Source: Nocardioides panacis (GTDB taxonomy: Bacteria > Actinomycetota > Actinomycetes > Propionibacteriales > Nocardioidaceae). Taken from it: 64,000 nucleotides of DNA. Positions within the stretch are counted from its first letter, which is position 1. Every line of letters starts with the position of its first letter. The DNA is taken from positions 3,720,001 to 3,784,000 of the forward strand of contig NZ_CP077062.1 in assembly GCF_019039255.1 (NCBI RefSeq), in the 5' to 3' direction. Of the stretch, positions 1 to 64,000 are shown in pieces. A program made the position numbers and the translations under genes. The notes beneath the pieces were generated by a model. That model had not been told where the DNA came from and did no database searches. It saw only the letters and a list, made by a program, of their open reading frames with translations.

Positions 1-139
1 ACCGGTGGCAGGAGGAGGCGCCAGGCCAGGTTGTGCCTCATGTCAAGTCTCTCCGGATGAGGTCCGTCGGGGGTCGAAGCGCGTCACGTCCGACGGGCAG
101 GCGGTGCGGCGCAACGACGGGCAGGTGGCCCGTGGGGAG

Positions 140-2860
140 TCATCTGGCGGTCCGCTTCCAGAGGTCCGGGTAGGCGTGGTCGGCGATGACGGAGGCCACG
201 GAGCTGGGATGCCACCGCGTTCCCCGTGGCGTGCGGTAGTCCTGCGAGTTGAGTGCGGCGGCAATGGTGCGCAGGGACGCCCCTTCCCGGTGCAGGCGAA
301 GGAGCAGCATCAGGCCGTGCTCCCGGGTCGCACGAGATCCCGCGGCACGTGCTGGCGTGTCCGCGCGGGCGGGGGCCTGCACGTCGAACTGCTCGCCCGA
401 CGAGGACAGGACCTGGCTCAGGTCTGGAAGACTCAGCGGCTTGCTCCAGAGGTAGCCCTGGGCGGCGTGACAGTCGAGGCGCTGCAGCAGGTCGAGCTGC
501 TCGTTGGTCTCGACCCCTTCCGCGATGGCCAGCACACCCATCGCCCGGCAGAGGTCGACGACGCTGGCGCAGATCGCGAGATCGTCGGCCTCGGTGGTGA
601 CATTCCCCACGAAGCGGCGATCGATCTTGAGTCGAGCGACCGGCAGCGCCTGGAGGCGGGACAAGCCGCTGTAGCCGGTGCCGAAGTCGTCCAGGGAGAC
701 GCTGAAGCCCTTCGCCACGATGCCCTGGAGGATGGCCGCCGCTTCCTCGGGATCACCGATGACGGCGGTCTCGGTCACCTCGAGAGCCACGCACGTGGCC
801 GGCAGCCCGGACATCCAGACGGCCTCGTCCACGGCAGCCTGGAGATCCCCCTGGGTGAGGTGCAGGGCCGAGATGTTGACGGACACGTACACGTCCTCGG
901 CGACCAGGTCGAGGGTTCGCAGCCGAGCGAGGTCGGCGGTGGCCCGCTGCAGGACCCACCGGTCGAGCTGACAGGCGAGGCCGCACTGCTCGGCGACCGA
1001 GACGAAGACCTCGGGGGAGATCGAGCCCTTGTCCGGGTGGCGCCACCGGGCGAGCGCTTCCACGCCGAGGAGACGGCCGGTGCTCAGCTCGACGATGGGC
1101 TGGTAGTGCAGCTCGAGAACGTCTTGGTCCAAGGCCTTCGCGAGGTCGACCGACAGCTCGAACCTCGCGCGCGCTTCTCCGGTGCGACCGGGGTCGAACA
1201 CCTCGACGTTGCCCGCGCCGCGGCGCTTGGCGGCATGCATCGCGGCCCCCGCAGCTCCCAACAGCTCGGTGGTCGCACAGTCGTCGGAGGAGGTCGCGAC
1301 CCCTCCGCTCACCGTGATCCGCACCTCATGGCCCTGCACGTCGAACGGTTCCCGAAGAGCCGTCATCACGCGTTCGGCCAGCTCCATGCAGTCGTCGGCG
1401 GGCACGTTCTCGGTGAGGACCACGAACTCGTCCCCTCCGCCGCGCGCGACCGTCTCCCCCGGGCGGGCGCAGCGCTGGACACGTTTCGCGAGCTGCACGA
1501 GAAGCTCATCCCCGGCCGCGTGCCCGAACGACTCGTTGACGAGGGCGAAGCCGTCCACGTCGAAGGCCATCACGGTCACGGTCGCCGCGGCGTCGCCCTG
1601 GTGCCGCTCGACCGCCTGCGAGATCCGGTCATGGAGCAACGTGCGGTTGGCGAGACCGGTGAGCTCGTCGTGCAGGGCCCGCCCGCGCAGCACAGCTTCG
1701 CTGTGCTTCATCTCGGTGATGTCGGAGAGCATGGTGAGTCGTGCGACGTAGGCGCCGGTGGCGTCCGTGAGGGGGCTGCTGGTGGCCCGGAACCATCGCT
1801 CCCGCCCGTCCGGGTGGGGGTAACGGAGCTCGTACTCCTCCGTGCCCTGGAACTCAGCGTCCCCCAGACGGGGCAGCAGCGCACTTCCCTCGTCCGGGCC
1901 GAACAGATCGGTGGGACCGCGGGTGTAGAGCTCCTCGAAGGTGCAACCGGTCATGTCCGCCACCTTCTGGTTGACGTAGGTCGTCCGGCCCTGCGGGCTG
2001 GCGACCCAGATCCCTTCTTGCGCGGTCTCCACGATGGCGCGGTACCGCTCCTCGCTCTCGCGGAGGGCAAGTGACGCCTCGACGCGGGCGGTCACGTCGC
2101 GCAGGTTGACGACGATGCCCCCGATCGCGGGCTCGTCGATCTTGTTGCTGATCCACGACTCGACCCAACGGAAGCCACCTTCTGCATGTCGGTGCCGGTA
2201 CACCAGGGAGACCGGTGTCTCGGGGCTCTCCTGCACGCGCACGAACGCGTCCTGCACGTCCTGCCGGTCCTCGGGATGCACGAAGTCGAAGCCGGCGGAA
2301 CCCAGGACGTCCTCGGGCGCGAAGCCGAACTGGACCACCGTCGCGTTGGCGTAGAGGACCGTGCCGTCGGGTGCGTTCACCACGGCGATGTCAGAGGCGC
2401 GTTCGAGCAGGGCCCGGAAGAACAGCTCTCGCTCCTTCAGCGCCGACTCGGCCTGCCTCTGCGCGCTGAGGTCGACGACGAAGGAGGCGATGCTGTGCGG
2501 CCGGCCCTCGTCGTCGGCAAGCAAGGAGGCGATGAGCCGCGCCGGAACCGGGGTGCCGTCCGGGCGTTCGTAGACGCGTTCGTACTCCAGGTCGTGCGTC
2601 GACGGGTCGTGCAGCAGCTCCTGGGCACGGCTGGGCGGACACGTCGGGTGCGCGAGCTCGTCGACGTGCATGCCCAGCAGCTCTTCGGACGTGCGGCCGA
2701 GCAGGTCGCACATGGCGCCGTTGACGGCAGTGAGGCGCAGGTCGAGATCGGTCAGGGCCTGCGCGAGTGAGGACTGCTCGAAGCGGGCCCGGAAGTGCTT
2801 CTGGCTCCAACTCGCACCTGCGGAAGTCGCGTGGCAGCAGGCCACACGTGGCGTGGTCAT
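140..2860 (-). CDS. PAS-GGDEF-EAL cyclic-di-GMP turnover protein with resolvase-like C-terminal tail
   Basis: A 906-aa bifunctional diguanylate cyclase/phosphodiesterase candidate. Three PAS-type sensor domains fill roughly residues 25-390. The GGDEF domain (about 405-560) keeps an intact GGDEF signature (ARGGGDEFVVL), but the inhibitory I-site RxxD reads RPGE. The EAL domain (about 570-815) keeps its catalytic set: EALARW, SVNIS, EVTET, DDFGTGYS, the KIDR lysine, AEGVE and QGYLW. The last ~57 residues (LRTIAAALN, TPRGTRWHPSSV) resemble the small DNA-binding segment of large serine recombinases, which is unusual here. The ATG at 2860 was chosen because a GAGAGGTG ribosome site precedes it; the longer open frame runs into the riboswitch. 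The protein is probably soluble, as no membrane segment is visible. A c-di-GMP riboswitch lies directly upstream, implying feedback. Whether cyclase or phosphodiesterase activity dominates cannot be read from sequence. Confidence 0.9.
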   Translation of the reverse strand: MTTPRVACCHATSAGASWSQKHFRARFEQSSLAQALTDLDLRLTAVNGAMCDLLGRTSEELLGMHVDELAHPTCPPSRAQELLHDPSTHDLEYERVYERPDGTPVPARLIASLLADDEGRPHSIASFVVDLSAQRQAESALKERELFFRALLERASDIAVVNAPDGTVLYANATVVQFGFAPEDVLGSAGFDFVHPEDRQDVQDAFVRVQESPETPVSLVYRHRHAEGGFRWVESWISNKIDEPAIGGIVVNLRDVTARVEASLALRESEERYRAIVETAQEGIWVASPQGRTTYVNQKVADMTGCTFEELYTRGPTDLFGPDEGSALLPRLGDAEFQGTEEYELRYPHPDGRERWFRATSSPLTDATGAYVARLTMLSDITEMKHSEAVLRGRALHDELTGLANRTLLHDRISQAVERHQGDAAATVTVMAFDVDGFALVNESFGHAAGDELLVQLAKRVQRCARPGETVARGGGDEFVVLTENVPADDCMELAERVMTALREPFDVQGHEVRITVSGGVATSSDDCATTELLGAAGAAMHAAKRRGAGNVEVFDPGRTGEARARFELSVDLAKALDQDVLELHYQPIVELSTGRLLGVEALARWRHPDKGSISPEVFVSVAEQCGLACQLDRWVLQRATADLARLRTLDLVAEDVYVSVNISALHLTQGDLQAAVDEAVWMSGLPATCVALEVTETAVIGDPEEAAAILQGIVAKGFSVSLDDFGTGYSGLSRLQALPVARLKIDRRFVGNVTTEADDLAICASVVDLCRAMGVLAIAEGVETNEQLDLLQRLDCHAAQGYLWSKPLSLPDLSQVLSSSGEQFDVQAPARADTPARAAGSRATREHGLMLLLRLHREGASLRTIAAALNSQDYRTPRGTRWHPSSVASVIADHAYPDLWKRTAR

Positions 2861-2873
2861 CTCGGTACACCTC

Positions 2874-2952
2874 TCGGTTCGGTAGCCCGGCTGACCGAGG
2901 CGGTCCCGTGGCTTTGCGTCCCCGCCTTGCAACGGGTTTGCCCTTCTCGTCG
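2874..2952 (-). promoter_or_regulatory. Cyclic-di-GMP-I (GEMM) riboswitch 1
   Basis: On the minus strand the element reads AGGGCAAACC, a stem closed by a GCAA tetraloop, GGGACGCAAAGCCACGGG, a second stem (GACC/GGUC), then GGGCUACCGA. These are the conserved blocks of the GEMM-I aptamer. The position equivalent to the ligand-reading G of the Vc2 aptamer (second G of AGGGC) is G, favouring c-di-GMP over cGAMP. The aptamer ends only a few bases before the AGAGGTG ribosome site of the GGDEF-EAL gene starting at 2860, so control of translation initiation is likely. Comparison with the copies at 6708 and 24331 shows covarying stems and GNRA loops of different sequence. Confidence 0.9.
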
Positions 2953-3102
2953 TTCGACGATCTTCCGGGTGTCCTGCTGCGTGGCGGGGCGCAACCCGGC
3001 AGAACCCTCCGACCACGTCATCTCTCAAGGGAGCGGGAACTAGTCACTGTGGGTACGGCGTCCCGGCTCGAGGTCGCGGAGGCGGGGGCCGCCCGCGCGC
3101 AC

Positions 3103-4194
3103 TCACCCACGAGTCAACCGTCGAGCGTTAAGCGGGGCTAGCCGATGAACGCACGATCCTGTCCGATCCGCGCACCGCGGGGCTTTCCGGACTGCGAACG
3201 TCGTGCCCGAACCTCGTTGCAGTGTCGTCGACGGCGTCTCACCGACGAGGCGTCGATATGCGGACGAGAAGCGACCCAGGTGCGTGAACCCCAGGTGGTA
3301 GGCCACGGCTCCTACAGTCGTCGACCCCGGAGCGGCCCGGAACAGCGCGTCGTGCGCTCTGCTGAGGCGCACCCGTCGCAGATATGCCATCGGGGGGACG
3401 CCCAACTCATTGGCGAAGCGTTTCTGCAACGTGCGCACGCTGACGTGGACCCGCCGAGCAAGCTCGGGGGTCGACCAGTCCCGTTCCGGATGTTCCTCCA
3501 ACAGAGTTCTCGCGTGCCGGATTGTTCGCGACGACGCACTCGCGCCGGCGTCAAGCACGTCACCACTGAAGTCGTGGGGATGGCCGACCAGCAGCCCGTC
3601 GAGGATCAAGCGCTCAAGCTGTCGACCCGTGGTGGGGTGGCTGGCAAGCCCAGGTCCCGTCTCGAACTCCTGGAGGACGATGTTCAACGTCTCGCGCCAT
3701 CCACGTGCTGCCGGCGAGGACAGGTCCATCACGGGTCCGAACGAGACAGGACTGGACACCGTCCTGCCAAGCAGTTGTTCGAGCTCTGTCTCCAGCGACC
3801 GCCGCGGGATCATGAGGCACAGCTGGGTGCACCCCTCCAACCAGGTGATCTCGGCCGGGCGATCCGGCGGGAAGACGCCTGCCTGCCCCGGTTCGGCGCC
3901 TCGCCTCGGACCGGTCCCCATGCGGGAGACGGCCCGCCCGCGCACCGGGACGTTGACGTGGTAGTGCGTCGCGTCGGCAGTGGTGAGGCGGACGTCGGCG
4001 CCGTCGGACAACCGGCCCACGGTGGTCGAGCCGACCTTGACTACGTCGAGCTGCATGTCGATCGTCGCAGCCTCGAGCGGCTCGACGCGATTCGGCAGGT
4101 AGAACTCCGCGAGGCGCAGTTCCGCTTCGTGCTTGTCCCGCGTGCGCACGACGGTCGCTGTCGACGGCTCCCGCCGTCCAAGGGTCGAAGCCAC
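3103..4194 (-). CDS. AraC-family transcriptional regulator (paralogue 1)
   Basis: A 363-aa regulator with an N-terminal AraC_binding_2-type sensor half and a C-terminal double helix-turn-helix (TPELARRVHVSVRTLQKRF; then AVAYHLGFTHLGRFSSAYRR and the GETPS end typical of AraC proteins). It is clearly paralogous to the proteins at 19125 and 24687, sharing the VRTRD-HEAE-YLP start and the LILDGLLVGHPH segment. The GTG at 4194 was chosen because GGGGGTGA precedes it and its N-terminus aligns with the paralogues; an in-frame extension to 4344 exists but has no paralogue support. It lies upstream of riboswitch 1 and the GGDEF-EAL gene on the same strand, the order also seen at 21.9-25.7 kb. Regulation of that gene is inferred from position only; the effector is unknown. 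Confidence 0.85.
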   Translation of the reverse strand: MASTLGRREPSTATVVRTRDKHEAELRLAEFYLPNRVEPLEAATIDMQLDVVKVGSTTVGRLSDGADVRLTTADATHYHVNVPVRGRAVSRMGTGPRRGAEPGQAGVFPPDRPAEITWLEGCTQLCLMIPRRSLETELEQLLGRTVSSPVSFGPVMDLSSPAARGWRETLNIVLQEFETGPGLASHPTTGRQLERLILDGLLVGHPHDFSGDVLDAGASASSRTIRHARTLLEEHPERDWSTPELARRVHVSVRTLQKRFANELGVPPMAYLRRVRLSRAHDALFRAAPGSTTVGAVAYHLGFTHLGRFSSAYRRLVGETPSTTLQRGSGTTFAVRKAPRCADRTGSCVHRLAPLNARRLTRG

Positions 4195-4412
4195 AGTGTC
4201 ACCCCCGCCAGTGCTCGCGGCCGCGCGCCCGCTCAGCGGCACCCAGGGTAGGCACGCTGTCAAGTCGGTCGGTTCCGCCGCACCGAGCCGGTCCATGATC
4301 CGACTCAGATGCTGTGCGGCTGATGCGCTCGACGGCCACGACACGGAGTGCGAGCAGGACGAGGTTGATGACGATGCGGGAGCAACCGGGCCGCGCGGCG
4401 TCTGGCGGGCCG

Positions 4413-4979
4413 CTACGACACAGAGTGGGTGAGGGTGCCCACGTAGACACCGGCGGCCATGTTGGCGGCGACCCTCACGTCGATGGTGGGGTTCCAGGTC
4501 GCGGTGTTGTCGCCCTCGATGCCCGTGGCGGTCACCACCGGCGACACGCCGCTCAAGGTGACCGGGTCGTTGGCGGCGTAGGTCGCGGTGCCGACTTTGG
4601 TGATCGGGCCTGCGGTGTAGCCGACGAAGCCTGCTCCGATGGCCGGCCCGGAAGGCGGGGTGAAGGCCGTCGAGATCACCGTTGCCGTCCAGCCCGCGCC
4701 GGCCGGCGCCCCGCGTGAGTCGATAACCTGCACCTGGCCGAGCTGCCCGCTGATCGTGACCGCTCCGACGATGTTGGACTTCGTGCCGAGGTTGCCGGCG
4801 TCACCGGGGGCACTGATGGACAACCCCCCGCCCTGCAGTGTCACCGTGGCGCTGCTGACCGCTGTCTGGTCGGCGACCGCGGGAGCGTTGGCGCCGAGGC
4901 CGACGCTTATGGGCGCGATCAGGCAGGCGGCCAGGAACGGAACAAGAAGTGCAGGCGGGACGAGCAGGCGGCGTTGCAT
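4413..4979 (-). CDS. Secreted WxL-like surface protein (second copy in operon)
   Basis: A 188-aa exported protein. A signal peptide is clear (MQRRLLVPPALLVPFLAAC then a hydrophobic run to about residue 35). The mature part is a single beta-rich domain with VIDSRG followed by GAGWTATVISTAF. This matches the D-[TS]-RG...GW...T-x-F core of WxL-type cell-wall-binding domains, although the Leu of W-x-L is absent. It pairs with the 173-aa paralogue at 6088; a DUF916-like membrane protein lies between them. The ATG at 4979 has GAAGGG upstream. It is the last gene of an operon whose leader carries riboswitch 2. A role in attachment to peptidoglycan or surface assembly is known for Firmicutes WxL proteins and inferred here. 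Confidence 0.75.
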   Translation of the reverse strand: MQRRLLVPPALLVPFLAACLIAPISVGLGANAPAVADQTAVSSATVTLQGGGLSISAPGDAGNLGTKSNIVGAVTISGQLGQVQVIDSRGAPAGAGWTATVISTAFTPPSGPAIGAGFVGYTAGPITKVGTATYAANDPVTLSGVSPVVTATGIEGDNTATWNPTIDVRVAANMAAGVYVGTLTHSVS

Positions 4980-5014
4980 CAGGTGCCCTTCGGGGGGGAC
5001 GGGGTGCCGGGTGA

Positions 5015-6073
5015 TCAGGACGCGCTGTGTGCAGGTGTGCCCGCACGTCTGCGAGGCGCTTGGTGAGCTCCGCCACTGCGGCGGTGGCGGCGGCGAACCA
5101 GGAACGACCCGCCGCCGGCCAGCAGGACGAGAAGCAGGAGGCCTCCTCCGACCCACCACCACACGCTGGTGCCCTGGTCGACGGAGACGGTCTGGCCGGT
5201 CCCGGACTTCGGGAACGTCAGCGTGGCCTGGGCGGTCTCGGTGAGCAGGCCGCTGGTCACCGAGAGGTGCGCCTTCCAGGGGCCGGCGGGCAGTCGCTTG
5301 TCGAGCCGGACGGTGACCGGCTCGGTCTGCCCGAGGCCGAGGGTGGTGCCCAGGGTGACCGGGAACGGGCCGGCCGCCAGGCCGCCGGGTCCGCCGCTGA
5401 GGGTGAGCTTGCCGCGGAGGTCGAGGGCCCGTCCGCCGGTGTTGTGGATCGTCGCGGCCACCACAGGGGTTCCCGACCGGTCCCGCTCGGCGGTGAACGA
5501 CTCGACCTTGAAGGCGGAGGCGGGGACGCCGCCGGGACCGACCGACAGATAGACGCGGATGCCCACGCGGCTGACCTGGGTGACCGCGCCGCTGCCACCG
5601 GAGGTGGTCTGGGCCCACAGCACGGCGTACTGCTCGCCCGGAGCGGCGTCGGAGGGTACGTCGATCGTGACGTCGACCATCTTCTTGGCGCCGTCGGCCA
5701 GTCGCAGGCGAGGGCTGCTCACGGCGGTCCAGGTGGTGAGCTCGTTGGGGGTGTTGCCCTCGAGACCGACAAACGAGCCCTTCGCGATCTGCGCCGCGGC
5801 CGGGTAGACGGCCACGTCGGTGGGGGCGCCGGTGTCGTTTGACACCTCGATGCGCCGTTCGATCCGGGCCCCGGGCTTGACGTGGTCGATGATGTAGACC
5901 CGTGCGCGCGGGTCGTCACGGGTGGCCACCGGGGCGTCGACCAGGCGGATGCCGATGCCGGTGTGGTCGGTGCGGGCGGTGTTAACGGGGGTGCTGAGGG
6001 GGGTGCCGAAGGCACCGGCGGCCGGGACGAGTGTCCCGGCCACCAGTGCCATCAGGATGAGCAGTCGACGCAT
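5015..6073 (-). CDS. DUF916-like WxL-partner membrane protein
   Basis: A 352-aa protein with an N-terminal signal peptide (MRRLLILMALVAGTLVPAAG). A large beta-sandwich ectodomain follows, in which GIGIRLVDAP and DHVKPGARIERRIEVSN match the start of the DUF916/WxL-interacting family. One C-terminal membrane helix (WWWVGGGLLLLVLLAGGG) and an Arg-rich cytoplasmic tail (RRRHRR) end the protein. In Firmicutes such proteins sit in the membrane beside WxL proteins and tie them to peptidoglycan. Here it lies 14 nt after the 173-aa WxL-like gene and 35 nt before the 188-aa one, an arrangement that supports the call. The ribosome site is weak, so translation may be coupled to the upstream gene. Confidence 0.8.
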   Translation of the reverse strand: MRRLLILMALVAGTLVPAAGAFGTPLSTPVNTARTDHTGIGIRLVDAPVATRDDPRARVYIIDHVKPGARIERRIEVSNDTGAPTDVAVYPAAAQIAKGSFVGLEGNTPNELTTWTAVSSPRLRLADGAKKMVDVTIDVPSDAAPGEQYAVLWAQTTSGGSGAVTQVSRVGIRVYLSVGPGGVPASAFKVESFTAERDRSGTPVVAATIHNTGGRALDLRGKLTLSGGPGGLAAGPFPVTLGTTLGLGQTEPVTVRLDKRLPAGPWKAHLSVTSGLLTETAQATLTFPKSGTGQTVSVDQGTSVWWWVGGGLLLLVLLAGGGSFLVRRRHRRSGGAHQAPRRRAGTPAHSAS

Positions 6074-6087
6074 GAGGAGATCTGGCC

Positions 6088-6609
6088 TCAGACGATCGAG
6101 GTGGTGACGGTGCCCGTGTAATCGCCCGCGAGGGCGCTCGCCGGCAGCGAGACCGTCAACGTCGGGGTGTACGACGCGGTGTTGTTGCCGCTCGCCGCGG
6201 TGCCGGCTGCGACGGAAGCCACCGCCGTGATGCTGGTCGGGCCACCAGTCGTCGGGGTCACCGTGCCGGCGTGTCCGGTGGCTGCACCCGAGTCGTAGGA
6301 GACCCCGGTCGAGACCGAGCCGGCTCCGTCGACGAACGTCGTGGAAGCCGCGGACATGACCCAGCCAGCGGTGCTGCCGCGGGTGTCGCTGATGCCGACC
6401 GCGCCGAGGGAGCCGGTGACGCTCGCGGCTCCCGGGGCACCGTTGGTCAGCGGCGCGTTGGCTGCCGGGGCGACGTCGAGGCTGCCGCCCGCCAGGGTGA
6501 AGGTGGCGGTGGTGTCGCCGGAGCCGGCCGCCATGGCGGAGCCGACCGGGAGGAGCGCGAGGACCGAGCCGGCGACGGCGAGGGTCCCGAGCGTGCGAAG
6601 TGTCTTCAT
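6088..6609 (-). CDS. Secreted WxL-like surface protein (first gene of riboswitch-controlled operon)
   Basis: A 173-aa exported protein with a signal peptide (MKTLRTLGTLAVAGSVLALL, cleaved near AMAAG) and one beta-rich domain. The core ISDTRGSTAGWVMSAASTTF corresponds to the DTRG...GW...F pattern of WxL domains; the C-terminus (TLTVSLPASALAGDYTGTV) is the usual final strand. It is paralogous to the 188-aa protein at 4413. The ATG at 6609 has no close Shine-Dalgarno; AGGAAG lies about 18 nt upstream, and a small AGCT/AGCT hairpin lies between the two. The leader (6610-6785) holds a c-di-GMP riboswitch, so expression should follow c-di-GMP. Adhesion or biofilm use is inference. Confidence 0.78.
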   Translation of the reverse strand: MKTLRTLGTLAVAGSVLALLPVGSAMAAGSGDTTATFTLAGGSLDVAPAANAPLTNGAPGAASVTGSLGAVGISDTRGSTAGWVMSAASTTFVDGAGSVSTGVSYDSGAATGHAGTVTPTTGGPTSITAVASVAAGTAASGNNTASYTPTLTVSLPASALAGDYTGTVTTSIV

Positions 6610-6707
6610 GAGGTGAGCTGTCCAGCTTCCTGTGTGACGGCCCTCGCACCGCAGCCTGGAGACCGCCCCGGTAGGAGACACCGGAACGCGCTGAGGGACG
6701 AGGAACC

Positions 6708-6785
6708 TGTTCGGTAGCCCGGCTGACCCGGACGGGCCCCGTGGCTTTGCGTCCCCGACTCACATCGGGTTTGCCGTTTCGCGCT
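6708..6785 (-). promoter_or_regulatory. Cyclic-di-GMP-I (GEMM) riboswitch 2, upstream of WxL operon
   Basis: Minus-strand blocks ACGGCAAACC, a stem capped by GUGA, GGGGACGCAAAGCCACGGG, a GGCCC/GGGUC stem and GCCGGGCUACCGA match the GEMM-I consensus. The stems differ in sequence from riboswitch 1 but pair equally well, which is covariation support. About 100 nt separate the aptamer from the ATG at 6609, leaving room for a distinct expression platform, unlike riboswitches 1 and 3, which abut the ribosome site. The ligand-reading G is kept. Confidence 0.9.
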
Positions 6786-7109
6786 GGCACCGGACATCCG
6801 ATCCGCTGCCAGGATCTGGAGGGCAACCTGCCGCTTCCTCGTCTCTGCCACCAGCATCGGCACCCCTCTCCGCTGCGGATTGATGGTCGTTGCCCACAAC
6901 CCCCCAAACCGACCCCCTGAGAACTGGTCACGACGTGGTCCGGAGGCCGTGGGAACCGGTCGCGGCGTCGTCGCCGACCCGGTGAGGACTAGTCCTGAAC
7001 CAGTCTCCCGCCGCCCGACCGTTCCTCTTGCTTCCGGCGCACGGTGCTCCCACACTCGCACCATGACGCAGAGGGGTCGGAACCATCGGCGCAGCCCGGC
7101 TGCCCTCCC
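6786..7109. other. Intergenic region between riboswitch 2 and the membrane protein gene
   Basis: No convincing gene on either strand. It should hold the promoter of the WxL operon (minus) and that of the gene at 7110 (plus). Visible items are a perfect 12-bp palindrome AGGACTAGTCCT at 6985-6996 and GAACTGGTCAC at 6921-6931, which resembles GAACTAGTCAC at 3037-3047 upstream of riboswitch 1. Confidence 0.4.
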
Positions 7110-8165
7110 ATGAGCACCGACGAGGTGCGGATCGGGCTCATCTCGGCTCCGGGTGCGGCCACCGAGATCGCGGCGAACCTCGCCGAGGACCTGCACACCG
7201 ACCTGAGCCTGCACGTGGCCACCGTCCGCTGGCGGGTGCCCACGGTGGTCGACGCACTCGTGCACCCACCTGCCGACGACGCCGCCCTCGTCGCCGCGGC
7301 CCGGGACCGGCTCCTGCAGGAGGACTGGGACCTGGTCGTCTGTCTCACCGATCTGCCACTGAAGGTGCACCGGCGACCGGTGGTGGCCCACGCGAGCCCT
7401 CTGCACGGCGTGGCCGTCGTGTGCGTACCCGCCCTGGGGGCCATCGGACTGCGTCGACGCACCCGTGACACGGTCGTCGGCCTCGTGGGCACCTTGCTCG
7501 GGGAGACCGAGGACTACTCCCTGGCGGGCCCTGCCGCTGGCGTCGGACGACGCGCGCGCGAGCTCGGAAGGAGCCAGCAGCCTGAGGAGGACGGCAGCGT
7601 GCTGTTCACCGCGAGGGTCCTCAGCGGGAACCTGCGACTGCTGATCGGGATGATCCGGGCCAACCAGCCCTGGCGGCTGGCCATCGGGCTCTCGCGAGCG
7701 CTGACCGCCGCCCTCGCCACGGGAGTCTTCGCGCTCGTCACCCCCGACATCTGGAGGCTGAGCGACGCGCTCGGCTGGATCAGGCTCTCGGCGATCGCGG
7801 TGGGCTCCGTCGCGGCGATCACCGTCGCGCTGATCGCCGGAGCCGGCCTGTGGGAGCGCGCGTCGCACCCGGTCGGGCGCAAGCAGGCCACCCTCTTCAA
7901 CCTGGCTACCACGGCAACGGTCGTGCTGGGCGTGCTCTCCCTCTGCGCCGCGCTCCTCCTGCTCGCCCTGCTGAGCTCCCTGTTCCTGGTGCCTTCGCAG
8001 CTGCTCGGGAACGGCCTCGGGCACGCGGTTCGGGTGGGCGACTACATGAAGCTGGTGTGGCTCACCAGCTCCCTGGCCACCCTGGGCGGGGCCCTCGGGG
8101 CGGGCCTGGAGAGCGACGAGGCGGTCCGGAACGCGGCGTACACCTACCGGCAGGACGGGGACTAG
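7110..8165 (+). CDS. Conserved actinobacterial membrane protein of unknown function
   Basis: A 351-aa protein in two halves. The N-terminal ~150 residues form a soluble alpha/beta domain (RIGLISAPGAATEIA; WDLVVCLTDLPL; GVAVVCVPALGA). The C-terminal half has about four membrane helices (ALTAALATGVFALV; IAVGSVAAITVALIAG; TATVVLGVLSLCAALLLLAL; LVWLTSSLATLGGALGAG). Proteins of this build occur in many actinomycetes and are sometimes loosely labelled as tetrahydrofolate dehydrogenases, for which I see no support. ATG 7110 (MSTDEVRIG) was chosen over an in-frame GTG at 7044 because it starts the conserved domain, though its ribosome site is poor. It is transcribed away from the WxL operon and converges on the flavoprotein gene. 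Confidence 0.7.
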   Translation: MSTDEVRIGLISAPGAATEIAANLAEDLHTDLSLHVATVRWRVPTVVDALVHPPADDAALVAAARDRLLQEDWDLVVCLTDLPLKVHRRPVVAHASPLHGVAVVCVPALGAIGLRRRTRDTVVGLVGTLLGETEDYSLAGPAAGVGRRARELGRSQQPEEDGSVLFTARVLSGNLRLLIGMIRANQPWRLAIGLSRALTAALATGVFALVTPDIWRLSDALGWIRLSAIAVGSVAAITVALIAGAGLWERASHPVGRKQATLFNLATTATVVLGVLSLCAALLLLALLSSLFLVPSQLLGNGLGHAVRVGDYMKLVWLTSSLATLGGALGAGLESDEAVRNAAYTYRQDGD

Positions 8166-8234
8166 GCCGGGTACGCCGCGGCGAGGCCATCCGGCCCGCG
8201 ACACGCTGATGGTCTGACCTGACGCCGGTGGCCG

Positions 8235-9902
8235 TCATCGTCGGCCGGCCCGGACGAGGTAGTCGTGCACCAGGCGCACGGCGACCGCGCCCTCGCCGAC
8301 GGCGGACGCCACCCGCTTCACCGAGCCACTGCGCACGTCCCCGACGGCGAAGACCCCCGCGGTCGCGGTCTCGAACATCGTGCTTCCTCCCTGGCCGGCG
8401 CCGCTCAGCACGAACCCCTTGTCGTCGAGCGCGATCGCGCCCTGGAGCCAGCGGGTGTGCGGCTCGGACCCGATCAGCACGAAGAGTGCGGACGTCGGGA
8501 GCGACCGGAGCTCGTCGGTCCCCAGGTCGCGGACGACCACCTCCTCGAGGCCGAGGTCGCCCCGCAGCTCGCACACCTCGCAGTTGAGCCAGACATGCAC
8601 CAGGGGGGTGGAGGCTATCCGGTCTGCGAGGTAGCGGGACATGTCGCGGTTCAGGTCGTCGTGGTTGATCACGAGGTTGACGTGGGCGGCGTTGCGGGCG
8701 AGGAACAGGGCCGCCTGCCCGGCGGAGTTCCCACCCCCGACGACCGTGACCGGGTCGCCGCGGCACAGCCGCGCCTCGAAGTCGGTGGCGGCGTAGTAGA
8801 CGCTGGGGCCCTCGAGCCGGTCCATGCCGGGGACGTCCAGGCGCCGGTAGCGCACACCGGTCGCGAGCACCACGGCGTAGGCCTCCACCTGGGCGCCGTC
8901 GGTCAGTCCCACGACGAAGTGGCCGTCGATCCGGCCGAGCGACCGGGCCTCGCCAGGAATCGTGAAGGTGGCGCCGAACTTGCGGGCCTGCACCACCGCT
9001 CGGTCGGCGAGCTCGGCGCCCGAGACGCCCGCCGGGAAGCCGAGGTAGTTCTCGATACGGGACGACGTCGCCGCCTGTCCTCCGGTCGCGATCGCGTCGA
9101 GCACGACCGTGGAGAGTTCTTCGGAGGCGGCGGTCACCGCAGCGGCGAGACCGGCCGGGCCGGCGCCGACGACCAGCACGTCGAGCGCCTCGCGGACCGG
9201 CGCGTCCTCCCGCAGGCCGAGGAGCTCGGCCAGCTCCGTGTTGCTGGGGTTGCGCAGGACCCGCTGCCCCTTCCAGATCACGACGGGGGTCTCCTCGGGG
9301 GGGACGTCGAACGCGCGCAGGGTGACCTCGGCGTCGGGATCCTCCTCCACGTCCTCCCAGCGGTACGGGACGCGGTTGCGGCTCGCGAAGTCCCTGAGCC
9401 GACGGGTGTCGGCCGAGTAGCGGGAGCCGATGATCCGGAGGCCGGCGCCGAGGTCGGCGTGAAGGTTGCGCCGGAGGATGAAGGCCCGCAGGATCAGGTC
9501 CCCCAGCGCCTGGTCCTGGGTGACGGCCTCCTTGAGCCGGTCGTAGGGGACTTCGAGGACCTCGACGTCGGTCTGGGCCACGGCGGTGACGAAGACCGCC
9601 TGGCCGGTCAGCATCGAGAGATCACCCACGAAGCGACCACGTCCGTGGACGGCGATCACCCGTGACGCTCCCTCGGGGTCGTCCTCCTGGACGACCCGGA
9701 CCCGGCCGTCCAGCACGACGAACACGCCGCAGTCGCGATCCCCCTCGCAGAACAGCGTGGCGCCCTTGGCCAGCCGCTTCCGCTCGCCGTACCGCGAGAG
9801 CAGCATGATCTGCTCGTCGGACAGCCGGGGGTAGGCGCCGGTGGTGTCGGGGGTCTCGGGCAGGTCCGGGACCTCGGGCTCAGACGAACTGCTCGTCGGC
9901 AT
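8235..9902 (-). CDS. Cyclic-nucleotide-binding / Trx-like / thioredoxin-reductase-like flavoprotein
   Basis: A 555-aa three-domain protein. Residues ~25-150 form a cyclic-nucleotide-binding fold (GATLFCEGDRDCGVFVVLDG; GRFVGDLSMLTG). Residues ~165-235 form a thioredoxin-like segment without cysteines (EETPVVIWKGQRVLRNPS). Residues ~245-555 form a two-dinucleotide-domain flavoprotein: FAD site VVGAGPAGLAAAV, NAD(P) site VTVVGGGNSAGQAA, terminal FAVGDVRSG. Where thioredoxin reductases carry CxxC, this protein reads YYAATDFEARLC, so classical thioredoxin reduction is unlikely. ATG 9902 has GGAGGTGG and overlaps the zinc-finger gene by 23 nt, placing it last in the dnaK-clpB operon. The cyclic nucleotide and electron acceptor are unknown. 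Confidence 0.85.
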   Translation of the reverse strand: MPTSSSSEPEVPDLPETPDTTGAYPRLSDEQIMLLSRYGERKRLAKGATLFCEGDRDCGVFVVLDGRVRVVQEDDPEGASRVIAVHGRGRFVGDLSMLTGQAVFVTAVAQTDVEVLEVPYDRLKEAVTQDQALGDLILRAFILRRNLHADLGAGLRIIGSRYSADTRRLRDFASRNRVPYRWEDVEEDPDAEVTLRAFDVPPEETPVVIWKGQRVLRNPSNTELAELLGLREDAPVREALDVLVVGAGPAGLAAAVTAASEELSTVVLDAIATGGQAATSSRIENYLGFPAGVSGAELADRAVVQARKFGATFTIPGEARSLGRIDGHFVVGLTDGAQVEAYAVVLATGVRYRRLDVPGMDRLEGPSVYYAATDFEARLCRGDPVTVVGGGNSAGQAALFLARNAAHVNLVINHDDLNRDMSRYLADRIASTPLVHVWLNCEVCELRGDLGLEEVVVRDLGTDELRSLPTSALFVLIGSEPHTRWLQGAIALDDKGFVLSGAGQGGSTMFETATAGVFAVGDVRSGSVKRVASAVGEGAVAVRLVHDYLVRAGRR

Positions 9903-10158
9903 AGCACCACCTCCAGTTCTCCCCCGGCTCGATCGATCGCACGATGACGTGACCGGTCGTGGCGGCGTGCGCGCGCGCGTGACGCATCGGGGAGGAGTCG
10001 CAGCAGCAGACCTCGCCGCACGTGAGGCACTGGCGCAGGTGCACCCAGGGCGTGCCCAGGAGCAGGCATTCCTCACAGCCCGGCGTGGTGGGCTGCCCCA
10101 CCCTCCGGACCAGGGCGAGGTGCGGGTCGGGGACCAGCCGGCCGGAGAGCGTGGTCAT
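9880..10158 (-). CDS. UBP-type zinc-finger protein
   Basis: A 92-aa protein that is essentially one UBP/ZnF zinc-binding domain: CEECLLLG, HLRQCLTCGEVCCCDSS, then HARAHAATTGHVIVRS and WCYADE. In eukaryotes this fold binds the free C-terminus of ubiquitin; bacterial stand-alone copies have no established role. Its ATG overlaps the thioredoxin stop (ATGA) and its end overlaps the flavoprotein start, so the three should be made together. Position inside a chaperone/redox operon suggests a stress or protein quality role, which is inference. Confidence 0.85.
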   Translation of the reverse strand: MTTLSGRLVPDPHLALVRRVGQPTTPGCEECLLLGTPWVHLRQCLTCGEVCCCDSSPMRHARAHAATTGHVIVRSIEPGENWRWCYADEQFV

Positions 10159-10655
10159 CGCCGGTCGTCCTCGCTCGACGAGGCGTTCCCGGGACTGGGC
10201 TCCGCACCTTCCTTGGGCAGGTGCTCGGTGAGCCAGGTCCGCAGCGCGGGTGCGGGTGCGGCCCCGACCTGCTTGTCGACCACCTGGGCGCGGTGCATCA
10301 GGACCAGGGTCGGGATCGCCTGCACCTCGAACCGTCGGCTCACCTCCGGCGCCTCGTCCGCGTTGACCTTGACCAGCTTCAGCCTCCCTGCGAGCTCCGT
10401 CGCCAGCTGCTCCAACGCCGGGCTGACCATGCGGCAGGGACCGCACCACGGCGCCCACACGTCGACGAGCACCGGGATGGTCGACTCGTCCACCACGGCG
10501 GCGAAGTCCGCGTCGGACGTGTCGACCACCCACGGCAGTGGGTTCTGGCAGTTCCCGCAGCGGGGCGCTCCGTCGGCGGCGGCGGGCACCCGGTTCTTCG
10601 TGCTGCAGCTCGGGCACACCACGACCTTCGTCGGGGTCTTCACCGTCGCGCTCAT
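10155..10655 (-). CDS. Zinc-ribbon thioredoxin (thioredoxin 2 type)
   Basis: A 166-aa cytoplasmic thiol-disulfide oxidoreductase. The N-terminus carries a zinc ribbon (CPSC...CGNC, residues ~14-36), followed by a thioredoxin fold with an intact WCGPC active site and the cis-Pro region AIPTLVLM. This architecture is that of TrxC/thioredoxin 2. The start at 10655 overlaps the clpB stop by 4 nt. It sits between ClpB and the UBP finger/flavoprotein genes, so it probably serves oxidative and heat stress together with the chaperones. A degenerate paralogue lacking both active-site cysteines lies at 18159. Confidence 0.9.
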
Positions 10656-13288
10656 GCCACTGCCCTCTTCTGGTCGTCGGGTCGCCCCGGTACGACGGTG
10701 AGCTCGCCGTCGACGAGGTCGACCACGATGGTCGAGTCCTCGGGCAGGTCACCGCGCAGCAGCGCGCGGGCGACGCGGGTCTCCACCTCACGGGTGATGA
10801 AGCGCCGCAGCGGACGAGCGCCGTAGGCCGGGTCGAAGCCCTGCTCGGCGATGAACCTCCGGGCCTCCTCGGTGTCCACGAGCGAGATCCGTTGGTCCGC
10901 CAGGCGTTCGCGCAGCTCCTCGAGCTGGAGGTCGACGATGCGCTCGATCTCGGCGAACGTCAGAGGCTTGAACAGCACGGTCTCGTCGATCCGGTTCAGG
11001 AACTCCGGCCGGAAGTGGGATCGCAGCGAGCTCATCACGAGGGCCCGGGCCTCCGACTTCACCTCGCCGTCCGGCGTGACCCCCTCGAGCAGGTACTCCG
11101 AGCCGATGTTGGAGGTCATGATGATGACGGTGTTGCGGAAGTCCACCGTGCGCCCGTGGGAGTCCGTCAGGCGCCCGTCGTCGAGCACCTGGAGCAGGAT
11201 GTTGAAGACGTCGGCGTGGGCCTTCTCGATCTCGTCGAGCAGGACCACCGAGTAGTGCTTGCGCCGGACCGCCTCGGTCAGCTGGCCGCCCTCCTCGAAC
11301 CCGACGTAGCCGGGTGGTGCACCCACGAGCCGGCTCACGGTGTGCCGCTCCTGGTACTCGCTCATGTCGATCCGGATGATGTTCTCCTCGCTGTCGAAGA
11401 GAGCCTCCGCGAGCGCCTTGGCGAGCTCGGTCTTGCCGACACCGGTCGGGCCGAGGAAGACGAAGGAGCCGATCGGGCGGGTCGGGTTCTTGATCCCGGA
11501 ACGCGCCCGCACGACCGCGTCGGTCACCAGCTGGACCGCCTCGTCCTGGCCGATCACCCGCTCGTGGAGCACCTCGTCGAGGCGGAGGATCTTCTCCCGC
11601 TCGCCCTCCTGGAGCCGGCTCACCGGGATGCCCGTCCAGCGGGCCACGATGGCGGCGATCTCGTCGGCGGTGACGACCTCGCGGAGCAGGCGCCGCCCGG
11701 ACTGCTTCGCCTCGAGCCTCTCCTCGGCGGCCGTGAGCCGTCGGTCGAGGTCGGGCAGCTTGCCGTGGCGCAGGCTCGCGGCCTGGTTCAGGTCGTACTC
11801 CCGCTCGGCCCGTTCGCTCGCCAGGCGAACCTGCTCGATCTCCTGGCGCAGCGCCTGGACCTCGCGGAGCGCCTGGCGCTCCGCCTCCCACTGGGCCCGC
11901 ACCGCGTCGGCCTCGGCCTTCAGGTCGGCCAGCTCCTTGCGCAGCTCCTCGAGGCGACGCCGGCTGGCCGGATCCGTCTCCTGGGCCACTGCGGCCTCCT
12001 CGATCTCCAGCCGGGTGACCCGGCGGGTCAGCTCGTCGAGCTCGGCGGGCATCGAGTCGATCTCGGTGCGCAGCATCGCGCACGCCTCGTCGACGAGGTC
12101 GATGGCCTTGTCGGGCAGGAACCGGTCGGAGATGTAGCGGTGGCTCAGGGTGACCGCGGCGACCAGCGCGCCGTCGTGGATCTTGACACCGTGGAAGACC
12201 TCGAAGCGCTCGCGCAGCCCCCGGAGGATCGACAGGGCGTCCTCGATGCCCGGCTCGTCGACCACGACCGGCTGGAACCTGCGCTCGAGGGCCGCGTCCT
12301 TCTCGATGTGGCTGCGGTACTCGTCGAGGGTCGTGGCCCCGATCATGTGCAGCTCGCCACGCGCCAGCATGGGCTTCAGCATCTGGCCCGCGTCCATCGC
12401 ACCTTCGGACGCCCCGGCCCCGACCACGGTGTGCAGCTCGTCGACGAACAGCAGGATCTTCCCCTCGGCGGCCAGGACCTCGTTGAGGACGGCCTTGAGC
12501 CGTTCCTCGAACTCGCCGCGGTACTTCGCACCGGCGACGAGCGAGCCCATGTCCAGGGCGAAGACGGTCTTGTCGCGGAGTCCCTCGGGCACGTCACCGT
12601 TGTGGATCCGCTGCGCCAGGCCCTCGACGATGGCGGTCTTCCCCACTCCGGGCTCACCGATCAGCACCGGGTTGTTCTTGCTCTTGCGGGACAGGATCTG
12701 GATGGTGCGACGGATCTCCGAGTCCCGGCCGATCACCGGCTCCAGCCGGTCGGCGGCGGCGTCCGCGACGAGGTCGCGACCGTACTTCGCGAGGGCTTCG
12801 TAGGTCCCCTCGGGAGTGGCGGACGTGACCCGCTGCGCACCCCTGACCGATGTCAGGGTCTGCAGGAACGAGTCGTGGGTCACGTCGTGCCGGGCCAGGA
12901 TCCGACCGGCTGCCGAGCCGGATCCCTCGTCGAGGAGGGCGACGACCAGGTGCTCGACGGAGACGTACTCGTCCTTGAGCCTGCGGGCCTCCTTGTCAGC
13001 GACCTCGAGGACGCGGTTCAGCCGCTGGGTGACGTACACCTTCCCGGGCTCGGCGCCGGACCCGGTGACGCGCGGGCGCTTCGTGAGCTCGGCCTCCAGG
13101 TCCTCGCGCAGCCGCTCCACGTCCGCACCCGCCCGGGCCAGGAGCGGCGGGACCAGGCCGTCGGTCTGCTCCAGCAGCGCCAGGAGCAGGTGCTCGCCGT
13201 CCACCTCTTGGTGGCCGAACCGGAGCGCCTTGGTCTGGGCGTCGTGCAGTGCCTCCTGCGACTTCTGCGTGAGTCGGTTCAGGTCCAT
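10652..13288 (-). CDS. clpB: ClpB protein disaggregase
   Basis: An 878-aa AAA+ disaggregase that works with DnaK/DnaJ/GrpE to dissolve protein aggregates in the cytoplasm. N-terminal Clp repeats ([10 protein letters not shown]) come first, then NBD1 with Walker [14 protein letters not shown] and Walker [10 protein letters not shown]. The coiled-coil M-domain follows (about 400-530), then NBD2 with Walker [14 protein letters not shown] and Walker [12 protein letters not shown]. Length is normal for ClpB. ATG 13288 has GAGGGGAG upstream and overlaps the cbpM-like gene by 10 nt; a longer open frame upstream is not coding. It is fifth in the operon and translationally coupled on both sides. Confidence 0.96.
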
Positions 13289-13632
13289 CGAACTCCCCTC
13301 TCTGGGCGTGAGCGTCGTTGTGATCTCTCCAGGTCGGAGATCCGCTCGAGCAGGTGCATGACCAGGCCGAGCGACGAGTAACTGAGGTTCAGCCGCAGGT
13401 GCAGCCGTTGGATCGTGGCCATCTCCCGAACCTGGGCCGGGTCGAACCAGAGGTTGCCCTGGGCGTCCCGGGTGATGTCGAGAAGCCCGAGCGTGACCAG
13501 CCGACGGACCAGCTCCGGGTGCACCCCGGTGATCCGGGCGTAGCTGTCCAGGCTCAGGCGGTAGGGGCGGGCCAGCGGCCATCTCGTCCCGATCGATGAC
13601 CCGGTCGGTGAGCCGGTGGTCGTCGCGGTCAT
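13279..13632 (-). CDS. CbpM-like chaperone modulator (MerR-type helix-turn-helix)
   Basis: A 117-aa protein with the CbpM/MerR-like core [19 protein letters not shown] and [19 protein letters not shown], followed by an amphipathic C-terminal helix ([18 protein letters not shown]). CbpM binds the J-domain of CbpA-type DnaJ proteins. Here the gene follows a zinc-finger-less dnaJ with an ATGA overlap, which fits. HspR, the MerR heat-shock repressor often found in this operon position, is the alternative. I prefer CbpM because of the substitution pattern and because no HspR-type inverted repeat (CTTGAGT/ACTCAAG) is visible before dnaK. ATG 13632 has GAGGAG. Confidence 0.8.
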
Positions 13633-14595
13633 CGTGCGCTCCTCGGGTCGAAGGTCGAGACCTTCGCGAGCCGCTCGAACAGCTCGCGTTCGTCCGCCGA
13701 CGGCGACCTGGGCAGCTTGACCTGGGCCTCGGCGTACAGGTCCCCCGGCTTGCCCCGCTTGTTCGGCAGCCCGCGGCCCCTCAGCCGCAGCCGGCGATGG
13801 CTGGAGGTGCCGGCCGGGACGCCGACGGTGGCGGGGCCGCCGGGGGTGTCGATGTCCACCGACGCACCGAGCGCGGCCTCCCAGGGGGGCCAGGGGCAGC
13901 AGCACGTGCAGGTCTCGGCCCTCGAGCCGGTAGCGAGGATGAGGGGCGATGCGGACGACGAGGTACAGGTCGCCCGCCTCGCCCCCGCCGGACCCCTGAC
14001 CGCCCTGGCCGCGCAACCGGATCCGCTGGCCGTCCACGACACCCGCGGGGACGTTCACGTCGATGGTGCGCGGACCGTCGGCACCACTCATCGACAGGGT
14101 CCGCCGGGTCCCGTTGTACGCCTCCTCGACGGTCACCTCCACTTCGCTCTCGTGGTCGGAGCCGGAGACCGGTCCCCATCCACCCCGGCCGCGGCCGCGG
14201 GCACCGAAGATGCCACCGAGCAGATCCTCCAGATCCACGTCCCCGACCGAGCCGGAGTACCGGAAGTCGCCCGAGGGACCGGCCCCGCCCCAGCCGCTCG
14301 ACCGCCCGCCGCCGGCGTCGGCGCCTGCGTACGCGCGCGCCCGGCGGTAGGCCTCCGGGTCCACGTCGGGACCCACGCGCCGGAAGTCCTCGCCGAACGC
14401 GTCGTACCGCTTGCGCTGGTCGGGGTCGGAGAGCACGTCGTACGCCTCGGCGAGCTCCTTGAACTCTTCCTCGGCGCCGGGATCCTTGTTGACGTCGGGG
14501 TGCAGCGTGCGGGCGCGCTTGCGGTAGGCCCGTTGGATCTCCGACTGGTCGGCATCGCGGGAGACACCGAGGACCTCATAGGAGTCCCGGGCCAT
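13629..14595 (-). CDS. dnaJ: DnaJ/CbpA-type co-chaperone, frame broken at a G run
   Basis: A J-protein that stimulates the DnaK ATPase. The J domain ([20 protein letters not shown], with HPD in TLHPDVNKD) is followed by a G/F-rich linker and C-terminal substrate-binding domains ([20 protein letters not shown]). No CxxCxGxG zinc repeats are present, so it is CbpA-like. The frame breaks at the G run 13884-13889, read as six where five restore the sequence; the remainder ([16 protein letters not shown]... to STFDPRSAR) continues in the next frame to 13629. Corrected length is about 321 aa. ATG 14595 overlaps the grpE stop (TGATG). The break looks like a sequencing error, since both halves are well conserved. 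Confidence 0.9.
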
Positions 14596-15107
14596 CACTC
14601 GCTCCTGGTCGCCACGACGACGGACGCCGGCCGGAGGATCTCGCCGTCCGGCCCGTAGCCGGGCCGGACGACGTGTGCGACCGTGCCGGGGACGAGGTCC
14701 TCGTCGGTGACGGTGCTGACGGCTTCGTGCCGGGCGGGGTCGAAGGCCTTGCCGGTCTCGTCGTCGCGCCGGGGGTAGCCCAGGTCGGCAAGGACCGTGA
14801 GTGCCTGCTGGTGCACGGCACGCACGCCCTCGACGATCTGGTCCGGGTTCGAGGCGGCGTGCTCGAGTGCACGCTCGAGATTGTCGAGGACCGGCAACCA
14901 GCGGACAGCCACCGATGCCCGCTCCTGCTCGCGGGCGCGGATCACGTCCTTGGCGCACCGCTTGCGGAGGTTCTCCAGCTCCGCGGCTGTGCGGCGCCAC
15001 GAGTCCTCGAGCTCGGCGATCTTCCTCTCCGGCTCGGCGGCACCGTCGGCGACGGCAGCGTCGGCGGCGTCGGCGAGCTCGGTTTCGGGGTTCTCCTGTC
15101 CGGCCAT
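14595..15107 (-). CDS. grpE: GrpE nucleotide exchange factor
   Basis: A 170-aa GrpE: a long N-terminal helix (RKIAELEDSWRRTAAELENL, NLRKRCAKD) forms the dimer stalk, followed by the conserved NLERALEHA region and the C-terminal beta domain (FDPARHEAVSTV; GTVAHVVRPGY). It releases ADP from DnaK. It lies 11 nt after dnaK and overlaps dnaJ by one base. No strong ribosome site is visible at 15107, so translation is likely coupled to dnaK. Confidence 0.93.
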   Translation of the reverse strand: MAGQENPETELADAADAAVADGAAEPERKIAELEDSWRRTAAELENLRKRCAKDVIRAREQERASVAVRWLPVLDNLERALEHAASNPDQIVEGVRAVHQQALTVLADLGYPRRDDETGKAFDPARHEAVSTVTDEDLVPGTVAHVVRPGYGPDGEILRPASVVVATRSE

Positions 15108-15118
15108 GACGAGGACAC

Positions 15119-17018
15119 TCAGTGCGTCGTGAACTCGGCGTCGATCACGTCGTCCGAATCGTCGCCCGGTCCGGTCTGGGCGGAGCCGGCCGACTCGCCG
15201 GTGGTGCCGGCGCCGGCCGGGCCCCGGGCGGACATGCTCAGCGCCTGGGCCATCTGGTGCAGCTCGCCCGTGAGGGACCGCAGGCGGTCGGTCGGCGCCT
15301 GCTCGTCGAGAGCCGCGCGCGCGTCGTTGATCAACATCTCAGCCCGGGCGCGGTCGTGCTCGGGGACCGCGTCCCCGGCCTGCTCGAGCTGGTGCTGCAC
15401 CTGGTACGTCACGGAGTCGAGCTCGTTGCGGGCGTCGACGTGCTCACGGAGCTGGGCATCCTCGCTGCGGTGCGCCTCGGCGTCCGAGACCATGCGGTCG
15501 ACCTCCTCCTGGGGCAGGGTCGAGGTCTCGCTGATGGTGACCTGCTGCTCGGCTCCGGTGTCCTTGTCCTTCGCGGAGACGTGCAGGATGCCGTTGGCGT
15601 CGATGTCGAAGGTGACCTCGACCTGGGGCTCCCCCCGTGGCGCGGGCCGGATGTTCTCCAGCCGGAACCGTGCGAGCGCCCGGTTGTCGCTGGCGCGCTC
15701 TCGCTCCCCCCTGGAGGACCACCACGTCCACCGCCTGCTGGTTGTCCTCGGCGGTGCTGAAGACCTCGGTGCGACGCGCCGGGATCGTGGTGTTGCGCTC
15801 GATGACCTTGGTCATCACTCCGCCCTGTGTCTCCAGCCCCAGGGAGAGTGGTGTGACGTCCAGGAGCAGGACGTCCTTCACGTCTCCCTTGATGATGGCA
15901 GCCTGGACGGCCGCCCCGAGTGCGACGACCTCGTCCGGGTTGACGGTCATGTTGGGTTCCTTGCCGCCGGTCATCCGGCGAACCAGGTTCTGCACGGCAG
16001 GCAGCCGCGTGGAGCCGCCGACGAGGATGACCTCGTCGATGTCGTCCGCGGTGACCTTCGCGTCCCCCAGGGCCTGGGTGACCGGACCCATGCAGCTCTC
16101 GACCAGGTCCGCAGTGAGCTGCTCGAACGTGGAGCGCATCAGGTTGACGTTGAGGTGCTTGGGGCCGGAAGCGTCCGCGGTCACGAACGGCAGGTTCACC
16201 GCGGTCTGGGTGACCGACGACAGCTCGACCTTGGCCTTCTCGGCCGCCTCGAACAGGCGCTGCAGGGCTTGCGCGTCCTGCCGTAGGTCGACGCCGTTCT
16301 CCTTCTTGAACTCGTCCGCGAGGTAGTCCACGACACGCCTGTCGAAGTCGTCCCCGCCCAGGTGGGTGTTGCCGGCCGTGGACCGCACCTCGACCACGCC
16401 CTCACCCACGGTCAGGACGCTGACGTCGAAGGTGCCGCCGCCGAGGTCGAAGACGAGGACGGTCTCGTTCTCGAGCTTGTCCATCCCGTACGCCAGGGCC
16501 GCCGCGGTGGGCTCGTTGATGATCCGGAGCACCTCCAGGCCGGCAATCTTGCCCGCGTCCTTGGTGGCCTGCCGCTGGGCGTCGTTGAAGTGCGCCGGCA
16601 CGGTGATGACCGCCTCGGTGACTCGCTCGCCGAGCGCCTTGCCCGCGTCGTCCGCCAACTTGCGCAGGATCTGCGCGGAGATCTCCTCCGGCGCGTAGAG
16701 CTTTCCGTGGACCGAGAACCGGACTGCTCCGTCCGGTCCGGCCACGACATCGTAGGAGACCGTGTGGATCTCGCTCTCCACCTCGTCGTACTTGCGGCCG
16801 ACGAAGCGCTTGGCCGAGTAGATCGTGCCCTTGGGGTTCAAGATCGCCTGTCGCCGGGCCATCTGGCCCACGAGTCGCTCACCGCTCTCGAGGAACGCGA
16901 CGACGGAGGGTGTGGTCCGGTTCCCCTCGCCATTGGGGATGACCTGGGGTTGGCCACCTTCCATCGCCGCGATCACCGAGTTGGTCGTTCCTAGGTCGAT
17001 TCCAACAGCTCTACCCAT
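15119..17018 (-). CDS. dnaK: Chaperone DnaK (Hsp70), frame broken at a C run
   Basis: ATP-dependent Hsp70. The start [19 protein letters not shown], phosphate motifs [14 protein letters not shown] and [15 protein letters not shown], and the linker [15 protein letters not shown] are all present. The frame breaks in the substrate-binding domain at 15706-15711 (six C, five expected): after VVVLQG the true continuation lies one frame over and ends at 15119 with VIDAEFTTH. Corrected length is ~632 aa, normal for DnaK. ATG 17018 has GGAG. It is the first gene of the eight-gene stress operon, with a 62-nt hairpin directly in front of its ribosome site. The break is probably an error, as a null DnaK with an intact operon is unlikely. 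Confidence 0.95.
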
Positions 17019-17028
17019 GACGCACTCC

Positions 17029-17090
17029 GTTCACTGGATGCCGGACCCGGCCATGCTTTCGACGTGCACGGCCGGGGGCATCCCGTGAAC
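17029..17090 (-). promoter_or_regulatory. Long near-perfect hairpin in the dnaK leader
   Basis: Arms 17029-17056 and 17066-17090 pair almost perfectly around a 9-nt loop (17057-17065), with one mismatch, one G.U-type position and a 3-nt bulge. The base of the stem ends 10 nt from the dnaK ATG, immediately before its GGAG ribosome site. It lies between the luxR stop (17120) and dnaK on the same strand. It could be a luxR terminator without U-tract, a leader RNA structure controlling dnaK, or a large protein-binding inverted repeat. It is not CIRCE and not the HspR HAIR motif. Confidence 0.75.
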
Positions 17091-17119
17091 AGGTACAACT
17101 GCGGTCGCCGCTGGGGACG

Positions 17120-17986
17120 TCAGGCGGCCGGGGGGCCGTGCCGGAGTGCGAGGACCGTGAGCTCGACGCGCGAGTGGATACCGAGCTTCACGTACATGTG
17201 CTTGAGGTGCGCGTCCACGGTGTGGGGCGACACGATCAGCTGCTCGGCTATCGCGCGGTTCGTCATGCCGCTCGCCACGAGCTCGGCGACCCGGACCTCG
17301 GCGCCGGTGAGGGACAGCCACTGGTCACCCTCGCCCACGGGTCCGAGGTGGAGGTCGGCCAAGGGGTAGCTGACGACGGCGGGGGGCGTGGTCTTCGGGT
17401 AGTCGGTCGGCGCCAGGCAGTGAGGGTTGTGGAGCACGGTCCCGTCGAGGAGCACCTGGGAGTGGATCCTGAGCACGTTGACGAGCATCTCCACCCCGAA
17501 CCGCTGCAGGTCGTACAGGCAGAGGAACAAGGCGGGCACCTCGGCGAGGACCTGGGTGACGGCGGACTCGTGGACGGACAGCTCCTCCGCGCCGGGCTCA
17601 CGCGGTCCCCAGGACATCTCCCCGGCTGCCCGCAGCAGGGGGAGCTGGTCGCCGGTGGACGACGCCGGGTGGGTTTCGAGGAACGTAGTCATCTGCTCGA
17701 CGGCGAGCTTCCCGGCCCGGAGGTAGGCGTGGGAGGCCGGGTAGACGCCGAGGTGCCCGGAACGGGGCGTGTCGCCGCGACCTGCCGCTCCGTACGTCTG
17801 CTGCCGCATGCTCCTCGGCTCGAGGCCGTCGATGAGGCAGACGCACTGGTCGCCGTGGCGCAGCCCCTCCTGCATGAACGGCACCAGCAGCCGGTCTCGC
17901 TGGTCCGGTCCCGAGTAGATCGCGCAAAGGTGCATTCCCGGACGGATCTCGCCCACCCCTGCAATCCCCATGCGAAGGTCGTTCAC
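17120..17986 (-). CDS. MEDS-domain LuxR-family regulator (paralogue 1)
   Basis: A 288-aa regulator. The N-terminal ~180 residues form a MEDS (DcmR-type) sensory domain, marked by the RPGMHLCAIYSG motif and GVEMLVNVLRIHSQVLLDG. A C-terminal LuxR helix-turn-helix follows (LTGAEVRVAELVASGMTNRA; VSPHTVDAHLKHMYVKLGIH). The GTG at 17986 was chosen because AGGAG lies 8-9 nt upstream; an ATG at 17971 is the alternative. It reads toward dnaK (98 nt gap) and is divergent from the redox-dead thioredoxin gene at 18159. A paralogue lies at 20215. The ligand of this domain class is unknown. Confidence 0.85.
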   Translation of the reverse strand: MNDLRMGIAGVGEIRPGMHLCAIYSGPDQRDRLLVPFMQEGLRHGDQCVCLIDGLEPRSMRQQTYGAAGRGDTPRSGHLGVYPASHAYLRAGKLAVEQMTTFLETHPASSTGDQLPLLRAAGEMSWGPREPGAEELSVHESAVTQVLAEVPALFLCLYDLQRFGVEMLVNVLRIHSQVLLDGTVLHNPHCLAPTDYPKTTPPAVVSYPLADLHLGPVGEGDQWLSLTGAEVRVAELVASGMTNRAIAEQLIVSPHTVDAHLKHMYVKLGIHSRVELTVLALRHGPPAA

Positions 17987-18158
17987 CAGGGCGTCTCCTA
18001 TCGTGTGACCCCATTCCGCTCGATGCTACGCGCGAGCAAGGTCGCGTGCGTGGGCGAGCGCGCGGTGAGGGCCGTCGTCGGTCTGGACCTGTTCGACCGC
18101 GAACGGCAGCTTTGGCAACGTGGTCGATGATCGCGGCCGGCAGGAGGAGACGTGGCAC

Positions 18159-18653
18159 GTGACGGGTGAGGCGCGCAGGGGGAGGGGGACCCGGGCGCGG
18201 ATGCTCGCGTGCAGGCTGTGTGGTCACCGGAACCGAGTGCTGTCCGGAGCGCTCGACCTCCCCCGGTGTCGCGACTGTCACGGCCCGCTGCCCTGGCTCG
18301 TGGACGCCTCGGACGTCGACTTCGCCGGCGTCGCGGACGCCGCTGCGCTGCCGGTGCTGGTGGACTTGTGGGCGCCTGTCGGCCCCCACGGTCCCAGGGT
18401 GATCCCGGTGATGGAGCAGGTGGCCGGCGACCTGGCGGGCCAGGTGAAGGTGGTCAAGGTCAACGTCGAAGGCGCGCCCCGGCTGTCCCGCCGCTTCTCG
18501 GTGCAGGCATCTCCGACCCTTCTCGTCATGGAAGGGGGAAGGTTGGTCGCCTGCAAGTGTGGACCGGCCCCTGCCTACGAGATCCTCGGGTGGGTCGAGC
18601 AGGTTCTCCCCCGCGCGGTCGCGCAGCTGGCGGATCCCCGGAACAGGGGATGA
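18159..18653 (+). CDS. Zinc-ribbon thioredoxin-fold protein without active-site cysteines
   Basis: A 164-aa protein aligned over its whole length with the thioredoxin at 10155: zinc ribbon CRLCGHRNRV...CRDCHG, then a thioredoxin fold ending in ASPTLLVMEGGRLVACK. The active site [13 protein letters not shown] is replaced by WAPVGPHGPRVIP, so both redox cysteines are lost while the zinc ligands and flanks remain. No single-base shift restores CxxC. It cannot act as a dithiol reductase; a scaffold or chaperone role is possible. The GTG at 18159 was chosen for the GGAGGAG 9 nt upstream; an in-frame GTG at 18120 is also possible. It is divergent from the LuxR gene. Confidence 0.75.
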   Translation: MTGEARRGRGTRARMLACRLCGHRNRVLSGALDLPRCRDCHGPLPWLVDASDVDFAGVADAAALPVLVDLWAPVGPHGPRVIPVMEQVAGDLAGQVKVVKVNVEGAPRLSRRFSVQASPTLLVMEGGRLVACKCGPAPAYEILGWVEQVLPRAVAQLADPRNRG

Positions 18654-18661
18654 CACCTGCA

Positions 18662-18683
18662 CCTCCGGTTCATTGACTGGAGG
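18662..18683 (+). terminator. Candidate hairpin terminator
   Basis: CCTCCGGT and ACTGGAGG pair (one G.T) around a 6-nt loop, 8 nt after the stop of the thioredoxin-like gene. There is no U-tract, so efficiency is uncertain. Confidence 0.4.
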
Positions 18684-18776
18684 GCGTAGGAGCCGCTCAG
18701 TTGCCCAGGAAGAGCGGCACGGGGCCCGACCAGGCTGCCCACAGACCGGGACCGGACGAACTCAGGGAGGAAAGCC

Positions 18777-19048
18777 ATGACCTTGGTGCGCTTCGAGCCG
18801 TTCCCAGAGTTGGACCGATGGACCGAACGGGCCCTGACCAGCCTGCCAGCCGCCGGCCACGTGCCGAGGAGGGCGATGAGGTGATCGTCGACGGGCTTCC
18901 TCACGGAGAGTTCTGTCGGCAGCTGTTCCTCGGGGAGAACCTGGACTCGATCCCCGTGGCGGAGGCCAGCAAGCCGCGCAAGGTCTCACTCCAAGAACGA
19001 TCCGAAGCGGCACGAGCAGGCGCTGTCGACGCCGCCAAAGCCCAATAG
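18777..19048 (+). pseudogene. Eroded Hsp20 (alpha-crystallin) gene remnant
   Basis: A good GGGAGGAAAGCC-ATG start opens MTLVRFEPFPELDRWTERAL, the typical N-terminus of actinobacterial Hsp20, but the frame ends after 35 codons at 18884. In the next frame follow GDEVIVDG, then HGEFCRQLFLGENLDS joined directly to IPVAEASKPRKV, which are Hsp20 C-terminal pieces. Most of the alpha-crystallin domain and the segment between LFLGENLD and IPVAEASKPRKV are missing, so there are at least two internal deletions plus a frame change. No functional small heat-shock protein can result. The remnant lies near the stress operon, so a working gene probably stood here. Confidence 0.7.
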
Positions 19049-19124
19049 ACCAAAGCGATCGAGCCCGTCACGCCGAGTCTCCGGCTCCCGCTCGACGGTC
19101 TCCCAGCCCGAGGGGCACAGAGAA

Positions 19125-20192
19125 ATGGTTGCTTCCGCACAGCAGGCGCGACAGCCGTCCGCCTTCAGCCACGTCACGAATCCACCAGACTCTGCCTCGC
19201 AGGTCCCGCTCTCCATCTCTGGGGTGAGCGAGCCGGCTCAGGCCGAAGCGATCGTCACTGACTTCTACCTGCCGCACCGACTCGAGGTGTCGCCGCGCCA
19301 GGGTGACTTGAACATGTCCTTGACCGCGGTCAGGCTCGACCAGCTCACCATCGGGCGGCTGGCGTACGGGCAGGAGATCGGGCTCGTGACGGACGAGGCC
19401 ACGAACTTCCACGTAGACCTTCCTCTGGCCGGACACGCCGAGATGAGTGCGGGAGCGTCCGAACCTGTCATCGCGCAGTGGGGGAAGGCAGCGGTCTTCT
19501 CCCCTGGGGAGCCGGCTGGTCTGCACGGGAGTGCGGACTGCTCGCTGATGTGCCTCATGATTCCCCGGGGAAGCTTGGAGGCAACTCTCGAGGAGCTCCT
19601 GGGACGGTCGATCGGGCGAGCCCTGCGCTTCGACTTCGCCATGCACCTGCGGGGACCGGTAGGTCGTTCCTGGGTCGACACCCTGCAGCTGGTGCTACGC
19701 GAGCTCGATGACGGGCCGGGGCTCCTCACGAACCAGCGCGCCGGCCGGCACGTCCAGTCGCTCCTGCTGGACGGGTTGTTGCTCGGCCAGCCGAACAGCT
19801 ACAGCGAGGAGCTGGCCGGCGGAACACGGCCGGGCTCGAGTGCGGCGATTGCTCGAGCCGTCGACCTCGTCAACGACAGGGCAGACGAACCCTGGTCGAG
19901 CACCTCGCTGGCTCGAGAGGTGCATGCCAGCGTCCGAGCACTTCAGGAGGGCTTCAAGCGGGACGTGGGCAGGCCACCCATGCGGTATCTGCGGGACGTG
20001 CGTCTGCGCCGCGTCCACGGCGACCTCCAAGGAGCGAGCTCCAAGAGCACGACCGTCGAGGCCGTCGCCATCCGTTGGGGCTTCTTGCACATGGGTCGGT
20101 TCGCCGCTGCCTACCGCGCCGCGTTCGGCGAGACTCCGTCGACGACGCTCGCTGGGGAGGGGACGAGCCGCCTCGTCCTCGGGGTCGCCTGA
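19125..20192 (+). CDS. AraC-family transcriptional regulator (paralogue 2)
   Basis: A 355-aa regulator with the same layout as the proteins at 3103 and 24687. The sensor half (AIVTDFYLPHRLEV; CLMIPRGSLEATLEELLGRS) precedes an AraC double helix-turn-helix (STSLAREVHASVRALQEGF; AVAIRWGFLHMGRFAAAYR; GETPSTTL). The start at 19125 follows GAGGGGCACAGAGAA. It runs convergent with the LuxR paralogue at 20215 (22 nt between stops). Unlike its two paralogues it is not next to a riboswitch or GGDEF-EAL gene. Target and ligand are unknown. Confidence 0.85.
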   Translation: MVASAQQARQPSAFSHVTNPPDSASQVPLSISGVSEPAQAEAIVTDFYLPHRLEVSPRQGDLNMSLTAVRLDQLTIGRLAYGQEIGLVTDEATNFHVDLPLAGHAEMSAGASEPVIAQWGKAAVFSPGEPAGLHGSADCSLMCLMIPRGSLEATLEELLGRSIGRALRFDFAMHLRGPVGRSWVDTLQLVLRELDDGPGLLTNQRAGRHVQSLLLDGLLLGQPNSYSEELAGGTRPGSSAAIARAVDLVNDRADEPWSSTSLAREVHASVRALQEGFKRDVGRPPMRYLRDVRLRRVHGDLQGASSKSTTVEAVAIRWGFLHMGRFAAAYRAAFGETPSTTLAGEGTSRLVLGVA

Positions 20193-20214
20193 ACGTCTGT
20201 GCTCGACGTGATCG

Positions 20215-21005
20215 TCACCATTCGCCAGGGTGCTGCAGCGCGAGGGCAGTGAGCTCGACGCGGGTGTGGATGTCCAGCTTGATGTAGATGTGCTTCAGGT
20301 GGGCATCGACCGTGTGGCGTGAGACCACCAGGATCTTGGCTATCGCTCGATTCGTCTTCCCGTCCGCCACGTGAGCCACGATCCGTAGCTCCGACACCGT
20401 CAGGGCGTCCCAGCCATCACCTGCGGCTGCCTGCTCGCGGTGGGCCTGGACGCCTGCCGCCGCACCGTGGCCCGCACCGACCTGGTCGTGCGAGCTCACC
20501 AGCACGGTGCCGTCCAGGAGCACCGTTTCGTGCGCCCTGATCGCGGCCACCAGCATCTCCACCCCAAGGAGGGCAGGTCGTACACGCACATGACCACCGC
20601 GGACAGCTGCTCCACCGCCTGGTGCGTGGTCGACTCGTAGAGCAAGAGGTCGTCCACCGCCCGCGGCTGCCGCAGGAGCCAGCCCATCTCCACGCTCACA
20701 CGCAGGAGCGGGGGCCGCGTCTCGGCGGGACGGTGCGCACGATCGGTCAGGAACGACGTCATGCGGTCCGCCGAGAACTGGCCGGCCCGCAGACAGACGT
20801 CCGATGCGCGATGGACAGCCGGCCGATGGCCGTCTGCGGTCCTCCCGACGCCCGGGTGATCGAGCGCCAGCGCACCGTCGAGGTGGTCGACCAGCGACAC
20901 GCACCTGTCCCCGCGCCGCTGCCCCTCGCGGAGGAAGGCGAACCGGGCCCTCTCGCGCTCAGCCGGATCCGAGTAGAGCGCACACCAATGGGTCCCAGCG
21001 CGCAT
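20215..21005 (-). CDS. MEDS-domain LuxR-family regulator (paralogue 2), frame broken
   Basis: A paralogue of the regulator at 17120. RAGTHWCALYSD opens the MEDS domain, and VVMCVYDLPSLG continues in one frame. After the C run 20562-20565 (four bases, where five would restore the frame) the protein goes on in the other frame with GVEMLVAAIRAHETVLLDG and a LuxR HTH (LTVSELRIVAHVADGKTNRA; SRHTVDAHLKHIYIKLDIH) to 20215. Corrected length is ~263 aa from ATG 21005, which has a GGAGAGGGGGGGG ribosome site; ATG 21032 is an alternative. It is divergent from the FMN reductase gene with a 20-bp palindrome between them. This is the only break in the window explained by a missing base. Confidence 0.8.
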
Positions 21006-21057
21006 GTCGGCCCCCCCCTCTCCGTGCCCCATCCAACACGTTCCGCTCTCATCCGCC

Positions 21058-21077
21058 CATCCCGCGAACGCGGGATG
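21058..21077. promoter_or_regulatory. Perfect 20-bp palindrome, candidate operator
   Basis: CATCCCGCG-AA-CGCGGGATG has 9-bp perfect arms with a 2-nt centre. It lies in the ~200-bp divergent gap between the MEDS-LuxR gene (start 21005) and the FMN reductase (start 21207), a placement typical of a shared operator. A terminator is unlikely because both genes read away from it. Confidence 0.6.
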
Positions 21078-21206
21078 ACAGCACGATCGCCGGTGAGCAG
21101 GTTGGTTGACCACGGCGCTCGAGCATCCAGGTAGTCGGAAGAAGGGGACATGTGACCTGCGATGGTCGTGGGGCGCCGTTCGGAGGGGGGAATGGAAGGG
21201 GACCAG

Positions 21207-21797
21207 ATGTCTGGGTACCAGGTCGGCTACTTCGTCGGCAGTCTGTCATCCGCGTCGATCAACCGTGTCCTGTCGCGTGCGCTGATCCGGCTGGCGCCCG
21301 AGGACCTCCAGTTCACAGAGATCGGGATCAGGGACCTGCCCCTCTACAGTCCCGACTTCGACGACCACTTTCCGCCTGAGGCAACCGCGCTCAAGGAGGC
21401 CATCGCACGCGCGGACGCCGTCCTGTTCGTCACCCCGGAGTACAACCGGTCCATCCCCGGCGCCCTGAAGAACGCCATCGACTGGGCGTCCCGGCCGTGG
21501 GGCCAGAACTCCTTCCACCACATCCCCGCGGGCGTGATCGGGGCATCGGTGGGTCCGATCGGCACTGCGGTGGCCCAGCAGAGCCTTCGCGCGGTCCTGA
21601 GCTTCTGCAACGCCCGTCAGATGACCGCGCCGGAGGCCTACATCTACTTCTCGCACTCGGTGTTCGCGGACAACGGCGAGGTGACCAACGAGGAGACCGC
21701 GACCTTCCTGCGCAACTACATGACCGAGTTCCGGGACTACGTGGAGCGGGTGCTGACCGTCCTCCCCCGCGCCCGCGACCACGAGCCTTTGGGCTGA
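21207..21797 (+). CDS. NADPH-dependent FMN reductase family protein
   Basis: A 196-aa flavodoxin-fold reductase. The FMN phosphate loop GSLSSASINRVLSRAL, the FVTPEYNRSIPGALKNAIDW signature, and SVGPIGTAVAQQSLR are all present, as in quinone/azo/chromate reductases of the SsuE/ChrR type. It passes electrons from NAD(P)H to FMN or quinones in the cytoplasm. ATG 21207 (MSGYQVGYFVGS) was chosen because AAGGGG precedes it by a proper distance; in-frame ATGs at 21192 and 21162 are alternatives. It is divergent from the MEDS-LuxR gene, a plausible regulator. Only 81 nt separate its end from the convergent GGDEF-EAL gene. Confidence 0.88.
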   Translation: MSGYQVGYFVGSLSSASINRVLSRALIRLAPEDLQFTEIGIRDLPLYSPDFDDHFPPEATALKEAIARADAVLFVTPEYNRSIPGALKNAIDWASRPWGQNSFHHIPAGVIGASVGPIGTAVAQQSLRAVLSFCNARQMTAPEAYIYFSHSVFADNGEVTNEETATFLRNYMTEFRDYVERVLTVLPRARDHEPLG

Positions 21798-21878
21798 TCA
21801 GGCCGGAGCCGCCGCCGGTCGGGGAGCAGGAGGTGGCCCGGGACCCCTCCGCGGCCCTGGTCAGGCGACTCGCGTAGC

Positions 21879-24318
21879 TCAGGCACCTCGAGCGAGCCAG
21901 GTCAGGAGAGCTTCCTTGTTCATCGGCCTGCCCCAGAGATATCCCTGGCCGGAGGGGCATCCCAGCTCCAGGAGCATGTCGTGCTGCGCCTGCGTCTCGA
22001 CACCTTCTGCGATCGCCTGGATGCCGAGGTCGTGGCACAGGGTGACGACGCTCGCGCAGATGGTGCGGTCGAGCTCCCCCTCGGCGGCGTCGACGACGAA
22101 GGACCGATCGATCTTCACCCTCGAGACGGGCAGCCGGCGCAGGTAGGCCAGGCTGCTGTACCCCGTGCCGAAGTCGTCCAGCGCCACACCGAAGCCGTCG
22201 TCGGCGAGGCGCCTCAGCACGGCCGAGGCACTCTCGGGGTCCGCCATCACCGCGGTCTCCGTGACCTCCAGACCCAAGCAGCTGGGAGGGAGACCGGCCA
22301 ACCAAGCGGCCTCGCTCACCGCAGTCCACAAGTCACCCCCGGTGAGGTGGAGCGCCGATACGTTGACCGACACGTACACGTCGGGACGCACATGACCCCC
22401 CGCCCGCAGGTCGGAGAGGTCGGCCGTTGCCCTCCGCAGCACCCACCGGTCCAGGCTTCGGACGAACCCGCCCTGCTCGGCGATCGACACGAAGAGGTCG
22501 GGACTGACGAAACCACGGACCGGGTGGTTCCAGCGTGCCAGGGCCTCCATGCCCAGCAGTCGACCGGTCGCGATCTCCACGATGGGTTGGTACCAGAGCT
22601 CCAGCTGCTCCTCGGAGAGCGCCGACCGCAGCTCGACGTTGAGGTCGAACCTGGTTCGCGCCTCGGCCGCGAGCGACCCGTCGAACATCTGGGTCCCGCC
22701 GTCCCCACGGCGCTTGGCCACGTACATCGCCGCGTCGGCTGCCTGGAGCAGCTCCTCGGGTCGACACACCGCGGAGCTCGCGATGCCCACGCTGGCGGAG
22801 ACGTGCACCGGGCGTCCCTCGATGTCGAAGGGGTCGTCGAGCACGGCCAGCATCCGGCTGGCCAGGGCGTGTGCCTGGGCCGCCGTGAGGCCCTCGGCGA
22901 GAACGACGAACTCGTCACCCCCGAACCGTGCCACCGTCTCGCCCGGAAGCGAGGCCGCTCTCAGTCTCCCGGCCAGCTGACACAGCAGCTGGTCCCCTGC
23001 GGCGTGACCTACGGAGTCGTTGACGAGCTTGAACTGGTCCACGTCGAGGAACACCACGACGACGCTGTCGGTGACCCCCCGCGTGTGGCGCTCCTTCGCC
23101 TGCTCCAGGCGGTCCTGCAGCAGGGTCCGGTTCGGGAGGCGCGTGAGGTTGTCGTAGAGGGCCTGGCGCCGCAGCGCTCGCTCCACCCGTTTCATCTCGG
23201 TGATGTCGGAGACCATGCCGAGTGACCCGACGAACTCCCCGTCGGAGTCCCACAACGGGCTGCCGTGCACCTGGAGGCATCGCGACGTGCCGTCCGGGTG
23301 CCGGAGGTGGAGCTCGTACTCCTCCGCCCCGGCGGTCCGGCGGGCGAGGAGCCGGCGGCTCAGCGAGGTGGCGTCCTCGACGTCGAGGAGATCGAGGACC
23401 CCTCGGGCATAGAGCTCCTCGATCGGGTGGCCGACGATGTCGGCCATCTTCTGGTTGACGTACACGGTGCGCCCTTGCGGGTTGACGAGCCAGATGCCTT
23501 CCTGCGCGGTCTCGACGATGACGCGGTAGCGCTCCTGACTCTCCTGCAGGGCCCGGTCGGACTCGACGCGGGACGTGACGTCGCGCAGGTTGATGACGAT
23601 CCCCCCCGATCTGCGGGTCCTCGATCTTGTTGCTCAGCCACGCTTCGACCCACCGGCACGCGCCGCTGGCATCCTGGTGGCGGTAGACGAGCGACACGGC
23701 CTCTTCCGGCTGCCTCTGAACCTGGGCGAAGGCTGCCTCCACGAGGTGTCGGTCCTCGGGATGGGCGAAGTCGAGTCCCTGCCGGCCGAGCACCTGGTCC
23801 GGGGTGTAACCGAAGGAGTTGACCGAAGTCTCCGCGTGCACAACGGTCCCGTCCGGCGCGCTGACCACGGCCACGTCGGTCGCCCGCTCCAGAAGGGCCT
23901 GGAACAGCGACTCCCGGCACCGCAGCGCCTCCTCGGCGCGTCTCTGGTCAGTGAGGTCGACGACGAACGCCGCGATGCTCTGGGGCGACCCGTCCTTGTC
24001 GCGCACCAGCGTCGCGAACAGCCGCGCCGGCACCCGGATCCCGTCGGGACGCTGGTAGACACGCTCGTACTCCAGCATGCCGCTGGCATCTTCCTCGAGA
24101 AGCTCACGGGCCCGACTTGCCGGTCCGTCCCGGTGCGTGAGGGTGTCGACGTGCACCCCGATCAGTTCCTCCGCAGAGCTGCCGAGAAGCCTGCTCATCG
24201 CGGCGTTCACCATGACGAGACGCAGGTCGAGACCGGTGATCGCCTGAGGTAGGTGGGACTGCTCGAAACGAGCCTGGAAGTGCAGGTCTGCGTCCAACCC
24301 GGCCTGGGGCCCACACAT
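21879..24318 (-). CDS. PAS-GGDEF-EAL cyclic-di-GMP turnover protein (paralogue 2), frame broken at a C run
   Basis: A close paralogue of the protein at 140 over three PAS domains, GGDEF (ARFGGDEFVVL, intact) and EAL (MEALARW, SVNVS, EVTET, DDFGTGYS, KIDRSF, AEGVE, GQGYLWGRP, all intact). The I-site RxxD is absent (LPGE). It lacks the resolvase-like tail of the first copy and ends with LLTWLARGA. The frame breaks inside the second PAS domain at 23601-23607, seven C where six give KIEDPQIGGIVINLRDV, as in the paralogue (five G plus C there). Corrected length is ~812 aa. ATG 24318 has AGAGAGGG, directly after riboswitch 3. The break is probably an error; phase variation at the G7 tract is a less likely alternative. 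Confidence 0.88.
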
Positions 24319-24330
24319 GTCGTTCCCTCT

Positions 24331-24408
24331 CTGTGGGTAGGCCCCGCTGACCCTCGACGGGTCCCGTGGCTCTGCGTCCCCGGCTCGCGACGGGTCTGCC
24401 GTTGCCGT
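24331..24408 (-). promoter_or_regulatory. Cyclic-di-GMP-I (GEMM) riboswitch 3
   Basis: Minus-strand blocks ACGGCAGACC, a stem with GCGA tetraloop, GGGGACGCAGAGCCACGGG, GACCC/GGGUC stem and GCGGGGCCUACCCA match GEMM-I with a few substitutions (GCAGAGCC for GCAAAGCC). The 3' end abuts the GAGAGGG ribosome site of the GGDEF-EAL gene at 24318, as in riboswitch 1. Upstream, 24409-24686 holds no gene I can see and presumably the promoter. Confidence 0.85.
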
Positions 24409-24686
24409 ACATGTGTGTCGTGGGGATCGAGCCGGAGGCCGTGACGCGGCTACGCGCCGGGTCACGGGCCGGTCGAGGTTGTCCTGCCATCTCTGGCGGG
24501 GCCCTCGCCCCTGCCTTCTCGGCAGGCTGTCCGCCCCGTGTCGGACCACCACGCGTCAGGGAGGGCGCGGTGGTCCGAGCAGAAACGTCCCGAGCTCATC
24601 GAACCAGCGACCGGGTGGGCGGGGCTAGCCGTCCTGCGCGCCGGACGGTCCGCATCGCGCGCGGGTCCTCCCACCGGCTCGGGGGC

Positions 24687-25664
24687 TCATTCGCGTCGCA
24701 GGGTCTCCGACGGAGACTCGCCGAACACGAGCCGGTAGGCAGCGGCAAAGCGTCCCAGGTGGGACACGCCCAGTCCGGAGGCCACCCTCGCGACCGTCGT
24801 CTGGGCAGAGGAGGCCTCGCGCAGCAGGTCGCGGGCCCGGCGCAGCCGGACCTGTTGCAGGTACTTCATGGGTGGCAGGCCGAGGTCCCGCGCGAACCCC
24901 TCCTGAAGAGACCGCACGCTGACATGCACGCGGACTGCGAGCGACGACGTCGACCAGGCTTCCTCAGGCTGCTCCTCCAACAGCTGTCGTGCCCGCGCCA
25001 CCGGTCCCGACGAAGGGCGCCACGTTCCCCGGTCCAGAGCCTCGCTGTAGTTGTGCGGTTGTCCGAGAAGGAGCCCGTCGACCACCAGCCTCTCCAGCTG
25101 CCTGGCCACGCGCCTCTGAGAGGCCAGCCCCGGCCCCTCCGTGAGCTCGGTCCGCACCACCTCCAGCGAGGCACGCCACCCGCGTGCCGTGGGAGTGGAC
25201 AGGTCCATCTCGCTCTCGAACACCAACGGCTTCGAGACGGAGCGGCCGAGGAGCTGCTCGAGCTCCTCCACGACCGTCTGCGCGGGAATCTTCAGGCACA
25301 GCTGCAGGCTGTCCGCGCCCCACACGATGTCGGCTGGATACCCGGGCATGAAGACGGTGGCCCGGCCAGGGACTGCGGAGGTCTCGGCACCCCTGCCCAT
25401 GCGGCTCACCACCCCACCTCGAACAGGCAGGTTGACGTGGTAGTCGGTCGCCTCGGCCGTGAGCAGCCGCGTCTGGGTGCCGAAGGAGACGAGACCGACC
25501 GTGGCCGAGTCGAGCCGCAGCGCGTCCAGACGGAGCGCGAGCGGCCCGGTGCCCAGGGGGTCGACGCAGCTGGGGAGGTACGCGTCCGCGATCATGGCCT
25601 CGGCCTCGTGCGGGTCTCTCGTCCGCACAGCACCTGCTCGACCGTCCCGCCCCTGCTTGGTCAT
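24687..25664 (-). CDS. AraC-family transcriptional regulator (paralogue 3)
   Basis: A 325-aa AraC regulator. VRTRDPHEAEAMIADAYLP starts the sensor half, CLKIPAQTVVEELEQLLGRS follows, and the C-terminal HTH reads TSSLAVRVHVSVRSLQEGF, ASGLGVSHLGRFAAAYR, GESPSETL. ATG 25664 has GAGAGG. It lies upstream of riboswitch 3 and a GGDEF-EAL gene on the same strand, exactly repeating the order at 0.1-4.2 kb, so the pair of modules looks duplicated. Control of the downstream c-di-GMP enzyme is inferred from this repeated order. Confidence 0.87.
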   Translation of the reverse strand: MTKQGRDGRAGAVRTRDPHEAEAMIADAYLPSCVDPLGTGPLALRLDALRLDSATVGLVSFGTQTRLLTAEATDYHVNLPVRGGVVSRMGRGAETSAVPGRATVFMPGYPADIVWGADSLQLCLKIPAQTVVEELEQLLGRSVSKPLVFESEMDLSTPTARGWRASLEVVRTELTEGPGLASQRRVARQLERLVVDGLLLGQPHNYSEALDRGTWRPSSGPVARARQLLEEQPEEAWSTSSLAVRVHVSVRSLQEGFARDLGLPPMKYLQQVRLRRARDLLREASSAQTTVARVASGLGVSHLGRFAAAYRLVFGESPSETLRRE

Positions 25665-25749
25665 CTGAACCTCTCAGTGAGCGCTCGACGGTACCAGCAG
25701 GCGAAGCCGCAGGGTCAGTCTCACGACCGCGAGGTCTCCACAGGGAGAG

Positions 25750-26115
25750 TCAGCCGAGGAACATGAGGTAGGCGCCGACCAGGGCCGGGATCCAACCGCT
25801 GAGGAGCCACCAGCTGAAGATCGACTTGCGGTGGATCACCAGGCCGCCGGCGATCGCGACCACGCCGAACAGGCCGCCGATGACCAGCAGCCCGATCTGG
25901 GAGCTCGGACGGTCGTTGACGAAGAAGGCGGCCACGACGAAGCCGGCGGCGAGGTGCAGGATGGTCGTGGTCACGAGGATGGACATGACCCACTGCTGCA
26001 CGTGGGTCAGGCTCATGTCACGGCGACCTCCGGTCGACCGGGGATGGTTCGGGTCCATCAGGTGCTTGGCCACGCGCGGCGGGGGCTGGGTGCGTTGCGG
26101 GTCGGATGCTGTCAT
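25750..26115 (-). CDS. Small membrane protein, divergent from MarR
   Basis: A 121-aa protein with three membrane helices (WVMSILVTTTILHLAAGFVV; IGLLVIGGLFGVVAIAGGLVI; WWLLSGWIPALVGAYLMFLG) after a ~40-residue polar N-terminus. No family is recognised. ATG 26115 has AGGAGG; the longer open frame crosses the MarR operators and is not real. The divergent MarR gene and the palindromes between them suggest it is a MarR target, perhaps an export or stress protein (inference). Confidence 0.7.
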   Translation of the reverse strand: MTASDPQRTQPPPRVAKHLMDPNHPRSTGGRRDMSLTHVQQWVMSILVTTTILHLAAGFVVAAFFVNDRPSSQIGLLVIGGLFGVVAIAGGLVIHRKSIFSWWLLSGWIPALVGAYLMFLG

Positions 26116-26157
26116 CTGCACGGGTCCTCCTGGAGGCGCTTCACTTCTCCGCCACAT

Positions 26158-26188
26158 CATTGGTGTACCAATGATTAGTGTAGCAATC
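26158..26188. promoter_or_regulatory. Tandem palindromic MarR operators
   Basis: CATTGGT-GT-ACCAATG (26158-26173) is a perfect 7-bp inverted repeat. Directly after it, GATTAGT-GT-AGCAATC (26173-26188) is a degenerate copy of the same site. They lie between the MarR ATG (26207) and the divergent membrane-protein ATG (26115). AT-rich palindromes of this size are typical MarR boxes, so autoregulation plus control of the divergent gene is likely. Confidence 0.75.
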
Positions 26189-26206
26189 GTTGGTAGGCTA
26201 AGCACT

Positions 26207-26707
26207 ATGACGCAGACGACACCGGCGGCGCCGGACCTCGAGGACCCGCTGGCCCTGGAGCAGCAGGTGTGCTTCGCGTTGTCGGTGGCGGCGCGCAACG
26301 TGGTCGCGGTCTACCGGCCACTGCTCGAACCGATGGGGCTCACCCACCCCCAGTACCTGGTGATGCTTGCGCTGTGGCAGCACGAACCGGTCTCCGTGCG
26401 CGAGCTCAGCCGACTCCTGCTGCTCGACCCCGGCACCATGTCACCGCTGCTGAAGCGGCTCGAGGTCGCCGGGCTGCTGGTGCGCGGACGCGACCGCAGC
26501 GACGAGCGGGTGCTGGCCGTCACCTTGACCGACAGAGGGAGAGCCTTGAGGGACCAGGCCGAGCACATCCCGCCGGCCGTGGTCGCGAAGCTCGGCATGG
26601 GACTCGAGGAGCTCACCGCGTTGCACGACAGCCTCACCCAGGTCATCGCGGCCTCGCAGGCGGCGCTGGTGGACGGCCGGGTGGGCGGCGGCGCGGCAGG
26701 TCACTGA
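26207..26707 (+). CDS. MarR-family transcriptional regulator
   Basis: A 166-aa winged-helix regulator: LEQQVCFALSVAARNVVAVY, then GLTHPQYLVMLALW, recognition region VSVRELSRLLLLDPGTMSPLLK, wing RDRSDERVLAVTLTDRGRALR. The Cys in QQVCFALS is in the position used by OhrR-type peroxide sensors, which makes a redox-sensing role possible. ATG 26207 lies just downstream of two operator-like palindromes. Its stop is followed in the same frame by an FCD-domain remnant. The divergent membrane protein is the likely target. Confidence 0.9.
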   Translation: MTQTTPAAPDLEDPLALEQQVCFALSVAARNVVAVYRPLLEPMGLTHPQYLVMLALWQHEPVSVRELSRLLLLDPGTMSPLLKRLEVAGLLVRGRDRSDERVLAVTLTDRGRALRDQAEHIPPAVVAKLGMGLEELTALHDSLTQVIAASQAALVDGRVGGGAAGH

Positions 26708-27004
26708 CGCCGCATCAGCGAGGCCCACTTCGTCGCTCTCGACGGCCGGCTGCACCGCCAGGTCGCCGAGGCGAGCGGCAACCCCCTGCTGCTGCACGTG
26801 TGGGACTCGATCTCACCCCAGTTCGAGGAGTACTCGCTGAAGGTCATCGGCATGCCGGGCCGCCTCCAACGAGCGCATGCCGACCACTGCGGCATCGTCG
26901 ACGCCATCCTCGACCGCGACTGTGCGCTGGCCGCCCAGCGCGCTCACGACCACGTGGCCGCCGTACAGCTGGAGCTCCAGAACGCCCACGACACGACGCC
27001 CTGA
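26708..27004 (+). pseudogene. Remnant of a GntR/FCD-type regulator (C-terminal domain only)
   Basis: Directly after the MarR stop, and in the same frame, 98 codons read SEAHFVALDGRLHRQVAEAS, GNPLLLHVWDSISPQF, then HCGIVDAILDRDCALAAQRA and HDHVAAVQLELQ. This is the C-terminal half of an FCD ligand-binding domain (D...H...H pattern). No winged-helix DNA-binding part and no good start codon are present. The remnant looks like the 3' end of an FadR-type regulator joined to marR by a deletion. Read-through of the MarR stop would make a MarR-FCD chimera, but nothing indicates this occurs. Confidence 0.7.
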
Positions 27005-27030
27005 TCCGCGCCGCTGCCGCAGCCACGACG

Positions 27031-27066
27031 GCGTGTGCCGCCAGAGTCCTCTCTGGCGGCACACGC
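27031..27066. terminator. Bidirectional hairpin terminator
   Basis: A perfect 16-bp stem (27031-27046 with 27051-27066) closes a TCCT loop. It sits between the convergent MarR/FCD remnant and MFS genes, serving both strands. Confidence 0.85.
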
Positions 27067-27072
27067 CTCTCG

Positions 27073-28434
27073 TCAGGCCTTCTGCCGCTCACTGTCCGTG
27101 GCGGCCACGTCGAGCCGGCCACGCGTCTCGGGGCTGCACAGCACGGCCGCGACGAACACCGCTGCGGCGCCGATGATGAATGCCACCAGCCGGCCGGGGA
27201 TGTCGGAGACGGTCGGGCTCAGCAGGTTCACGAAGGTGGGCAGCAGGCCACCGAGCATGAACCCGGTGTTCCACGAGACCGCGGTGCCTCGGGAGCGGAT
27301 CGCGGTCGGGTAGCGCTCGTTGAGGAAGATCATCACCGGCGAGTAGGCCGCGTTGGCCAGGAAGGCGAGCAGACAGGCTGCGAGCACGATCCGGGTCGTG
27401 CTGCCGGGGTCGCTGTGGGCGATGAAGAGGGTCAGGACGGGCAGCGCGACGATGTTGACGGCGCCCAGCGCCAGCATGGTCCTGCGGCGGCCGTACCGCT
27501 GGCTCGCCTCCCCCGCGAGGGCTGATGCGACGACGACCACCAGGCTGCTGACCAGCAGCACGGCGCCCCGCGGGCCGGACGGCATTCCCACGACGGAGTC
27601 GAGCATGGTGGGCAGGAAGCCGGACGTCAGGTAGTACATCGCCCCACCGCCCGCCGCGACCGCGACGTTGAGCAGCGTGATGTTGCGGTACTCCCCCGCG
27701 ATCAGGTCCAGGAACCGGAGCCGGGCGGCGGGCGCACCACCCTTGGCGGCGTCCTGGGCCTTGAGCCACATGGGCGACTCCTCGACCTTACGCAGCACGA
27801 AGAGGCTGAGCAGACCGCCCATCAGGCCGCTGAAGAACATCACCCGCCAGCCGAACTCGTTGAACGAGTCGCCGGGGTAGAAGCGGCTCACGACGATGAA
27901 CACCACGCTGGCCATGGCCGCGCCCAGCCCAGCGCCACCGGCGCCGATCAGACCGCTCATCAGGCCGCGCCAGCGGGGTGGGACGCTCTCGGTGCCCAGC
28001 GTGTGCGTGGTGGCTGTCACCCCACCGACGAACAGTCCCTGGATGACGCGGAGGACGAGGAAGATGACCGGGGCGACGACGCCGACCGAGGCGTACGTCG
28101 GCACCAGCCCCATCGCCGCGGTCGACAGGCCGACGCCGGCCATGACCGTGACCATGATGGTCTTCCGGCCCTTGCGGTCGGCGAGCTCGCCGAAGAAGGC
28201 CGCGCCGGCGGGTCGCATCACGATGCTGACGGCGAACGATGCGAAGACCAGCGCGAGGCTCAGCGTCTCCGACTCGGCCGGGAAGATGTGATGGCCGACA
28301 GCCTTCGCGACGTAGAGCAGCAGGAACAGGTCGAACAGGTCGAACGCCCAGCCGGCCACGGAGGCGAAGGCGGCGGGCAGCGCGGCCTTGCTCGGTGGCG
28401 CGCCGGCAGCGGAGTCAAACGTGGGCTGGGACAT
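27073..28434 (-). CDS. MFS metabolite:H+ symporter (MHS family)
   Basis: A 453-aa carrier with 12 predicted helices. The MHS-type signatures are ASVAGWAFDLFDLFLLLYV (helix 1, acidic), GELADRKGRKTIMV (loop 2-3) and RYPTAIRSRGTAVSWNTGF. Family members import aromatic or other organic acids with protons. It lies 3 nt after the CoxS-CoxG fusion and is the last gene of the PadR-linked operon, so it probably imports the acid that the operon degrades. ATG 28434 is used. The hairpin at 27031 ends the unit. Confidence 0.88.
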   Translation of the reverse strand: MSQPTFDSAAGAPPSKAALPAAFASVAGWAFDLFDLFLLLYVAKAVGHHIFPAESETLSLALVFASFAVSIVMRPAGAAFFGELADRKGRKTIMVTVMAGVGLSTAAMGLVPTYASVGVVAPVIFLVLRVIQGLFVGGVTATTHTLGTESVPPRWRGLMSGLIGAGGAGLGAAMASVVFIVVSRFYPGDSFNEFGWRVMFFSGLMGGLLSLFVLRKVEESPMWLKAQDAAKGGAPAARLRFLDLIAGEYRNITLLNVAVAAGGGAMYYLTSGFLPTMLDSVVGMPSGPRGAVLLVSSLVVVVASALAGEASQRYGRRRTMLALGAVNIVALPVLTLFIAHSDPGSTTRIVLAACLLAFLANAAYSPVMIFLNERYPTAIRSRGTAVSWNTGFMLGGLLPTFVNLLSPTVSDIPGRLVAFIIGAAAVFVAAVLCSPETRGRLDVAATDSERQKA

Positions 28435-28437
28435 GGG

Positions 28438-29691
28438 TCACCGTTCGTCTCTCGAGGGGGTACGACGCCTGTCACGTCGCGTGGTGCGGTCCCGGCTGCG
28501 TTGCCGGAGGCTCCGGAGGCGGGCGCGGGCCCGGTCGGACAGGGCACCGACGAGGATCGCGACGGCACCGGGTGGCTTCGCGCCCACATCGGGCTCAGCC
28601 CCGGCCGCGGCCCGGTCCATGCCGCGCGCGAAGTCCTCGAACATGCGGCGGCTGACGTCACCGGCGAGGGACCGACCGAAGCTGGCGACCCGGCCGGTGA
28701 GGAACACCCGGGCCTCGGCGTGCAGTGAGACGCCGGTCCCTGCGGGGGTCGCGGACATCACGATCTCCGCCTGGGCGCTCCCGCCACCGGTGTCCTTGCC
28801 CTGGGCCCTCAGCACGAGGCGGTCGTCGCGCTGCTCGAGCACCTGCGCCATGCCGTCGAAGGACAGGCGCACCGGGCCGAGCGCGATGCGGGCCCGGCCG
28901 CGGTACCAGTCGTCCCCGAGCTCGTCGGTCAGCTCCGCGCCGGGCAGGCAGCGGGCAAGCAGCCGGATGTCGCCGAAGACCTGCGCCACCTCGGTGGGCG
29001 CCGACTCGAGCTGGCTGGTGACGTCGACGGTGATCGTGGGCTCGCCCGTGGGGAGCGCGATCTCGTCGGGGTGGTGCCCCGGCACGGCGGCCGTGGCCAC
29101 CTCCGCGGCGGCGGCAGGGCCTGCACCAGACGGCGTACGACCGACCAGGGTGCGCTGCGCACAGTTGCCCGGCCCGGGCAGCCCGTCGCGGTGGGCGTGC
29201 GCCACCTCGTCGACGGCGTCGATGATGTTGCGGTAGCCAGTGCACCGGCACAGGACTCCGGACAGCTCTTCGGGCAGGTCCTCGGTCGCGACGTCGGGCT
29301 CGTGGGTGAGCAGGTCGTAGGAGCTCATCAGGAAGCCGGGCGTGCAGAAGCCGCACTGGAGGGCGTGGTGCTTGCTGAACGACTCCTGCAGCGGGTGCAG
29401 GTCGTCCTGGCGGCCGAGGCCCTCGACGGTGGTGATCTCGGCACCCTCGAGCTGGACCGCGAAGAGGAGGCAGGCACGGGAGGCCTGGCCGTCGACGAGG
29501 ATCGTGCACATCCCGCAGATCCCGTGCTCGCACCCGACGTGGGTGCCGGTCAGGCCGAGGTGGTCCCGGAGCGCGTCGGACAGCGTGATCCGGGCCGGAA
29601 GGGACAGCGTGACCTCGCTGCCGTTGACGGTCATGGTGACGTCGACGGTGTCGTCGGCCTCGGTGCGGGCGTAGGCGTACGGGAGGCTCAT
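28438..29691 (-). CDS. Fused [2Fe-2S] subunit (CoxS) and CoxG-like protein of a molybdenum hydroxylase
   Basis: A 417-aa fusion. Residues ~17-175 are the two-cluster ferredoxin subunit: GCEHGICGMCTILVDG and the Cys of ASRAC bind cluster one; CGFCTPGF and LCRCTGY bind cluster two. After a linker, residues ~225-375 form a CoxG/SRPBCC domain (QVFGDIRLLARCLPGAELTD; YRGRARIALGPVRLSFDG). A basic tail follows (SRDRTTRRDRRR). CoxG is normally separate and is thought to help enzyme assembly at the membrane. The start overlaps the FAD-subunit stop by one base. It transfers electrons from the Mo centre to FAD. Confidence 0.88.
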   Translation of the reverse strand: MSLPYAYARTEADDTVDVTMTVNGSEVTLSLPARITLSDALRDHLGLTGTHVGCEHGICGMCTILVDGQASRACLLFAVQLEGAEITTVEGLGRQDDLHPLQESFSKHHALQCGFCTPGFLMSSYDLLTHEPDVATEDLPEELSGVLCRCTGYRNIIDAVDEVAHAHRDGLPGPGNCAQRTLVGRTPSGAGPAAAAEVATAAVPGHHPDEIALPTGEPTITVDVTSQLESAPTEVAQVFGDIRLLARCLPGAELTDELGDDWYRGRARIALGPVRLSFDGMAQVLEQRDDRLVLRAQGKDTGGGSAQAEIVMSATPAGTGVSLHAEARVFLTGRVASFGRSLAGDVSRRMFEDFARGMDRAAAGAEPDVGAKPPGAVAILVGALSDRARARLRSLRQRSRDRTTRRDRRRTPSRDER

Positions 29692-30608
29692 CAGGGCTTC
29701 CCCTCTCGGTGTGGTCGGAGGGACTTCAGGTAGGCCCGGGCGACCTGGCGGGAGACCAGGCCGGCGATCAGCTGGCGGCGGTAGGCCGCACTGGCGTGCG
29801 CGTCCCCACCGGTGTCCACCACGTCGTCGGCGATGCCGTCCGCGTGGTCGGCCAGCGCCCGGCGCAGGTCGGACTCGTCGGGGTCGGTGCCGGTGGCGTC
29901 GAGTGCCGAGCGCAGCTGTTCGGTGACGTCGCGGGTGACCGGGTGGTCGGAGATGCCGAAGCAGCTGATCCGGGCGCGGGAGCCGGCGCTGGTGGTGCGC
30001 ACCCGGACTGCCGCGCCCGCCAGGGCGAAGTCGCCGTGCCGGCGGGCAATCTCGCCGAACCCGAAGCCGTCGCCCTCCTCGGCGACCGGGAACCGGACCT
30101 CGGTCAGGAGCTCCTCGGGCAGGATCACGGTGCTCATCGCACCGGTGAAGAACTCAGCTGCCGGGATCTCCCGCACGCCCTCGGCGCCGGCGACCACCAT
30201 GGTGGCGTCCAGGCAGGAGGCGACCGCGGGCAGCTCGGCCGACGGGTCGGCGTGCGCGATGCTGCCGCAGACGGTGCCGCGGCTGCGGATCTCGCGGTGG
30301 CCGACCCAGGGCAGCGCGAGCCGCAGCAGGGGTACGGCGGCCGCGGCGTCGTCGTACTGCACCTGCCGCTGCCGCACCGTCGCACCCACCCCGAGGTGGC
30401 CGTTGCTCCGCGAGATCTGCCTGAGCTCGGGGACGGCGTTGATGTCGACGAGCATGGAAGGGCGCCCCAGTCGCATCGCCAGCACCGGCACGAGCGACTG
30501 GCCCCCGGCCAGCACCTTGGCGCCGTCGCGGGCCAGCTCGGTGAGGGCGTCCTCGGTCGTGCCGGGGCGGACGTAGGCGAACGGGGCGGGCTTCCACGGC
30601 TGGTTCAC
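29691..30608 (-). CDS. FAD-binding subunit of molybdenum hydroxylase (CoxM type)
   Basis: A 305-aa flavoprotein. FAD contacts are seen in LAGGQSLVPVLAMRLGRP and SRGTVCGSIAHADPSAELP, and the CO_deh_flav_C domain follows (ISCFGISDHPVTRDV). It accepts electrons from the fused CoxS subunit. The GTG at 30608 overlaps the enoyl-CoA hydratase stop (GTGA). The small, large and FAD subunits share one operon with a CoA ligase, so the substrate may be an acyl-CoA or its acid. Confidence 0.9.
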   Translation of the reverse strand: MNQPWKPAPFAYVRPGTTEDALTELARDGAKVLAGGQSLVPVLAMRLGRPSMLVDINAVPELRQISRSNGHLGVGATVRQRQVQYDDAAAAVPLLRLALPWVGHREIRSRGTVCGSIAHADPSAELPAVASCLDATMVVAGAEGVREIPAAEFFTGAMSTVILPEELLTEVRFPVAEEGDGFGFGEIARRHGDFALAGAAVRVRTTSAGSRARISCFGISDHPVTRDVTEQLRSALDATGTDPDESDLRRALADHADGIADDVVDTGGDAHASAAYRRQLIAGLVSRQVARAYLKSLRPHREGKP

Positions 30609-31384
30609 CGACCCTCGAACTTCGGGGCGCGCTTCTCTCCGAACGCGGCGACGCCCTCGGCGAAGTCGTGGCTGGCGCGCAGCATGGAGTAGGCCTTGCG
30701 CTCCAGCTCGATGCCCGTGTAGAGCGGGCCGTCGATGCCCCGGTCGAGGACCTCCTTGGCGGTCCGCAGCGCCATCGGCGAGTAGCCCAGCAGCATGGAG
30801 ACGACCGTGTCGGTCTGCTTCTCGAGCTCCTCGGCGTCGGCGCAGTTGTGCGAGGTGAGGCCCCAGTCGAGGGCCTGCTGTCCGGTGATCCGCTCGCCGG
30901 TGAGGATGTGGTACTTCGCCCGGGACAGGCCGATCAGCCGGGCCAGGCGCTGCGTTCCGCCGCTGCCGGGGATCATGCCGAGCTTCATCTCGGGGAGGGC
31001 GAACCGCGACCGGTCGGTGGCGATCCGGATGTCGCAGGACAGCGCCAGCTCGAGGCCGACCCCGAAGCAGTAGCCGTCGATCGCGGCGATGACCGGCTTG
31101 GGGCTGCGAGCCGCAGCGGTCACGTTGTGGCCGAGGTCGGTCAGGTCGACCGGGTCGACCTCCATGAAGCCGGCGATGTCGCCGCCGGAGGTGAAGTGCT
31201 CGCCCTCGGCCCGGATCACGACGACCTGCACCTTCCGGTCCGCGTCGATCTCGGCGAATCGGTCGGCCATCACCTGGCGGGTCTCCCAGGTGATGACGTT
31301 GTAGCGGCCGTGCGACAGCGTCAGGTTGGCGACTCGGCCGTCGTGGCTGCGGTCGAGACGGATCTTGCCTCCGGTGAGGGGCAT
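30605..31384 (-). CDS. Enoyl-CoA hydratase/isomerase (crotonase)
   Basis: A 259-aa crotonase. The oxyanion-hole region IDGYCFGVGLELALSCDIRI and ALPEMKLGMIPGSGGTQRL carry both hydratase glutamates, so true hydration of an enoyl-CoA is plausible. It lies between the molybdenum hydroxylase large and FAD subunits, an unusual interruption of a Mo-hydroxylase operon that ties it to the same pathway. It probably acts on the CoA ester made by the ligase at 33800. Confidence 0.9.
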   Translation of the reverse strand: MPLTGGKIRLDRSHDGRVANLTLSHGRYNVITWETRQVMADRFAEIDADRKVQVVVIRAEGEHFTSGGDIAGFMEVDPVDLTDLGHNVTAAARSPKPVIAAIDGYCFGVGLELALSCDIRIATDRSRFALPEMKLGMIPGSGGTQRLARLIGLSRAKYHILTGERITGQQALDWGLTSHNCADAEELEKQTDTVVSMLLGYSPMALRTAKEVLDRGIDGPLYTGIELERKAYSMLRASHDFAEGVAAFGEKRAPKFEGR

Positions 31385-31385
31385 G

Positions 31386-33803
31386 TCAGGTTCCTTTCGT
31401 CTGGTGGAGCAGTTGGTGGAGGACGTTCCCGTGCAGGGGCAGCGAGTTGATGGCGATGCCCTCGGGGGCGAGTGCGTCGGCGACGGCGTTGGCGATGGCG
31501 ACGGGAAGACTCATCGAGCTGCCCTCACCGGAGCCCTTCGCGCCGAGCCGGGTCAGGGGCGAGGGCGTCACCACGTGGTCGCTGACCAGCGGGAAGCACG
31601 CCTCCGCCGAGGTCGGGCACAGGTAGTCCATGAAGGTGCCCGCGGTCGGCTGGCCGGAGTCGGAGTAGGTCATCTCCTCGTAGAGCGCCCCTCCGAGGGC
31701 CTGCGCGAGCGCCCCGTGGATCTGGCCGTCGACCAGGGTCTGGTTCAGGATCGTGCCGGCGTCGTGCACGCTCGAGACGTTCTCGATGGTGATCCGCAGC
31801 GTCTCCGGGTCGATCCGTACGACGACCACCTCGGCCACGAACCCGTAGCACAGGCTGGAGTTGATCTGGTCGGTGCGCGAGGCCGCCTTCGACTGCGGCG
31901 GGGTGAACGCCGCCTCCTCGTAGAGCCGGGCCGAGACGCCCTCGGGCAGCGAACCCGGATCCCAGTGCACGAGCCCGGCGGCGTGCCGGAACTCCACCGA
32001 CCGGGAGGGCTCGTCGACGACACGCACCGTGCCGTCGGCCAGCTCGAGGGTCCCGGGATCGGCTTCCAGCAGCACACCGGCCGCGATCTTGATGGTGGCC
32101 GCGATGCGGTCGGCGGCCTCCAGGAGGGCGCTGGTCAGCAGCGGCGCGAACCGTGAGGAGTAGCTGCCGGAGCTGATCGTCCAGGGCGTGCTGTTGGTGT
32201 CCATCTCGACGCGCGGGCGCACCTGCTCGACGGGAAGCCCGAGGTGTCTGGCGACGATGTCGCGGGCCACGGTCGCGTGGCCCTGGCCCTGCGGGACGGT
32301 GCCGAGCAGCACCGAGACCACGCCCTGCAGGTCGACGCTGATCCGGACGTGCTCGGTCGAGCCTGACTTGCCGCGCTTCGCGGTCCGGTCCTGCACCGGA
32401 GTGGCCAGGCCGACGTACCCGATGTTCGTGGCGGAGGGGTCGACGATCGTGGCCATGCCGATGCCCATCCACTCCCCGTTGCCCCGGGCGACGGCCTGCT
32501 CCTTGCGCAGCCGGTCGTAGTCGACGTTCGCGAGGGCCAGCTCGAAGGCGCGGTGGTAGTCGCCGCTGTCGTAGATCCCGCCGCTGGGTGTGGCATGGGG
32601 GAACTGGTCGGCGTCGAGCAGGTTGCGCCGGCGTACGTCGGCCGGGTCGAGGCCGAGCTCGGCGGCGATGTCGTCGATCAGACGCTCGAGGCCGAAGTAG
32701 AGCTGCTGGCCTCCGAACCCGCGGTTGAGCCCGGTCGGTGCCTTGTTGGTGACCACCGCGCGGGCCCGGATCTCGACCTGCTCGATGCGGTAGGCACCGG
32801 TGATGTTGCCGAAGCAGCGGTAGAGCGTGCTGGGCTCCGGGGGGCGCAGGTAGGCGCCGACGTTGTCGACGAGGTCGACGCGCAGTGCGCTGACGACTCC
32901 GTCGTCGTCGACCGCGGCGGAGAACGTCATCAGCCGGTCGGACCCCGACGAGCTGGCCTGCAGGTGCTCGAGCCGGTCCTCGGTCCAGCGCACCGGCCGG
33001 CCGGCGTGCTTGCTGGCGAGGGCCATCAGTGCGATGTAGGGGTAGACGGCCGACTTGATACCGAAGCTGCCGCCGATGTCGGCCGGGACGACGAGCCGCA
33101 GCGAGGAGGTCGGGATGCCGAGGCTGCCGGCCACCACCGGGGCCATCGAGAACGGGCCGTGGAAGTTCGACCACGCCGTGATCTCAGGTCCGTCGGCGCG
33201 GTCCTGCCAGTCGGCCACGACGGAGTAGCACTCCATGGGCGTGGAGGAGTAGCGCGGGAACGAGTAGCTGCCGGTCACGGTGTGCGCCGCCCGGTCGAAC
33301 GCCGCGTCGACCTCGCCGAACGTGAAGGTGCGGTCGGTGGCGACGTTGCTGTCGGCCTGGTCGTGCAGCCGGGGTGCGTCGTCCTCGAGCGCCTGGTCCG
33401 TGCGTACGACGGCGGGCAGCACCTCGTACTCGATCTCGACGAGCTCGGCGGCATCCTCGGCGGCGTACCGGTCGGCGGCCACGACCACCACGACGGGCTC
33501 GCCGACGAAGCGGGTCTTGTCGGTCGCGGTCGGGTAGTAGGGCGTCGGCGCCTTCACCGACAGCGGGAACGGCCGCAGGGTGGCCAGCACCTCCTCGGGG
33601 CCGATCACCGCGGCCACGCCCGGGTGGTTGCGTGCCACGTCGAGGTGCACCGCCTTGATCCGGGCGTGCGCATGGGGGCTGCGCACCACCGTGGCGACGA
33701 GGGTGCCCGGCAGCGGGTCCATGTCGTCGAGGAAGCGGCCCTGCCCGGTGAGCAGGGCGGGGTCCTCGATCCGGCTCGGCCCGGTCTTCTCCGACGGGGT
33801 CAT
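31386..33803 (-). CDS. Molybdenum-binding large subunit of a Mo hydroxylase (CoxL/XdhB type), copy 1
   Basis: An 805-aa catalytic subunit. DPALLTGQGRFLDDMD starts the family core, with VRSPHAHARIKA, the Mo-cofactor contacts GGSFGIKSAVYPY and GTVPQGQGHATVARDI, and the catalytic Glu in GAKGSGEGSS. The active-site loop reads LNRGFGGQQ, not the AYXCSFR of CO dehydrogenase, so this is an aldehyde/aryl/heterocycle-type hydroxylase. ATG 33803 overlaps the ligase stop by 4 nt. Operon order (ligase, large, hydratase, FAD, FeS-CoxG, MFS) suggests hydroxylation of an organic acid or its CoA ester. Confidence 0.92.
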   Translation of the reverse strand: MTPSEKTGPSRIEDPALLTGQGRFLDDMDPLPGTLVATVVRSPHAHARIKAVHLDVARNHPGVAAVIGPEEVLATLRPFPLSVKAPTPYYPTATDKTRFVGEPVVVVVAADRYAAEDAAELVEIEYEVLPAVVRTDQALEDDAPRLHDQADSNVATDRTFTFGEVDAAFDRAAHTVTGSYSFPRYSSTPMECYSVVADWQDRADGPEITAWSNFHGPFSMAPVVAGSLGIPTSSLRLVVPADIGGSFGIKSAVYPYIALMALASKHAGRPVRWTEDRLEHLQASSSGSDRLMTFSAAVDDDGVVSALRVDLVDNVGAYLRPPEPSTLYRCFGNITGAYRIEQVEIRARAVVTNKAPTGLNRGFGGQQLYFGLERLIDDIAAELGLDPADVRRRNLLDADQFPHATPSGGIYDSGDYHRAFELALANVDYDRLRKEQAVARGNGEWMGIGMATIVDPSATNIGYVGLATPVQDRTAKRGKSGSTEHVRISVDLQGVVSVLLGTVPQGQGHATVARDIVARHLGLPVEQVRPRVEMDTNSTPWTISSGSYSSRFAPLLTSALLEAADRIAATIKIAAGVLLEADPGTLELADGTVRVVDEPSRSVEFRHAAGLVHWDPGSLPEGVSARLYEEAAFTPPQSKAASRTDQINSSLCYGFVAEVVVVRIDPETLRITIENVSSVHDAGTILNQTLVDGQIHGALAQALGGALYEEMTYSDSGQPTAGTFMDYLCPTSAEACFPLVSDHVVTPSPLTRLGAKGSGEGSSMSLPVAIANAVADALAPEGIAINSLPLHGNVLHQLLHQTKGT

Positions 33804-35395
33804 CGCTTCGCCGTCCCGGTGGTCTCGGCGAGCGACGAGAAGTCTCCGGAGGCCAGGTGCCGGCGCAGGATCTTGCCGACCGCGGACTTCGGGATGTGGT
33901 CGACCACGACGATGCGCTTCGGCCGCTTCATCGACGGCAGGCCCGAGGCGCCGCGGGCGTAGGCCTCCACCTTCTCGAGGGTGCGGGCCGGGTCGACACC
34001 GGGCCGCCCGACGACGAAGGCGGTGACCGCGTGCCCCCACTTGTCGTGCGGCGTGCCGACCACGATGACCTCGTCGAGGTCGGGACACCCGGCGAGGGCG
34101 TTCTCGATCTCCTCGGGGTAGATGTTCTCCCCGCCGGAGTTGATCATGTCGTCGACCCGGCCGGCGATCCACAGGTCGCCGTCCTCGTCGGTGCTGGCCA
34201 GGTCGCCGGTGAAGTACCACCCGTCGCGGAGGGACTTCGCGTCGGCGTCCGGCCGGTTCCAGTAGCCGGCGAACGCCTCCGGGCTGGCGGCTGACACAGC
34301 CACCTGGCCCTGCTCACCCGGGGCGACGATGTCGTCGGGGTGGGCGCCCGGGTCGGGATCGACGAGGCGGACCCGGGAGAAGACGCCCGCCCGGCCGGCA
34401 CACCCGGGCTTGGCGGCACTGTCGGGGCCGATCGAGAACGTGTAGATCTCGGTGCTGCCGAAGTGGTTGACGAACCGTTCGGGGGCCAGGGTCTCGGCCA
34501 GCCTCTGGGCCAGCGCCGGGGTCATCGACGCCCCGGCGTACGCCAGCTTGCGCACCGACGTGGCCTCGTCGAGACGGCCGGTCTGGAGCAGGGCCCAGAA
34601 GATCGTGGGCACGAGGTAGAGCGCACTGACGTTCTCCTGCGTGATCAGGTCGAGGGACGCGTCGGCGTCGAACTTCGCCTGGGGCACCCAGGTGCCGGCG
34701 GCCAGCACGGACGCCAGCAGGCTGCGCAGGCCCATGGTGTGGAAGAGCGGCATCACGCCGAGGGTCACCTCGCCGGGGGCGTGCCCGGTCTGCACCAGGT
34801 GGGCGAGCGTCGCGTGGAACTCGGCGGCGTGCGTGCGCGGCACGCCCTTGGGCCGCCCGGTGGTGCCGGAGGTGTAGAGCATCACGCTGATGTCCGACTC
34901 GGTCGGCGGGAGCGGGGCCGGCCCGGAGCGGGCACGGTCGGTCTCGGCCGCCAGCGAGGCCGTGCCGCGCGGCTGGTCGCCGGGCGCGCCGGCCCAGACG
35001 AGGGTGGGCGGCCGCTCGACGGTCTCCAGCGCCTGGGCGGCCAGGGCGTAGGTGGTCTCGTCCACCGCGACCAGCACCGGCGAGCAGTCGGAGATGCAGT
35101 AGGCGAGCTCGTCGACACCGAACCTGGTGGAGAGCGGGAGCGAGGCGATACCGGCCTTCTGCGCGGCCAGGTGCAGCGTGGCCAGGGGCTCCCCGCCCTG
35201 GAGCAGGAAGATCGCCCGCTCGCCGGGGCCGGCACCCAAGGCGCTGAGCGCGTGCGCGACGCGATCGGTCCGGGTGTCCCACTCGGCGTAGGTCATCGGA
35301 GCAGGACCGCCGACGGCTCGGCGGTGCGGGTAGCGCTCCGCGGTCCATCGGAAAGCGGTGGCGAGATCCATGGCCTGTCCCATCATCTGCTTCAT
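33800..35395 (-). CDS. AMP-binding acyl-CoA synthetase/ligase
   Basis: A 531-aa ANL-family ligase: P-loop YTSGTTGRPKGVPRTH, A5 NHFGSTEIYTFS, A7/A8 GWYFTGDLAST and DDMINSGGENIYPEEIE, catalytic Lys in KSAVGKILRRHL. It activates a carboxylic acid with ATP to a CoA thioester. Several in-frame ATGs (35395, 35383, 35371) exist with weak ribosome sites. It is the first gene of the operon and is divergent from padR (45 bp apart). PadR proteins often answer to phenolic acids, so an aromatic acid is a reasonable substrate guess. Confidence 0.88.
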   Translation of the reverse strand: MKQMMGQAMDLATAFRWTAERYPHRRAVGGPAPMTYAEWDTRTDRVAHALSALGAGPGERAIFLLQGGEPLATLHLAAQKAGIASLPLSTRFGVDELAYCISDCSPVLVAVDETTYALAAQALETVERPPTLVWAGAPGDQPRGTASLAAETDRARSGPAPLPPTESDISVMLYTSGTTGRPKGVPRTHAAEFHATLAHLVQTGHAPGEVTLGVMPLFHTMGLRSLLASVLAAGTWVPQAKFDADASLDLITQENVSALYLVPTIFWALLQTGRLDEATSVRKLAYAGASMTPALAQRLAETLAPERFVNHFGSTEIYTFSIGPDSAAKPGCAGRAGVFSRVRLVDPDPGAHPDDIVAPGEQGQVAVSAASPEAFAGYWNRPDADAKSLRDGWYFTGDLASTDEDGDLWIAGRVDDMINSGGENIYPEEIENALAGCPDLDEVIVVGTPHDKWGHAVTAFVVGRPGVDPARTLEKVEAYARGASGLPSMKRPKRIVVVDHIPKSAVGKILRRHLASGDFSSLAETTGTAKR

Positions 35396-35440
35396 ACCGT
35401 CTGTTTCGGACGCCGCGAACGCTACGGTACGGTTCGGACC

Positions 35441-35980
35441 ATGTCAATGGGAAAACTGACCACGACGTCGTACGTCGTGCTCGGCATGGTGGCGATGCGC
35501 GGACCCAGCACGTCCTACGACCTGAAACGGGCTGTGAACCACTCGGTGGGCTACTTCTGGCCCTTTCCCCATGCGCAGCTCTACTCCGAGCCGAAGCGGC
35601 TCGAGGAGCTCGGCCTGCTCGACCTCGAGGTGGAGCCGGAAGGCAGACGCCGGCAGACCTACTCGATCACCCACGAGGGCCGCGACGCGCTGGGCGCCTG
35701 GCTGGCCGAGCCCACCACGGAGCAGCTGCAGGTGCGCGACGTCGCCGAGCTCAAGCTCTTCTTCGGCGAGTTCGCCCGGCCCGAGGACGTGCTCAACCTG
35801 GCTCGTGAGCAGATCCGCCAGCACGAGGACCGCATCGAGGTCTACGAGTCCATGCAGGCGCGCTTCTCCGAGCGTGAGGACGTCGCCGACCGCATGGTGC
35901 CGCTGCAGCTCGGGCTCGAGCTCGAGTACGCCGCGCTGAAGTTCTGGCGAAAGCTGGAGAAGGAGCGCAGCTCTGCCTAG
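35441..35980 (+). CDS. PadR-family transcriptional regulator
   Basis: A 179-aa winged-helix regulator: TTSYVVLGMVAMRGPSTSYD, FPHAQLYSEPKRLEELGL, SITHEGRDALGAWL, followed by a long C-terminal dimer helix region (EQIRQHEDRIEVYESM). The ATG at 35441 (MSMGKLTT) lacks a clear ribosome site; ATG 35447 is an alternative. Only 45 bp separate it from the divergent ligase operon, so autoregulation and repression of that operon are likely. TACCGT and ACGGTA half-sites flank the gap (35395-35432) but the match to known PadR boxes is weak. Confidence 0.88.
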   Translation: MSMGKLTTTSYVVLGMVAMRGPSTSYDLKRAVNHSVGYFWPFPHAQLYSEPKRLEELGLLDLEVEPEGRRRQTYSITHEGRDALGAWLAEPTTEQLQVRDVAELKLFFGEFARPEDVLNLAREQIRQHEDRIEVYESMQARFSEREDVADRMVPLQLGLELEYAALKFWRKLEKERSSA

Positions 35981-36075
35981 CCGTCGGATGGGAGTCGCGT
36001 CGCTGATCGCATGGCGATTGTCGCGGTTGCGTGGGTATTCATGGGATGTCGCCGCAACGTCGTAATGTTGCACTC

Positions 36076-36750
36076 ATGCGGACCGCAAACGGCAAGGGCG
36101 AGACCCACCATACGAGCCAGCAGCACGCGGTCGCATGGCTTCGCCGCGCCATCGTCGAGGGCGAGCTGCGGCCCGGTGCACACATCCAGCAGGACGAGAT
36201 CGCTGAACGGATCGGCGTCAGCCTGATCCCGGCACGTGAAGCGCTCAAGGTGCTCGAGGGCGAAGGCCAGGTCACCTACATTCCGCGGCGGGGGTACTTC
36301 GTCTCGGAGCTGCTCATCGAGGACCTGGTCGAGGTCAACATGCTGCGCGAGCTGCTGGAGGACCGCGCGGCACGCGCTGCGGTCGAGTTCTTCGACGACG
36401 ATGCGCTCGACCGGCTGGAACAGGCTGCCGAGGAGTGCTCCCGGGCGTCGACCAGCGGTGACGTGGCCGCCCAGCTCGCCGCGAACCGTCGGTTCCACTT
36501 CGGCATCTTCGAGGCCGGCAGCGGTCCGCACATGATGCGCTTGATCCGGCTCCTCTGGGAGTCGACCGAGGCCTACCGCGCCATCTACTACAACGTCGAG
36601 GCCGAGCGGCACGCCGCGGACGATGCGCACGCGCGGATTCTCGAGGCGGCGCGGGCTCGCGACACCGAGCGCCTCGTGGCGGAGCTCGACGCGCACCGCG
36701 ACCACGCCTTGCGGTCGCTGGTCCAGATCCTCTCGCGCCCCACGGATTGA
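36076..36750 (+). CDS. GntR-family regulator with FCD domain
   Basis: A 224-aa FadR-type regulator. The winged helix is AVAWLRRAIVEGELRPGAHI, QQDEIAERIGVSLIPAREAL and GEGQVTYIPRRGYFV; the all-helical FCD domain (DLVEVNMLRELLEDRAARAA; NRRFHFGIFEAGSGPHMMRL; DDAHARILEAARARD) supplies Asp/His metal ligands. The ATG at 36076 was chosen as the domain start, though no ribosome site is visible; ATGs at 36046 and 36031 are possible. It converges with the 13-kb operon at 36.8-49.8 kb and may regulate it. GTTGCG/CGCAAC half-sites lie at 36026-36058 upstream. Confidence 0.88.
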   Translation: MRTANGKGETHHTSQQHAVAWLRRAIVEGELRPGAHIQQDEIAERIGVSLIPAREALKVLEGEGQVTYIPRRGYFVSELLIEDLVEVNMLRELLEDRAARAAVEFFDDDALDRLEQAAEECSRASTSGDVAAQLAANRRFHFGIFEAGSGPHMMRLIRLLWESTEAYRAIYYNVEAERHAADDAHARILEAARARDTERLVAELDAHRDHALRSLVQILSRPTD

Positions 36751-36822
36751 TCCTGCGCCCCGCTCCCTCCGCCCCGACGCGAGCCGCCCAGGCCGTCCAG
36801 GCCGTCCGGGAGAGCCCACGGG

Positions 36823-38016
36823 TCAGGGGCGGGGTCTGGCCGGGCGTGGGGCCGAACGTCCGGGCGAAGTAGGCAGTGCCACGTAGGGCAGCAACCAGAT
36901 GGCAGCCACGACCAGCAGCCCGACGGTCGGACGCGACCGTTGAACGGCCGCCCCCAGCAACGGGGTGCCGGCGACGATGAGTGCGTTCGCGTAGGCGTTC
37001 ATCAGCCCGACGGCCGTCGCCGGGCGGTCCGGCCGCCGCGCCTGCGCAGCCGCCAGGACCCCCGCGAAGGGCAGCCCGCTCAGCGTGCCCAGCGCGACGA
37101 CCGAGAGGAGCGCGACCGCCGGCGTCGAGGGGAAGGCGAGTGCGGCGCAGCAGACGGCGCAGGACACCAGCGAGACCTTGATGACCGCGGGCAGCCACTC
37201 GGGTCGCCTGCGGACGAGGTGGCCGCCCAACGGACGACTCAGGATCGTGGTCACGAGGATCAGCGCGGCGAGTGCCGCGGCCGTGCCGGTGCCGAGTCCC
37301 CAGGCCCGCTGCAGGATGACCGAGGCCCAGTTGCTCAGGACCACGCCCAGCCCGAGCGTCACGGCGTGGATCGCGGAGAGCCGGTGCAGCTCGTGGTCGA
37401 GGAGGACGGAGGGACCGCCCGCGGCGGCGACGGGTCGGCCCAGGGTCCGCGGCGTGGGTCGGGACAACGCCAGCGCAACGATCGCGAGCACGGCGACCGC
37501 TGCACACGAGAGCCAGGCCGAGCGCCAACCCAGCAGCGGCTCGAGGAGCGGGATCACCGCTACGGCGATCCCGCCCGACCCGATCGCGGCTCCTCCGAAC
37601 AGTCCGAGGCCTGCGGGGCCCACTCCGCTCGTGCGCGCGATCTCGGCGCCCGCAACGAAGCCGACGGCGCTGCCCGCGCCGGCGATGGCACGGGCGACGA
37701 ACGCGACCATCAGCTCGGGGGTCACTGCGGCGGCCAGGTAGGCGAGGACGACCAGCGTCAACCCGGCCAGGGCGACGGGTCGCGCACCGAATCGATCCAC
37801 GAGGGTGCCCGCCGGCAGCTGCATCGAGGCGTAGACGACCGCCAGGACCGTGGTCAGCAGACCGATGGTCACCAGGTCCGCACCGTAGGCGTGCGTCAAG
37901 GACGCCACCCCTGCCCCGGCCGCGGTCAGTCCCCATCCCGCGGCGCCGCCGACCAGGCACGGAACCACCACACCGCCGCCGTACGGCGCGGGTGCGGGTC
38001 TAGGAACCGTCGGCAC
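36823..38016 (-). CDS. MFS transporter
   Basis: A 397-aa carrier with about 12 helices; loop 2-3 reads GTLVDRFGARPVALAG and the loop between helices 8 and 9 SRPLGGHLVRRRPEWLP, as in the nitrate/cyanate or CP-type MFS groups. It starts at a GTG (38016) inside the end of the MaoC-like gene (17-nt overlap). As last gene of the long catabolic run it probably moves the substrate or an intermediate. Direction is not deducible. Confidence 0.85.
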   Translation of the reverse strand: MPTVPRPAPAPYGGGVVVPCLVGGAAGWGLTAAGAGVASLTHAYGADLVTIGLLTTVLAVVYASMQLPAGTLVDRFGARPVALAGLTLVVLAYLAAAVTPELMVAFVARAIAGAGSAVGFVAGAEIARTSGVGPAGLGLFGGAAIGSGGIAVAVIPLLEPLLGWRSAWLSCAAVAVLAIVALALSRPTPRTLGRPVAAAGGPSVLLDHELHRLSAIHAVTLGLGVVLSNWASVILQRAWGLGTGTAAALAALILVTTILSRPLGGHLVRRRPEWLPAVIKVSLVSCAVCCAALAFPSTPAVALLSVVALGTLSGLPFAGVLAAAQARRPDRPATAVGLMNAYANALIVAGTPLLGAAVQRSRPTVGLLVVAAIWLLPYVALPTSPGRSAPRPARPRP

Positions 38017-38470
38017 AGCGGATCATGCGGAGGGGACGGTAGCGAAGGACCTCTTCCCCGTCGCGGACCACCCGGTTCTCCGTCCGGACGAGTCCGCGGT
38101 CGCCCTTGGAGGTGAGCCGTCGGTCCACCACCTCGACCTGGACCTCGATCGAGTCGCCCACGAACACGGGCGCCAGGACTTCGACGTCGGCACCGAGAAA
38201 CGCGACGGCTGTGTGGTGCAGGGTGTTGGTCTGCATGACCAGACCCTCGGCCAGGCTGAAGGTCAACGCACCGGGGACCACCCGGCGCCCGTCGCCGCCG
38301 AGGTTCGCCTGCCGTTCGTCGAGGAACAGTGGCTCGACGAAACCCGCCAGCGCGACGAAGGTCGAGACGTCGTAGTCACGCACGGTCCGACCCGCCGTCC
38401 GCATCGACCAGCCGATCTCGAACTCCTCGTAGTAGAGGCCCATGGGACCGGAAGCCTGGTGCTCACTCAT
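38000..38470 (-). CDS. MaoC-like hot-dog protein lacking the catalytic Asp/His
   Basis: A 156-aa MaoC/FAS1-type hot-dog domain (GLYYEEFEIGWSMRTAGRTV; VPGALTFSLAEGLVMQT; FVGDSIEVQVEVVDRRLTSK). The hydratase-2 motif normally reads GDxNPxH; here the same place reads AGFVEPLFLDE, so the catalytic Asp and His are both replaced. Hydration by the usual mechanism is doubtful. The ATG at 38470 has GGAG. It lies between the CoA transferase and MFS genes of the operon and may bind a CoA thioester without hydrating it or act by another residue. Confidence 0.82.
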   Translation of the reverse strand: MSEHQASGPMGLYYEEFEIGWSMRTAGRTVRDYDVSTFVALAGFVEPLFLDERQANLGGDGRRVVPGALTFSLAEGLVMQTNTLHHTAVAFLGADVEVLAPVFVGDSIEVQVEVVDRRLTSKGDRGLVRTENRVVRDGEEVLRYRPLRMIRCADGS

Positions 38471-38540
38471 GACTGCTCCATTCGTTGTGCTGTTCCCATG
38501 ACACCGGCGGTGCTGGGGTTCCCGTCCGTCGCAGCGGCTG

Positions 38541-39768
38541 CTAGGACGAGGGGGGCTGTGCTGCGCCCGTCCGCTCCAGCTCGGCGATCTCGGCGTCGGT
38601 CAGTCCGATCTCCTGCAGGACGGACCGGGTGTGCTGGCCCTGTCGCGGCGCCGGAGGAACCTCGTCGAGTCCGTGGCTGAAGCGCAGCGGGAACCGCGCC
38701 TGGACGAGGGGTCCTTCCGACGGATGCTCGACCTGTCGGAAGAACCCCGTCTCCCGCAGATGCTCGTCGTCGAACAGCTCCTCGACCGTGCGCAGTGGCA
38801 TGACCGGGATGTCGGCGCGCCGAAGGGCGACGAGCCAGTCGGCGGTCGTGCGTCTGCTCATCACCTCCGCCACCAACCCGTACAGCTGGTCGATGTGCCG
38901 GGTGCGCGCGCCGATGTCCTTGAACCGGTCGTCGGTGATGAGCTCGCTGCTCCCCGCCAGCTCGAAGAAGCGCTGCCACTGGGCATCGGTGTAGATCACG
39001 ACCGAGAGGTGTCCGTCCAGGGTGGCGTAGGGCTTGCGGTTCTGCGACGCCGTGCGGGCGTAGCCACTAGGCCCGTTCGGTGGGTCGAAGACCCGTCCGC
39101 CTTGTTGTTCCAGCAACATGAAGGAGGCCATGAACTCGAACATGGGAACGGTGAGCACCTCCCCCCGAGCCAGTCGCTGCCCGCCTGTGCAGGGCCGCCA
39201 TGATCGCTACCGCCCCGGCCAGCCCGACGGTCTTGTCCACCATCGGGGTGGCGACGTACTGCGGTGGTCCGCCCCGGCCCTGGGTGGCCGCGACTCCTGA
39301 CACCGCCTGGATCACGTCGTCGTACGCCGGTTCGTCCGCGTAGGGCCCGTCGTCGAAGCCGCGGAAGCAGCAGTAGATGCAGGTGGGGTTGAGGTCGACC
39401 ACCGTGTCCGGGCCCAACCCGAGGGACGCGGCCGCCTTGGGGCGCAGGTTGTGCGCGAAGACGTCGGACCGCTCGAGCAGGCGGGAGAGTGCGCCGCGGG
39501 CTCCGACCTGCTTGAGGTCGAGAGTCACCGCCCGCTTGCCGACGTTGGCGTTCAGGTAGATCGGGCCCATGCCTGGCGACCTCCCCGCACCGATCCTGCG
39601 CACCGCGTCGCCGGCGGGCGGCTCGACCTTGATCACGTCAGCCCCGAGCTGCGCCAGCATCATCGTCGCGTAGGGACCCATCAGGGTCGTGGTCATGTCG
39701 AGGACGCGGACGCCGTGCAGCGGGCTTCCCGGTGGGGTCGAGCTGTCGCTGGTGGCGGGCACCGTCAC
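38541..39768 (-). CDS. Class III CoA transferase (CaiB/BaiF), frame broken at a C run
   Basis: A formyl-CoA-transferase-like enzyme, ~408 aa when corrected. HGVRVLDMTTTLMGPYATMM opens the family core, with GADVIKVEPPAGDAVRR and the catalytic Asp in PAYDDVIQAVSGVAATQG. The frame breaks at 39161-39166, six C where five give TGSGGEVLTVPMFEFMASF; the rest continues in the next frame to 38541. GTG 39768 has AGGAG. It moves CoA between carboxylic acids without ATP. Its place in the operon suggests activation of a pathway acid. The break is probably an error. Confidence 0.88.
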
Positions 39769-39790
39769 GCTCCTGTCTCGATCCGCCGGG

Positions 39791-40753
39791 TCAGAAGACC
39801 GCGAGGGGGTTCACGGCGCTGCCGGCCGCACCCACGACGGGGAGCACGGGAGCCACGAGCAGGAACTCGAAGCGGCCGCTCCGGTGGCAGTAGCCCGCGA
39901 CAGCGGCGACGTCCCAGATCTCCCCCAGCGCCAGCCCCATGTGCGGGATGGCGACCACGTGGAAGGGGAAGGCGCCGCCGAGCTCGCTCGGACGCACCTC
40001 CAGCCCCCAGGTGTCGGAGGCCACGGCCGCGAGCCGGCGCTCGTGGATCCACGGCAGCGTGTCCACCGACAGGCCCGGCGCCGGGCCGCCCGCGTAGTCT
40101 CCCCAGTCGCCGCGACGCTCCTCCAGCATTCCGGTCCTGACGATCAGGGCGTCACCGGTTCCGACGTCGCATCCCTGCGCCTCCAGGGTCGCCTCGAGGT
40201 CGTCCACGCCGATCGGGTATCCCGGCTCGAGCGCGGCGACGCCGTGGTGCGCCGCGACGTCGACCAGGACACCCCGCATCACGAACTGGTGCCGCCACTG
40301 CTCGATGCCCGCGTACGTCGCTCCGTGCGCGCCCACGCGTGCGGCGGGCTTCCCGTTCCACATCCGACCCTCCCAGAAGACGTGCCCGAGCCCGTCCCAC
40401 TGGGTGGCGGCCTGGTGCGGCAGGATCACCACGTCGTCACCGACGCCCAACCCGCCGGTGGGGCCCCAGTCCGGTGGCAGGCGTTGGACGCCGCCGACGT
40501 GATCGGCACCGGTCTCCCGCATCAGGTTCACCGGGTTGACCCGGAAGCCGCCCTGCTGGGGGCCGGACGGTCCGAGATCCAACGCCATCGAGATCGAGAC
40601 ACCGTCCCGGACCAGGGCGGCTGCCCCGGCCACGGCCTCGGCGGTGACGTGGTTCAGCGTGCCGACCTGGTCGTCGGGTCCCCAGCGGTCCCAGTTGCTG
40701 CACTCGTCGATCAGCGAGCGCAGTCGCTCGAGATCCGGTCGCGCGTCGGGCAT
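39791..40753 (-). CDS. Cyclase-family (PF04199) metal hydrolase, copy 1
   Basis: A 320-aa protein of the kynurenine-formamidase-like cyclase family. DDQVGTLNHVTAEAVAGAA opens the domain; the metal-binding stretch is LPHQAATQWDGLGHVFWEG, a variant of the HxGTHxDxxxH motif that keeps the Asp and last His. RGVLVDVAAHHGV and GDALIVRTGM follow. Such enzymes hydrolyse ring amides, lactams or lactones. ATG 40753 has GGAGGGACC. A second, more canonical cyclase lies at 45003 in the same operon, so two ring-opening or hydrolytic steps are possible. Confidence 0.87.
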   Translation of the reverse strand: MPDARPDLERLRSLIDECSNWDRWGPDDQVGTLNHVTAEAVAGAAALVRDGVSISMALDLGPSGPQQGGFRVNPVNLMRETGADHVGGVQRLPPDWGPTGGLGVGDDVVILPHQAATQWDGLGHVFWEGRMWNGKPAARVGAHGATYAGIEQWRHQFVMRGVLVDVAAHHGVAALEPGYPIGVDDLEATLEAQGCDVGTGDALIVRTGMLEERRGDWGDYAGGPAPGLSVDTLPWIHERRLAAVASDTWGLEVRPSELGGAFPFHVVAIPHMGLALGEIWDVAAVAGYCHRSGRFEFLLVAPVLPVVGAAGSAVNPLAVF

Positions 40754-40773
40754 GGTCCCTCCTTCCTGTCGCG

Positions 40774-41529
40774 TCACTTGCGGAACCTGTCCATGAAGTC
40801 GTGGACCGCGGGCTTGGTCGCAGACGACGCCTGTGCCCAGGACTCCAGCTCCAGCGTCGCCTCGAAGCCATCGCGCGCGGCCGTCCGCACCGCCCTCTTG
40901 ATGTCCCGGGAGAGCTGGGAGTCCATCGCCGCATACCTGCGTCCGAGCTCCAGCGCGGCGGCCAGCGGGTCCTCCTCGAGCGCCACCGCCAGGCCCGCCT
41001 CGACCGCGTCAGGTCCCGACACGCTGCCACCGTCGAGGAGCAGCTTGAGCGCCCGCTGCTCGCCGAGGGCCTGCACCAGGAACCAGGTGCAGCCGCCACC
41101 GGGATGGAGCCCGATCCGCGAGAACGTCGCCGCGAAGCTGGCCCGCGGCCCGGCGATGCGGATGTCGCAGACCATGGCGAGGTTCAGCCCGGCGCCGACC
41201 GCCGGGCCCTGCACCGCCGCGATCGTCGGGATCGTCAGGGAGCGCAGCACCAGGAAGCTCTCGTACACCTTGTGCAGGTCGTCGCGCAGGGTGGCGACCG
41301 ACCGGTCGCTGCCCCCGAAGATCGCGGGCAGGTCGGCACCGGCGCAGAACGCCGTTCCCGCACCGGTGACGACGAGGGCCGTCGCTGCCGGGTCCGCCCG
41401 GACCGCCGCGACGCTCTCCACCAACGCCGCGCGCATCTCGTCGTCGATGACGTTGCGCTTGTCCGGGTCGTTCAGGGTCAGGACCCGCAGCCCGCCGTCC
41501 TCCGACGTCAGTCTCACCTTGCTCACCAT
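40774..41529 (-). CDS. Crotonase-fold enoyl-CoA hydratase/isomerase family protein
   Basis: A 251-aa crotonase. The oxyanion-hole motifs are AGAGTAFCAGADLPAIFGG and QGPAVGAGLNLAMVCDIRI. Where hydratases carry Glu (GLELA and PEMKLG in the copy at 30605) this protein has GLNLA and ATFSRIGLHPGGG, so neither catalytic Glu is kept; isomerase, ring-opening or C-C hydrolase activity is more likely than hydration. ATG 41529 has AAGGAG. It sits between sodN and a cyclase in the long operon. Confidence 0.87.
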   Translation of the reverse strand: MVSKVRLTSEDGGLRVLTLNDPDKRNVIDDEMRAALVESVAAVRADPAATALVVTGAGTAFCAGADLPAIFGGSDRSVATLRDDLHKVYESFLVLRSLTIPTIAAVQGPAVGAGLNLAMVCDIRIAGPRASFAATFSRIGLHPGGGCTWFLVQALGEQRALKLLLDGGSVSGPDAVEAGLAVALEEDPLAAALELGRRYAAMDSQLSRDIKRAVRTAARDGFEATLELESWAQASSATKPAVHDFMDRFRK

Positions 41530-41659
41530 GTGCTCCTTAGGGGGTGCCAGGCCGTCCCACGGCAGCGGACCACCAGGCGGGAACGACCGGTTTCTCTCCG
41601 GGACGGGACAGTGCCCCGCGGGCGGCCGGTCTGCCCGGCCGCCGCACGGTCGAGGTCGA

Positions 41660-42055
41660 TCAGACCTTCTTGGTCGCCCAGAAGATCTCGGCGATCTCGT
41701 CGATCTTGGCCAGCAGGTCGTCGGCCACCTGGGCATCGAGCGAGCCCTTCGCGCCGGTCGCGCCGGCGAGCTTGGTGGCCTCGTTCACGAGCTGGTGCAG
41801 CTGGGGGTACTTCTCGAAGTGCGGGGGCTTGAAGTAGTCGGTCCACAGCACCCAGAGGTGGTGCTTGACCAGCTCGGCGCGCTGCTCCTTGATCAGGATG
41901 GCGCGGGTGCGGAAGTCGGGGTCGTCGTTGTCGTCGACCTTGGCGATGACGGCCTTGATCGACTCGGCCTCGATGCGTGCCTGGGCCGGGTCGTAGACGC
42001 CGCAGGGCAGGTCGCAGTGCGCGCGGACCTCGATGGTGGGAGCGAACAGTCGCAT
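41660..42055 (-). CDS. sodN: Nickel superoxide dismutase
   Basis: A 131-aa Ni-SOD precursor. A 12-residue leader (MRLFAPTIEVRA) precedes the nickel hook HCDLPCGVYDP, whose His1, Cys2 and Cys6 bind Ni after proteolysis. The four-helix core follows (EAESIKAVIAKVDDNDDPDF; KEQRAELVKHHLWVLWTDYF). ATG 42055 gives the usual leader length. The maturation peptidase SodX (SodN protease) is usually adjacent but is not in this window. Its place among Mo-hydroxylase and cofactor genes suggests it removes superoxide made by the hydroxylase. Confidence 0.95.
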   Translation of the reverse strand: MRLFAPTIEVRAHCDLPCGVYDPAQARIEAESIKAVIAKVDDNDDPDFRTRAILIKEQRAELVKHHLWVLWTDYFKPPHFEKYPQLHQLVNEATKLAGATGAKGSLDAQVADDLLAKIDEIAEIFWATKKV

Positions 42056-42090
42056 GGTGGTCTTCCTCTCGGTGGAGCGCTGGTGGTTGC

Positions 42091-42537
42091 TCACGGGCAG
42101 TTCACCCATTCCTCGGTGCCGTCCGTGAAGACTTGTCGTTTCCAGATCGGGACGCGGGCCTTGGCCTGCTCGACGATGTCCTCGCAGGCTGCGAAAGCGT
42201 CACCGCGATGGGCGCCGGAGACCGCGACGACGAAGGCCGGCTCACCGATCCGCAGGGGTCCGGTCCGGTGCTGTGCCTGTACGGCGAGCACCCCGGGGTG
42301 ACCGAGCAGGACCCGTTGGACCGTCGCGGTGAGCACGCCGGCGGCACTCGGGTGGGCCAGGTACTCGAGCGCGGTGACCGACCTGCCGTGGTCGTGGTCG
42401 CGCACCACCCCGACGAAGAGCACCCCGGCGCCGGCTGCTGCACGCTCGACGAACCGCAGGGCGCGGACCGGGACGATGGCCTCGGAGGAGACCGAGGCGG
42501 CGACGGGAACCCTGATGCCAGGTGCCGTCATCCTCAT
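42091..42537 (-). CDS. moaE: Molybdopterin synthase catalytic subunit MoaE
   Basis: A 148-aa MoaE: AGAGVLFVGVVRDHDHGRSV, LEYLAHPSAAGVL, VSGAHRGDAFAACEDIVEQA and the catalytic-lysine segment VPIWKRQVFTDG. With MoaD thiocarboxylate it inserts two sulfurs into precursor Z. ATG 42537 overlaps the moaD stop (ATGA); ATG 42531 is also possible. Confidence 0.94.
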   Translation of the reverse strand: MRMTAPGIRVPVAASVSSEAIVPVRALRFVERAAAGAGVLFVGVVRDHDHGRSVTALEYLAHPSAAGVLTATVQRVLLGHPGVLAVQAQHRTGPLRIGEPAFVVAVSGAHRGDAFAACEDIVEQAKARVPIWKRQVFTDGTEEWVNCP

Positions 42538-42812
42538 CCTCCCGCGAACGGTGGCAGCACGTCGACGCAGGCGACGCCGAGCAGGGACCCGGTGGGCTCG
42601 TGCGCGACCCGACCGTCGAGGAGGAGCGACGCGACGGCCATCACCGAGGTCATCCGGGCGCCGTGTGCCTCGCAGATGGTCCTGACCAGGTCCTCGACGG
42701 TCGCGGCCGCGACCCGTTCCGTGGCCACACCGGCCGCGGCCCGGGCGGCGGCGAAGTACCGGACGACGACCGAGGGATCCGCGCCCTCGGCTCGCCCGCT
42801 GACGGTCGTCAT
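42534..42812 (-). CDS. moaD: Molybdopterin synthase sulfur carrier MoaD
   Basis: A 92-aa ubiquitin-fold sulfur carrier: VVVRYFAAARAAAGV at the start, VDVLPPFAGG at the end with the diglycine that is adenylated and thiocarboxylated. It overlaps moaA and moaE by 4 nt on either side, a tight coupling matching the MoaD-MoaE complex. Confidence 0.92.
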   Translation of the reverse strand: MTTVSGRAEGADPSVVVRYFAAARAAAGVATERVAAATVEDLVRTICEAHGARMTSVMAVASLLLDGRVAHEPTGSLLGVACVDVLPPFAGG

Positions 42813-43846
42813 CCGCCGATCGCGCTCATCGGTCGGTCCGGCTGGACGAACTCCTGGTCGCCGACCTGGTGGCCCGGCCCCTTGCCCCACATGACGTCCC
42901 GCCACGCGTCGGCGATCTCGTCGTCGGTCGCGCCCCCGCGCAGCAGTGCCCGCAGGTCGGTCTCGGTGCGGGCGAACAGGCACGACCGGACCTGCCCGTC
43001 GGCCGTCAGCCGGGTCCGGTCGCAGGCGGAGCAGAAGGGCCGCGTCACCGAGGCGATGACACCCACCACGTCGGGTCCCCCGTCCACCAACCAGGTCTCC
43101 GCGGGCGCAGCTCCGCGGGCGTGCGGCGTCGGGGTCAGCGCCACCTCCTCGCTCAGGCGGTCGAGGATCTCCGCGGCAGTGACCATGCCCGTGCGCGACC
43201 AGCCGTGCTGTGCATCGAGCGGCATCTGTTCGATGAACCGCAGCTCGTAGCCGTGGTCCCGGCAGAACCGGAGGAGGTCCACCGCCTCGTGGTCGTTGAC
43301 GCCTCGCATCAACACGGTGTTCACCTTGACCGGCGCCAGGCCGGCCGCGTGGGCGTGCTGCAGCCCGGCCAGCACCTGGTCCAGGCGGTCGCGCCGGGTC
43401 AGCTGGAGGAAGCGCTCACGATCGAGGGTGTCGAGAGAGACGTTGACCCGGGTCAGGCCGGCCTCCACCAGCGCCCGGGCCGTCTTGTCCAGCCCGATCC
43501 CGTTCGTGGTCAGCGAGACCACGGGACGGGGACCAAGGCCTGCGGTCGCCTCGACGATCCGGACGAGGCCGGCACGGATGAGGGGCTCACCTCCGGTGAA
43601 CCGCACCTCCTCGACCCCGAGCAGCTCCACCGCGATCCGCACGAGGCGCACGATCTCGTCGTCCGACAGCAGCCTGTCGGAGCCCAGCCACGCCAACCCC
43701 TCGGCCGGCATGCAGTAGGTGCACCGCAGGTTGCACTTGTCGGTTAGGGACACCCTGAGGTCGGTGGCGACCCTGCCGAACCGGTCGGCCAGCCCTGCCG
43801 TACTCGCAGGTCGCGGGAACGCAGGGTCCGGCAGCAGCAGGCTCAC
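42809..43846 (-). CDS. moaA: GTP 3',8-cyclase MoaA
   Basis: A 345-aa radical-SAM enzyme of molybdenum cofactor synthesis. The SAM cluster motif is CNLRCTYC in RVSLTDKCNLRCTYCMPAEG, with FTGGEPLIR after it. The second [4Fe-4S] site is CSACDRTRLTADGQVRSC, and the C-terminal GG is present. The GTG at 43846 overlaps the xdhC stop (GTGA). moaC, moeA and mogA are not in the window, so the operon boosts only part of the pathway. Confidence 0.95.
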   Translation of the reverse strand: MSLLLPDPAFPRPASTAGLADRFGRVATDLRVSLTDKCNLRCTYCMPAEGLAWLGSDRLLSDDEIVRLVRIAVELLGVEEVRFTGGEPLIRAGLVRIVEATAGLGPRPVVSLTTNGIGLDKTARALVEAGLTRVNVSLDTLDRERFLQLTRRDRLDQVLAGLQHAHAAGLAPVKVNTVLMRGVNDHEAVDLLRFCRDHGYELRFIEQMPLDAQHGWSRTGMVTAAEILDRLSEEVALTPTPHARGAAPAETWLVDGGPDVVGVIASVTRPFCSACDRTRLTADGQVRSCLFARTETDLRALLRGGATDDEIADAWRDVMWGKGPGHQVGDQEFVQPDRPMSAIGG

Positions 43847-44939
43847 CGGTGGATCGCCGTTCCGGTCTCGGAGAGCCGCCTGCCGGAGCCGCCCGAGGCG
43901 AGCGCGATGATCTCTGCCACGATCGACACCGCCGTCTCCTCCGGTGTCCGCGCTCCGATGTCGAGCCCGATCGGGGACGACAGCCGGCTCAGGGACTGCT
44001 CGTCCAGGCCGATCTCCCGGAGCCGGGTGAGCCGGTCCTCGTGGGTGCGCCGGCTGCCCATCGCACCGATGTAGCCGGCCTTCCCCCGGAGAGCTAGCTC
44101 CAGCAGGGGGACGTCGAACTTGGGGTCGTGCGTGAGCACGCACAGCACGGTGCGTTCGTCGACGTCCCGACCGGCCAGGTACCGGTGCGGCCAGTCCACC
44201 ACCACCTCGTCGGCGTCGGGGAACCTCTTGGCCGTCGCGAACACCGGCCGGGCGTCGCACAGGGTGACCCGGTAGCCCAGGAACTTGCCGGCCCGGACCA
44301 CCGCCCCGGCGAAGTCGATCGCCCCGAAGACGAGCATCTCCGGTGCGGGAGCGAACGACTCGACGAAGACGGTGAGCTGGTCCATGCGCTGCTCACCGTT
44401 CTCGCCGACATGGGCGACCCCGGTCGTGCCGTGCTCGAGCATGCCGCGGGCGATCACCGCGACGCTGTGGTCGAGGTCAGCGCTGCCGAGGGAGCCCGAC
44501 AGGGTGTCCGGACCGACCACGATGCGGTGGCCGAGGTCGCCGGGCCCTTCGACCACGGTGGCGACAGCCAGGCCGTGCTGACCCCGGACCGCGGCGAGCA
44601 CGTCGGGAAGCTCCGGGAAGCGCGGAGCATCCACGGGCTCGACGAAGATCTCGAGGATTCCGCCGCAGGTCAGCCCCACGGCGAACGCGTCGTCGTCCTG
44701 GACGCCGTAGGTCTGCTTCGCCGGCAGCCCGGTCCGCAACACCTCCTGCGCGAGCTCGTAGACCGCACCCTCGACACAGCCCCCCCGAGACGCTGCCGAC
44801 CGCTTCCCCCGTCTCGGCGACGGCCATCGAGGCGCCCGGCTGCCGGGGGGGACGAGTTCCACGTGCGTACGACGGTGGCCAGCGCGAAGCGCGTGCCCGA
44901 CGCGTGCCACCCGGCGATCTCCTCGAGGATGTCCCTCAC
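43843..44939 (-). CDS. XdhC/CoxI-family Mo-hydroxylase maturation protein, two frame breaks
   Basis: MRDILEEIAGWHASGTRFAL and VVRTWNSSPRQPG begin an XdhC protein, which inserts sulfurated Mo cofactor. The frame is broken twice, at 44845-44851 (seven G) and 44780-44786 (seven C), six expected in each. Between them the reading SMAVAETGEAVGSVSGG continues, then CVEGAVYELAQEVL. The C-terminal Rossmann part is intact (LVFGAIDFAGAVVRAGKFLG; GAMGSRRTHEDRL). Corrected length is ~364 aa, normal for the family. Two compensating errors in one gene point to sequencing, not decay. Confidence 0.88.
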
Positions 44940-45002
44940 GACAGACCACTCCCCTGTCCCGCGGCGAGGTCGACTGACCCGCGTCCCCGGGCCGGGTCCG
45001 CT

Positions 45003-45965
45003 TCAGGACGCATGGAGCGGCATCGCGATCGGACGCATCGGCGCCGCCGTCGAACCGCGCAGCCGCAGACCCGCGGAGACGAGCGCGAAGGAGTACAGCC
45101 TCGCCGCGGCGATCTCCTCGAGGTTGACGTTCTCCATGATCGGGACGCCGCACTCGGCCAGCAGGTACGTGTGCACGGGATGCCAGTTGTCCGGGTCCGC
45201 GGACGGCATCTGCTCCAGCGCCACACTGTCCGAGCCGATGATCATGGCGCCCGCCTCGGCCAGCAGTGCGGCACCTTCCCGGTTGAGCCCCGGCTCGCGG
45301 AAGAGGTAGCGCTCGGGTTCCGTCCAGACCGTCATCCGGCCGGTCCGGATCAGCACCACGTCACCGGGCCGCACCTCGGTCCCCTGGTCCGCCATGATGC
45401 TGGTCAGCTCGTCGGCGCCGATGGCGTAGGAGTCCGGCAACAGGTCGGTGCCGTGGGCGCCGGCGACATCGATGAGGATGCCGCGGGCCATGATCGGCGG
45501 CTGCTGCTCGGCGCCGCAGGCGAGCCAGTGCCGGCTCCCGAGATGCTCCTCCTCCGTGTGCCCGTTCCAGACGCCTCCGGAGTACCCGAAGTGGTTCAGC
45601 GCGTCCAGATGCGTCCCGGTGTGGGTGTACATAGAGAAGGCGTCCCCGGAGTAGGCCACCAGCTCGTTCTGCTCGCGGCCGAGGCCCATCACGTCTTCCG
45701 CGACCGAGCCGGAGGGCGTGTGCGTCATCCAGAACTGGTAGGTGGGATCACCGAGCCCCGCCCACGACGGCATCCCGACGTGGTACTCCACCGACAGGTC
45801 GAACAGCCGGGTCGGGTCGGCCTGCGCCAGGATCGCGGCACGCGACTCCGACGTCATCATGTTCAGCATCCCGATCTGGTCGTCGGGACCGAACGGGCTG
45901 CTGCTCACGGTGTGGCGACGGGCCCGCGCGGCGGCGATCGGGCTGTCGGGTTCGGACGGGGTCAT
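45003..45965 (-). CDS. Cyclase-family (PF04199) metal hydrolase, copy 2
   Basis: A 320-aa protein with a canonical metal motif, MYTHTGTHLDALNHFGYSG (HxGTHxDxxxH). DDQIGMLNMMTSESRAAIL opens the domain and PGDVVLIRTGRMTVW follows. Related enzymes include kynurenine formamidase and ring-opening amidohydrolases. ATG 45965 has GGTGGAGG. It lies between the Mo-hydroxylase large subunit and xdhC, so the hydroxylated product may be its substrate. Confidence 0.9.
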   Translation of the reverse strand: MTPSEPDSPIAAARARRHTVSSSPFGPDDQIGMLNMMTSESRAAILAQADPTRLFDLSVEYHVGMPSWAGLGDPTYQFWMTHTPSGSVAEDVMGLGREQNELVAYSGDAFSMYTHTGTHLDALNHFGYSGGVWNGHTEEEHLGSRHWLACGAEQQPPIMARGILIDVAGAHGTDLLPDSYAIGADELTSIMADQGTEVRPGDVVLIRTGRMTVWTEPERYLFREPGLNREGAALLAEAGAMIIGSDSVALEQMPSADPDNWHPVHTYLLAECGVPIMENVNLEEIAAARLYSFALVSAGLRLRGSTAAPMRPIAMPLHAS

Positions 45966-46018
45966 GGTGCCTCCACCGGGTCGGAAACGCGGAAAGCGGG
46001 TCGATGCATGTCGGGGCC

Positions 46019-48484
46019 TCAGCCGGCGACGGGCGAGGTCAAGGGCGCGTTCCGGACCAGCGCGCGAACCCGCATCGGGTCCAGCGGGGTCCGCTCGACC
46101 GTCACGCCGAACTCGCGCAGCGCGTCCTCGACCGCGGACAGCAGCACGGCCGGCGTGCCGATGCAGCCGCCCTCCCCGACGCCCTTGGTGCCGAGCGGGG
46201 TGATCGGCGAGGGCGTCTCCTTGTGCAGCACCTCGATCGGGGGCACCGACATGATGTTCGGCAGCTGGTAGTCGTTCAGGGTCTTCGTGAGGAGCTTGCC
46301 CTGGTCGTCGTAGCTGAGCTGCTCGAACATCGTGCCGCCCAGGCCCTGGATCGTGCTGCCGATGATCTGACCGTGCACGATCGCGGGGTTGACGACCTTG
46401 CCGCAGTCGTGGGCGATCCACATCTTCTCGATCTGGATCTCGCCGGTCTCCACGTCGACCTCGACCACGACGCCCTGGGCGCCGCTGCCGTGGGTCGGGT
46501 AGAGGCGCACACGGCCGTGCTCGTCGGGCACCCAGCTCACGTTGGGATTGGTCCAGACGTGGTTCGCCTCGAGCGTCGGGCTCTCCTCGCCCGGCAGGGT
46601 CGCGTACGGCCCCGGGAACAGGTAGACGGCCCGGGCCACCTCCTGGACCGACAGGCGGGTGTCCGGTACCCCGGCGACCCAGACCTCGCCGCGGCCCAGC
46701 TCGAGGTCCTCGGGGTCGGCCTCGAGCATCCCGGCCGCCGCCTTGAGCAGCTTGCGGCGCACTTCCCCGGCCGCCTCGTACACCGCACTCATCCCGTAGG
46801 TGGCGCCGCGGCTGGCGTAGGCCCCCAGCCCGTAGGGCACGGCCTTGGTGTCGCCGTAGACGACCCGGACATCTCCGGGGTACAGGCCCAGCCGGTCGGC
46901 GGTGATCTGCGCCAGCGAGGTCTCCACCCCCTGCCCGATGCCCTGCAGACCGGTGAGGACCATCGCCTTCCCGTCCGGCATGATCCGCACGGACGCGGTC
47001 TCGTACCCGTTGAAGACCGACATCGGGATGGAGCCCGCGGACGGCTCGAGGAAGGAGATGACGCCGATACCGACGTGCCGACCCTCCGCGCGGGCCTGCT
47101 CCTGGCGCAGCCGCAGCGCCGGCAGGTCCATCGCCTCCGTCAGCATGTCGAGGAGCTCCGAGAAGCTGCCGCTCTCGATGATCGGACCGGCCGCCATCTC
47201 GTAGGGGAACTCGCGGACCAGGTTGTGCTGGCGGATCGCGACCGCGTCGATGCCGAGCTTCGCGGCGGCGGTGTCCATGAGCCGCTCGATCGCCAGGTTC
47301 GCGGTCTCCTTGCCGTAACCGCGGTAGGCGCCGTAGGGAGCCTTGTTGGTGACCACGGCCTGCACGCGCGCCTTGTAGGAACGCACGTGGTAGGGACCGG
47401 CGCTGTAGATCCCGCCGACGAGCAGGGCGCCCAGCCCGGCCGAACGGGTGGCACCGTCGCAGCCCTCGTCCCCGACCAGGTGCTCCCGGATCGCCAGCAG
47501 GGTGCCGTCGTCGTCGAAGGCCCCTTCGACGTGGTGGGCGTAGTCACGCGACGCGGGGCCGCTGCTCAGCCAGTCCCCGCGTGGCTCGAACCACTTGACC
47601 GCACGTCCGGAGAGCTTGGCCAGCAGTGCCGGAATGACCTCGGCGTCGACTTGTGTCTTGTTGCCGAACCCACCCCCGACGTCGTCGGCCAGCACCTGCA
47701 CGTTCGGTTCGGAGAGGCCCAGGATCTGGGCGATCAGGGTGCGGGACTGGTGCGGGAGTTGGGTCGAGACCCGCAGCTTGAGAGTCTCCCGGCCGGCGTC
47801 GTACTCCGCGACCACCGCGCGGGTCTCCATCGGGACCCCGCTGTACCGGTGCGCGGCGGGACGGCAGGACACCACGTGCGGCGCCGACGCGAACACGGCG
47901 TCCGGGTCACCGATCTCGAAGGCCCAGTCGCACTGGATGTTGTGCCCCCACTCCTCGTACAGCACGGCCTTGGGGCTCCAAGGCCCGTCAGGAGCATCGA
48001 AGGGATGCACGCCGAGTGCGTCCTCCACCGAGGCGACCGCCGGCAGCGGCTCGTACTCGACGTCGATGGCGGCCAGGGCGTCCTCCGCGGCGTACCGGGT
48101 CTCGGCGATGACCGCCGCGACCGGCTCGCCCTCGTAGTGCACCTTGTCGGTGGCGATGGCGTAGACCTTCGGCAGCTTCATGTCCATCAAGTCCATGCCG
48201 GCCGGGATCTGGGTCCAGTGCTCGGCTGCCTCCGCACCGGAGATGGCCAGCACGACGTCCGGCATCGCCTGCGCGCGGCTGGTGTCGACCGAGACGATCC
48301 GCGCGTGGGCGTGCGGGCTGCGGAGGATGGCGCAGTAGACCGGGTCCGCCACGACGGCGTCGTCGGCGAACATGCCCTGGCCGGTCAGCAGGCGCAGGTC
48401 CTCCGACCGCCTGACCGACTGCCCGACGAACGGCTCGGTTCCGGTGTCGGAGCCGGCCCGCGACTGTGAGTCGTTCGCGTTCAT
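46019..48484 (-). CDS. Molybdenum-binding large subunit of a Mo hydroxylase (CoxL type), copy 2
   Basis: An 821-aa catalytic subunit: RSEDLRLLTGQGMFADD, ILRSPHAHARIVSVD, Mo-cofactor contacts DVGGGFGNKTQV and GLQGIGQGVET, and the catalytic Glu in GTKGVGEGGCIG. The active-site loop reads AYRGYGKETA, near the form II AYRGAGR pattern, not CO dehydrogenase form I. Together with the FeS and FAD subunits (48481, 48968) it forms a complete enzyme independent of copy 1. The start at 48484 overlaps the FeS subunit stop (ATGA), with AGGAGG upstream. The substrate is not identifiable; adjacent cyclases suggest a heterocycle or aromatic compound. Confidence 0.92.
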   Translation of the reverse strand: MNANDSQSRAGSDTGTEPFVGQSVRRSEDLRLLTGQGMFADDAVVADPVYCAILRSPHAHARIVSVDTSRAQAMPDVVLAISGAEAAEHWTQIPAGMDLMDMKLPKVYAIATDKVHYEGEPVAAVIAETRYAAEDALAAIDVEYEPLPAVASVEDALGVHPFDAPDGPWSPKAVLYEEWGHNIQCDWAFEIGDPDAVFASAPHVVSCRPAAHRYSGVPMETRAVVAEYDAGRETLKLRVSTQLPHQSRTLIAQILGLSEPNVQVLADDVGGGFGNKTQVDAEVIPALLAKLSGRAVKWFEPRGDWLSSGPASRDYAHHVEGAFDDDGTLLAIREHLVGDEGCDGATRSAGLGALLVGGIYSAGPYHVRSYKARVQAVVTNKAPYGAYRGYGKETANLAIERLMDTAAAKLGIDAVAIRQHNLVREFPYEMAAGPIIESGSFSELLDMLTEAMDLPALRLRQEQARAEGRHVGIGVISFLEPSAGSIPMSVFNGYETASVRIMPDGKAMVLTGLQGIGQGVETSLAQITADRLGLYPGDVRVVYGDTKAVPYGLGAYASRGATYGMSAVYEAAGEVRRKLLKAAAGMLEADPEDLELGRGEVWVAGVPDTRLSVQEVARAVYLFPGPYATLPGEESPTLEANHVWTNPNVSWVPDEHGRVRLYPTHGSGAQGVVVEVDVETGEIQIEKMWIAHDCGKVVNPAIVHGQIIGSTIQGLGGTMFEQLSYDDQGKLLTKTLNDYQLPNIMSVPPIEVLHKETPSPITPLGTKGVGEGGCIGTPAVLLSAVEDALREFGVTVERTPLDPMRVRALVRNAPLTSPVAG

Positions 48485-48963
48485 GACGTGACCTCCTGGT
48501 TGGCCGCGGCGCGCACCGCGTCGATGATCGACAGGTATCCCGTGCACCGGCAGAGGTTGCCGACGAGGTGCTCCTTGATCTCCTGCTCGCTGGGGTCGGG
48601 ATTCTCGCGGAGCAGCGCGTCCGCGGCGACGACCATGCCGGGGGTGCAGAACCCGCACTGGAGGGCGAAGTTGTCGCGGAAGGACTCCTGCAGCCTGCTC
48701 GTCCCGCCCTTCGGGGTCAGTCCCTCGACCGTGGTGACCTCCTTGCCGTCCGCCTGCACGGCGAGGAAGAGGCAGCTCTTGACCAGCTGTCCGTCGACGG
48801 TGACCGTGCACGCCCCGCAGATGCCCTCTTCGCATCCGATGTGCGTTCCGGTCAGCCGGAGGTCGTCCCGGATCAGGTCGACCAGGAGGGTGCGGGGCGC
48901 GACCTGGCGGGTGTGCTCGGTGCCGTTCACGGTGACGGTGATGGTGGTGGTGGACTCGGCCAT
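48481..48963 (-). CDS. [2Fe-2S] subunit of Mo hydroxylase (CoxS type)
   Basis: A 160-aa ferredoxin subunit: GCEEGICGACTVTVDG plus VKSC for cluster one; CGFCTPGM and LCRCTGY for cluster two. Unlike copy 1 it has no CoxG domain. ATG 48963; the gene lies 4 nt after the FAD subunit and overlaps the large subunit. Confidence 0.94.
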   Translation of the reverse strand: MAESTTTITVTVNGTEHTRQVAPRTLLVDLIRDDLRLTGTHIGCEEGICGACTVTVDGQLVKSCLFLAVQADGKEVTTVEGLTPKGGTSRLQESFRDNFALQCGFCTPGMVVAADALLRENPDPSEQEIKEHLVGNLCRCTGYLSIIDAVRAAANQEVTS

Positions 48964-48967
48964 GGGG

Positions 48968-49822
48968 TCAGCCCCTCTCGTTGGTGGTGGCGAGGACCAG
49001 CCTGCGGAGCAGGACGACGGCGGCCTCGAGGCGGTATTCAGCGGATCCGTGCATGTCGGAGAGCGGCTCGGTGCTGGCGAGGTCGGCCGCCAGAAGCGTG
49101 GCGGCATCGTCCACGGCACGCGGGTCGCTCAGGTCGGCGTTCTCGAGCGCCTCCTCGACCAGTCGTGCCCTCAACGGACGAACGCCGAGGCCGCCGACAC
49201 CGATGCCGGTCACCTGCCCGGCCGCAGCGGCCACGGCGACGTTCACGACGGGCACGCCGTTGGGCTGCCGGGAGATCTCCCGGTACGCACCGCGGGCGTC
49301 CGGCCCGGGGTCGGGAAGGTGAACGTCGGTGAGCAGCTCGCCCGAGCTCAGGACCGTCTGCAGGTATCCCGAGAACAGCTCTTCGACGGCAAGACGTCGG
49401 CTGGACCCGTCCGACCGCACGGTGACCTCCGCGCGCAGCGAGATCAGGGTGGAGGCCATGTTCGAGCGGGGATTCGCGAAGCACAGGTTGCCACCGATCG
49501 TCGCCCGGTTCCGGACCTGCACGTCGGCGGTGAGCTTCGCCGCCTGCTGCAGCGAGGGGAACCTGGCCGCCACCTCCGGGATCACGCAGAGCTCGGCGAT
49601 CCGGGTCAGGGCGCCGAGGCGGAGACCACCGCCGTCCAGGCTCACCGCGCGCAGCTCGTCGAGGTCGTTGATGTCGACCAGGTGCTGGGGTGACGCCTGG
49701 CGGAGCTTCATCGATTGGAGCAGGCTCTGCCCGCCTGCGAGGACCTGAGCGCCGGCGGCGAGAGCGCTGAGCGCTTCGTCGATCGATGTCGCTCGGGTGT
49801 AGTCGAAACTGGTCGTTCGCAC
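48968..49822 (-). CDS. FAD-binding subunit of Mo hydroxylase (CoxM type)
   Basis: A 284-aa flavoprotein: LAGGQSLLQSMKLRQASP and RNRATIGGNLCFANPRSNMA are FAD contacts; the C-terminal domain has GIGVGGLGVRPLRA. The GTG at 49822 has GAGGAG. It is the first gene of a run of co-directional genes extending to 36823, preceded by a good sigma70-like promoter. Confidence 0.92.
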   Translation of the reverse strand: MRTTSFDYTRATSIDEALSALAAGAQVLAGGQSLLQSMKLRQASPQHLVDINDLDELRAVSLDGGGLRLGALTRIAELCVIPEVAARFPSLQQAAKLTADVQVRNRATIGGNLCFANPRSNMASTLISLRAEVTVRSDGSSRRLAVEELFSGYLQTVLSSGELLTDVHLPDPGPDARGAYREISRQPNGVPVVNVAVAAAAGQVTGIGVGGLGVRPLRARLVEEALENADLSDPRAVDDAATLLAADLASTEPLSDMHGSAEYRLEAAVVLLRRLVLATTNERG

Positions 49823-49946
49823 CGTCTTTGACTCCTCTTCGTGGAAGGTCTGGCACCCGTGATCGCCGCTGTGCGCCGCCGCGAGGTCGAGGCTTCACGA
49901 GAGAGAAGGAACGAGACGCTCCACCAAGCCACGACGCTGATTATAG

Positions 49947-49975
49947 TTTATAGTCCAGCCTCAGGGATCTGACAA
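49947..49975 (-). promoter_or_regulatory. Sigma70-like promoter with tandem TTATAGT repeat
   Basis: On the minus strand TTGTCA (49970-49975) is followed after 17 bp by TATAAA (49947-49952), a strong match for such GC-rich DNA, upstream of the coxM-type gene at 49822. Read on the plus strand the -10 region is an exact tandem repeat TTATAGT TTATAGT (49941-49954), which could be an operator over the promoter. Confidence 0.65.
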
Positions 49976-50021
49976 GGGATTCATCCACGCTCATTGCACA
50001 TCAACGTCGGGAGCACGCGTG

Positions 50022-51263
50022 ATGGGGTTCAGAGAACCGGACATGGACCAGGGCACGGGGACAGGAGCGGGCCCACTCGAGGGTCTGGTCGTGGCGGACT
50101 TCAGCCGAGTCCTGGCCGGGCCGCTGGCGTCGATGTTCCTGGCCGACCTGGGCGCAACGGTCGTGAAGGTCGAGCGTCCGGGAGTAGGTGACGACACCCG
50201 CTCGTGGGGCCCTCCCCATGTCGGTTCCCTGAGCACGTACTTCACGAGCGTGAACCGGAACAAGCGCAGCGTGACCTTGGACCTGACGGATCCGGCGGAC
50301 CTCGAGCTTGCGCACACGTTGGTCGAGCGGTCGGACGTGTTCATCGAGAACTTCCGTCCGGGCAAGCTCGCCGACTTCAAGCTCGACTCGGCGTCGCTGC
50401 TGGCCGCCCATCCACGACTGGTCTACTGCTCGGTCACCGGATTCGGCAGCACCGGCGGCGCGCACCTCCCCGGGTACGACTTCGTGGTCCAGGCCGTCGG
50501 CGGCCTGATGAGCATCACGGGTGCCGAGGACGGGGAGCCCACCAAGGTCGGGGTCGCCCTCGTCGACGTCCTGACCGGCCTCCACGCCACCATCTCGATC
50601 CAGGCCGCCTTGCGTCACCGGGACAACACGGGAAGGGGCCAGCTGGTCGAGGTGAACCTGCTGTCCAGCCTCATCGCCTCCCTCGTCAACCAGGGCGCTG
50701 CCTACATCAATGGGAGTCCGCCGCCGGCCGCGATGGGGAACCAGCATCCGAGCATCGCCCCGTACGAGACGCTGGCCACGAAGGACAACCCGATCGCCGT
50801 GGCGGTCGGCAACGATCGCCAGTTCCACACCCTTGCCCGTGCCATCGGGCGGCCCGAGCTGTCGGGTGACGAGCGGTTCCGCGCCAACGGCGGCCGCGTG
50901 GCGAACCGTCGAGAGCTGATCAGGGAGCTCGAGACCACGTTGCGGGCGGCGCCGGTGGCTCACTGGACGCAGGTGCTGCAGGACGCCGGCATACCGTGCG
51001 GTCCCGTGAACGACATCGCCGAAGCCATCGCCCTGGCCTCGGACCTCGGACTCGAACCGACAGCCAGCTTCACGGGGCCCGTGGGCGAGCCCACGATCGA
51101 GACGCTCGCCAGTCCCCTGCGGCTGTCGCAGAACCCGGTGGTCTACCACCGTCCACCTCCGCAGCTCGGAGCGGACACCGCTGAGGTCCGCGAGTGGCTG
51201 CTGGGCGACGGAGCGGAGCCGTTGGACGCTGACGGCAGATCCAAGGGTCCTGGCCGCTCGTGA
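50022..51263 (+). CDS. Class III CoA transferase (CaiB/BaiF), copy 2
   Basis: A 413-aa CoA transferase: LEGLVVADFSRVLAGPLASM, GATVVKVERPGVGDDTRSW, catalytic Asp in PGYDFVVQAVGGLMSITG, and GRGQLVEVNLLSSLIASL. The frame is intact, unlike the copy at 38541. ATG 50022 has GGGAG; a GTG at 50019 and an ATG at 50043 are alternatives. It is divergent from the 13-kb operon, sharing its promoter gap, and may activate a pathway acid such as glutarate, malonate or mesaconate (guess). Confidence 0.9.
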   Translation: MGFREPDMDQGTGTGAGPLEGLVVADFSRVLAGPLASMFLADLGATVVKVERPGVGDDTRSWGPPHVGSLSTYFTSVNRNKRSVTLDLTDPADLELAHTLVERSDVFIENFRPGKLADFKLDSASLLAAHPRLVYCSVTGFGSTGGAHLPGYDFVVQAVGGLMSITGAEDGEPTKVGVALVDVLTGLHATISIQAALRHRDNTGRGQLVEVNLLSSLIASLVNQGAAYINGSPPPAAMGNQHPSIAPYETLATKDNPIAVAVGNDRQFHTLARAIGRPELSGDERFRANGGRVANRRELIRELETTLRAAPVAHWTQVLQDAGIPCGPVNDIAEAIALASDLGLEPTASFTGPVGEPTIETLASPLRLSQNPVVYHRPPPQLGADTAEVREWLLGDGAEPLDADGRSKGPGRS

Positions 51264-51392
51264 GCATGGCCGGTTGATCGGGCACGGCCGGGGGTTCCGC
51301 TTGGCACCGGTGTGTCCTTTCGAGCATGCTGCGTGCCTGGCGCGAACTCCCAGGGGCGGCCCACGCCCATGTTCTACGAGAGAGAGGTGCTC

Positions 51393-51677
51393 GTGACGAC
51401 CCTGATCGATGTCATCGGCTGGGCCGGGGCAGGCACGTTGGTGCTCGCCTACGCGCTGGCAGCAGGCGGGACCCTGTCCGTGCGCACGCGGACGTCCGCG
51501 GCCATGAACGTCCTTGGTGGTCTGGGACTGCTCATCAACTCCGCGGCCAACGACGCTTGGCCGTCCGTGGGGCTCAACCTCGTCTGGCTGGGCATCGGCA
51601 TGACGGGTCTCATCCGGTACTGGCGCTATGCGTTCGTGCCGGCCGAAGCGACGTCGTCCGATCAGCGAGAGGGGTAG
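51393..51677 (+). CDS. CBU_0592-family small membrane protein
   Basis: A 94-aa protein with three helices (DVIGWAGAGTLVLAYALAAG; TSAAMNVLGGLGLLINSAA; WPSVGLNLVWLGIGMTGLI). The pattern GW-LAY...N..G...N....WPS...N..W matches the CBU_0592 family of unknown function. The GTG at 51393 was chosen for AGAGAGG upstream; ATG 51369 is possible. A hairpin follows at 51702. Confidence 0.75.
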   Translation: MTTLIDVIGWAGAGTLVLAYALAAGGTLSVRTRTSAAMNVLGGLGLLINSAANDAWPSVGLNLVWLGIGMTGLIRYWRYAFVPAEATSSDQREG

Positions 51678-51701
51678 TACGGAAGGCGGCCCATCCCCCG
51701 G

Positions 51702-51725
51702 GTGCACCAGCCTGACCTGGTGCAC
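51702..51725. terminator. Bidirectional hairpin terminator
   Basis: GTGCACCAG and CTGGTGCAC form a perfect 9-bp stem around CCTGAC between the convergent CBU_0592 and oxidase genes. Confidence 0.7.
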
Positions 51726-51827
51726 GCGGCCCTGGCACGGACGAGGTCAGCCCAGCCACGGCAACCATCCGCTCTGATCAGAACAGCGACGCCGGAGCCG
51801 ATGGCGAGGAGCCCGTGCTCCCCACCA

Positions 51828-52903
51828 TCAGAGGACGTGTTCTCGCATCAGATGTTCAGCGATTGCCATGGCCGAGGTGGCCGCCGGCGAGGGTGCGTTC
51901 CGGATGAGGGTGACCGCTCCCAGGGTGTCGACCGCGAAGTCGTCGGCGAGCGATCCGTCCCGGTTCCACGCCTGGGCACGCACCCCGGACGCGATCTTGG
52001 CCTGCAGGTCTTGGCTTTGCAGCTCCGGGATGAAGCGTCTGGCCTCTCGCCCGTAACGCGACTTCATGACCGAGCTGCCGATCTCCTTGAAGCCCGTGCG
52101 CCAGTGTTCCCGCGCCAGGGCTGGGGCCCCGGGCCAGGTGGCAATCTCCCACAGGTCACGGCCCGACACGTCCCGCCACCGGTAGCCCTCTCGGGCCAGC
52201 GCAGGAACGGCGTTCGGGCCTACGGTGACCTGGTCGTAGACGCCTCGGGTGAAGTGCACGCCCAGGAACGGGTATCGAGGGTCGGGAACGGGGTAGACCA
52301 TCCCCGCCACCAGAGCGCGCCTGTCAGGGACGAGTGCCCAGTACTCACCCCGGAAGGGCAGGATCCGCGGGGCGGGTGAGGCACCTACCATCCGAGCGAC
52401 CACATCGGACTGCAACCCTGCGCAGATCACCAACCGGTCGAAGTGGTGGTCCCCGCCGCTCGTCCTGACGAGCAGACGGTCGAGCTGCGAGTGGATCCCG
52501 ACGACCTCGTGCCGCAACAGGACGTGCCCGTCAGCCCCTCGTACGTCGTCGGCCATCGCCTCCGCGATCGCGGCGAAGTCAACGACCGCGGTGCGGGGCG
52601 AGTGCAGAGCGGCGGAGCCTCTCACGTGCGGCTCGATCACCCCCCCTCGCGGTAGGGAAGGTGCTTCTCCTCGCAGTACTCCCGCGTCATGCTGCGCCCG
52701 CGAGCGCACAGCTCCGCCTTCAACCACCCCGGCGGGTAGTAGAGGCCGGCGTGCACGACACCGGAGTTGCGTCCCGTCTGATGGGTGGCGACGCGGGTCT
52801 CCTTCTCCAGGACCGTCACCTCGGCGTCGCGGCTGCGGGCCAGCGCCCGCGCTAGGGCGAGTCCGACGATGCCGCCGCCGACGATCCCGATCTGCTCCGT
52901 CAT
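51828..52903 (-). pseudogene. L-2-hydroxyglutarate oxidase (LhgO) gene with internal deletion and frame break
   Basis: The N-terminal part (IGIVGGGIVGLALARALARS; VATHQTGRNSGVVHAGLYY; EEKHLPYREGG) is a clear LhgO/YgaF FAD-oxidase start from ATG 52903. At the C run 52640-52646 the frame shifts, and about 36-40 residues that normally follow YREC (the GKLVVA... segment up to the EPH motif) are missing. The protein resumes with VIEPHVRGSAALHSPRTAVV and runs normally to 51828. The total is ~358 residues against about 400 for the family. The length loss cannot be a single homopolymer error, so the gene is truly deleted or misassembled. It lies 4 nt after the aldehyde dehydrogenase gene. LhgO oxidises L-2-hydroxyglutarate to 2-oxoglutarate. 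Confidence 0.8.
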
Positions 52904-52907
52904 GCGG

Positions 52908-54381
52908 TCACCGCGGCCGGATGCCCACGTAGCGTGTCTCCAGATACTCCTCGATGCCTTCGCGGCCTCCCTCACGACCGAATCCGGAGGCCTTCACCCC
53001 GCCGAAGGGTGCAGCAGGGTTCGAGACCACTCCCTGGTTGATGGCCACCATCCCCGTGTCGAGCCGCTCGGCCAGGCGAACGGCGTTGTCCAGGTCGCGC
53101 GTGAATGCGTACGCAACGAGGCCGTACTCCGTGGCGTTCGCCAGCCCAAGGGCCTCGTCCAGGGTCTGGAACGCCGTGATCGGAGCAACCGGTCCGAAGA
53201 TCTCCTCCTCCAGGAGCGCTGCGTCCGGAGACACGTGTCGCAGCACGGTCGGCGAGTAGAACCACCCGGGTCCCTCGGCAGGTCGACCGCCGACCACGAC
53301 CTCGGCCCCGCCCTGAACCGCCTCGTCCACCAAGGACGCGACCTTGTCGCGCGAGGGCGCGTCGATCATCGGCCCCACCTGGACGCCGGCCTCGGTCCCG
53401 CGCCCGACCCGGAGGGCAGCCATGCGCTCCGCCAGCCGGGCCGTGAACGGCTCGACCACGCTCTCGTGGACCAGGAACCGGTTGGCCGCCGTGCACGCCT
53501 CCCCCCATGTTGCGCATCTTCGCGAGCAGGGCACCGTCCACGGCGTCGTCGAGGTCTGCGTCCGGGAGGACCAGGAACGGGGCGTTGCCGCCGAGCTCCA
53601 TCGACACACGCAGGAGCTGCTCCGCCGACTGCTCGACCAGGCGGCGCCCGACGTCGGTCGATCCCGTGAAGGTGAGCTTGCGGACCCTGCTGTCGCGGAT
53701 GAGGGGCTCCATCACGGCCCCGCTCGTCGAGGTGGTCACCACGTTCAGGACGCCATCGGGAAGCCCGGCCTCCTGCATGAGCTCGGCGAGGGCGTACATG
53801 GACAGCGGCGTCTGCGCCGCCGGCTTGACCAGCATGGTGCAGCCGGCCGCGACGGCCGGGCCGATCTTCCTGGTTCCCATGGCGAGCGGGAAGTTCCAGG
53901 GGGTGATCATGAGCGTCGGCCCCACCGGCCGCTTCAGCGTGAGCAGGCGCGTCGCGCCGTCCGGGGACGTGGCGTACTGCCCCGCGATGCGGACGGACTC
54001 CTCGCTGAACCAGCGCAGGAACTCCGCGGCGTACCTCACCTCGCCGTGGCTCTCGGCGAGCGGTTTGCCCATCTCCAGCGTCATCAGCAGGGCGAGCTGG
54101 TCCGCCCGGGCGATCATCAGGTCGAACGCACGCCTGAGGATCTCGCCCCGCTCACGGGGGGCCGTCTCCGCCCAGGCCTCCTGGGCCCGCACGCTGGCGT
54201 CGAGGGCGCGCCGGCCGTCCGCCACGGAGGCGTCGGCGACCTCGCACAGGATGCGACCGGTAGCCGGGTCGTGGACCGGCAACGTACGGCCGCCTTCGGC
54301 CCCGACGCGCGCACCGTCGATCCAGAGCGCGTGGGGGACGGACGCGACGAGGCGCTCCTCGTCCTCGGACGTGATGTGCAT
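52908..54381 (-). CDS. Succinate-semialdehyde-type NAD(P) aldehyde dehydrogenase, frame broken at a C run
   Basis: An ALDH of ~490 aa when corrected. PVGPTLMITPWNFPLAMGTR, KPAAQTPLSMYALAELM, FTGSTDVGRRL, the catalytic Glu in RVSMELGGNAPFLV and catalytic Cys in GEACTAANRFLVH are all present; the C-terminus is PFGGVKASGFGREGG. The frame breaks at 53501-53506, six C where five give MRNMGEACTAANR. It most resembles GabD-type succinate-semialdehyde dehydrogenases, but substrate choice is not certain. ATG 54381 has AGGAG. With LhgO next to it, it could feed C4/C5 products to the TCA cycle. Confidence 0.88.
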
Positions 54382-54455
54382 GCAGGCTTCTCCTGGTCGA
54401 GGACGTCGTGCTCGGTGGTACCCCTACCGGGGCGATGCGCTGCGGCCGCCGCCTG

Positions 54456-56969
54456 TCAGGTGACCAGGGTCCGCTTCGTGCGTCGGGACCGGGCCAGGGT
54501 GTACACGACCGCTGCCACGAGGATGAGCAAGCCCTGGAAGTAGTACTGCGCCGTCGAGCCCAGCCCCAGGAACCCGGTCGCGTTCAGGACCTGCTGCAGC
54601 AGCACCGCGCCGGCGAGGGTGCCGACGAAGGTGCCCCGGCCGCCCAGGAGGCTGGTGCCGCCCAGGACCACCGCGGTGATGCTGGTCAGCGTGTACGCCG
54701 ATCCCTGCGACGGGTCGCCGATCCCGTACTGCCCCATGAGCATCAGCGCCCCGAGGAAGACGAACAGGGACGAGGCGACGTACGCGAGCACCACGGTCCT
54801 GCTGACCTTGATGCCGATCCGTCGCGCGGACTCCTCGTTCGACCCGACGGCCCGCAGCTTCCAGCCCCAGGGACGGCGGCGGAGCGCGAACTCCAGGCCG
54901 ATCACGATCACCAGGAAGACGATGAAGGCGACCGGGACAGCGCCCAAGGAGTAGTTCACGGCCGACTGGAAGGACTGGCTGATGTAGCCGTCCTGGGTCG
55001 ACCTCAACAGGAAGGCGAACCCGCCCAGCCCGATGTACGTCGCAAGCGTCGCCGCGATCGGGGTGAACTTGCCGAACCGGATGAGGCAGCCGTTCACGAG
55101 TCCGACGAAGGCCGCCACCGCCAGCATGATCGCCAGTCCGAGCAGCACGGTGCCCATCGACTTGCCGTCGTTGACGAAGAACGACGCGATCACCACCAGG
55201 AATCCCGCGAGAGGGCCGACGGAGAGGTCGATCCCGCCGGTCAGCAGGGCGATGTTCTGCCCCAGGGCGATGAACCCCAACGCCGTCGCCGCGGTCAGCA
55301 GGTTCGTGATGTTGAACGCGGAGAGGTATCTGTCGTTCTCGGGGACGATGTACGCCGCGAGCGCCACCATCACGCAGAGCAGGAGAACCGTCGGCGTGTA
55401 GTCGCCGAGGATGAACCGACGGAACCGCGAGGAAGCCGTCTTGCGCTGGGCCGCGGCCACGGCGACCACCTCGGCGGTCGAGGTCACCGCGGCCGAGACG
55501 ATGCGCTCCTCGGTGACCTCGTCGCCCTTCAACGTGGCGACGACGTGACCGCGGGACATGACCAGGACCTGGTCGCAGAGCCCCTCCAGCTCCTTGGCGT
55601 CCGAGGACGCGACCACGACCGGGATGCCGTCGCGCGATGCTGCCCGGAGGATCGTGTAGATCTCGGCGCGCGCACCGATGTCCACGCCTTGGGTGGGCTC
55701 GTCCGCCACCAGGATCACCGGGTCGGACAGCAGGGCCCGGGAGATGACGACCTTCTGCTGGTTCCCGCCCGACAGCGCCGCGACCTGCGCCTCCATCGAC
55801 GGCGCCTTCACGGACAGGGACTGCAGGGAGTCGTGCACAGCCGCGACCTCGGCATCACGACCGATGAGGAAGCCTCGCTTGAACCGGCTGAGCGCCGAGA
55901 CGGCCGCGTTCTCACGCACCGACAGGCTCATCATGAGCCCCTCGGCGTGCCGGTCGGCCGGCATGTACGCCGCTCGGTGGAGGAGGTTGCCGGAGGACAG
56001 CGCAGCGCCCTCGACCGCCACCTGCCCGGAGAACGACTCCAGGCCGGCCAGCGCGCGCAGCAGCTCGCTCTGACCGTTGCCGACCACTCCGGCGATGCCG
56101 ATGATGTCCCCGCGGCGGGCGGAGGCGCTGACCGTGGCGAACCCGGGTCCCGTCAGGTCCTCGAGCACGAAGTTCGCCGGCTGGTCCACGTCCGCGTCGT
56201 GCTTCGGCGGGAACGTGGAGTCGAGCTTGCGCCCGATGATGAGCGCCAGCAGCTCGTCGTCGCTGATGTCGGCGACCGCAGAGGTGCCCCGCAGGCGGCC
56301 GTCCCGCAGCACGGTCACCCGGTCGGCGAGCTCCCGGACCTCGGCCATGCGGTGCGTGATGTAGATGACCGCCGTCCCCGCAGCCACGACCCCGCGGACC
56401 CGTTCGAAGAGCGCGTCCACGGCGTCGGCCCCGAGCGGCGCGGTGGGCTCGTCGAGGACGAGCAGCTTGGGACGCACGGCGAAGGCCTTGACGATCTCGA
56501 GCAGGTGCTTCTCGGCGAGCGTCAGCGTCTCGACACGGTCGTGGAGGTGCACCCGCAGCCCGGCCTCGTCGATCAGTCGCTGCGCCACCTCGTGCGCGCC
56601 ACCGTCCCGGAACACCGAGGCCGGGAGCGCGACCTGGAGGTTCTCGAGGACCGTCATGTCGGGAAGCACCGCCGGGTGCTGGTGGACGATCGCGATCCCG
56701 AGGGTGGTGGCGAGCTTGGGGTCCAGCGAGTGAACAGCCTGTCCCTCGAAGACGATGGATCCCGAGTCCGGTTGCGTCGTACCGGTCGCCACGTTCATGA
56801 GCGTCGACTTGCCGGCTCCGTTCTCACCGAGGATGGCGTGCACCTCCCCCGGGCGGATGTGCACGGACACGTCCGTCAGCGCGGCGACACCCGAGTAGCT
56901 CTTCGAGATGTTCGCCAGGGAGAGCGTCTCGGTCATCGTGTCTGGCGCGTCGGTCTTGATCACAGTCAT
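54456..56969 (-). CDS. Fused ABC importer: ribose-type double ATPase plus permease
   Basis: An 837-aa fusion. Residues ~13-505 form an RbsA/MglA-type double ATPase: first Walker A GENGAGKSTLMNV and Walker B LLVLDEPTAPLG; the second half has GVVGNGQSELLRALAG in place of Walker A and signature ALSGGNQQKVVISRAL. From ~525 a RbsC-type permease with about ten helices follows (GQNIALLTGGIDLSVGPLAG; VGSNEESARRIGIKVSR; VLGGTSLLGGRGTFVGTLAG). These are normally two proteins. ATG 56969 is close to AAAAGG; GTG 56963 would have ideal spacing. It follows the binding protein after a strong hairpin. The sugar-like substrate is unknown. Confidence 0.9.
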   Translation of the reverse strand: MTVIKTDAPDTMTETLSLANISKSYSGVAALTDVSVHIRPGEVHAILGENGAGKSTLMNVATGTTQPDSGSIVFEGQAVHSLDPKLATTLGIAIVHQHPAVLPDMTVLENLQVALPASVFRDGGAHEVAQRLIDEAGLRVHLHDRVETLTLAEKHLLEIVKAFAVRPKLLVLDEPTAPLGADAVDALFERVRGVVAAGTAVIYITHRMAEVRELADRVTVLRDGRLRGTSAVADISDDELLALIIGRKLDSTFPPKHDADVDQPANFVLEDLTGPGFATVSASARRGDIIGIAGVVGNGQSELLRALAGLESFSGQVAVEGAALSSGNLLHRAAYMPADRHAEGLMMSLSVRENAAVSALSRFKRGFLIGRDAEVAAVHDSLQSLSVKAPSMEAQVAALSGGNQQKVVISRALLSDPVILVADEPTQGVDIGARAEIYTILRAASRDGIPVVVASSDAKELEGLCDQVLVMSRGHVVATLKGDEVTEERIVSAAVTSTAEVVAVAAAQRKTASSRFRRFILGDYTPTVLLLCVMVALAAYIVPENDRYLSAFNITNLLTAATALGFIALGQNIALLTGGIDLSVGPLAGFLVVIASFFVNDGKSMGTVLLGLAIMLAVAAFVGLVNGCLIRFGKFTPIAATLATYIGLGGFAFLLRSTQDGYISQSFQSAVNYSLGAVPVAFIVFLVIVIGLEFALRRRPWGWKLRAVGSNEESARRIGIKVSRTVVLAYVASSLFVFLGALMLMGQYGIGDPSQGSAYTLTSITAVVLGGTSLLGGRGTFVGTLAGAVLLQQVLNATGFLGLGSTAQYYFQGLLILVAAVVYTLARSRRTKRTLVT

Positions 56970-57001
56970 CCTTTTCGTGGTCGAGGATCTTCGGCGGCCC
57001 G

Positions 57002-57037
57002 GCCGGTCGGGTCGGGGGCGTCCCCGACCCGACCGGC
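57002..57037 (-). promoter_or_regulatory. Strong intercistronic hairpin between binding protein and ATPase-permease genes
   Basis: A perfect 16-bp GC-rich stem (57002-57017 with 57022-57037) closes a GCGT loop. It lies 33 nt after the binding-protein stop and 32 nt before the ATPase-permease start. Such a hairpin can protect the upstream message and attenuate downstream expression, giving an excess of binding protein. Confidence 0.75.
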
Positions 57038-57070
57038 TCAGCAGCGTGCCCCCGGGCTGCTCCCCTGGTG

Positions 57071-58171
57071 TTACTTCCCGAGCTTCGCCTGCTCCGCGCC
57101 GGGCATCTGCGCGGACAGGTAGGTGTCACCGGGGAGGTTGGGGTTGCACTGGACGTCGTTCGGCTTCTTGCTGATCGAGTCCTCGAAGATCGGCGCCTTG
57201 AACGAGTCGGCGGTCGGGACCTTGCCGCCCGTCGCCTTCGCGACGGCCACCTGCACCGCGAGCCGCACGTTGTCGTTCCCGGTGGCCACCGTCATCATCT
57301 TGAACGGGCTGGCCGCCTGGCTGTCCTTCCAGAAGCAGCTCAACGAGTTGCCGTCGGACGTGGCCAGCGCCGGGATGTCCCGGCCGCTCTTGGGGAACAG
57401 CGGCAGGGAGCTGACGAGGGTCGGCCCGAAGTCGGAGACGATCACGTCGATCTTGGGGTACTTCGCGATGTCGGCGGTCAGCAGCTGCTGGGTCTTGGTC
57501 GGGTCCCAGTTGGTGGGCTGGAACGGCGTCTGGCCGATGAACTTGTAGCTGTCGGGGAGGGTCTTGCGCAGGGCTTCGTACTCGCTCACGCTCTGGCTGT
57601 TGCCGGCCGGACCACCGAGGAAGAGGATGTTGCCGCCGTTCGGCACCGCCTCCTTGATCCAGTTCGCCCAGTTGACGCCGTCGTTGGAGAAGTCGCTGCC
57701 GATCCACGCGTCGTAGTTCTCGCCGGCCTTGCCGCCGGGGTCGACCCGGTAGGGAACGGTCACGACCCCGGCCTTGTAGGCGCTGGTCAGGGCCGGGAGG
57801 ACCGCCTTGCCCGCGTCAGGGAAGACGACCATCGCGTCGACGCCCGTGGAGACCATGCCCTTGATGTCGGAGATCGACTTCTGCACGTTGCCCTGGCCGT
57901 CGGCGTACTGGAACTTCGTCACGCTCGGGCACTTGGACGCCTCATCCTTGCCCGAGGCGGTGGTCACGAGCCGCCAGCTGTTGCCGCCGAACCCGTCCAG
58001 CAGGGCGAAGGAGATCTTCTTGGTGCCACACCAGTCCGGGGCGCCGGCGACATGGGTGACCTTCCCGTTGTCGGCGCCGTTGCCCGAGCTCGACCCGGCA
58101 CAGCCGGCGAGGACCAGGGACAACGTGCTGGCCACGAGGCCGACCGTTGCGAGCTTGGTACGACTTGTCAT
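57071..58171 (-). CDS. Substrate-binding lipoprotein of ribose-type ABC importer
   Basis: A 366-aa lipoprotein; the lipobox LVLAGC (Cys ~23 of MTSRTKLATVGLVASTLSLV...) anchors it to the outer face of the membrane. The mature part is a Peripla_BP_4 fold (KISFALLDGFGGNSWRLVTT; GVDAMVVFPDAGKAVLPAL; DVIVSDFGPTLVSSLPLF). The ATG at 58171 has GAGAAGGAC. It lies between the separate permease and the fused ATPase-permease. Substrate unknown; sugars, purine nucleosides or autoinducer-like furanoses are usual for the fold. Confidence 0.9.
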   Translation of the reverse strand: MTSRTKLATVGLVASTLSLVLAGCAGSSSGNGADNGKVTHVAGAPDWCGTKKISFALLDGFGGNSWRLVTTASGKDEASKCPSVTKFQYADGQGNVQKSISDIKGMVSTGVDAMVVFPDAGKAVLPALTSAYKAGVVTVPYRVDPGGKAGENYDAWIGSDFSNDGVNWANWIKEAVPNGGNILFLGGPAGNSQSVSEYEALRKTLPDSYKFIGQTPFQPTNWDPTKTQQLLTADIAKYPKIDVIVSDFGPTLVSSLPLFPKSGRDIPALATSDGNSLSCFWKDSQAASPFKMMTVATGNDNVRLAVQVAVAKATGGKVPTADSFKAPIFEDSISKKPNDVQCNPNLPGDTYLSAQMPGAEQAKLGK

Positions 58172-58250
58172 GTGTCTGTCCTTCTCGAGGTACGTGGCTG
58201 ACGTCACGCAGATGGGGGCTTGGGTCCAGGGGTGGAGCGAGGAGCGGGGA

Positions 58251-59271
58251 TCAGGACGCGACGGCGACGGGTCGCCGTCGTCTGGTGAGCGAGGCCCAGA
58301 CGGCGCCCCAGTTCACGGTGTAGAGGGAGACACCGACGGCCAGGGCGGCTGCCTGGACCAGCGGCGAGATGGCCGGTGAGACACCGAGGACGTCCACGAG
58401 CTGGGTGAGCTGCTGCAGGAACACCGCTGCCACCACGGTGGCCAGGGGGGAAGCCGCGTCCGCCCAGCAGCGACGTCCCGCCGAGCACGACGACCGCCAC
58501 GGAGGGCAGCAGGAACGTGTCGCCCGCGTAGGCGATCGGTTGGGACGTGATGCCTGCGATGAGGATGCCACCCAGGCAGTACAGGAGCTGGGCCCAGACG
58601 TAGGACAGCGACTGGTGGGACCTCACCCGCAGGCCGATGGCTCGCGCGGCGCGGGGGTTGGCGCCGATGGCCTCGAAGCGCCGGCCCGCGACGGTGGCCT
58701 TGACCGACAACGACACCACCACGAGCGCTACGAGCGCGAAGAACACCGAGTGCGGGACGCCGAGGGTGGACCCACCTGCGACGGAACCCAGCAGGTGGGT
58801 GGTGATCCGCGGGCGACCGCCGGAGATCCCCAGGTTGACGCCGTAGAGGAGCGCGTTCGTCCCCAGGGTGGCGATGATCGGGTTCAGGCCCAGCCCGCCG
58901 ATCAGGCCGCCGTTCAGCACACCCGCGGCGATCGCGAACAGCAGGGCGAGCAGGATGGCCGGCAGCAGCTTGGAGTCGTCACCGTCCGGGATGTGCGTCA
59001 CGATCACGAGCGACAGCGAGATGCCGCCGGCGACGGAGAGGTCGATGCCGCCCTGCTGTACCACCAGCATCTGGCCCAGCCCGGCGATGGCGAGAACGGC
59101 CGCGATCGGCAGCATGCCCGACAGGGACGTCGGGGACACGCTGGCCGGCTCGACCACCGCGCTGATGACGAAGAGCAGGACGGTGGCCGACCCGATGGTC
59201 GCCAAGCCCTTCGAGACCGAGACGCGTCCGCGTGCGAGGCGGCGGGTCTCCTGCTGTGCTGCGTCGACCAT
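58251..59271 (-). CDS. Ribose-type ABC permease, frame broken at a G run
   Basis: A permease of ~339 aa with about ten helices: AIAGLGQMLVVQQGGIDLSV, GLGLNPIIATLGTNALLYG, EAIGANPRAARAIGLRVRSH, VVLGGTSLLGGRG. The frame breaks at 58445-58450, six G where five restore GRGFPLATVVAAVFLQQL; the rest continues in the next frame to 58251 (RRRRPVAVAS). ATG 59271 has GGGGAG. With the fusion protein it gives two different membrane subunits to one importer. The break is probably an error. Confidence 0.87.
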
Positions 59272-59368
59272 GGTCTCCCCATGTCAGATGGACGTCACTC
59301 TGGTGGCTGTGTCCCGGGTCACTCGTGTTGAGCGTGACTTTACGGATGGGCCGAGGTGTTCACAAGGG

Positions 59369-59389
59369 GTTTCTGATTTTTTCCGAAAC
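59369..59389 (-). promoter_or_regulatory. Inverted repeat GTTTC/GAAAC, candidate operator of the ABC operon
   Basis: GTTTC and GAAAC flank an 11-bp A/T-rich centre (TTTTTT) about 100 bp upstream of the permease ATG 59271. A tail end of the oxidoreductase gene (59416) lies just upstream, so promoter or operator use is more likely than termination, as no U-tract follows on the minus strand. Confidence 0.35.
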
Positions 59390-59415
59390 ACCCTCGCCGT
59401 GCAGTCCCGCGCCAC

Positions 59416-60297
59416 CTACGAGGGCGTGCGTGCGAGCCGACGCGTGACCTCGGCGACGGCCGACCAGTCCAAGCCGGCCAGCCCGGGGTCGGCGAGCGCC
59501 CGGTCGAAGAGGTTCCGCAGGACGGGAAGGGTGGGGAGCACCACCCCGTGCGAGTCCGCCGCCGCCTCTGCCAACGACAGGTCCTTGCGGCCGAGACCGA
59601 CGGTGAACCCCGGCGGGGAGTAGGTGCCGGTCGCGATCAGGTTGCCGTATCCGGTGTACGCCGATCCGGCGAAGGCGACGTCCGTCAGGATCTCGACGAA
59701 GGCAGGGCCGTCGACGCCGCCCCGCTCCACCAGGGTGATCGACTCGGCGAGCGCCTGGAGCGCGTGGATGAGGTTGTAGTTGACGCCGATCTTCACCAGG
59801 TTCGCCTGCCGCGCCTGCTCTCCCACCACCCACGTTCGCTTGCCCAGCGTGTCGAGCACCGGACGGATCTTCTCGATCACACCCGGCTCTCCCGCTGCGA
59901 CGATGTTCAGCTGCCCGGCCTCCGCCACCGGGGCGCGACCGAGCACCGGCGCGGCGACGTACGCGACGCCGGCTGCGTCGTGCCGGGCAGCGAGGAGGTC
60001 TGCCGCCTGCACGCTGACGGTCGCATGGTTCACGTGCACGGCACCGGGAGGGGCGAGGGCCAGGACCTCCGCCGTGAACGTGCTCTGGACCGCTTCGTCG
60101 TCGGCCAGCATCGAGCAGACCAGGCCCGGAGCCAGTGCCTGCTCCACCGTGTCGGCGCGGTGCGCACCCAGGGCGACCAGCGCGTCCACCGGACCTGGGC
60201 TCCGGTTCCACACGTGTACCGAATGTCCTGCGGCGAGGAGCCGCCGCGCCATGGCGGTGCCCATCACGCCCAGTCCGACGAATCCCAGCTCAGCCAC
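59416..60297 (-). CDS. NAD(P)-dependent beta-hydroxyacid dehydrogenase
   Basis: A 293-aa enzyme of the 3-hydroxyisobutyrate dehydrogenase family: GFVGLGVMGTAMARRLLAAG Rossmann start, SMLADDEAVQ, substrate loop YVAAPVLGRAPVAEAGQLN, catalytic Lys in NLVKIGVNYNLIHALQALAE. The GTG at 60297 was chosen for AAGGAGAG upstream; a longer open frame to 60339 is not needed. It is divergent from the SDR gene with an operator-like palindrome between them. Confidence 0.9.
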   Translation of the reverse strand: MAELGFVGLGVMGTAMARRLLAAGHSVHVWNRSPGPVDALVALGAHRADTVEQALAPGLVCSMLADDEAVQSTFTAEVLALAPPGAVHVNHATVSVQAADLLAARHDAAGVAYVAAPVLGRAPVAEAGQLNIVAAGEPGVIEKIRPVLDTLGKRTWVVGEQARQANLVKIGVNYNLIHALQALAESITLVERGGVDGPAFVEILTDVAFAGSAYTGYGNLIATGTYSPPGFTVGLGRKDLSLAEAAADSHGVVLPTLPVLRNLFDRALADPGLAGLDWSAVAEVTRRLARTPS

Positions 60298-60423
60298 GGC
60301 TCTCTCCTTGGTCGGCACGGATCCCGAGTCTCGCTGCACGGCGTCGCGCCGGCCCCGGGAGGTGTAGTGGTGGTGAACGTAGCCCAGTCGACCACCCGCT
60401 CACCACCGTGAGCGCCGACACTC

Positions 60424-60486
60424 TTGACACATCCGTTCACCCACAGGTTCAATGTCGACCTACGCGATGTGCAGTAACACTGCACA
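60424..60486 (+). promoter_or_regulatory. Promoter and palindromic operator before the SDR-M24-ADH operon
   Basis: TTGACA (60424-60429) and TTCAAT (60448-60453) are spaced by 18 bp. Downstream, TGTGCAG-TAACA-CTGCACA (60468-60486) is a perfect inverted repeat with 7-bp arms, located where a bound repressor would block transcription toward the GTG at 60510. Confidence 0.65.
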
Positions 60487-60509
60487 GTCTTCCTCGAGAG
60501 GGTTGCCCG

Positions 60510-61289
60510 GTGACCGCACGACTTCCAGGCCGGACCGTCGTCGTCACCGGGGGCGCCAGCGGCATCGGTGCGGCCATCGCCAGCGGGTGCGCAGCCGAGG
60601 GCGCCCACGTCGTCGTCGCGGACCTCGACGAGGCCGGCGCCCGCGCCGCCGCCGAGGCGATCCGCTCCCGGGGTGGGGTCGCGCTGGCGGTGGCGGTCGA
60701 CGTCGCCGAGCGTGCGTCCGTGCGCGCCGCCGTCGAGCTCGCGGTGTCGGAGTTCGGACACCTGGACGTGTTCTTCAACAACGCGGGGACGAACACGCCG
60801 ATGCGGTTCCTCGACGTCACCGAGGAGAACTTCCTGACGGTGATGCGGGTCAACGCTCTGGGGGTGCTGATCGGGACGCAAGAGGCTGCGCACCAGTTCC
60901 TCGCACAGAAGTCCTCCGGCAAGATCATCAATACCGCGTCCATCGCCGGGCGTACCGGATTCGCCGACTTCGCGCCGTACAGCGCCTCCAAGGCTGCCGT
61001 GATCTCACTGACCCAATCGGCGGCCCGCGCCCTCGCGGGACACGGGATCACCGTGAACGCGTTCGCCCCGGGCGTGGTCGCCACTCCCCTGTGGACCAAG
61101 CTCGACGCCGACCTCGCCGCCATGGGCGCGGGCGACTCGGGCTTCGACTCCATGGCCGCCGGCATCCTGCTCGGCCGCCCTGCCCAACCCGCTGACATCG
61201 TGCCGACGGCGGTCTTCCTCGCCGCCGAGGACTCCGACTACATCACGGGCCAAGTCATCCCCATCGAAGGCGGAATGATCCTTGTCTGA
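60510..61289 (+). CDS. Short-chain dehydrogenase/reductase (SDR)
   Basis: A 259-aa classical SDR: TVVVTGGASGIGAAIASGCA, VFFNNAGTNTP, catalytic Ser in NTASIAGRTGFADF, and YSASKAAV; the C-terminus ITGQVIPIEGGMILV is typical. GTG 60510 has GAGAGG. It begins a plus-strand run with the M24 and zinc alcohol dehydrogenase genes. Substrate unknown, probably a sugar alcohol or hydroxy acid given the adjacent sugar-type importer. Confidence 0.92.
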   Translation: MTARLPGRTVVVTGGASGIGAAIASGCAAEGAHVVVADLDEAGARAAAEAIRSRGGVALAVAVDVAERASVRAAVELAVSEFGHLDVFFNNAGTNTPMRFLDVTEENFLTVMRVNALGVLIGTQEAAHQFLAQKSSGKIINTASIAGRTGFADFAPYSASKAAVISLTQSAARALAGHGITVNAFAPGVVATPLWTKLDADLAAMGAGDSGFDSMAAGILLGRPAQPADIVPTAVFLAAEDSDYITGQVIPIEGGMILV

Positions 61290-61324
61290 CCGCACTTCAC
61301 GGCACTGAGAGGCGTCACCCCACC

Positions 61325-62704
61325 ATGAGCACAGCAACTTTCGGTACGAACGCGGTCGACTGGGAGGATCGGATCTCCTTCGATCGTCTGCGGACCGAGC
61401 GCCTGGCGCGACTGAAGACCCAGCTGGAGAGCTCCGAGCTCGGCGCCGTCCTGGCCTTCGACTTCTCGAACATCCGCTACATGTCCGCGACCCACATCGG
61501 CACGTGGGCGATGGACAAGATGATCCGCTTCTGCCTGCTGACCCGGAACTCCGACCCGATCATGTGGGACTTCGGCTCCGCGGCCAAGCACCACCAGCTC
61601 TACAACCCGTGGCTGTCGACTACGACGGCCGAGATGGACGCCGACCCCCACGCTCCGCACCACGGAGCCGTGCGCCCCCGGGCGGAGTCGGGTGCCCGCG
61701 CGGGCATCTCGACCCTGAGGGGAGCCTTCCACCCTGATGCCGGGATCGCCGAGGAGGTTGCGCGCAAGATCAAGCGGGAGCTGGAGAAGTTCGGTGTCCT
61801 CGGCGAGCCGCTCGGGGTCGACGTGATCGAGCTGCCGATCCTGTTCGCGCTCAAGCAGGCCGGCATCGACGTCGTCGACGGCCAGCAGGTGTTCCTCGAG
61901 GCACGATCCATCAAGACCCGTGACGAGATCTCGTTGCTCACCCAGGCGGCCTCGATGGTGGACGCGGCCTACGACAAGCTGTACGAGTTCCTTCGTCCGG
62001 GTGTCCGGGAGAACGAGACCGTGGGACTGGTGTCGAAGACCCTGTACGACCTCGGGTCGGAGTACGTCGAGGGAGTCAACGCCATCTCCGGCGAGCGGTG
62101 CTCACCGCACCCCCACGTCTACTCGGACCGCATCATCCGCCCGGGCGACCCGGCCTTCTTCGACATCCTGCACAGCTACAACGGGTACCGCACCTGCTAC
62201 TACCGCACGTTCGCGGTCGGGTCAGCGAGCACGGCACAGAACGACGCCTACATCCGAGCCCGGGAGTACATGGATCGAGCCATCGCGCTGGTGCGGCCCG
62301 GTGCCACGACCGCGGACATCGTCAAGGTCTGGCCCACCGCACAGGAGTTCGGGTTCCCGGACGAGGAGGCCGCATTCGCCCTCCAGTACGGACACGGAGT
62401 CGGCCTGTCGATCTGGGAGAAGCCGATCTTCTCGCGTCTGGTGTCGCTGGACCACCCGGAAGTCCTGAAGGAGGGCATGTTCTTCGCGCTCGAGACCTAC
62501 TGGCCCTCCGCGGACGGGATCGGTGCGGCCCGCATCGAGGAGGAGCTGGTCGTCACGGCCACCGGCTGCGAGGTGGTCACGAAGTTCCCGGCCGAGGAGC
62601 TCCTGGTCGCCGGTCAACGCTACTTCTCCGTCGGCGGCCAGCTTCCCTCGCTCCGCAGCTCCCAGTCACACCTGAACACCGCTGCCGGGCGGGGTGACGA
62701 GTGA
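61325..62704 (+). CDS. M24-family (creatinase/Xaa-Pro-like) protein with altered metal site
   Basis: A 459-aa pita-bread protein. The N-terminal creatinase domain (GAVLAFDFSNIRYMSATHIG; DPIMWDFGSAAKHHQLYNPW) precedes an M24 domain with His in QYGHGVGLSIWE, Glu in FFALETYWP and Glu in RIEEELVVT. The first metal Asp is kept (FFDILHSYNGYRT), but the position of the second Asp reads Cys (RTCYYRTF). A dinuclear peptidase site is therefore altered. Related M24 proteins include creatinase and the DMSP lyase DddP. Located between SDR and ADH genes; function unknown. Confidence 0.85.
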   Translation: MSTATFGTNAVDWEDRISFDRLRTERLARLKTQLESSELGAVLAFDFSNIRYMSATHIGTWAMDKMIRFCLLTRNSDPIMWDFGSAAKHHQLYNPWLSTTTAEMDADPHAPHHGAVRPRAESGARAGISTLRGAFHPDAGIAEEVARKIKRELEKFGVLGEPLGVDVIELPILFALKQAGIDVVDGQQVFLEARSIKTRDEISLLTQAASMVDAAYDKLYEFLRPGVRENETVGLVSKTLYDLGSEYVEGVNAISGERCSPHPHVYSDRIIRPGDPAFFDILHSYNGYRTCYYRTFAVGSASTAQNDAYIRAREYMDRAIALVRPGATTADIVKVWPTAQEFGFPDEEAAFALQYGHGVGLSIWEKPIFSRLVSLDHPEVLKEGMFFALETYWPSADGIGAARIEEELVVTATGCEVVTKFPAEELLVAGQRYFSVGGQLPSLRSSQSHLNTAAGRGDE

Positions 62705-62721
62705 CCCCCGGCGGATCCCTG

Positions 62722-63834
62722 ATGAAGGCCGCGGTCTACCACGGCAGTCGCGACGTCCGCATCGAGGACGTCCCCGTGCCCGAACCCCGCACGGGCGAGG
62801 TGCTGCTCAAGGTGGTCAGGACCGGCATGTGCGGCACCGACGCCACGGAGTGGTCGGCGGGACCGCACCTCTTCCCGGTGGAACGCCGCCACCCGGTGAC
62901 CGGTCACGTCGGCCCCATGATTCCCGGGCACGAGTTCGTCGGCGAGGTCGTCGAGTCCGCACCCGGTGGAGGCCGGTTCGCGGTGGGCGACCTCGTGGCC
63001 TGCGGCGCCGGGGTGTCGTGCGGCGAGTGCGATCGGTGTCGTGAGGGTCGGACGAACCTCTGCCGTCGCTACTACACGCTCGGCCTCAACACCGCCGGCG
63101 GGATGGCCGAGTACGCCGCCGTGCCGGAGACCAGCCTCGTCCCGATCCCGGGCGGACTCTCCGTCGACAGCGCGGGCCTTGCCCAACCCCTTGCCGTCGG
63201 GCTCCACGCAGCCCGCAGAACCGGAGCACGCGCCGGGGACCACGTCGTCCTCATCGGGGCCGGCGCCATCGGGTCGTTCACGCAGGTCGGCCTGGGATAC
63301 CTGGCCGACGTCGACCTGACCGTCATCGACTTCCCCGGCAGCCGGCTGGAGCGGGCTGCCCGGCTGGGCGCGACCCGGACCCTCGCAGCGGGACCGGACG
63401 CCGGCGACGCACTCGTCGACGCCCTGGGACCGCAGACGGTCGACATCGTCATCGAGGCGAGCGGGGCTCCCGGACAGCTCAACAACGCCCTCTCCCTCGT
63501 CCGCAACGGCGGGACCATCCTCCAGGTGGGTCTGCCCTCCCGGCAGCAGGAGGTGGACGTCCACTCGTTGGTGATGCGGGAGATCACGGTGGTCACCACG
63601 CTCGCCCACGTCTGCGGTCAGGACCTCGCGCCGGCCCTGGAGGTCCTTGCCACGACCCGGCTCGCCGACGAGCTCCTGGACTCCGTCCACCCCCTCGACG
63701 ATCTCGGCGAGCAGCTCGAGCGACTGTCCACGGGACGTCTGGAGGGGAAGGTCCTGTTCGACCCCAGCCTCTCACCGGCGTCGACGGACTCGAAGATCGA
63801 CATCCCTTCAGCAAGTGAAAGGCCACTCCGATGA
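62722..63834 (+). CDS. Zinc-dependent medium-chain alcohol/polyol dehydrogenase
   Basis: A 370-aa MDR enzyme: MKAAVYHGSRDVRIEDVPVP start, catalytic zinc ligands Cys in GMCGTD and His in PGHEF, structural zinc CGECDRCREGRTNLC, nucleotide site VVLIGAGAIGSFTQVGLG. It is closest to 2,3-butanediol/sorbitol-type dehydrogenases. ATG 62722 was preferred as it is the normal family start; a GTG at 62701 overlapping the M24 stop is possible. It overlaps the next dehydrogenase by 4 nt. Confidence 0.9.
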   Translation: MKAAVYHGSRDVRIEDVPVPEPRTGEVLLKVVRTGMCGTDATEWSAGPHLFPVERRHPVTGHVGPMIPGHEFVGEVVESAPGGGRFAVGDLVACGAGVSCGECDRCREGRTNLCRRYYTLGLNTAGGMAEYAAVPETSLVPIPGGLSVDSAGLAQPLAVGLHAARRTGARAGDHVVLIGAGAIGSFTQVGLGYLADVDLTVIDFPGSRLERAARLGATRTLAAGPDAGDALVDALGPQTVDIVIEASGAPGQLNNALSLVRNGGTILQVGLPSRQQEVDVHSLVMREITVVTTLAHVCGQDLAPALEVLATTRLADELLDSVHPLDDLGEQLERLSTGRLEGKVLFDPSLSPASTDSKIDIPSASERPLR

Positions 63835-64000
63835 GAGCAGCAGTGTTCTACGGCGACCACGACATCCGCGTCGAGGAGGTGACGTCACCCACCGGGCCGG
63901 GACCGGGTGAGGTCCTGGTGCGACCGTACTGGTGCGGGATCTGCGGGACCGATCTCCACGAGTTCGCCATGGGCCCCATCGTGATTCCCTCCAGCCCGCA
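63831..64000 (+). CDS. Zinc-dependent alcohol dehydrogenase (partial, cut by window end)
   Basis: The first 56 codons (MRAAVFYGDHDIRVEEVTSP; GEVLVRPYWCGICGTDLHEF) show a second MDR dehydrogenase of the butanediol type, with catalytic Cys in CGICGTD. ATG 63831 overlaps the upstream stop (ATGA); AAAGG lies before it. The remainder is outside the window. Confidence 0.88.
   Translation, partial: MRAAVFYGDHDIRVEEVTSPTGPGPGEVLVRPYWCGICGTDLHEFAMGPIVIPSSP

Follow-up and report, generated by a model that had tools for sequence, protein, structure and literature searches.

Introduction

Firmicutes WxL clusters are described, in the available parts of two reports (PMC9772566, PMC10599100), as pairing a small secreted WxL-related protein with a two-domain WxLIP-fold protein that carries a C-terminal helix. 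Surface proteins are also described as targets of c-di-GMP riboswitches. According to the accessible part of one report, the Bc2 RNA of Bacillus thuringiensis, made of a c-di-GMP-I aptamer and a transcription terminator, controls the collagen adhesion protein encoded by cap, and this adhesin switch is an ON switch (PMC4933901). In Clostridioides difficile, excerpts from two further reports place the surface proteins encoded by cbpA (PMC7423583) and CD2831 (PMC6447587) under c-di-GMP riboswitch control. A pairing of WxL-type clusters with a c-di-GMP riboswitch was not found in the literature searched, which covered little subscription literature and no bioRxiv preprints. Only work on bee-gut strains was found for WxL/DUF916 proteins in Actinobacteria, and no report on such an operon was found in the c-di-GMP-I-GGC literature. 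Here we describe a candidate for this pairing in a 64,000-nucleotide stretch of the Nocardioides panacis genome (the window; contig NZ_CP077062.1, positions 3,720,001 to 3,784,000).

Results

The operon occupies positions 4413-6609 on the minus strand and follows a c-di-GMP-I aptamer on the same strand (6710-6785), with 100 nt between the aptamer and the first ATG. Gene order from the aptamer is P0001 (6088-6609, 173 aa), P0002 (5015-6073, 352 aa) and P0003 (4413-4979, 188 aa). A sequence-only reading of this DNA had proposed that two secreted proteins with DTRG..GW..F cores flank a membrane partner behind a c-di-GMP aptamer. This observation was confirmed as real: P0001 and P0003 surround P0002, both have signal-peptide-like N-termini when inspected by eye, and the cores are present as DTRGSTAGWVMSAASTTF in P0001 and DSRGAPAGAGWTATVISTAF in P0003. 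The aptamer scored 64.0 bits with the RF01051 covariance model (gathering score 35, E 3.3e-10). Other evidence than Pfam was needed to classify the proteins, because P0001, P0002 and P0003 all miss the Pfam cut-offs.

P0002 reached 13.9 bits with Pfam WxLIP_PGBD (PF06030; gathering score 27.3). At E 0.01 this model matched 12 of 43 P0002-like proteins (best 4.4e-5), about equal to fn3_5, which matched 11 of the 43. The AF2 model contains two Ig-like domains with strands spanning residues 39-297, followed by a predicted membrane helix (304-332). Its top Foldseek match was the solved Enterococcus WxLIP structure 9i1y_A (E 2.8e-11), and VIA aligned it to 9i25_C with Z 16.4 (239 aligned, rmsd 7.4); 9i1y and 9i25 led the matches by both methods. 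Next in the VIA ranking came PapD-like chaperones (YadV, Z 13.1; FimC and CupB2, 12.5), and next in Foldseek came RbmA (1.8e-8) and then CsuC (5.5e-8). Modelling indicates that P0002 has the WxLIP (DUF916/DUF3324) fold. The DUF916-type membrane partner that had been proposed is upheld in its predicted fold and C-terminal helix, but not by the Pfam model. A PDB sequence match of P0002 to 21nr ('TLP-IPT') was discarded as repeated low-scoring stretches.

The two small proteins were harder to place. P0001 matched Pfam WxL (PF13731) at E 0.005 and 17.3 bits, under the cut-off of 25, while P0003 gave no match to this model and a WxL search across the whole genome gave none at E 0.001. Among 43 WxL-like proteins, four matched PF13731 at E 0.01 (best 3.6e-4). 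A relation to WxL proteins nevertheless emerged between profiles: alignment A2, in which P0001 and P0003 are 31% identical, was compared by hhalign with a set of 12 PF13731 matches from actinobacteria, of which 8 exceed the cut-off, and scored 97.8% (E 1e-12); a control against a WxLIP-like alignment scored 1.5%. Judged by these profiles, P0001 and P0003 appear to be remote homologues of accepted WxL members.

As the sequence-only reading had noted, the Leu of W-x-L is missing from the two small proteins, which have W-V-M and W-T-A. The second, C-terminal W-x-L is missing as well, with protein ends TTSIV and THSVS. The first motif could be read in 100 of 119 distinct relatives (84 W-x-A, 16 other, no W-x-L) and the second in 107 (99 His, 8 other, no Trp). 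Absence of W-x-L thus appears to be a trait of the whole actinobacterial clade read and not of the P0001 and P0003 genes alone. P0001 keeps an Asp eight residues and an Arg six residues before the first Trp (D75, R77, W83); in P0003 the pair lies two residues further from the Trp. In the N-terminal segment, T33 and L44 show almost no variation.

Structure comparison gave weak matches for P0001 (Z < 8). The AF2 model of P0001 (pLDDT 85.7) had Foldseek matches of E 0.019 at best. The nearest of the structure matches listed were chaperone-usher pilins and the Pyrodictium cannula protein CanA (7zl4_B, Z 7.9; FimG, 7.7; CanA, 7.6), and glycoside hydrolase domains matched equally well. The WxL chain of 9i25 was not among the 50 structure matches listed for P0001. 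Sequence profiles A2, A3 and A5 had no credible relative in the PDB; transaldolases, which appeared as PDB sequence relatives of P0001 (E 0.024 and 0.027), were rejected as unrelated enzymes.

The operon aptamer retains the core letters GGCAAAC, GACGCAAAGCCACGG and CAGCCGGGCU, and lacks part of the P3 side (the CUAA stretch) of the RF01051 consensus. A 40-nt aptamer core is identical in six leaders from five genomes, with differing flanks. On the minus strand, a putative switching segment 3' of the aptamer (6696-6707) could, by computation, form two mutually exclusive pairings: one with an arm on the 5' side of the aptamer (6835-6843; duplex energy -18.1 kcal/mol), the other with a segment (6639-6646) directly 5' of a possible Shine-Dalgarno sequence, AGGAAG (6626-6631). 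The latter lies 16 nt ahead of the ATG, a long spacing. Only five distinct leaders could be compared; their summed energy for the upstream-arm pairing was reached by none of 1000 shuffles, and that for the platform-site pairing by one of 1000. The best platform site was found directly before the ribosome site in all five, and upstream-arm pairing in one leader (G311a) was no better than in shuffles. A MAFFT alignment of the leaders puts the switching segment in the wrong place. When the upstream arm was blocked in silico, the predicted accessibility of the ribosome site did not move in a consistent direction. No U-tract was seen by eye in the operon leader. In genome G592, whose leader differs from the others, the aptamer lies just 18 nt from the ATG, leaving no room for a terminator. 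Judged from pairing alone, the sign of the switch would lean, by a narrow balance, towards OFF.

A scan of one collection returned 68 related loci, and in all of them a WxL-like ORF stops 6-236 nt short of the WxLIP-like match. An aptamer was present in three and absent from 65. In total, WxL-like and WxLIP-like genes behind an aptamer were found in six genomes from two families: N. panacis, G193, G185, G187, G311 and G592, the last being the only case outside the family. The aptamer-locus counts are not independent, because five of the six loci are mutually related and G185 and G187 are near copies. Nocardioides gansuensis keeps the genes and has no aptamer, and the six other genomes of the genus had no P0002-like match at E 0.001. 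Aptamer searches at order and genus level gave no additional WxL case; class-level aptamer matches were all tested for one, and a profile search at that level found a WxL case. The link between aptamer and operon is recurrent but not general in the group.

Beyond the operon, an AraC-family regulator gene (3103-4344, minus strand; AraC_binding_2 1.5e-36, HTH_18 9.2e-22) separates it from a gene for a 906-aa PAS-GGDEF-EAL protein (140-2860, minus strand; Pfam EAL 9e-70, GGDEF 1.6e-37, PAS), in which both GGDEF and EAL motifs are present. Its start is an ATG picked by eye behind an aptamer, the open frame extending to 3028. This second c-di-GMP-I aptamer, of GGC type (2877-2951, minus strand), scored 67.9 bits with RF03167 (gathering score 59). 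The genome has two aptamers above cut-off and one below, ahead of the WxL-type operon and two GGDEF-EAL genes; the third, also in the window, is degenerate and lies upstream of a GGDEF-EAL gene that is divided over two frames. A GGDEF/EAL gene occurs within 4 kb of five of six aptamer-bearing loci, compared with two of 65 loci without an aptamer. Within the 7.35 kb read in G592, none was found.

Discussion

Taken together, the data make it probable that c-di-GMP controls, at the level of translation, a surface complex of divergent WxL type, often within a local feedback circuit. Computation shows the operon and the aptamers, the WxLIP fold of P0002, a remote relation of the small proteins to WxL, the recurrence of the link between aptamer and operon, and the GGDEF/EAL neighbours. 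We infer that the leader binds its ligand and acts as a c-di-GMP-I riboswitch, most likely on translation, the switching segment pairing either with the upstream arm or with the site beside the P0001 ribosome-binding site. P0001 and P0003, as members of a divergent actinobacterial WxL clade, would join the membrane-anchored WxLIP partner in a surface complex on the outer side of the membrane and presumably assemble at the wall, and c-di-GMP would feed back through an aptamer on the neighbouring GGDEF-EAL enzyme that makes or breaks it. The proposal of the sequence-only reading, a WxL-type wall attachment layer switched by c-di-GMP, is partly supported.

The resemblances beyond WxLIP allow for another architecture, which we consider unlikely. 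WxLIP, tethered to the membrane, would act as a chaperone and supply the missing strand of pilin-like WxL subunits, and these would polymerise by donor-strand exchange through their N-terminal strand into a fibre or tube instead of forming a static peptidoglycan-binding platform. After WxLIP itself, P0002 is nearest to PapD-like chaperones by VIA and to RbmA and CsuC by Foldseek, P0001 is nearest among the matches listed to pilins and CanA, T33 and L44 fall in the N-terminal segment, and the available part of the 2023 WxLIP paper predicts a WxLIP strand completing the WxL sandwich. The P0001 matches, however, have Foldseek E values of at least 0.019 and Z below 8, which per the tool may merely reflect a common arrangement, and glycoside hydrolase domains give matches just as good. 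The general form of this idea, that WxL clusters, those of Firmicutes included, build donor-strand-linked polymers in a single-membrane system and that a c-di-GMP riboswitch times some actinobacterial ones, is a somewhat longer shot. The small proteins might also be unrelated to WxL, as generic beta-sandwich secreted proteins beside an Ig-type membrane protein, as their missed Pfam cut-off, lack of W-x-L and weak fold matches would allow; the profile match with its low control, the Asp and Arg kept in P0001 and the strict pairing with a WxLIP-fold gene make this very improbable.

The aptamer could also be real while another control, such as the AraC-family regulator, mainly sets the operon output, with the riboswitch a minor or decaying input. 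The adjoining AraC gene, the 65 of 68 related operons without an aptamer and the degenerate aptamer before the frame-split gene would fit. We regard this as improbable, given the retained core letters, the 40-nt core unchanged over six leaders despite differing flanks, and the link found again outside the family in G592.

The proposed gating of a WxL-type complex joins two fields, WxL-type surface clusters, known mainly from descriptions in Firmicutes, and c-di-GMP riboswitches, and offers a compact, testable c-di-GMP output for Nocardioidaceae. It also brings out a pair of WxL-like and WxLIP-like proteins that is widespread in actinobacteria, with 68 loci from a single scan and no Pfam or NCBIfam family clearly covering the members scanned, and indicates that the name-giving W-x-L motif can be absent while the WxL/WxLIP partnership persists.

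Comparison with chaperone-usher pili (PapD/FimC/CsuC) is limited to predicted folds, P0002 resembling the chaperones and P0001, weakly, the pilins; here there is no outer membrane and the chaperone-like P0002 has a membrane helix. The likeness may reflect common Ig-type folds, and, if real, would alter the view of how WxL clusters work. The Firmicutes WxL clusters (PMC9772566, PMC10599100), as far as the available parts of these sources go, share with this locus the small secreted WxL-related protein, its WxLIP-fold neighbour of two domains and a C-terminal helix, and the Asp/Arg pair ahead of the first Trp. The mirroring of a Firmicutes WxL locus that had been proposed holds for this pair but not for the rest of the operon, where P0001 and P0003 are both small and a large WxL protein is missing. 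Unlike the Firmicutes clusters, it belongs to a clade without the W-x-L motif, in an actinobacterial host, with a c-di-GMP aptamer in front. Compared with Bc2, as covered in the part of the report available, the leader shows no U-tract by eye and the cargo is WxL-type instead of a collagen adhesion protein. With Bc2, cbpA and CD2831, as described in those same excerpts, it shares a candidate c-di-GMP riboswitch ahead of a surface protein, and with Bc2 the c-di-GMP-I type of aptamer.

A minus-strand operon behind a c-di-GMP aptamer

The sequence-only reading had proposed an operon of surface proteins with a c-di-GMP aptamer in its leader, and this observation was borne out: three close genes on the minus strand follow a c-di-GMP-I aptamer (6710-6785, minus strand) scoring 64.0 bits against RF01051 (gathering score 35). 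The first gene, P0001 (6088-6609, minus strand, 173 aa), starts after 100 nt and is followed at 14 nt by P0002 (5015-6073, minus strand, 352 aa) and, after a further 35 nt, by P0003 (4413-4979, minus strand, 188 aa). An AraC-family regulator (3103-4344, minus strand) comes after P0003. A second aptamer (2877-2951, minus strand; RF03167, 67.9 bits, gathering score 59) precedes the minus-strand gene of a PAS-GGDEF-EAL protein, 906 aa long when counted from an ATG picked by eye.

The genome (4.9 Mb, one contig) contained 33 GGDEF match stretches and three aptamer matches; the two over the cut-off both lie within the window, and the third, at about 24332-24409, is below it. The latter (36.1 bits, gathering score 59) is the degenerate aptamer of a second AraC, aptamer and PAS-GGDEF-EAL module (21879-25664), whose AraC-like ORF (24687-25664) was named from its likeness to the first copy. 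This module looks decayed, because its PAS-GGDEF-EAL gene is broken across two frames.

P0001 and P0003 are distantly related to WxL proteins

Pfam searches returned the family names expected from the earlier reading at the expected places, at sub-threshold scores: P0001 matched WxL with 17.3 bits (cut-off 25) and P0002 matched WxLIP_PGBD (DUF916/DUF3324) with 13.9 bits (cut-off 27.3). P0003 had no WxL match in Pfam, and a whole-genome search for WxL gave no match at E 0.001. A P0002-based alignment run against a single genome collection picked out 68 actinobacterial loci, and in all of them a profile grown from five WxL-like seeds found a WxL-like ORF ending 6-236 nt upstream of the P0002-like match. 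We aligned 43 WxL-like proteins (P0001 and P0003, two from genome G311, and a single protein for each of 39 among the 68 loci) and compared them by hhalign with 12 actinobacterial PF13731 matches, 8 of them over cut-off. The two alignments matched at 97.8% (E 1e-12), or 96.7% with six close rows alone, and the control against the P0002-like alignment gave 1.5%. Taken singly, 4 of the 43 proteins matched PF13731 at E 0.01 (best 3.6e-4), and single sequences lend the putative WxL relation weak support. Among 43 P0002-like proteins, WxLIP_PGBD matched 12 (best 4.4e-5), fn3_5 11 and NPCBM_assoc 6; no NCBIfam model matched more than 2.

In PMC9772566, a WxL domain carries two Trp-x-Leu motifs, the first of which is preceded by Asp at W-8 and Arg at W-6. 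P0001 keeps Asp75, Arg77 and Trp83, reads W-V-M at the first motif and lacks the second. The fetched loci gave 124 WxL-like ORF matches (119 distinct). The first motif, readable in 100 of these 119, was W-x-A in 84 and ended in V, T, S, M or N in the other 16; Leu, whose absence had been noticed earlier, occurred in none. The second motif, readable in 107 of the 119, had His in 99, Thr in 5, Gln in 2, Arg in 1 and Trp in none. Among the rows read of actinobacterial PF13731 matches over cut-off, the first motif is retained in a GWSL-type form. At the sequence level, loss of W-x-L marks a clade, and P0001 and P0003 are distant kin of WxL without being WxL proteins under the motif definition. In Micromonospora (L042, L060 and L074), candidate large WxL proteins of actinobacteria are encoded by open frames of ~1100 codons that contain a WxL-like domain and are located opposite the small WxL/WxLIP pair.

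P0002 is predicted to have a WxLIP fold

Structure prediction supported the proposed identity of P0002. The AF2 model of P0002 (pLDDT 85.6) consists of two beta domains and a helix (304-332). Foldseek placed the Enterococcus faecium WxLIP structures 9i1y and 9i25 at the top (E 2.8e-11 to 1.7e-10), followed by Vibrio RbmA and then CsuC. Comparison by VIA gave Z 16.4 and 16.2 over 239 and 241 residues, ahead of PapD-like chaperones (Z 13.1 and lower). Since both searches rank 9i1y and 9i25 first, the modelled P0002 is a WxLIP by fold; its domain angles probably differ from those of the solved proteins, given rmsd values of 7.4 and 7.3. No structural match at E 0.001 was obtained for the P0001 model (pLDDT 85.7). 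The best hits were weak (E 0.019 and higher) and comprised a GH123 domain, pilins of chaperone-usher systems and a cannula protein of Pyrodictium, with Z values up to 7.9, a range that may reflect no more than a common arrangement.

The aptamer and the WxL-type pair recur together

Within Nocardioidaceae, 13 of 294 genomes, N. panacis included, had a c-di-GMP-I match over cut-off, and an aptamer followed by WxL-like and WxLIP-like genes was found in N. panacis, G193, G185, G187 and G311. G193, G185 and G187 correspond to named Aeromicrobium MAG loci (L020, L021 and L022), the only three of the 68 loci in which Rfam scans, covering the whole set (18 + 16 + 17 + 17), found an aptamer. At class level, 43/394 genomes had an aptamer match. 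Outside N. panacis, 74 aptamer matches (14 family, 2 order and 58 class, a few of them truncated at contig ends) were followed by both genes, by profile, in five cases: the four genomes above, plus G592, which belongs to a different family of the class (WxL-like 5.8e-40, WxLIP-like 2.5e-125, aptamer 62.8 bits). In G592 (L156 3877-5590) the first gene is P0003-like by eye, the WxLIP-like gene comes next, and the ATG lies just 18 nt behind the aptamer, making this a second, much shorter leader type.

The interpretation offered earlier is partly supported: it stands as to an aptamer-led operon, WxL-related and with a WxLIP fold, that recurs, and its switching by c-di-GMP and attachment to the wall are putative. 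As judged from sequence, WxL-type clusters that lack the motif and sit behind a c-di-GMP aptamer are so far found in five Nocardioidaceae genomes and one of another family. Aptamers occurred in 1/215 genomes of the G311 genus and 5/49 of the G193 genus. The six other genomes of the N. panacis genus had no P0002-like match, and across 801 scanned bases N. gansuensis showed no aptamer, also when the threshold was loosened. P0002-like protein trees united the five aptamer-bearing Nocardioidaceae rows and N. gansuensis in a well-supported clade, with G592 outside; their well-supported branches require the aptamer to have been gained or lost two or more times.

In G311, a second aptamer 5.5 kb off precedes an apparent remnant of a WxL-like gene; at L104 of this genome (aptamer of L094), the leader is of the WxL type, the aptamer is intact and the short ORF resembles only a WxL-like gene start. 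Other family aptamers precede GGDEF, DUF1800, type IV pilin-like, fibronectin/beta-helix and hydrolase genes and one secreted gene without an assigned family. DUF1800 proteins follow the aptamers of L088 and L093 (G067 and G015; Pfam 6.6e-97 and 7.1e-95) and, by eye, L089. The small secreted protein behind the aptamer of L095 (1590-2081, G127) has no Pfam family and an N-terminus that we take to be reminiscent of SipW-type TasA/camelysin proteins. In other Actinomycetota, the genes behind c-di-GMP-I aptamers include type IV pilin-like ones, assigned by Pfam at L096 and L119 and by eye at L134, and one with a CAP domain (L124).

GGDEF/EAL genes accompany most of the aptamer-bearing operons

GGDEF and EAL profiles were built from five and four window or locus sequences, which match by construction and were confirmed by Pfam; a GGDEF protein left out of the profile (L097) was recovered at 3.4e-36. 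A GGDEF and/or EAL gene lay within about 4 kb in 5/6 aptamer-bearing loci, and in 2/65 aptamer-less loci (L023 and L085; 9/65 covered by <8 kb); five of the six are related, two as near copies, so the counts are not independent, and gene orders differ. The gene lies downstream in N. panacis, after the AraC gene, and in G311, after a histidine kinase; it is convergent in G193 and divergent in G185 and G187, and none was present within the 7.35 kb read of G592. These genes beside aptamer-bearing operons may form a local circuit.

Leader pairing and comparison with known systems

The five distinct Nocardioidaceae leaders differ in their flanks and have one and the same 40-nt aptamer core. Directly 3' of the N. 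panacis aptamer, a switching segment (6696-6707) can pair with an upstream arm (6835-6843) or, alternatively, with a downstream site (6639-6646) beside a possible ribosome site (6626-6631). The summed duplex energies were reached by 0/1000 (upstream) and 1/1000 (downstream) base-shuffled partners. Singly, the upstream pairing was no better than shuffles in leader G311a (635/1000) and weak in G185 (172/1000), and the downstream pairing was weak in N. panacis (107/1000) and leader G311b (110/1000). The alternative pairings fit a sequester/anti-sequester switch, and the short G592 leader points to translational control. If ligand favoured the upstream pairing, the ribosome site would be covered by the downstream region thus released, turning expression OFF; the Bacillus Bc2-cap switch, in the leader of a collagen adhesin, is described as ON in PMC4933901. 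Folding with the upstream arm blocked shifted ribosome-site openness in different directions among leaders and so gave no consistent sign for the switch.

In PMC10599100, a prediction has the WxL sandwich completed by a strand of WxLIP, and the words 'donor', 'chaperone' and 'pilus' are absent from the paper's text. This strand, with the chaperone and pilin likenesses of P0002 and P0001, is the basis for a bolder reading, which we consider improbable, in which tethered WxLIP would serve polymerising subunits as their donor-strand chaperone. In the Firmicutes cluster, according to the same paper, WxLIP probably keeps WxL in place on the peptidoglycan; by analogy, P0002 may do so for its partners in the N. 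panacis operon.
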